Virus record (IMG/VR): IMGVR_UViG_3300009149_000348
Location: 1 to 21,445 of that record
Origin: a virus
Reading direction: 5' to 3' (one strand)
DNA length: 21,445 nt
Position 1 is the stretch's first letter. Each line of letters starts with the position of its first letter. Shown here piece by piece: positions 1 through 21,445 of this stretch. The notes below the pieces were generated by a model, which worked only from the letters and a program-made list of their open reading frames with translations, did no database searches and was not told the DNA's origin. A program made the position numbers and the translations under genes.

Positions 1-428
1 ATTCTTATATTAGTTTGGTAAAGTCCTGTATTAGAGTAACTCCCAGTTAGTATAAAATGTATATCCTTTTGGGGGTAAGTATTTAAGATATATTGTTGTG
101 TAGTAGAATTATAAAAACCAAAGGAATCTTTTTCTGCTGAGGTGATAGATACTCTTTTTGGTGAAAAAGTAGTTAAATAAAGTGATGAAGTAGTTAAAGA
201 CCCTGTAAAATCATACTCTATATCAGCTCTATCAGCCCATTCTAAATTTGGGTTTTCAACATAGTATACAAAATGAGTTGGCTGTTCCGAGATGGTTAAA
301 ATATCATAAGTAATATTTCCACTACTATAGGGAATAGTAAGTTCAGTTAAGGATTGAAGAGTAGTAGTTTGATCAACTCCATCCTTATCTATTTTTGCTA
401 TTTTTATATATCTTACCCCTTCGGCCAT
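1..428 (-). CDS. Partial virion/tail protein (N-terminal 142 aa, cut by window edge)
   Basis: The frame opens at an ATG at 428 (MAEGVRYIKIAKIDKDGVDQ) and stays open for 142 codons to the left edge, so only the N-terminal part is present. The visible sequence is rich in Ser, Thr, Tyr and Asn with alternating hydrophobic residues, as in beta-rich tail or fibre proteins, and has no recognisable domain. It follows the 1225-aa tail gene by 21 nt in the same direction. A TATAAATA box (447-454) sits just upstream, so it may have its own late promoter. Placing it among virion proteins rests on context and composition only. Confidence 0.75.
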   Translation of the reverse strand, partial: MAEGVRYIKIAKIDKDGVDQTTTLQSLTELTIPYSSGNITYDILTISEQPTHFVYYVENPNLEWADRADIEYDFTGSLTTSSLYLTTFSPKRVSITSAEKDSFGFYNSTTQQYILNTYPQKDIHFILTGSYSNTGLYQTNIR

Positions 429-446
429 TATTTAAAGTTTTTTATT

Positions 447-454
447 TATTTATA
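447..454 (-). promoter_or_regulatory. Candidate T4-type late promoter TATAAATA
   Basis: The minus strand reads TATAAATA, the T4 late promoter octamer recognised by gp55-type sigma factors. It overlaps the stop codon of the 1225-aa gene and ends 18 nt before the next ATG (428). A gp55-like gene is present in the window. The sequence is so A/T-rich that the octamer also occurs inside genes by chance, so only the intergenic placement supports this call. Confidence 0.4.
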
Positions 455-3400
455 GATCTACATCAGGTGAAGGTGGTAGAGTAGGTGATGATGGGTTTTG
501 ATACCATATTGATATATATCCATCTGTTGGGTGATTATTAACATTAATAAAATCACCAAAATTATACCCACTCCCACTATACATTCTTACACCATAAAAT
601 CCTATACTATTAGGGTTAACTTTCTTAAAAGGATCACAACCTGGGTTTAAGTTTTGAGTTGCTACTGTTAATATAGATCCACTAAATTCACCATTATAAA
701 ACTCATCTTGACTATCATGCAGTGTATTTGCTGATCCTGATAGTGTTGGGTAAGTTTCATTCCAACTTTGGGTAATATTAAATATATTATTAGGCCCACT
801 CCCCTCAGAACCTAAGGGGGAAGTTGTTGTTGAGTTGAATTTAATTACACTTCCTGCAGGCTCCCCGGAAGGATTAACAATTCTTCCTTCTTCGTAATTA
901 TTCCATTGAGGTTTAACAGTACCACTAATAGATATATCTTGAAAGGTTAGAGGTTCATTCCAATGAATAGAACCACTTCTACCATACTTAGCAATAGTAG
1001 AATTAGAGTCTACTAAAACATTTTTATATCTATTTCTTTCAAGTAAATGTTGTTTAATAACTATTCCTGATGCTAGGCTGGTTCTTGCAGGAATAAAATC
1101 CTTTATCATTTTGAAGAGAGAGTTATCAAAATATTTTATTAGTTTTATAAAACCAAATAAATCGTAATTTTTAATATACTTCTCAAAATAAGCATCTCTT
1201 AATTCATTTAAATCAGGATAATTATCAGAGGGATTAGTTCTAAAACTAGGATCACCTATATAATCCCCTATATTAAAATACCCTAATTGACTAATTATAT
1301 CATCATTTATCTCATTTTGAGGGGAAAATGCTACTTCTAACAAATTAATATTAGGAGTATAACTAGAACTTACATTAGCTTGAGTTTGTGATAATCTTTG
1401 AAATGGGGATAAAACATCACCCTCGGGTAAAATATTATCTTCTACACGGATTTTATCAGTTATTCTATTTTTAATACCTACAGCTGGTTGATCTAAGAAG
1501 AAATATTCTGTATTGGTTTTATATGAAGGTGTTGATGAAAAAGTGAAATTGCTGTTACTACTAAAAGATGATGTGCTAACCCAGGATCCTGTTATTTTTG
1601 GGTGGATTGAAGTAGATGATGTAATATCTAATTCACTTCCTAAGGATGCCCTAAATATTAATTCATTAGGTGAAGAATTGAGTGTGTTACCCTCAATTGA
1701 TAGAGGATTCATTACATAATCTTTAAAGGAATCTTTACTTAAAATAGTATTATAATATCTTATTTCTTGCAATGAACCTGAGAATCCTGAGTGTAGTGAT
1801 GATGTTGTGAAATATGCTGTAGTAGATGTATTCCATGAGCCTTCATTGATAAGGGAGGAAGTAATATATCCAATAGAAGTACCATCATTTCCGGAATATA
1901 TTTTATTAGCTGCAGTTAATTCAAACCCATTAGAACTTCCACTGGTTACCATTATGGACCACCACCCCTCATTAAAGAAAGGTAAATAAATACTAGCAGA
2001 ATTTCCTGATGTTATATCAGGTCTCCATTTTAGTGTTGCATATTGGTAATTAGGGTCTATTGTAGATCCAGAATATGAAGCACTAGTTAAACCTGAACCT
2101 GTATATTCTAAGGTTAGATCTGATATTAAAGTTACTCCGTTATATAAACTAAATATAGATTGATGTGTATTTGTAGGTAAAATATCTTCAGCTTTAAATC
2201 TTAATTCTACTGTAGATGGATTATTTAAAGGTGAATTCCAAGATGGATTTAAAACCCATGGAGTCCTTATAGAGTTGGTTTCGTCTGTGTTAAAGGCGTA
2301 ATTAAAATTATTTGAATATAAATCCCAATCATTAGAATTTACTTTATCTTTACCCCCAAATTCATTTATTCTTAAAATAGTATCCGGGATACCATATGAA
2401 GTGATAAGGGCTCTTAATCCTGGTATGGTGCCTTTAGCTTTAAGTAAATATGGGATATTATGATATATTCTCTTATATAAAGATTTATTAACATCATCTA
2501 ACGGAATATAATCATTAGATGCAGATATAAAAGTGTTAATATATTCATATCCTGTTGGTGTTGGTAAGGAGCCGGTTATATTAGGAAATGGAAATAAACT
2601 ACCCTCAGGAGTTAATCCTAAGAAAGCAGTAAATAAATCATCATTAGAAAAATTATTTTGATATAATTTAATACCAAAATCTCTAATTGTATCTGCAACT
2701 AAATCCTTGGATACACCATAATTTAATCTATTATCTGAATTAAACTTTTGAGTAACATCCTTAATATAAATCCAAATATTATCATAATGTTGAGCTACCA
2801 TGTTAATGAATAACTCATATGGTTGATTTTCTGGGTCTTCTCTTAAATACTCAGGGATTGAAAATATTAAGTTGTCTTTGTTTTCTTCATCATATAATGA
2901 AGCTGAAAGTATTATTCCTCCATATAATGGGTTATCCTCATTTAAACTACCAAACCAATTTAAAACCTCAGTACTACCAGGTGTATGTAGTTTATAAGGA
3001 GGTTGCGTTGTTGATTTAGGCCAAGCATATGAGCCACTTTCATAATATAAAGCATATTCATAATGATCGAAATTAGTTATTATATTACTAATTTTATTTT
3101 CTAATATAGTTTTACTCTCATTTATAGCAAATGAGGAGGAAGTAGGACCTATTATATTAGTATTTATAATGGCTATTGAGGAAGAATACTGTTCTAATAA
3201 ATTTATTTTATATGAAAAATTTTCAAGTCTAGTTTGCCCGGAACTAAAATGTATAAATTCAGAAAAATCACTATAATCAATATTAATTGAAAGTTCCTTT
3301 TCTTCTAATAAACTATTGAGTTGGTTTAAGGAGGATGTGGAAGTTGTATTAATTATATCTGAGTATGATAATTCTAATGTTGAGTTATTTATTTGATCTT

Positions 3401-4127
3401 TTAATTCTAGATTAAAATTAGGACCGCTAAGTGGAAATGAATCTTCAATTATTATAGGTTCTTCTATAAATTTTACATTATAAGCTAAAGACTCATCTAT
3501 AGAGGTAACAACCCATAATTTAGATTTTATCCCATATTCTTCAGGGAGGGGTGTATATAATTTAATTAATATGGTTACACCATTAGGATCTTCATTTGAT
3601 ATACTAATATTATTAGCTATAAATAAATTATTATCCCCAAAATTAATAAAAAAATCTAAAAAATAATTACTATTTTCTCGCTCAAGAATAAAATTCTCAG
3701 TTTGTTCTTGTATAGTAAGAATATTTATATCGTTACTATCTAACCTTATTTCAGTTCTATCGGAAGAAATTTCTGATATGAATAGATTTTCTAAGTTCGA
3801 TCCAATTTTACGTGATAGGATATTATAATAAACATTGTACTCACCTTGATCAAATCCTGTATTTATTAAATCCTCTTCAGGATTAAGTATAATATTAGAT
3901 ACTTCTCCAGTTCCAGAGGATTGACCATCATTTTGGATTGTGTATGAATTATAATTATATGTATTAGATAATAAATTATTATTTAAATCATATATATTAT
4001 ACTCAATATAACTTGAAGTATCTAATATAGAATCAATCCCAAAAGATGAAATTAAACTTCTATCACTAGGGGCATACTCTATTTGACTCGTTATTAGAGT
4101 TGGACTTATTTGATTTATATCAACCAT
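450..4127 (-). CDS. Large baseplate wedge/tail protein with tail-protein-I-like core and LamG-like domain
   Basis: This is a 1225-aa virion protein, the largest in the window. Residues 1-340 are beta-rich and unrecognised. Residues about 350-600 contain the block YKRIYHNIPYLLKAKGTIPG (551-570) followed by LRALITSYGIPDTILRINEFGG, which resembles the tail protein I/gp7-type wedge region of contractile tails. Residues about 637-800 look like a LamG/concanavalin-like sandwich: STVELRFKAED near the start, then GWWSIMV, and GSLQEIRYYNTILS near the end. A third block with FKMIKDFIPARTSLASG lies near 1005-1021. It is third after gp6, where T4 has gp7 and gp8. It probably forms an outer wedge or fibre-attachment part with a possible glycan-binding insert. 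The gp7 role is inferred from position and the central motif. Confidence 0.75.
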   Translation of the reverse strand: MVDINQISPTLITSQIEYAPSDRSLISSFGIDSILDTSSYIEYNIYDLNNNLLSNTYNYNSYTIQNDGQSSGTGEVSNIILNPEEDLINTGFDQGEYNVYYNILSRKIGSNLENLFISEISSDRTEIRLDSNDINILTIQEQTENFILERENSNYFLDFFINFGDNNLFIANNISISNEDPNGVTILIKLYTPLPEEYGIKSKLWVVTSIDESLAYNVKFIEEPIIIEDSFPLSGPNFNLELKDQINNSTLELSYSDIINTTSTSSLNQLNSLLEEKELSINIDYSDFSEFIHFSSGQTRLENFSYKINLLEQYSSSIAIINTNIIGPTSSSFAINESKTILENKISNIITNFDHYEYALYYESGSYAWPKSTTQPPYKLHTPGSTEVLNWFGSLNEDNPLYGGIILSASLYDEENKDNLIFSIPEYLREDPENQPYELFINMVAQHYDNIWIYIKDVTQKFNSDNRLNYGVSKDLVADTIRDFGIKLYQNNFSNDDLFTAFLGLTPEGSLFPFPNITGSLPTPTGYEYINTFISASNDYIPLDDVNKSLYKRIYHNIPYLLKAKGTIPGLRALITSYGIPDTILRINEFGGKDKVNSNDWDLYSNNFNYAFNTDETNSIRTPWVLNPSWNSPLNNPSTVELRFKAEDILPTNTHQSIFSLYNGVTLISDLTLEYTGSGLTSASYSGSTIDPNYQYATLKWRPDITSGNSASIYLPFFNEGWWSIMVTSGSSNGFELTAANKIYSGNDGTSIGYITSSLINEGSWNTSTTAYFTTSSLHSGFSGSLQEIRYYNTILSKDSFKDYVMNPLSIEGNTLNSSPNELIFRASLGSELDITSSTSIHPKITGSWVSTSSFSSNSNFTFSSTPSYKTNTEYFFLDQPAVGIKNRITDKIRVEDNILPEGDVLSPFQRLSQTQANVSSSYTPNINLLEVAFSPQNEINDDIISQLGYFNIGDYIGDPSFRTNPSDNYPDLNELRDAYFEKYIKNYDLFGFIKLIKYFDNSLFKMIKDFIPARTSLASGIVIKQHLLERNRYKNVLVDSNSTIAKYGRSGSIHWNEPLTFQDISISGTVKPQWNNYEEGRIVNPSGEPAGSVIKFNSTTTSPLGSEGSGPNNIFNITQSWNETYPTLSGSANTLHDSQDEFYNGEFSGSILTVATQNLNPGCDPFKKVNPNSIGFYGVRMYSGSGYNFGDFINVNNHPTDGYISIWYQNPSSPTLPPSPDVDL

Positions 4128-4129
4128 TA

Positions 4130-4489
4130 TTAATTTTCATTTAATGAAGTTCCGGTCTCTAATTCTATTACTTGTTTTTGAGCTTCAAGTAAATCTACTC
4201 TTAGTTGAGTAATTTCAGCTTGCAATGCTATTATTTCTTCTTGATTTGCCTCAAAATTAATATATTCTGAACTAGTTTTTATTAAATATTCATGAGAATT
4301 ATTTGTACCATATTCTGGTATATCATAAAATAAATCATTATATTGGGAAAAGAAATCATTAGTTGTAGGTTGAGCTGCTAATCCCTCAGAAATAGTTTTA
4401 ACCCCCAATTGAGAGAATGAATTGTCTATTGTTTTAGAGTATTGAGACTTGTTAAAAACTGTTTTATTTAATTTAATATTTTCACTCAT
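4130..4489 (-). CDS. Small coiled-coil tail-associated protein
   Basis: This 119-aa protein lies between two large tail genes. Residues 1-70 are polar and contain FFSQYNDLFYDIPEYG. Residues about 75-112 form a clear heptad-type coiled coil (EEIIALQAEITQLRVDLLEA). Its ATG overlaps the stop of the 377-aa gene (TAATG), and the next gene starts 2 nt after its stop, so the three are almost certainly translated together. The coiled coil suggests an oligomeric connector between wedge or fibre parts. I do not recognise a named family. Confidence is high that it is a gene and low on its role. Confidence 0.8.
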   Translation of the reverse strand: MSENIKLNKTVFNKSQYSKTIDNSFSQLGVKTISEGLAAQPTTNDFFSQYNDLFYDIPEYGTNNSHEYLIKTSSEYINFEANQEEIIALQAEITQLRVDLLEAQKQVIELETGTSLNEN

Positions 4490-5622
4490 TATCCATTAAT
4501 TACTTTAAAATAATAATTATCGTCGTATATTCTAGTTGAACCGTCTATAGTCGTTTTAATTAATAATTTATAATAACGTTCAGGCTCTAACCCATCCATA
4601 TAAATATTAAAATAATTACTTGTAGAATCAGCACTAATTTGAGTGTATTGAGTATCAAAATCAACAATAAATTCATTAGTATCTAAATCCTTTATAGCGT
4701 AATATGATGCTGTTGGTAGATAATTTTTACTAACATAAAATGAACTTGTTTGAAATGTTCTCACAGGATATGTTGGGCTAATATTAAGTCTAAATTTATT
4801 AATAGAATTAATATTAAAAACCCCGGGATTTTCCGCTAAGGACATTTTTATGTTTGAATTAGAAACAATTGTTGATTCACCTCCACTTAAAATTGAGGTA
4901 TAATCCCTCCACTTAAATTCTAATTGAGGGGGATATATTGTATTAGTATCAACACTATAATATTTAAGTATAGGCTGTTGTGAAGAGGAAGCGTTGAATT
5001 CACTATTAGAAGATAATTTAGTTATAAATCCATAGTTTGGTATTGAACCACTATACCATTTTGATACTATTAATTTTGTTCCTATATTTAAATCCTTTTT
5101 ACTTCTTAAACTCAAGGATTGAGTTACTTTATAAGAAGGTACTCCTGAGCCCGAGTAGAACCAACTACCTCCTCCTTGGGTAACATATGTTGATACAAAG
5201 GAGCCTGTAAAAAGTTCAGTTCCTATATTACCACTCATATCCCAAGGATTAGTATCTTTAGATGTTCTATCAACCCAAGTTACACCATTTACTGTTGAGG
5301 GGGAATCACCAAATTCTCCAGTACCATTATTCCATTCTTGAGCTATAGGATATACTTCTAAAATTTGATCAATACTTACTCCTTGAGCGTTTGCTATAAA
5401 AGTTCTAAAATTAACATCCCAATCACTACCACTAATTATACTATCAATAACATTTGTAATTTCAGAGCTATCAAATTGAGTTAGGTATCTTGCAATTTCA
5501 GGATTTCCAGTAATTCCTAAATTATTATTCACTTCACTAATAGCATCTAACCCAAAATTAGCATCAGGATACGCTGAGTATAGGGTAGAGTCTTTGAAGG
5601 GGAAGATTTTATATATTGCCAT
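4489..5622 (-). CDS. Tail/baseplate protein with DNRLRE-like beta-sandwich domain
   Basis: This is a 377-aa virion protein directly after gp6. Residues about 8-120 match the layout of DNRLRE/CBM96-like domains: a first strand with DSTLYSAYPDANFG (11-24), a middle strand ARYLTQFD (44-51), and a later strand LEVYPIAQEWNNGTGEFGDS (88-107) followed by VTWVDR. Such domains are beta-sandwiches often found in surface or carbohydrate-binding proteins. The last 90 residues are another beta-rich unit ending at the stop. Its position after gp6 suggests a baseplate periphery or adhesin adaptor. The domain assignment is from motif reading and the function is inferred. Confidence 0.75.
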   Translation of the reverse strand: MAIYKIFPFKDSTLYSAYPDANFGLDAISEVNNNLGITGNPEIARYLTQFDSSEITNVIDSIISGSDWDVNFRTFIANAQGVSIDQILEVYPIAQEWNNGTGEFGDSPSTVNGVTWVDRTSKDTNPWDMSGNIGTELFTGSFVSTYVTQGGGSWFYSGSGVPSYKVTQSLSLRSKKDLNIGTKLIVSKWYSGSIPNYGFITKLSSNSEFNASSSQQPILKYYSVDTNTIYPPQLEFKWRDYTSILSGGESTIVSNSNIKMSLAENPGVFNINSINKFRLNISPTYPVRTFQTSSFYVSKNYLPTASYYAIKDLDTNEFIVDFDTQYTQISADSTSNYFNIYMDGLEPERYYKLLIKTTIDGSTRIYDDNYYFKVING

Positions 5623-5624
5623 GG

Positions 5625-5635
5625 TTATAAATATT
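5625..5635 (-). promoter_or_regulatory. AATATTTATAA motif, copy 1 (before DNRLRE-like gene)
   Basis: The minus strand reads AATATTTATAA, ending 2 nt before the ATG at 5622. The same 11-mer precedes two other genes in the structural region (8246 and 11891). It contains or abuts TATAAT-like sequence and might be a late-gene signal. The function is unproven. Confidence 0.3.
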
Positions 5636-7492
5636 ATAATGGAACAACTTTTCCTTTAATATCTTGGTCTGGGTATTTAACCTCAAATATACTTGGGTCT
5701 AATGAGGGGTATATTACTTGATTTTGAGTAGCTCCATTAATATCATAAGAATATTGAGAATATCCAGTTGTTGTTCCTGCTTTATTTGATACAATAGCAT
5801 TTTTAATAGTTTGAACACCTTCTATTCTATCTAAAAGAAGAAATATATCTCTTAATAGAAGGGGTTGATTTATTTGCCATTTATCTCTACTAAAATAATC
5901 TTTTAACCCCCCTATACATTTTAAAAGAACTTCATTATTATTAAATTCAGGGAGTACTATAATTTCAAAATTAATAGCTATGTTTATAATAAAAGCATCT
6001 CTAATTTCAATATTATCACCTATAATTCTATTTTGTGTGAGGTAAGTTCTTAAATTTTTCTTTAAAGTTGGTGATGATTGAGTATATTGACCTTGAGAGT
6101 TTAATCCTAAAGTAAATAAGTTTAAAGTTTCAATTGTAGAGACCTGATCATCTGTTAATAGAGGTTTTTCAATATAAGCTTTTGAAACAGAGCCATATTC
6201 TGAAGGCATACTTAAAGCCCTAACTAAATAATCTTCTGCTGTTACTGATCTTTGTTGGGATGCAATTAGAGCTAATGAGTTTTGCCTAATTTCTTCTAAA
6301 GTATCTCCTCCTCTCCCCCCACTAGCAGCTAATAGATTATTTGATGATAATGAAGAGAATATATAATTTGCGGTTGTTGGGTTTAAATTAATGTTATTAA
6401 ATTTTATTAAAGCTGTTGAAGGGGATGTTAAGGTATTAGCAATTACATTAGAGGAAACCCCCCCACCGGTTAAATATCTTATATCTAAAGATGTATTTGA
6501 TGGTGAGATACCATAAGTATTTGTATATAAGAAATTTGTAGGAGAGTATGCTGATGTTAATTTATCTTGTTCACTAGGTAATCCTATTCCTACATTATTA
6601 GGGTTAGGTATAATTAATTCATCACTATCTAAAGAGGTTCCAGCCCCAAATTGAATTTGGAGGTTTGATAAAGAAGTAAATCGTGTTGTAAATCTTCTCT
6701 GAATTTTATTTAGTTTTAATAAATAAGGCACCTCCCCACTATCTTGAATATTATTAGGATCATTAGCATTAGTATTACTAATTTTATCATAAATCATTTC
6801 TTGTCCTAAATGATCAACTTCATACCATGAATTTCCCTCAGAATCATTTATGTCTAATATTTTAATAATATTAGGAGATTCTAAATTAATTGTTTGAAAT
6901 TGCTGAGGGGCTGTAAAGGTTTGTGTAGAAGTATTTATTACGGCAGATATAGCTTTTCTTGTTTTTTTAAGAAGATAATATTGAGGTGTATTTCCTGAAA
7001 TTTGATAAACAGATATTTCTGTTGGGTCCTGTGATGATGAAATTGAGAAATCTATCTTATCCTGGATTAAGAATAAAGAATTTCCTTGGGTTGGAGAGAC
7101 AGTAGTATTTTCACCCACTGTTAAAGCATAATCAAAATCAGGAACGACAGTACTACCACTAGTTTTAGCAGGAAGTTGTTGATAGAAATCTATATCTACT
7201 TGAGCTACACCTGTTGTTTTTGGTTTGTACCCAAACATATAAGCTAATTCAAATATGTTATTTGTTTGTCTAGCATATTGGATAAAATTCTCTTGAATTT
7301 GATTATCTAAATAAAAACTTAAAACATCCCCAACATAAGCTGATTGTTCCATAAATAACATCCCAGGAGAGGCTTGAGAGAAATCATTATATGTGTTAGG
7401 GAAATATGTTTGAGAAAATTAATGAGTCTATTTCTAAAATCTGTAAAATCTCTATTTAAGTATTTTATATCACGATTAGGAGTTGTAGCCAT
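5634..7492 (-). CDS. gp6: Baseplate wedge protein gp6 (J-like), split by an apparent 1-nt frameshift
   Basis: This is the wedge protein that joins baseplate sectors in contractile-tail phages. The gene begins at the ATG at 7492 (MATTPNRDIKYLNRDF), 1 nt after the gp25 stop. At the AAAA run on the plus strand (7415-7418) the conserved protein moves to the -1 frame, continuing SQTYFPNTYNDFSQASPGML and then AYVGDVLSFYLDNQIQEN, a hallmark of gp6. The downstream frame has a TAA immediately before the junction, and the first frame stops at 7319. The remainder (ATG at 7361, 575 aa) includes GGRGGDTLEEIRQN and TAEDYLVRA, typical of gp6/J. One extra T in the coding strand would restore a protein of about 619 aa. 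Sequencing error, recent mutation and recoding are all possible, and the slippery site is poor. Confidence 0.85.
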
Positions 7493-7493
7493 A

Positions 7494-7898
7494 TTAGAAT
7501 TCTATATTTAAGGTATCATTTATATTAGTGTTAGAAACCTTATAATTTAATTCAACACTAATAGAATTAGAATCAGTGTCCTTAAAAAGGTTTAATGAAG
7601 TAATGATTACATTAGAAAAATATAATCCTAATTTTGAAGAAATATCTTCTTTTAAAAAATCAAGATTATCATCAGATATTTGAATATCTATAAATTTTCT
7701 TAACCCCCCACCAAAAGATGGATTTAAAAATTTATCTCCAGGATTAGTTAAGAAAAAATTTATTAAGTTATTTTTTATAGCATCCTTAGTTTGGAAATTA
7801 GATTTAAAAACCGCACTACCATTAAAAGGAATATCAACCCCAATAGCAGTTGAGGGGTTAAAATCAATGGGTGATATTTGTTGAGGATTAAAAGCCAT
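7494..7898 (-). CDS. gp25: Baseplate wedge protein gp25 (GPW/gp25 family)
   Basis: This 134-aa protein is the normal length for gp25, the lysozyme-like-fold wedge component that contacts the first sheath ring. Visible hallmarks are DIPFNGSAVFKSNFQT, then AIKNNLINFFLTNPGDKFLNP and FGGGLRKFIDI, which form the GPW_gp25 core including the typical N-L-x-x-x-L-x-T-x-x-G-(D/E) block. The C terminus ends in alternating strands (VELNYKVSNTNINDTLNIEF). Its ATG overlaps the upstream stop (TAATG), and gp6 starts 1 nt after its own stop, so gp25 and gp6 are translationally linked. Confidence is high. Confidence 0.93.
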   Translation of the reverse strand: MAFNPQQISPIDFNPSTAIGVDIPFNGSAVFKSNFQTKDAIKNNLINFFLTNPGDKFLNPSFGGGLRKFIDIQISDDNLDFLKEDISSKLGLYFSNVIITSLNLFKDTDSNSISVELNYKVSNTNINDTLNIEF

Positions 7899-8242
7899 TA
7901 CATGTTTAATAAATTACCAATTTGGTCTAAACTAACAGAACCATTTGGTAAAGAGCCATTTATTGGATCAACACCTACTGTATTCATAGGTGCTATATCT
8001 TGAGTTGAGAAGGACATTTTAGTTTCTTCTAGGGCTCCCATCATATTTTCATATTTAGATTTCATATCTATATTGTTAGGAGTATCTTTACCTTTATTCC
8101 CAATATTAATTGGTTGGGAGAAAGATTCATTAATTTGAGATTTAGGGGATTTTATCGCTTCTAAAAGAATTTCTTTTAATTCTTCTTGGATTGCTTCTTT
8201 TACAGCATCCTTAATCAATTTTTTTAATACATCAGTTTTCAT
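7898..8242 (-). CDS. Small helical protein upstream of gp25, unknown function
   Basis: This is a 114-aa protein. Residues 1-33 form a strongly amphipathic, charged helix (VLKKLIKDAVKEAIQEELKE), and the remainder is polar and Asn/Ser/Gly-rich, ending QIGNLLNM. The charged helix plus disordered tail would suit an assembly factor or minor virion component, but no family is recognised. It starts 4 nt after an AATATTTATAA motif, and its stop overlaps the gp25 start. Confidence 0.75.
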   Translation of the reverse strand: MKTDVLKKLIKDAVKEAIQEELKEILLEAIKSPKSQINESFSQPINIGNKGKDTPNNIDMKSKYENMMGALEETKMSFSTQDIAPMNTVGVDPINGSLPNGSVSLDQIGNLLNM

Positions 8243-8245
8243 CTA

Positions 8246-8256
8246 TTATAAATATT
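8246..8256 (-). promoter_or_regulatory. AATATTTATAA motif, copy 2 (before 114-aa gene/gp25)
   Basis: AATATTTATAATAG immediately precedes the ATG at 8242 on the minus strand and contains a perfect TATAAT. A start site at the usual distance from that hexamer would give an almost leaderless mRNA for the gp25-gp6 group. The role is inferred from recurrence. Confidence 0.3.
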
Positions 8257-8262
8257 TAGTTA

Positions 8263-9342
8263 TTATGCTTTTAAATCATTTTGTTGAATATAAAATATAA
8301 GTTCATCTATTAGGATTTGATCTACAGAACTGAATGAGAATTCTCCTTTTAGCATAACTATTCCGGATTTATTTCTAGCTATAGCTCTCCTACGTTTTAA
8401 GGAATTTGTTGTTATTTCAGTCTCAACCCCCATTTCAAATCCGTTTACGTTTGTGACTACAGGAGATAATTGGTTAGATTGTTGTTGAGTTAAAGCTATT
8501 AATTCAGCTGAGATTTGTTCTTGATCAGCATCAGGATAACATTTTTGAACAAGATTATCAAGTAAATCAAGTAATTGTATGACTTGAAGAAGAACTTGTC
8601 TAAGTAAAACTAAAATAGCTAATACACTAATATTTATATTTTTTAATTTATCTATATTAGTATTAATTTTATCCTTATTATCTTGTATTGCTAATATAAC
8701 ATTAAGAGGTAAACCAGGAACCCCAGGAACACCGGTTGAAGAAGGTATAGGAAGATTTTTTAAAGAATTATATGCTATGTCGAATGCTTCTATAACTCCC
8801 CCCGAAATACCTAAAGCTATAGTGGTATTATCTATTAATGTTAAACTATTATTTAATTGTTTAACTAATTTATTTTTTTTATTTATTATTGAAAGTAATT
8901 TTTCTTGAGAAGGACAAGAAGATTTATTGTTGATTTTATCTAAAATATCAGATTGGTTTTTGGCTAGTAATTCAGTAGCTTTAGTTAATCCAAATCCTGC
9001 TATTAAAGTTAATATTGTAGGTATTAAAGTACTTTTAATATTATCTATTTGATTAGATAGACGTTCTTTAGAAAAATAATCTGGTGATTTATTTCCTTTA
9101 GAGAGTTCTTTAATTTGAGATGTGTTTAATTGGGATGCTTTAATTTTATCTTGTTCTAAAGCAACATTAATAGGGGTTAAAGCAATTACTCCTAAATCTG
9201 TTTTTGCAGTTCCATCCCCTTTATAAGGAGTTATCTCTTTAGATTCATACCCCTCAGCAGAAATAAGAATCTTTGGTAAATTTTTAGGATCTACTGAAGA
9301 TAGGGAAGAAGTAAGTTCTATGGATATTGGGTTATTAGACAT
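8263..9342 (-). CDS. Helical virion protein with N-terminal carboxypeptidase-regulatory-like fold
   Basis: This is a 359-aa protein between the DUF5675-like gene and the gp25 group. Residues about 22-57 (KILISAEGYESKEITPYKGD, then TAKTDLGVIALTP) look like a short transthyretin/carboxypeptidase-regulatory beta-sandwich. Residues 95-290 are mainly helical, with hydrophobic stretches near 106-120 and 239-262 that suggest a helical bundle or membrane-contacting helices, separated by a Pro/Gly turn (TGVPGVPGLP, 203-212). The C terminus (NSLKRRRAIARNKSGIVMLK, then ELIFYIQQNDLKA) resembles C-terminal blocks of virion proteins I associate with related marine phages, from memory only. It is probably a tail or baseplate structural protein. 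Confidence 0.7.
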   Translation of the reverse strand: MSNNPISIELTSSLSSVDPKNLPKILISAEGYESKEITPYKGDGTAKTDLGVIALTPINVALEQDKIKASQLNTSQIKELSKGNKSPDYFSKERLSNQIDNIKSTLIPTILTLIAGFGLTKATELLAKNQSDILDKINNKSSCPSQEKLLSIINKKNKLVKQLNNSLTLIDNTTIALGISGGVIEAFDIAYNSLKNLPIPSSTGVPGVPGLPLNVILAIQDNKDKINTNIDKLKNINISVLAILVLLRQVLLQVIQLLDLLDNLVQKCYPDADQEQISAELIALTQQQSNQLSPVVTNVNGFEMGVETEITTNSLKRRRAIARNKSGIVMLKGEFSFSSVDQILIDELIFYIQQNDLKA

Positions 9343-9369
9343 TATTGATTATTAATGATATTTTAGGTT

Positions 9370-10269
9370 TTATGGTGTGTTTATGTAATTTGTTAAGGAA
9401 TCAATGAAGGATTTTTTAATTTCTAGTTCTGGTGTTTTTTGGAGGGGTTCTATTTTGATCGATTTTTCAATTTGTATCTCAGGAAGTAATTCTAGTTTTA
9501 CAGTTGTAAGTGATATATTAGTTTCACTATTAATTACTAATGCTGGGGTTTTTATTATAGTTGGTGGTTCTGGGAATTCCCATAAGTTAATAATAGCAAA
9601 TTGTTGTTTTTTACCAGTTCCTACTAATTTTATACTTTGTAAATATTTATTTAAATTTCGAGTTGCAGTTTGGGATGTGATAAGAGTACCGTTTGAATTT
9701 CTGGTAGAACCAACAATTATACATCCTGAGGATGAACCTTCTGATGATCCAGCATGAAACCAAGCAGCATCAAAAGCTATATTTCCTCTATCAGTTGCAA
9801 AGGAAGCACCAAGGAAAACATCCTCTTCATATATATTAACCGGATCACGAGAGTTGTCTGATTTGGAGGAAATCATCAATCCTTTCCCATTATAATGGGC
9901 TTTTCTAATCCAATCCTTGTTAGTGTAACTTCTTAAAGTAATATTATATACATTAGAGGGAATACCATTAAATTTACTAGCATCTTCTATCGTGTCGGGG
10001 ATGGCTGTTTTGTTTGCTATTTTTTTATTTCGAATGGCATCTTCAACTGTGAATGCTAAAACTTGTTTATTATACCATAAGGTTCCCTCAGTTCTCCCAC
10101 CACCTGCTGTATTTGGGTTTGTTTTTTCCCTAACTAAAACTAGATAATTGGGATTTAAAATTAATGTTTGAATAGATTTAGGGAGTAAATCAAATGGAAT
10201 ATATCCTCCATTTAAAGTTCCTCCTATGGGAGTAGGTTGATTAATAGCTTTTATAGAAGTATAATTCAT
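9370..10269 (-). CDS. DUF5675-like putative cell-wall enzyme of the tail
   Basis: This is a 299-aa protein directly after the spike gene. Residues about 58-215 follow the DUF5675 pattern: GTLWYNKQVLAFTVEDAIRN (62-81), TAIP (88-91), and a catalytic-looking FHAGSSEGSSSGCIIVG (171-187). This arrangement, a His-x-Gly followed by Ser-x-Gly-Cys, resembles L,D-transpeptidase-type active sites (His172, Cys183). DUF5675 itself has no firmly known activity, so peptidoglycan cleavage or remodelling during DNA injection is inferred. Residues 235-299 are a polar extension with several beta-like stretches, possibly for virion attachment. Since the neighbouring spike lacks a lysozyme domain, this may be the tail's wall-acting subunit. 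Confidence 0.75.
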   Translation of the reverse strand: MNYTSIKAINQPTPIGGTLNGGYIPFDLLPKSIQTLILNPNYLVLVREKTNPNTAGGGRTEGTLWYNKQVLAFTVEDAIRNKKIANKTAIPDTIEDASKFNGIPSNVYNITLRSYTNKDWIRKAHYNGKGLMISSKSDNSRDPVNIYEEDVFLGASFATDRGNIAFDAAWFHAGSSEGSSSGCIIVGSTRNSNGTLITSQTATRNLNKYLQSIKLVGTGKKQQFAIINLWEFPEPPTIIKTPALVINSETNISLTTVKLELLPEIQIEKSIKIEPLQKTPELEIKKSFIDSLTNYINTP

Positions 10270-10270
10270 T

Positions 10271-11542
10271 TTAAATAGTTTTTACAAATGTTGATTTAAT
10301 ACTATCTATATTATCATGTACTTTTTCAAATACTTTTTGGGCAGAATTAGCTACAGTTAACATAGTTGAATTAGTAACAGGAACTCCTTGAGGCCAATCT
10401 TGGATTGATTTTAAAGCCTCAGTTATGTTTTTTAATTCAGTAATTAATATTTTTAAATATTCTACAGTATCGTTTCCTTTTAAAACGGATTGTGAAGCAT
10501 CTTTTCTTCCTAATCGTATATCAATTCCATCAAAATAAATTTGTTTAGCTTCTATATTTATACTACCATTTGAAGATAAACCAATTGAATTTTGTCCACT
10601 AATTAATACACTATCACTTTTAGCATTGATAACAATTCTATCTGAATTGAGTATGATTTGAGGTAAATTAAATTGAGAAGGTAGAGTTGGTGGGGTTTGG
10701 AATGAATTAAAATTTTCATTAGATAACCCAATTGGGATTTTTTGATATGAACTTAAATAAATAGAAGATAAATCTTTACGTATATCCTCAGCTATAGGAA
10801 TCCATCCTTCTTCAGAACTATTTATAGGTTGACCATTTCTAAGGATCATTATAGGATCACCATTTTTACCTGAAGTGGACCAATTATTAGTATATTGGCT
10901 ATTTGATTTTGAAGTATTGCCTAATCTTAAACTATTACCAAATCTACCTTCATAAAGTATATCACCATTAAATGCTAATAATGGATGAATATTTGTTCTT
11001 TCAATAAATGTGTTTTGGCTAGGGTTTAAAGGACTATTTAAGTTAATTTCTGTTGATGAATCTGTTACTCTTCTTGCAGAGCCCCCTTCAGTTTGTTGAT
11101 AATCTTCTTGTTGAGTTGTATCCTTAGCCTCATATAAATTAGGGTAAGCATTATGATGTGGGTGGTTCCAAATATTAATTTGATTTATATAATAATAAGA
11201 TTTAGAAGTATTATTTTCCCCCATTAAAGAATTAGGTAATGAGAATAATAAAATCATCTCATTTATTAAAGGGTAGTTTTTACTTTGAGGGAAGAAAGAT
11301 TTAGCTGTTCCTTCGTTTTTAGATGATACTAAATTATCAAATTCAAAAAATATAGTACCTAAACCATTCCAACCCCCCACTTCACTAAATTTTGGGTGGT
11401 TTTCATCTAAAACGATATCGGTTACTCTACCAATTACCATTTTATTATTTAACTCAGCTAAAGAATTATTAATCCCCTCTGATGATGTTTTAGGGGGAGA
11501 TGAGTTTTTATTTAATCCAACAAGACCTGTTTTATTTATCAT
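10271..11542 (-). CDS. gp5: gp5-like central spike/baseplate hub protein without lysozyme domain
   Basis: This is a 423-aa protein. Residues about 34-130 form an OB-fold-like module (KMVIGRVTDIVLDENHP at the start). The motif IHPLLAFNGDILYEGRFGNS (185-204) followed by LRLG and GKNGDPIMILRNGQP (225-239) is characteristic of gp5/VgrG-like spike proteins of T4-related phages. Residues about 290-350 (NLPQIILNSDRIVINAKSDS and following) show the short repeating strands of the trimeric beta-helix needle. T4 gp5 carries a lysozyme domain between OB fold and needle; no such domain is visible here. The C-terminal 70 residues are helical. It overlaps the upstream 114-aa gene by 11 nt, and the DUF5675-like gene starts 1 nt after its stop. 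Confidence 0.85.
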   Translation of the reverse strand: MINKTGLVGLNKNSSPPKTSSEGINNSLAELNNKMVIGRVTDIVLDENHPKFSEVGGWNGLGTIFFEFDNLVSSKNEGTAKSFFPQSKNYPLINEMILLFSLPNSLMGENNTSKSYYYINQINIWNHPHHNAYPNLYEAKDTTQQEDYQQTEGGSARRVTDSSTEINLNSPLNPSQNTFIERTNIHPLLAFNGDILYEGRFGNSLRLGNTSKSNSQYTNNWSTSGKNGDPIMILRNGQPINSSEEGWIPIAEDIRKDLSSIYLSSYQKIPIGLSNENFNSFQTPPTLPSQFNLPQIILNSDRIVINAKSDSVLISGQNSIGLSSNGSINIEAKQIYFDGIDIRLGRKDASQSVLKGNDTVEYLKILITELKNITEALKSIQDWPQGVPVTNSTMLTVANSAQKVFEKVHDNIDSIKSTFVKTI

Positions 11543-11876
11543 CTTTTTTTTCTCCGTATTTTTCTATCTCTTCAAATAATTGTTTTTTCTCATCTTCAGA
11601 TAAACCAAAATCCTCAGCGCTTTCAGTATTATTTAATGCTCTTTGAATGATAGTGGACATTTTAATAAGTTGCTCATCATTTTTAATTCCTAAATCCATA
11701 TATTCCTTAATAAGGGGAACTATTAAAGTAGCATCTCCAATATCATTTATTAAGGGTTTTAATTCTTGTATTAGAGCTGATATTTGTGATTCTTTCTTTT
11801 TTTGGTTATCATATATTTCAGATAGGATATCTGAGAATTTCTTCTTACCAAATATTTTTTTATCAAGACTACTCAT
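11532..11876 (-). CDS. Small charged helical protein, unknown function
   Basis: This is a 114-aa, almost wholly helical and highly charged protein (ALIQELKPLINDIGDATLIV mid-protein; the C terminus is rich in Glu/Lys/Asp). Its last 11 nt overlap the start of the spike gene, so the two are likely translationally coupled, and it may assist hub or spike assembly. It follows the late sigma gene and is preceded by the AATATTTATAA motif. I do not recognise a family. T4 has small hub-assembly proteins (gp26, gp51) in comparable roles, but no sequence similarity is claimed. Confidence 0.75.
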   Translation of the reverse strand: MSSLDKKIFGKKKFSDILSEIYDNQKKKESQISALIQELKPLINDIGDATLIVPLIKEYMDLGIKNDEQLIKMSTIIQRALNNTESAEDFGLSEDEKKQLFEEIEKYGEKKDDK

Positions 11877-11890
11877 ATTAAATAAATTTA

Positions 11891-11901
11891 TTATAAATAT
11901 T
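11891..11901 (-). promoter_or_regulatory. AATATTTATAA motif, copy 3 (before 114-aa/spike operon)
   Basis: This is the third copy of the 11-mer. It touches the stop codon of the sigma-factor gene and lies about 15 nt upstream of the ATG at 11876, at the point where regulatory genes give way to baseplate genes. A late-promoter role is inferred. Confidence 0.3.
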
Positions 11902-12971
11902 TAAACTAAGCAAGGTTCAAATTTACTGTAACCATTTTCAAGATAAAAAATATAATTTTCTTTAAATATAGTATATAAAGTATCAGATATTTTAGTAATT
12001 TTTGGGGTTTTAAAATCACCTAATTCACGTATATGTAGGTATAGAGCTTTCTTTTGAAAAATGTCTATGTCTGCTCTTTTTCTAAATAACTCTAAAACAG
12101 CATCTGCAACTTTAGCATCATTAGATTTAGGGAAGAAAGTATATATATTTTTTGTTATATATTCTATGTAATCATCTATAAAATTAGATAATTTATCATT
12201 ATATGTAATTACTTCATCTAACCCATATGAGTAATTTATATCCTGGGATATTTCATCTATTGGGTTTTTTAGAATCTTCTCCTCATAATTACCATTACAA
12301 TAATTAATTAACCAACGTTTTGTAATGGTACCGAAATATGAATATGCTTTTGGTGGGGTTAATTTTTTTAACTTATCATAACATTCTTCATCAATTTCAC
12401 CTTCAAAGGGAGTAATAAATTTATTAATCTGCTCTTGAGTTATACAATCTGCACCTTTAGTAAATTTAAGAAAAGTGCCTTTTTTAAATAAACCATATTG
12501 TTCAGCAAAAGAAGCATTTTTTTCAAGTAAAAGTCTAAATTCTTCTTTAGATAAGGGTAAACCCGGATCTTCATCATCCTCAGATGTAAGATTTGAATTA
12601 TATTCTAATATTTCTTTATTTATAATTTCTAAGTATTCTTCATAATTACCATGCATATATTTTCTAACGATTATTTTATATAATCTATCATCTATACTTT
12701 TACTATGATGGTAAAGATGGAGTTTACTTAATAAAAATACTTCAATTTCATGTTGTAAATGTTGTAAATCCTCAACTTTAGTATGATAAAATTTAAAAGT
12801 ATGAATTATATTTTGGGTTAATTTAAAAAAAGGATAATGAATATATTTAGAATATATTCTACTTCTTTCTTCAGGATCAGATGTTTTATTAAAGAGTAAG
12901 ATAGCATCCTCCGCTTCTTTAGTAAAGTAATTTCTTTTCTGCTTGGGTCTACGCCTCTTAACTTTAGCCAT
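11901..12971 (-). CDS. gp55: gp55-like late-transcription sigma factor with an internal insertion
   Basis: This 356-aa protein probably redirects host RNA polymerase to late phage promoters. Basic N terminus: MAKVKRRRPKQKR. Residues 14-92 (LLFNKTSDPEERSRIYSKYI, then VEDLQHLQHEIEVFLLSKLH) resemble sigma-70 region 2.1/2.2 of T4 gp55-type factors. Residues 207-225 (PKAYSYFGTITKRWLINYC) match the region 2.3/2.4 helix with its typical A-x-S-Y-F. In the family these blocks are nearly contiguous; here about 110 residues (95-205), including an acidic stretch EDDEDPG, lie between them. Residues 255-356 are a helical tail with no obvious clamp-binding motif. It sits just upstream of the baseplate genes. 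T4 gp55 is about 185 aa, so this is a large version. Confidence 0.7.
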   Translation of the reverse strand: MAKVKRRRPKQKRNYFTKEAEDAILLFNKTSDPEERSRIYSKYIHYPFFKLTQNIIHTFKFYHTKVEDLQHLQHEIEVFLLSKLHLYHHSKSIDDRLYKIIVRKYMHGNYEEYLEIINKEILEYNSNLTSEDDEDPGLPLSKEEFRLLLEKNASFAEQYGLFKKGTFLKFTKGADCITQEQINKFITPFEGEIDEECYDKLKKLTPPKAYSYFGTITKRWLINYCNGNYEEKILKNPIDEISQDINYSYGLDEVITYNDKLSNFIDDYIEYITKNIYTFFPKSNDAKVADAVLELFRKRADIDIFQKKALYLHIRELGDFKTPKITKISDTLYTIFKENYIFYLENGYSKFEPCLV

Positions 12972-12972
12972 T

Positions 12973-13233
12973 TTAATTTATTTTTTCATAAGTTAATTCA
13001 AAGATATCAGGTTTACACGGATAAAATTCTCCTTTAACACCTTTAATAACATAATCGTTCCAAGAGATTTCCATATCGCCTTCTAAAGTTCTTATAAAGT
13101 GATATAATCCTTCACCCTCAGCTGTAGGAGTTACTATTAAGTTATCACCTAACATTTCATATACTTTTTCAATGTTATCAGATATGAATTGAATTGCTTC
13201 AATCTCTACTGGTTTTTTCTTATATCTAGCCAT
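12973..13233 (-). CDS. Conserved phage protein of the KKPVEIEAIQF type (PGDYG-like)
   Basis: This is an 86-aa protein with the signature of a small family widespread in phages and prophages: MARYKKKPVEIEAIQF at the N terminus and DYVIKGVKGEFYPCKPDIFE (60-79) at the C terminus. In most members the third block reads P-G-D-Y/W; here it is SWNDYVIKG, so that Pro-Gly is missing. The function of the family is not known. It lies 1 nt before the sigma gene and 7 nt after the membrane-anchored protein, inside the regulatory-to-late operon. Confidence 0.88.
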   Translation of the reverse strand: MARYKKKPVEIEAIQFISDNIEKVYEMLGDNLIVTPTAEGEGLYHFIRTLEGDMEISWNDYVIKGVKGEFYPCKPDIFELTYEKIN

Positions 13234-13240
13234 TTTAATA

Positions 13241-13522
13241 TTATTTAATTTCTTTTATTTGGAATTCATTTAAAATATCTTGGATTTGACTTATTTGCTC
13301 AAAGAAAAAACCAACTTCATCATCAGATGCAAAAGTTCCTTTAGCATCAATATCCTTTAATCTATTATCTGAGAGTTCAATACATCTAGATATCTTATCT
13401 AAATAGATTATGTATGAAGATAATATATCTTCTTGCTTCTCATTTTTTTTAAGTAAATTTATTGTAGTAAATCCTAAAACTACTACTATTACTGCTGCTA
13501 TTATTATTATTAATAAAATCAT
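13241..13522 (-). CDS. Membrane-anchored small protein with cytoplasmic helical domain
   Basis: This is a 93-aa protein. Residues 1-23 are a single strong transmembrane segment (Ile/Val/Ala-rich), followed by KKNEKQED and a helical soluble part that includes DAKGTFASDDEVGFFFEQI (59-77). The SDDEVGFFF block is a motif I associate with small conserved proteins of T4-like phages of unknown function. The start overlaps the stop of the HD-domain gene by four bases (ATGA). The most likely topology has the soluble domain in the cytoplasm, because positive residues follow the membrane segment. Confidence 0.78.
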   Translation of the reverse strand: MILLIIIIAAVIVVVLGFTTINLLKKNEKQEDILSSYIIYLDKISRCIELSDNRLKDIDAKGTFASDDEVGFFFEQISQIQDILNEFQIKEIK

Positions 13523-14286
13523 AATCCTTGTAATAAATCGTTTAACCCGTTACTTTTAATACTACCTAATGCCTTATCCTTAATTGTTTTATTAGTTGCT
13601 TTTAACTCAAAATTATCTTCTTTTACTCCTCCATCTCTTAATTTAGGTAACCATTCACGCTCAAATTCAATGCGAGCTGCCATTAAATCACCTTGATGAA
13701 CTATATAAGGAAGACTTGTTCTTGGTTTTTGCCCGGGAGTGTAAGCGAATAAATATTTCTTATTAGCTTCATCATATAACCCATCATGTGTTTGGATTGT
13801 TATCATTTCATTAAATGTATATTGTATCCCATAAGATTGAAGTAAGAAAAGACCTCTATCTGGAACTGATGCGAATGGAATTTTTTCATTAAATTTATAA
13901 TCTTCTCCTAATTTATCTCTTCTCCATTTATCTGTCTGAGGGATATATGATGCATGCTCTTCATTACCCATTTTACCTAAATCATGATTTATAGCAGAAA
14001 ATACTAATTCTTCAATAGTATAAGTACTTTCATCAACACCCATCTCAGACCAGACTTTATTGACTTTGAGAGAACATTCAATTACTCTATTAACATGATC
14101 AATATACCCTCCAGGAAAGGCATTATGATATTCTTTTTTATGAGCTGCAGGCATTAATATTAACCTATCTTCAAATTTTTTATAGAAGTCTAATAATTTC
14201 TCCTTACGAGGAGATGAAATATGTTTATCAATATATGATAAAAATGTTTTCCAATTTTGCTCAATTTCTTCAGCGGATAATTTCAT
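13519..14286 (-). CDS. HD-domain phosphohydrolase
   Basis: This is a 255-aa metal-dependent HD-superfamily enzyme. Visible metal-ligand candidates are His64 in AFPGGYIDHVNRV, the His101-Asp102 doublet in INHDLGKMG, His167 (IQTHDG) and Asp200 (IVHQGDLMAAR), in the correct order. The leading MPAAHKKEYHNAFPGGYIDH (45-64) resembles the entry to HD domains of YhaM-type 3'-5' exoribonucleases, but the OB domain of YhaM is absent. Substrates in this superfamily are nucleotides, cyclic nucleotides or RNA ends; none can be chosen here. It is the first gene after the 212-bp gap and opens the operon leading to the sigma factor. Confidence 0.88.
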   Translation of the reverse strand: MKLSAEEIEQNWKTFLSYIDKHISSPRKEKLLDFYKKFEDRLILMPAAHKKEYHNAFPGGYIDHVNRVIECSLKVNKVWSEMGVDESTYTIEELVFSAINHDLGKMGNEEHASYIPQTDKWRRDKLGEDYKFNEKIPFASVPDRGLFLLQSYGIQYTFNEMITIQTHDGLYDEANKKYLFAYTPGQKPRTSLPYIVHQGDLMAARIEFEREWLPKLRDGGVKEDNFELKATNKTIKDKALGSIKSNGLNDLLQGL

Positions 14287-14309
14287 AACTTATTTATTTT
14301 TAAATTTAG

Positions 14310-14324
14310 GGAGTACGTTACTCC
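14310..14324. other. Perfect hairpin GGAGTA-CGT-TACTCC in HD-gene leader
   Basis: A 6-bp perfect inverted repeat with a 3-nt loop lies 24 nt upstream of the HD-gene ATG (14286). There is no following T-run on the minus strand, so it is a poor intrinsic terminator. It could act as a leader structure, protein-binding site or mRNA-processing site. Confidence 0.4.
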
Positions 14325-14407
14325 GAGTGATTAATTCTATTTTATATTTAAGTAGTTAAGTCATTTTTTATTTAGTTGATGAAAACGTTAATAATGTTAA
14401 TTATGTA

Positions 14408-14459
14408 ATCATTATCTAATCATTATCTAATTATTATCTAATTATTATCTAATTATTTA
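14408..14459. repeat. Four and a half tandem copies of an 11-bp A/T repeat
   Basis: Units ATCATTATCTA (14408-14418, 14419-14429) and ATTATTATCTA (14430-14440, 14441-14451) are followed by a partial ATTATTTA (14452-14459). They sit in the 212-bp gap (14287-14498) between the accessory operon and the HD/sigma/late operon. The period is close to one helical turn, as in iterons or operator arrays. The gap holds no gene I can support. Confidence 0.8.
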
Positions 14460-14498
14460 ATAGTGGGAAGATATAAAAGAAAGAGGTGGAATCAAAGC

Positions 14499-14915
14499 TT
14501 ATTTTAAAAGCTTCTTTATGTTAACGAGGAAAGAACATTTTTCAAATTCTTCTGTTTTTTCAAAATATTTAATTGTTCTCATTATAGAGGCTAAGAGACT
14601 TGAATGATCTAATTTATTTAAAGCTTTAACACAATCCTCATCATCAAAATCAAACTGGCTAATCCAAAACCAAGCTCTAGTATATAACATAAACTCCCCA
14701 GCATTATTAATATCCTCAATATCCATACCTATAGTAGATTTAGTAAAGAGAGATATAACTTGTTTCTTCCATTGATCCCCATATATAACTATTTTAACAA
14801 ACATTTCAATTTTAAAACGAAATGAATTTTTATATGAGTTTAAATTTTCCTCAACACCATCAATAGGATATTTATCAAATATATCAAATAATTTTTTAGA
14901 ATCTAACCCACTCAT
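14499..14915 (-). CDS. Hypothetical protein, 138 aa
   Basis: This soluble, mainly helical protein has no family I recognise. Features: FRFKIEMFVKIVIYGDQWKK (32-51), a Trp/Phe-rich stretch TRAWFWISQFDFDDEDCVKA (79-98) and a Lys-rich C terminus. Its ATG overlaps the stop of the 70-aa coiled-coil gene. It is the last gene before the repeat-containing gap, so it probably closes the accessory operon. An imperfect palindrome with two HindIII-like AAGCTT sites spans its stop codon, but it has no T-run. Confidence 0.72.
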   Translation of the reverse strand: MSGLDSKKLFDIFDKYPIDGVEENLNSYKNSFRFKIEMFVKIVIYGDQWKKQVISLFTKSTIGMDIEDINNAGEFMLYTRAWFWISQFDFDDEDCVKALNKLDHSSLLASIMRTIKYFEKTEEFEKCSFLVNIKKLLK

Positions 14916-15127
14916 TAATTAAGTGAATTAATTTGAAATTCCAAATTAGAAATCTTCTCCTCTAAACTTCTTAATTCAAGAGCTAATTCTTCATAAACTC
15001 GAATAGGATTAATAAAATCAGGGTTTGAGGGATGATAAGACCAAACTTCATCCGCAATATTATTAATACTAATATAGGATTCTTTTAAGGAGTTTATTCT
15101 ATTTTCTAAATCTTGTTTACTTTCCAT
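14915..15127 (-). CDS. Small coiled-coil protein, 70 aa
   Basis: Helical protein with heptads at both ends (KQDLENRINSLKESYISI near the N terminus, LALELRSLEEKISNLEFQIN near the C terminus) joined by a Pro-containing turn SYHPSNPDFINP, which suggests an antiparallel hairpin or dimer. It shares its final base with the 138-aa gene start. Upstream is a 111-bp spacer (15128-15238) with no convincing gene. The function is unknown. Confidence 0.7.
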   Translation of the reverse strand: MESKQDLENRINSLKESYISINNIADEVWSYHPSNPDFINPIRVYEELALELRSLEEKISNLEFQINSLN

Positions 15128-15238
15128 GTCATATATAAATAGACGGTGGAATGTAAGAAATTAGGATTATATAGGCCCGGAATTATTTTCTTATTAAATC
15201 TGTTGTTATAACTCCTTTAATTCTTCTATATAAATATA

Positions 15239-15421
15239 TTAATAAATACGTTTACTATGTTTTAACTTACGGTTATACGTTTTATCTGAGCGAAATATCT
15301 TATGTTTAGCGACCCAACCCGTGGAAGCGTTAATTTCTTCATCGCGGTTAATTTTCCTATCAAATTTAAGAATTTGTTCTTTAGTTATTTTACCAATGCT
15401 AATATTCTTTGAGGACTTCAT
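15239..15421 (-). CDS. Small basic phage protein, 60 aa
   Basis: This is a very basic protein. The central to C-terminal part TGWVAKHKIFRSDKTYNRKL (34-53) followed by KHSKR resembles short phage-encoded proteins with a conserved H-K-x-x-x-S-K-x-x-Y-x-R-K pattern, which I know only as uncharacterised. The charge suggests nucleic-acid binding. It begins 2 nt after the T5orf172-like gene stop, in the same transcript. Confidence 0.7.
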   Translation of the reverse strand: MKSSKNISIGKITKEQILKFDRKINRDEEINASTGWVAKHKIFRSDKTYNRKLKHSKRIY

Positions 15422-15423
15422 GA

Positions 15424-15888
15424 TTATATATATTTAATACCTCGCTCATTAATACCAGCTTTAACTTCATCCAAATCCATACGGAAGAATTCCTTTTGAT
15501 TATTTGTGCGGTATTGTTTAAAATACTTATGAAGCTCAAGTTCTAAACGTAATGCATTAAAACATCTAAACGCATATATAACATCATAAGGCATAGGCAC
15601 TCCAGTTCCACGAGATATTTCTTTAGCACGTTCAACGGGCGACTTTGAAGTTGACCCAATTTTAAGTAACCCGGGCATAGTTGGATTTGATAAAACATAA
15701 ACCCATGAATCTCCCTCCCCATCGCGGTTAATATATTGATCCTCCTTACGGGATGTATAATATGTGACATCTTCCCAATTACCACCTTCCGGTGAAGGTG
15801 TTAAGGTGAAGTATTCAGCAACTCCATTAAGTAACTCATTAGTGTAAGGTACGTAGTTTTTACTTTCTTTGATTGTTATTCTTTTTAT
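15424..15888 (-). CDS. T5orf172/GIY-YIG-like protein lacking a normal start codon
   Basis: The domain reads SWVYVLSNPTMPGLLKIGST (61-80 counting from the proposed start), then SPVERAKEISRGTGVPMPYD (83-102), ELELHKYFKQYRTNNQKEFF and a short C terminus. This is the T5orf172 layout, a GIY-YIG nuclease relative (WVYVL as the GIY strand, LLKIG as the YIG strand, Arg87 as the conserved Arg). The first ATG in frame (15634-15636, MPGL) would delete the GIY strand. The open frame runs back to a stop at 15913-15915 with no ATG, GTG or TTG. An ATA at 15886-15888, just after AAAGGTTAT, would start MKRITIKE and is the best guess (154 aa). Nuclease or DNA-binding activity is inferred from the family. Confidence 0.72.
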   Translation of the reverse strand: MKRITIKESKNYVPYTNELLNGVAEYFTLTPSPEGGNWEDVTYYTSRKEDQYINRDGEGDSWVYVLSNPTMPGLLKIGSTSKSPVERAKEISRGTGVPMPYDVIYAFRCFNALRLELELHKYFKQYRTNNQKEFFRMDLDEVKAGINERGIKYI

Positions 15889-15916
15889 ATAACCTTTATT
15901 TAATATTATAATTTAT

Positions 15917-16483
15917 TTATTCTTCCATTCTTTTATCAAGCTTCTCTTGAAGTGCTAAAAATGCGGGGTCTACTTCTTCATCCCAAAAATTTCTATCATA
16001 TTCGGATTCACCTTCTTCCTCTACCTTTTCCTCCCATTCAAAATAATCTAAATCGTGGTTTTCTTCTGAGATTATTTCTCCATAGTAAACTTCAAACACA
16101 CCTATAGGTTGATATCCTTCATCCCAATATGAACCATATACGCTTACACCTTTACCCACACCATCAATTTCTTCCATTTGTCTAAACATCTCCAAAATCA
16201 TATCCGAAGGTGGGTGCCAAGCTGTATCTAAGGCAAGGTGTACTTCACTACTACCCTCTGTATCATCGTGATAATTGATTCCACCATCCCACATTTTAAC
16301 CCACTTTGAACCAACTTTATCGATTAGGTCTTCTGCGTCAGCACCGAACTCATCTATAATGTGGGGGTTTTCTTCTTGGTTTGGGTAAGCACCATCGTGA
16401 CATTTATCGAAACGTTCTACGAAGTTATCAATTGCTTTTTTAGAAGCCTTAATTATAATATCTGTTCTACAGTAATTTGCCAT
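15917..16483 (-). CDS. Api92/DUF1281-like ferredoxin-fold protein
   Basis: This is a 188-aa protein. It begins MANYCRTDIIIKASKKAIDN, matching the MANWC-type start of phage and plasmid Api92/DUF1281 proteins, and carries ALDTAWHPPSDMILEMFRQM (84-103), the usual T-A-W-x-P-P block, followed by YGSYWDEGYQPIGVF. The fold in this family is ferredoxin-like and its role is unknown. The C-terminal 50 residues are strongly acidic (EWEEKVEEEGESEYDRNF), more than I expect for the family, and could be an interaction tail. It ends 28 nt before the proposed T5orf172-like start. Confidence 0.78.
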   Translation of the reverse strand: MANYCRTDIIIKASKKAIDNFVERFDKCHDGAYPNQEENPHIIDEFGADAEDLIDKVGSKWVKMWDGGINYHDDTEGSSEVHLALDTAWHPPSDMILEMFRQMEEIDGVGKGVSVYGSYWDEGYQPIGVFEVYYGEIISEENHDLDYFEWEEKVEEEGESEYDRNFWDEEVDPAFLALQEKLDKRMEE

Positions 16484-16493
16484 AATTTATATT

Positions 16494-16799
16494 TTATAAT
16501 AGTGTTATTAGTATTGGTGTTATCTTATAACCAATGAATGCCCCGATTGCTGTTGGGATTGGAAATACAATAAACTTACCTAATGAGGTAACGTATTTAG
16601 GTCTATTAACAACCTTACCCAAAAAGAAGTAATATGCAAGATATGCTAACAGTACCGCTATATCTATTTTAAGAGTTAATGTAACAATTACAACTGATCC
16701 CAAGAACCCATAGATGAAATTATACAATACACCATCCAACCAAACTTCTTTTTTAGGAGCTTCTTTATATTCCTTTACTACTGTTTTTACTGATTTCAT
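16494..16799 (-). CDS. Small multi-pass membrane protein, 101 aa
   Basis: After a basic, cytoplasm-type N terminus (KTVVKEYKEAPKKEVW) there are hydrophobic segments at about 28-43, 45-60 and 72-100, broken by KVVNRPKYVTSLGK. Two or three membrane passes are likely. Its ATG overlaps the stop of the acidic 69-aa gene (TAATG). The function is unknown; small early membrane proteins in phages often alter the host envelope, but nothing here shows this directly. Confidence 0.72.
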   Translation of the reverse strand: MKSVKTVVKEYKEAPKKEVWLDGVLYNFIYGFLGSVVIVTLTLKIDIAVLLAYLAYYFFLGKVVNRPKYVTSLGKFIVFPIPTAIGAFIGYKITPILITLL

Positions 16800-17008
16800 T
16801 AGTCTTCATCTTCAATTAATTCTGGAGCATCTTCATCTTCTAGGCATTTATCTCTTACTAAATCCCAATCAAAATCATATTCCCCATCATAATAATTTTC
16901 CATGAAAACATCATGATCGCTTTTAAATAAAGCTAACTGCTCTTCTGTTAACTCTGCTTCTTCCCATCTGTAGTCAGTATAGGTAACTAATTTTCTTAAT
17001 TTTGCCAT
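16799..17008 (-). CDS. Small acidic protein, 69 aa
   Basis: The first 20 residues are mixed (MAKLRKLVTYTDYRWEEAEL); the rest is dominated by Asp and Glu (YYDGEYDFDWDLVRDKCLED and an acidic C terminus). Acidic small phage proteins can mimic DNA or bind basic host proteins, but this is speculation. It lies 18 nt after the 49-aa gene and overlaps the next gene by one base. Confidence 0.7.
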   Translation of the reverse strand: MAKLRKLVTYTDYRWEEAELTEEQLALFKSDHDVFMENYYDGEYDFDWDLVRDKCLEDEDAPELIEDED

Positions 17009-17026
17009 ATTATTTGTTTTTATTTA

Positions 17027-17176
17027 TTATATATGTTCTTGTGAGCTGTATTTAATTGCTAGTAGTAATCTTGCAAGTCTAAATTCCTTTACTCTATTTA
17101 GTTTTAAATCATATAATTTAGCTATCTTTACCAAATGTGGATATGCTTCACTTATTGTCATGTTTCCTATACTCAT
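17027..17176 (-). CDS. Small helical protein, 49 aa
   Basis: A short frame starts at the ATG at 17176 (MSIGNMTISEAYPHLVKIAK) and ends at TAA 17027-17029. The protein is helical and basic, with LNRVKEFRLARLLLAIKYSS near the C terminus. It fills the space between two real genes (5 nt after the 133-aa gene, 18 nt before the 69-aa gene) in an otherwise tightly packed operon, which supports it as real. The function is unknown. Confidence 0.62.
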   Translation of the reverse strand: MSIGNMTISEAYPHLVKIAKLYDLKLNRVKEFRLARLLLAIKYSSQEHI

Positions 17177-17181
17177 CTTAT

Positions 17182-17583
17182 CTATTTTTTACTTCTATTT
17201 CTAAGTGTAAACCAATTGAATATAGAAAGTGTTGTAAGAGCATATAACATAATAGAACTAATGATATAATAACTAACATATCTATAATTAACATTATAAT
17301 AAATTAATGAAGTTATTAAACCTAATCCCATAAACCAAGCAACAGCCCATCCAGTTTCTGGCACCCTTTTAATTACTTTCTCTTCTAATACTTTTACTTT
17401 AGAATCATGGACTACTCTACTTAAAGCATCTTGTAGATCCTTACCATAAGCCGGCACCTTTTCTAATTTACCATCTTCATTCTTAATAGTAACTTCATAC
17501 TTTAACCAACCATCAAACGTTTGGCTCTCTTTTCTTAACTCAGCATATACTGCTACCTTCTTCTTCTTTTTTTGATTTTTCAT
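17182..17583 (-). CDS. Membrane protein with N-terminal cytoplasmic domain, 133 aa
   Basis: The N terminus is a Lys cluster (MKNQKKKKKV), followed by a small mixed domain at 11-75 that includes TFDGWLKYEVTIKNEDGKLE. Two transmembrane helices follow at about 78-97 and 103-123, and a basic tail (LRNRSKK) lies on the same side as the N terminus. Both ends are predicted in the cytoplasm. It starts 1 nt after the 71-aa gene. No family is recognised; the soluble part could bind nucleic acid or a host partner at the membrane. Confidence 0.75.
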   Translation of the reverse strand: MKNQKKKKKVAVYAELRKESQTFDGWLKYEVTIKNEDGKLEKVPAYGKDLQDALSRVVHDSKVKVLEEKVIKRVPETGWAVAWFMGLGLITSLIYYNVNYRYVSYYIISSIMLYALTTLSIFNWFTLRNRSKK

Positions 17584-17584
17584 T

Positions 17585-17800
17585 TTATTTTAATTTGAAA
17601 TAATAACTTGATATTTTATAATGATCATGCATTAAAGATGCTCTATCTGGGTAATGATACTCTACCTTATGAAGTGGATTTTCTTCCACTATCCACTCCA
17701 TAAAATGTTTACCATCAACCTCTTTACATTGTAATAAAATACGTGCCTCTAATATACTATGTAAGTTGTATTGAAGAGTTTGATTGATTAATTTCTCCAT
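17585..17800 (-). CDS. Hypothetical protein, 71 aa
   Basis: A small soluble protein with no recognised family. It has a helical N-terminal half (QTLQYNLHSILEARILLQCK) and an aromatic and His-rich second half (HYPDRASLMHDHYKISSYYF). It lies 4 nt after the DGPA-like gene and 1 nt before the 133-aa membrane protein gene, so it is part of the same operon. Confidence 0.65.
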   Translation of the reverse strand: MEKLINQTLQYNLHSILEARILLQCKEVDGKHFMEWIVEENPLHKVEYHYPDRASLMHDHYKISSYYFKLK

Positions 17801-17804
17801 AATT

Positions 17805-18053
17805 TTAAAATCTAGTATCTCCTAATCCTGTCTTATGCCAAGGCAAACCATTATGACTTCTAAGTGCCTCCTTATGCTCTTCTTTAGTATATTGAATTCC
17901 ATAAATCCAATATTCAGCTTTTTTCCAATCTCCTTGAGGAATATAAGCCGGGCCACTCCAATAATGCATCTTATTATCTAATGAATACCTAACAATACTA
18001 CCATCTGGGGTCTTAATCTTTCTTACATCCTTTTCTTTTGTCATTTCAGCCAT
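17805..18053 (-). CDS. DGPA-type small protein, 82 aa
   Basis: The sequence TPDGSIVRYSLDNKMHYWSG, then PAYI and KKAEYWIYGIQYTKEEHKEA follows the single-repeat pattern of proteins with D-G-S-x-x-W/Y, H-(R/W)-x-(D/S)-G-P-A and Y-W-x-x-G blocks, found in many phages and bacteria with no settled function. It starts 41 nt downstream of a TATAAATA octamer on the minus strand (18094-18101) and heads the accessory operon after a 104-nt spacer. The assignment rests on the spaced pattern of Gly-Pro-Ala and aromatic residues. Confidence 0.65.
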   Translation of the reverse strand: MAEMTKEKDVRKIKTPDGSIVRYSLDNKMHYWSGPAYIPQGDWKKAEYWIYGIQYTKEEHKEALRSHNGLPWHKTGLGDTRF

Positions 18054-18157
18054 AATAAACTTTAATTTAATTTTGATTTATATTTACTCTTCTTATTTAT
18101 AGTTTTACCTCACTTTTTGATTATCTACACACCACCACCTTCATCCGTATATACTAT

Positions 18158-18418
18158 TTAAACCTCATCTTCATAACCTTTTTTGATTGATTGGACTAAA
18201 TTAAGTACCGATTTATCTATACGATAATCTGCTATTTGATTTAACGTAACTAATAACAACGTTAAAGTGATGATTAACGTGGTAGTATTTAAATATCCTA
18301 AAAAGAATACTACTGCATTTATTAATAATAAAATACAACCTACAATTGATTTTAATTTTGACTGCTTAACTGCATAAAGCATTTTCATCTCCAATTGGAC
18401 AAATTTTTTATCTTGCAT
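18158..18418 (-). CDS. Small two-pass membrane protein, 86 aa
   Basis: Hydrophobic helices occupy about 23-42 and 45-63, separated by a short LNTTT turn, with Lys-rich flanks on both ends, so both termini are probably cytoplasmic. I place the start at 18418 (MQDKKFVQLEM) rather than an in-frame ATG at 18454. It is preceded by AATAAGGGTTATG, which matches the start context shared by the other cassette genes. The gene is the product of the promoter at 18473-18501. The function is unknown. Confidence 0.72.
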   Translation of the reverse strand: MQDKKFVQLEMKMLYAVKQSKLKSIVGCILLLINAVVFFLGYLNTTTLIITLTLLLVTLNQIADYRIDKSVLNLVQSIKKGYEDEV

Positions 18419-18472
18419 AACCCTTATTTTTTTAGATAAGATACTTAGTTGCACTTACCTTCCTTATACTAT

Positions 18473-18501
18473 AATATAACATCATCTTCCCAAAAGGCCA
18501 A
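18473..18501 (-). promoter_or_regulatory. Early cassette promoter A
   Basis: The -35 box TTGGCC (18496-18501), a 17-bp spacer and an extended -10 TGTTATATT (hexamer 18473-18478) are followed by ATAGTATAAGGAAGG. It serves the 86-aa membrane protein; the leader is about 45-50 nt. Confidence 0.82.
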
Positions 18502-18660
18502 ATGATTTTGAGCTTTTGATTTTTAAATTAAGAGATACTACCCAGGGCATGCCTGGGATGATATGTTGTGTTAGCGGAGTAGGCTCCATTTCTTATAAAT
18601 TCACTTGGCTCTTTCACTAAACCCTATGAATTAAGTTAATACCTTCCCTTATTATACTAT
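18502..18660 (-). ncRNA. Candidate small RNA or empty cassette downstream of promoter B
   Basis: Transcription from promoter B enters about 150 nt with no gene carrying the cassette start context. The minus strand contains GGAG-CCTA-CTCC and the strong hairpin CCCAGG-CATGC-CCTGGG (18541-18557), after which the next promoter begins. A 35-codon frame exists but runs into promoter A. A small RNA or the remnant of a lost gene are the two readings I favour. Confidence 0.35.
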
Positions 18661-18689
18661 AATATAACATCCTCTTATTGGGAGGCCAA
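18661..18689 (-). promoter_or_regulatory. Early cassette promoter B
   Basis: TTGGCC (18684-18689), a 17-bp spacer and TGTTATATT (hexamer 18661-18666), followed by ATAGTATAATAAGGG. No protein gene follows it directly. Confidence 0.8.
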
Positions 18690-19089
18690 GTAGTATATAT
18701 TTTTTTTAAGGATCAAAAAATTTTTAAAGAGAAATCTTTCGTATATCGTGGAAGTTACCTAGGGTGGTTTAAATGGATTTAATGGGGTTGATTTTAACAA
18801 TATATCGTCTGTGTTAGTGGAGTAGGGTAGGGTAGTATATATAGGTATATATTAATCGATGGTAGAGATTTTTATCCTCTATATTCATCACGTTAACACA
18901 ACTACCATACCATATACACGTATATTGATATCAACGATACACGGGATTATAACGTAATCATTACGTACGTACGCAGCACACACAACCATAGATTAATTAT
19001 CAATAATAAATAAGGCGATTATATTATTACGTACGAGGGGGAAAACACTACAGAGTGTAATCCCCACAAAGGCAAAACACTGCCTTCCA
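18690..19089. other. Gene-poor, palindrome-rich region
   Basis: No supportable gene lies here on either strand. The region holds TTGATATCAA (18925-18934), ACGTAAT-C-ATTACGT (18952-18966), repeated ATTACGTACG (18960 and 19027), GTTAAC (18891-18896), a GGTAGGGTAG run near 18825-18834 and two strong hairpins at its right end. A 17-bp segment TGTGTTAGYGGAGTAGG occurs here (18810-18826) and again at 18567-18583. It could be a replication origin, a regulatory region or the site of a lost gene. Confidence 0.6.
19038..19086. terminator. Two consecutive hairpins after the 84-aa gene
   Basis: Hairpin 1 pairs 19038-19042 with 19061-19065 and 19045-19049 with 19054-19058, around a 2x2 internal loop and a 4-nt apex. 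Hairpin 2 pairs AAGGCA (19069-19074) with TGCCTT (19081-19086). They begin 3 nt after the stop codon of the 84-aa gene. No long U-run follows, so factor-independent termination is uncertain; 3'-end protection or processing is also possible. Confidence 0.45.
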
Positions 19090-19344
19090 CTACTCTACAA
19101 TAGTCACATCGGTGTATTTAATTTTAGCAGTTGTTTTATTACCCATCATATCGAATGTATAAAGTGTAATGCATGTTGGACCGAATTTGTTAATATTCAT
19201 TTGTGAATATAACCTTGTAATAGCACCATTAATACCTTTATAATTGAGACAACATGCTGTGAAAGCAAGCTCACCATAGCCTAGTAATGTGAATTCTATT
19301 TTCTCTACAGTCATTAATGCATTTCTAATTTCTTTTACTGTCAT
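19090..19344 (-). CDS. Hypothetical early cassette protein, 84 aa
   Basis: A small soluble protein with no recognised family. It has a helical first 20 residues (MTVKEIRNALMTVEKIEFTL), a Cys pair (TACCLNY) and a beta-rich C-terminal part (TCITLYTFDMMGNKTTAKIK). The start at 19344 lies in the shared AATTAAGGTTATG context, 43 nt from the -10 hexamer of promoter C, and two hairpins follow the stop. It is a self-contained one-gene cassette. Confidence 0.75.
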   Translation of the reverse strand: MTVKEIRNALMTVEKIEFTLLGYGELAFTACCLNYKGINGAITRLYSQMNINKFGPTCITLYTFDMMGNKTTAKIKYTDVTIVE

Positions 19345-19387
19345 AACCTTAATTTTAACTTAATATATCGTTTTCTTCCTACACCGT

Positions 19388-19416
19388 AATATAACATTCT
19401 TTCCCCATTAAGCCAA
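19388..19416 (-). promoter_or_regulatory. Early cassette promoter C
   Basis: TTGGCT (19411-19416), a 17-bp spacer and an extended -10 ending in TATATT (19388-19393), here reading TGTTATATTACGG. It serves the 84-aa gene. Confidence 0.82.
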
Positions 19417-19475
19417 TCCATTGGAATAGGAGGTGTTTCCACCCCCTATAACAACTTAATATAATTTATTTACTA

Positions 19476-19913
19476 TTACTTAATCAACTCAGCAACTGCA
19501 TTATTAACTAATTCATCAATTTCTATATTGAATGACTTCTTAGCTTCAGCTTCAGCTAATTTAATTTGTCTCTTACTTGTTGGATTAACTGGTCTACCTT
19601 TACTTAACGTCCCATTACTTCGTTTTAAATCTAACTTAGCTAATCTAATTTGACGTTTTGAATTAGCATCTACTGGGCGACCTTTCTTTAATGTACCATT
19701 TTCTCTCTTAACATTCAAATCATTAATTCGAATTTGTCTCTTACTCTCATTATTAATTGGACGCCCTCTTTTTAACTCACCATTTTTTCTCTTAACATCT
19801 AATTCAGCTAATCTAATCTGTCTCTTACTTGTTGGATTAACTGGTCTACCTTTTTTTAAGATATCTACAACTACTACTTTCTTCTTACTCTTAACAATTT
19901 TTACATTTTTCAT
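19476..19913 (-). CDS. AT-hook-like repeat protein, 145 aa
   Basis: After a Lys/Val-rich lead (MKNVKIVKSKKKVVVVDI) the protein consists of four 28-residue repeats, each opening L-(K/S)-(K/R)-G-R-P at residues 19-24, 47-52, 75-80 and 103-108, followed by S-K-R-Q-I-(R/K) and a charged K-R-x-N-G end. GRP flanked by Lys/Arg is the core of AT-hooks, which bind the minor groove of A/T-rich DNA; the second repeat has the canonical KRGRP. An acidic-to-neutral helix (EIDELVNNAVAELIK) closes the protein. A role coating or bending the A/T-rich phage or host DNA is inferred. The start has the AAAGGTTATG context. Confidence 0.82.
   Translation of the reverse strand: MKNVKIVKSKKKVVVVDILKKGRPVNPTSKRQIRLAELDVKRKNGELKRGRPINNESKRQIRINDLNVKRENGTLKKGRPVDANSKRQIRLAKLDLKRSNGTLSKGRPVNPTSKRQIKLAEAEAKKSFNIEIDELVNNAVAELIK
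19524..19859 (-). repeat. Four in-frame 84-bp coding repeats
   Basis: The 28-residue protein repeats are encoded by diverged 84-bp units. The first and last begin with the same stretch, GRPVNPTSKRQI, while the second and third differ more. This suggests duplication or recombination between the outer copies. Confidence 0.8.
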
Positions 19914-19964
19914 AACCTTTATTTATTTAATTTATACTTATTTATTTACCCTTCCTTATACCCT

Positions 19965-19993
19965 AATATAACATCTCTCTCCCCGTTATCCAA
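19965..19993 (-). promoter_or_regulatory. Early cassette promoter D
   Basis: TTGGAT (19988-19993), a 17-bp spacer and TGTTATATT (hexamer 19965-19970), then AGGGTATAAGGAAGG. It serves the AT-hook-like gene with a leader of about 45 nt. This is the only intact copy whose -35 box departs from TTGGC. Confidence 0.8.
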
Positions 19994-20050
19994 ACCAACT
20001 CAACCTAACCTTTTATTTAACTACTTGATAACGCTTTCTTCTTATATCCT

Positions 20051-20079
20051 AATATAACATCCTTTCCCCCGTAAGCCAA
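20051..20079 (-). promoter_or_regulatory. Early cassette promoter E (no gene follows)
   Basis: TTGGCT (20074-20079), a 17-bp spacer and TGTTATATT (hexamer 20051-20056). Only about 55 nt separate it from promoter D. The leader contains AAAAGGTTAGG (20004-20014), close to the usual start context but with no ATG. Confidence 0.8.
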
Positions 20080-20108
20080 TATTTTGGTTGGTGGGGAGAT
20101 ATTAAATC

Positions 20109-20312
20109 TTAATACTTTCGTGCGTGCTTCCCTCTACGTTTTTCAGTTGATATATCAAATGTTTCTAATCTAACAAACATATTACTAAATTCTTCATCTC
20201 TAATAATCCTCATCATCTCCATTGCTGTGTCTGCTGACTTAGCAAACGCTTGCTCTACTCCTCTAACATTAATAATTGCTCTAAACTTTGTCTTAAATAA
20301 TTCCTTTTTCAT
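20109..20312 (-). CDS. Small basic early protein, 67 aa
   Basis: A mixed alpha/beta protein with a basic start (MKKELFKTKFRAIINVRGVE), a central helix (ADTAMEMMRIIRDEE) and a very basic end (EKRRGKHARKY) that could bind nucleic acid. No family is recognised. The start has the AAAGGTTATG context. Its promoter copy is degraded (20343-20348). Promoter E begins 29 nt beyond its stop. Confidence 0.72.
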   Translation of the reverse strand: MKKELFKTKFRAIINVRGVEQAFAKSADTAMEMMRIIRDEEFSNMFVRLETFDISTEKRRGKHARKY

Positions 20313-20342
20313 AACCTTTATTTTTATTTTTTCTTATACTTA

Positions 20343-20348
20343 AATATA
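20343..20348 (-). promoter_or_regulatory. Degraded cassette promoter before the 67-aa gene
   Basis: A -10-like TATATT followed by TAAGTATAAGAAAA matches the downstream part of the other copies, but the TG extension is replaced (TTCG) and no TTGG lies 17 bp upstream. It may be weak or inactive, with expression by read-through from promoter F. Confidence 0.4.
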
Positions 20349-20380
20349 CGAACTTTGTTTTGATTCTTATATTCCTCTAA

Positions 20381-20542
20381 TTAAGATTCACTAACAATTT
20401 CTAAAATTTGTTTTATTAAAAATCCTTTAATTTCTTCTTCACTATAACCTTTATTATCTCTTAAGTCTTCAGATATATCAGTTATTAATTTATAAAGTTT
20501 ACTTTCATGTTTTAATTTAATATCAGATCTAATTTCTTTCAT
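20381..20542 (-). CDS. Small charged helical early protein, 53 aa
   Basis: The frame runs from ATG 20542 to TAA 20381-20383. The protein begins MKEIRSDIKLKHESKLYKLI and ends in IKGFLIKQILEIVSES. It is helical, with dense Lys and Glu/Asp. The start has the AATTAAGGTTATG context, 43 nt from the -10 hexamer of promoter F, which strongly supports a real gene despite its size. The function is unknown. Confidence 0.75.
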   Translation of the reverse strand: MKEIRSDIKLKHESKLYKLITDISEDLRDNKGYSEEEIKGFLIKQILEIVSES

Positions 20543-20584
20543 AACCTTAATTTACTTAATTAATACTTATTTCTCTTCCACCCT

Positions 20585-20613
20585 AATATAACATCCCTTG
20601 CCTGGTAAGCCAA
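20585..20613 (-). promoter_or_regulatory. Early cassette promoter F
   Basis: TTGGCT (20608-20613), a 17-bp spacer and TGTTATATT (hexamer 20585-20590), then AGGGTGGAAGAG. It serves the 53-aa gene. Confidence 0.82.
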
Positions 20614-20624
20614 ATCTAGCATGA

Positions 20625-20789
20625 CTAATATCTATTAATATGAGATATAATTGTTAATTTTAAAAAACACATTAGTGAAAATATTACTAATAAAATACCT
20701 AAGTTATTTCCACATGCTAATAAAATTGCTCCTATAGCCAAACCTATTCCTACTAACCCCATACTAAACCTACTTAAAAATCTTCTCAT
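20625..20789 (-). CDS. Small early membrane protein, 54 aa
   Basis: The frame runs from ATG 20789 (MRRFLSRFSMGLVGIGLAIG) to TAG 20625-20627. Two hydrophobic segments (about 10-26 and 30-48) are separated by CGNN, with an Arg-rich N terminus. LLAC at 23-26 is lipobox-like, but a second hydrophobic segment follows, so a two-pass membrane hairpin is more likely than a lipoprotein. The start context is TTAAGTATG, a variant of the shared one. Promoter G lies 30 nt upstream of the ATG. Confidence 0.7.
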   Translation of the reverse strand: MRRFLSRFSMGLVGIGLAIGAILLACGNNLGILLVIFSLMCFLKLTIISHINRY

Positions 20790-20818
20790 ACTTAATTATT
20801 TATTATTTCTTTAGCCCT

Positions 20819-20847
20819 AATATAACATTTCAATTCCCATAAGCCAA
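20819..20847 (-). promoter_or_regulatory. Early cassette promoter G
   Basis: TTGGCT (20842-20847), a 17-bp spacer and TGTTATATT (hexamer 20819-20824), then AGGGCTAAAG. The -35 box begins 2 nt after the stop of the preceding 50-aa gene. It serves the 54-aa membrane protein. Confidence 0.82.
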
Positions 20848-20849
20848 AT

Positions 20850-21002
20850 TTAATCTATAATGTTAAGTATATCATATGTGTGTTTGGTGTATTCCTCAGC
20901 AGTAACACATTTTTCAACCCCATTAACTTTTATTATACCTAATTCATCTCCTGTTAAGGCACACTTAAACTCATAAACTAACTCAATTTTATCATCTTCC
21001 AT
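20850..21002 (-). CDS. Small acidic early protein, 50 aa
   Basis: The frame runs from ATG 21002 (MEDDKIELVYEFKCALTGDE) to TAA 20850-20852. It looks beta-rich (LGIIKVNGVEKCVTAEEY) with a short C-terminal helix and has two Cys residues. No family is recognised. Unlike its neighbours, its ATG follows TTTAATATG rather than the AAGGTT context, but a GGAG lies in the leader. It fills the cassette between promoters H and G exactly. Confidence 0.68.
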   Translation of the reverse strand: MEDDKIELVYEFKCALTGDELGIIKVNGVEKCVTAEEYTKHTYDILNIID

Positions 21003-21044
21003 ATTAAATTCTATTACTTAGTTAATAACTCCTTCTTACCATGT

Positions 21045-21073
21045 AATATAACATCCCTTTCCCCTCAAGCCAA
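21045..21073 (-). promoter_or_regulatory. Early cassette promoter H
   Basis: TTGGCT (21068-21073), a 17-bp spacer and TGTTATATT (hexamer 21045-21050), then ACATGGTAAGAAGG. It serves the 50-aa gene. Confidence 0.82.
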
Positions 21074-21308
21074 ATTTTAGTTGGGGTATTAATAAGGTAC
21101 ACGACGGTGAAGGAAAGGCAAATAAGGCATATGACGGTGGGGGAAAGGAGGCACTCACGGCAGTGGTGTCCCCTTTGCATGATATGTAGGCAAGGAGGCT
21201 ACCCTCCCCAACCTTGTGTGTTGAAGTGTTATTTCTCTGCACTCCTCAGCCAAGTTTGGTTAGCTCTGCAACATTTTCAATTACTTCTTACCCCCTTTTA
21301 CCTGCTAT
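21074..21308 (-). ncRNA. Candidate structured RNA downstream of promoter I
   Basis: This stretch is visibly richer in G and C than the rest of the window. It lies between promoter I and promoter H and has no supportable gene; the one long frame reads straight through promoter H. It contains a GGAGG-GTAG-CCTCC hairpin (near 21196-21209) and a 30-bp tandem duplication. A small RNA is the simplest reading, and foreign DNA or an eroded gene are alternatives. Confidence 0.35.
21091..21150. repeat. 30-bp tandem duplication
   Basis: Units at 21091-21120 and 21121-21150 both begin AATAAGG and share GACGGTG and GGAAAGG. They match at 23 of 30 positions, and most differences are transitions. It lies inside the GC-richer segment. 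Confidence 0.8.
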
Positions 21309-21337
21309 AATATAACATCTTCATCCTGCAGTGCCAA
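21309..21337 (-). promoter_or_regulatory. Early cassette promoter I
   Basis: TTGGCA (21332-21337), a 17-bp spacer and TGTTATATT (hexamer 21309-21314), then ATAGCAGGTAAAAGG. It has the -35 box closest to TTGACA. No protein gene follows. Confidence 0.8.
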
Positions 21338-21445
21338 GCATTTATTATCCTCTGCAATTTTTAATAGTCATTTGGTTATATTTTGCGGTGTTTGCGGGGG
21401 GAGTATATACTTTTCAATCGTTTTGAGGAGGTGTGATCTGCTGTG
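21338..21445. other. Right-edge stretch without a supportable gene
   Basis: Minus-strand frames stay open for about 22-26 codons from the right edge, so the end of another gene may enter here, but neither peptide is recognisable. A 10-bp palindrome AGTATATACT lies at 21402-21411. Confidence 0.3.

Follow-up and report, generated by a model that had tools for sequence, protein, structure and literature searches.

The window analysed here is the entire record of an uncultured T4-like phage (21,445 bases; at 29% GC, as A/T-rich as the initial annotation had it), and its T4-type baseplate genes run leftward as a set. Among isolates, its gp6-like wedge protein (5634-7361) has its nearest relatives, about 44% identical, in a Microcystis phage and in Flavobacterium immuto phages; hundreds of further relatives are found in IMG/VR, many of them far closer than the isolate ones. 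Here, we describe a small gene of this phage whose product is built from four tandem units, and the family of phage proteins to which it belongs. The gene and its parts are as follows (helices are given in residues of the AlphaFold2 model).

19476-19913, minus strand: ORF of the hook-helix repeat protein, ATG start, 145 aa, from the ORF and its translation
19800-19883, minus strand: unit 1 (KKVVVVDILKKGRPVNPTSKRQIRLAEL), from the repeat alignment; modelled helix 30-44
19716-19799, minus strand: unit 2 (DVKRKNGELKRGRPINNESKRQIRINDL); modelled helix 58-72; the sole canonical RGRP core in the window
19632-19715, minus strand: unit 3 (NVKRENGTLKKGRPVDANSKRQIRLAKL), from the repeat alignment; modelled helix 86-100
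19548-19631, minus strand: unit 4 (DLKRSNGTLSKGRPVNPTSKRQIKLAEA), with 35 nt of its core identical to unit 1
19479-19547, minus strand: C-terminal extension without a hook, which continues modelled helix 114-144

The protein is strongly basic (pI 11.0, net charge +25, with 40 K/R against 15 D/E). Its four units start exactly 84 nt apart, all in register, and at a lag of 28 the sequence matches itself at 52 of 117 residues, whereas none of 20,000 residue shuffles exceeded 26; the four-unit repeat is far beyond chance, and the four 28-residue repeats with S-K-R-Q-I read in the initial annotation are confirmed. The residues constant across all four units in the repeat alignment are L, G-R-P and S-K-R-Q-I. 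The outer repeats had been called identical. Units 1 and 4 do have GRPVNPTSKRQI and an exact stretch of 35 nt in common, but over the whole 28 residues they reach only 61% identity in protein and 71% in DNA, so that the claim is right in part. Used directly as a query, the window protein found no homologue in Pfam, PHROGs, PDB or GenBank phages.

AT-hooks are usually described as a GRP with basic residues on its flanks (PMC11354804), and binding is weaker for hooks whose sequence differs from that of HMGA (PMC5028900). All four window units have the G-R-P core with basic flanks that had been noticed in the letters, with K or R at position -1 in each; the canonical R-G-R-P core is seen in only one of the four (KRGRP in unit 2), the other three being KKGRP, KKGRP and SKGRP, and the residue after the P is V or I in every hook. 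A search of the window record with Pfam AT_hook (PF02178) gave no match, and AT-hook-like is therefore the furthest label that the sequence allows: it suits a basic protein with several hooks and GRPs modelled as exposed, but not a canonical AT-hook.

The AlphaFold2 model of the window protein, built from an alignment of 13 sequences, has four helices (30-44, 58-72, 86-100 and 114-144), each beginning at the invariant serine, and the extended linkers between them contain the GRPs. The hooks are thus predicted to be extended and exposed, and the outcome which the initial annotation had named as contrary to its reading, i.e., GRPs buried within an unrelated fold, is not what the model suggests. 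The confidence of the model (mean pLDDT 79.8, pTM 0.30) is local only, and the predicted helices have no fixed overall packing. When the model was compared with PDB and BFVD by Foldseek, nothing significant came out, as is expected at a pTM of 0.30; a test of helix amphipathicity was likewise not significant.

The initial annotation had proposed looking for the repeat in other phages and for variation of its number among relatives, and both exist. The first relatives came from reading the motif in contigs that share the baseplate gene of the window; profiles built from these found 15 and then 93 stretches in IMG/VR viral contigs, a few more were added with a DNA pattern, and 86 complete, distinct relatives were extracted. 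The family comprises about 90 phage proteins, previously without a name, and it appears to be undescribed in the libraries searched, with no Pfam or PHROGs name. Two scans of bacterial and archaeal genomes gave no confirmed relative, although the same alignments had given the 15 and 93 viral-contig stretches. No family member turned up when an immuto phage, Mel-JY01 and LR756508 were searched with a profile over their full records. In GenBank phages, tblastn with four other queries gave no match at E limits as loose as 1 or 10, which is weak evidence of absence because low-complexity filtering may have acted. The family is one of large phages, and these probably infect Bacteroidota. Some records hold two copies close together.

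Three cores are present in 67 of the 86 proteins, and 73 of 86 have four GRP-type hooks because most chains finish with a short GRP[KA] tail. The window protein is atypical: a fourth full unit stands where most relatives have this tail, and a terminal GRP[KA] is absent. It is also more basic (+25) than the family mean (net charge +14). About 16 relatives carry an N-terminal segment of 35 residues, absent from the window protein, with two predicted helices and a weak similarity to Rho_N, a nucleic-acid-binding domain; the similarity is below the cut-off (best E 0.023 in Pfam), no structural match was found for this segment, and we attach little importance to the likeness.

Across the family the unit reads GRP[VI]N..S.RQ.R[LI]. 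Among 247 GR-anchored units from the 86 proteins, collected with neither S nor RQ required for inclusion, S is found in 100%, R in 94%, Q in 93% and the second R in 88%, and P follows GR in 93%. The spacing between hooks is 28 in 150 of 247 cases; the others are 27, 29 and 30, plus a shorter class, 22, that has lost most of the helix and kept GRPVNPDS.RQ.RL, for which reason this core looks like the functional minimum. A strict S, R, Q and R at spacings from 22 to 30 residues would also fit a short linear motif repeated for avidity, that is, a multivalent protein-binding scaffold in which every unit docks one partner (for instance a host nucleoid protein or RNA polymerase) through the S-x-R-Q-x-R start of its helix. 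We regard such a scaffold as fairly unlikely, given that GR(P) is as strictly conserved as the helix start and that positive charge is high throughout.

The reading we favour, and hold to be probable, is that of a phage-encoded multivalent nucleic-acid-binding protein, AT-hook-like and acting most likely on double-stranded A/T-rich DNA. The hooks of the relatives bear on it. R stands before GRP in 39% of the family hooks that precede a core and in 58 of the 86 terminal hooks; the remaining 61% of the hooks preceding a core have other residues there (L 32%, K 18%, Q 6%). The terminal hooks of relatives, KRGRP[KA].K, come close to the canonical AT-hook. A 166-kb record (G020) has three AT_hook matches, two of which are the terminal hooks of family members, with 15.6 and 14.1 bits against the curated Pfam cut-off of 17.4 bits; the terminal hook of another member (L192), with 15.5 bits, is also below it. 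The other AT_hook matches in five large records include RGRP tags at the N-termini of DnaB/UvsX-like ATPases, and a 171-aa protein whose RGRP hooks are C-terminal. Proteins of these two kinds in related phages are:

L213:573-1001 and L214:596-1300, minus strand: DnaB/UvsX-like ATPases starting with RGRPAK hooks, as if DNA-tethered
L110:1489-2079 and L211:765-1283, minus strand: a distinct phage protein of 171-196 aa; its N-terminal domain is conserved, and its C-terminus bears two to four RGRP hooks

RGRP hooks therefore seem to be used on likely DNA-transaction proteins of these phages, which is suggestive in favour of a DNA-hook reading. RGRP also seemed to be in excess outside the family in the loci examined, but this was rejected as biased, since those loci had been picked because they had the motif or matched the family; the unbiased counterpart of that count is the AT_hook search over whole genomes. 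A rival reading is an RNA binder, in which basic hooks and R-Q-x-R helices would hold mRNA, tRNA or ribosomes during takeover, and the Rho_N-like segment of some relatives would do likewise. Very basic flexible repeats are common among RNA-binding proteins, and the weak N-terminal similarity of the relatives is to the Rho N-terminal domain; against this, the GRP core is the signature of minor-groove DNA hooks (PMC11354804), the terminal hooks of relatives are near the AT_hook model, and hooks of a similar sort are present on DNA-helicase/recombinase-like ATPases of these phages. RNA binding thus seems to us unlikely.

The family is under purifying selection, with a median dN/dS of 0.23 over 193 close pairs. 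Within the window protein the invariant residues are encoded by codons that differ from unit to unit, and so they are kept by selection at the protein level, not only by recent copying. Units inside one protein have a mean DNA identity of 66.5%, compared with 60.1% for same-position units of other proteins, and the arrays are nearly homogenised in some relatives; both lend support, at the level of sequence, to the repeat turnover suggested earlier for the window, where units 1 and 4 share their 35 nt. Since the core of unit 4 copies that of unit 1, recombination within the array is the simplest account, and we infer that the fourth unit of the window protein arose in this way.

The position of the family genes is conserved: they lie among clustered small genes, immediately upstream of the baseplate module. 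Their same-strand neighbours downstream encode a GIY-YIG/T5orf172 protein (at 45 loci), then proteins of about 140 aa (37 loci) and about 259 aa (29 loci), after which comes the virion module; these neighbours correspond to the window ORFs at 15424, 14499, 13519 and 11901. The first of these is:

15424-15678, minus strand: GIY-YIG/T5orf172 ORF, 84 aa, with an overlapping frame upstream at 15543-15785

In related loci the counterpart at the same place is about 154 aa long, and from this and the overlapping upstream frame the window copy looks truncated or frameshifted. The family gene is upstream of gp6 on the same strand, at about 12 kb in the window and about 14 kb in a 160-kb record (G010). 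A gene 9-14 kb upstream of gp6 on its strand, in the window and in relatives, with a very basic product, might encode a virion-associated internal protein that is packaged with the genome and neutralises DNA charge in the head. We consider this very improbable: the gene lies in the small-gene cluster and is preceded by host-type promoter-like sites, which virion genes are without.

The tandem promoters that had been ascribed to the gene are real as sequence. The promoter-like sites nearest to it are:

19958-19995, minus strand: proximal promoter-like site (TTGGATAAC...TGTTATATTAGGG), upstream of 19476-19913
20044-20081, minus strand: distal promoter-like site of the tandem pair (TTGGCTTAC...TGTTATATTAGG), upstream of 19476-19913
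19381-19418, minus strand: promoter-like site of the next small ORF (19090-19344), outside the repeat gene

They belong to nine near-identical minus-strand copies, between 18466 and 21339, of a 38-base motif, approximately TTGGCTTA-NN-GGG-AAAGG-ATGTTATATTAGGG (TTGGCTTA...TGTTATATTA), mostly one per small ORF, with two before the repeat gene and none in virion genes. The nine sites score 25.6 or more, the best other in the window 11.5, and a search with the core pattern found four where 0.00 are expected by chance; judged from their sequence, the nine appear to form a clear class of promoter-like sites for this phage. Their TTTG...TAnnTTxG pattern resembles the primary promoter consensus of Bacteroidota. 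A TAnnTTTG element is named in a study of Flavobacterium johnsoniae (PMC6847099). Two stretches of the window, 18500-19080 and 21080-21300, contain no convincing ORF and both lie downstream of promoter-like sites; the second includes a 30-bp tandem repeat at 21091-21148. They are possibly small RNAs; neither an Rfam nor a tRNA scan of the window gave a match.

Most relatives have a different motif, CGTATATT-N3-TATAA, about 30-60 nt upstream. Four large records (G021, G022, G023 and G024) have 4 to 14 copies each, always on the strand of the member and mostly clustered near it, and the reversed control in these four gave zero copies. The window has one such site:

20334-20350, minus strand: CGTATATT-N3-TATAA, in front of ORF 20109-20312

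With two host-type promoter-like sites before the gene and a small-gene cluster adjoining the virion genes, early production by the host RNA polymerase is probable, and the likely expression is of an early type.

We thus return to a multi-hook DNA binder, for which we infer DNA binding, its minor-groove mode, the A/T preference, the early timing and the role. Each flexible linker would present one GRP hook of the AT-hook type into the narrow minor groove. The short helix after it would start at the invariant serine, likely an N-cap; its near-invariant R-Q-x-R may add contacts to the backbone or the groove, and the helix itself would fix the 28-residue distance between hooks. Several weak hooks in series could then give avid binding with little sequence specificity, in the manner of HMGA. 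The gene would probably be expressed early through the host RNA polymerase, and the product may coat or organise phage DNA, or alter DNA-bound proteins of the host, much like the role proposed for T4 MotB. Whether it would be a coat of phage DNA, a counter to host nucleoid proteins or something else, the sequence does not discriminate, and no result points specifically to the DNA coating or the disruption of the host nucleoid suggested in the initial annotation. A bolder proposal, which we put forward tentatively and think possible rather than probable, is that GRP[VI]N..S.RQ.R[LI].EL..KR..G is a DNA-binding repeat of a new, bipartite kind, with a minor-groove hook joined to a Ser-capped R-Q-x-R helix, and the building block of an unrecognised, widespread chromatin-like family of large phages, probably of Bacteroidota.

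This conserved, selected, repeat-built basic protein, which has no Pfam or PHROGs name, is carried by at least 86 uncultured phage sequences. Should it bind DNA, phages would have in it their own counterpart of the HMGA-type architectural proteins; its clear modular unit, which can be altered in number and spacing, would let the additive effect of weak hooks be tested; and it would be a candidate takeover factor for Bacteroidota phages, whose known early functions are few.

Among known systems, the NUMOD3 repeats (PF07460) of homing endonucleases are also short, basic and arranged in tandem, and in each a G-[RK] turn leads into a helix capped by Ser. Identity with NUMOD3 was rejected: neither 13 plus 9 family members (E up to 10) nor the window gave a match to its Pfam profile, NUMOD3 matches in the genomes of relatives fall in other frames of 179-313 residues, and the hook-helix protein, unlike these endonucleases, has no nuclease domain. 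H-NS/Lsr2 proteins share with the proposed mode a minor-groove loop round an R-G-R core, a Q/RGR AT-hook-like loop and an A/T preference (PMC7074111); the window model, in contrast, is a string of helices without an oligomerisation domain or a C-terminal fold of the H-NS/Lsr2 type, and no Pfam family was matched. T4 MotB is an early non-specific DNA-binding protein, toxic on overproduction, that copurifies with H-NS (PMC6070864, PMC7827196), and an AT-hook is not mentioned in the former paper. MotB and the window protein are both small basic proteins of T4-like phages with a host-type promoter (promoter-like sites in the window) and a proposed action as DNA binder on host or phage chromatin; likened by description, MotB is the closest analogue in role rather than a shown relative, and Pfam and PHROG searches gave the window protein no convincing match. 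To AT-hook/HMGA proteins (PF02178) the likeness lies in the basic-flanked GRP, several hooks per chain, flexible exposed linkers and the context of an A/T-rich genome, whereas here every hook is joined directly to a conserved S.RQ.R helix and has V or I after the P, where canonical hooks usually have K/R. As a kind, then, the hook-helix protein would appear to be a variant of the multi-hook DNA-binding proteins.
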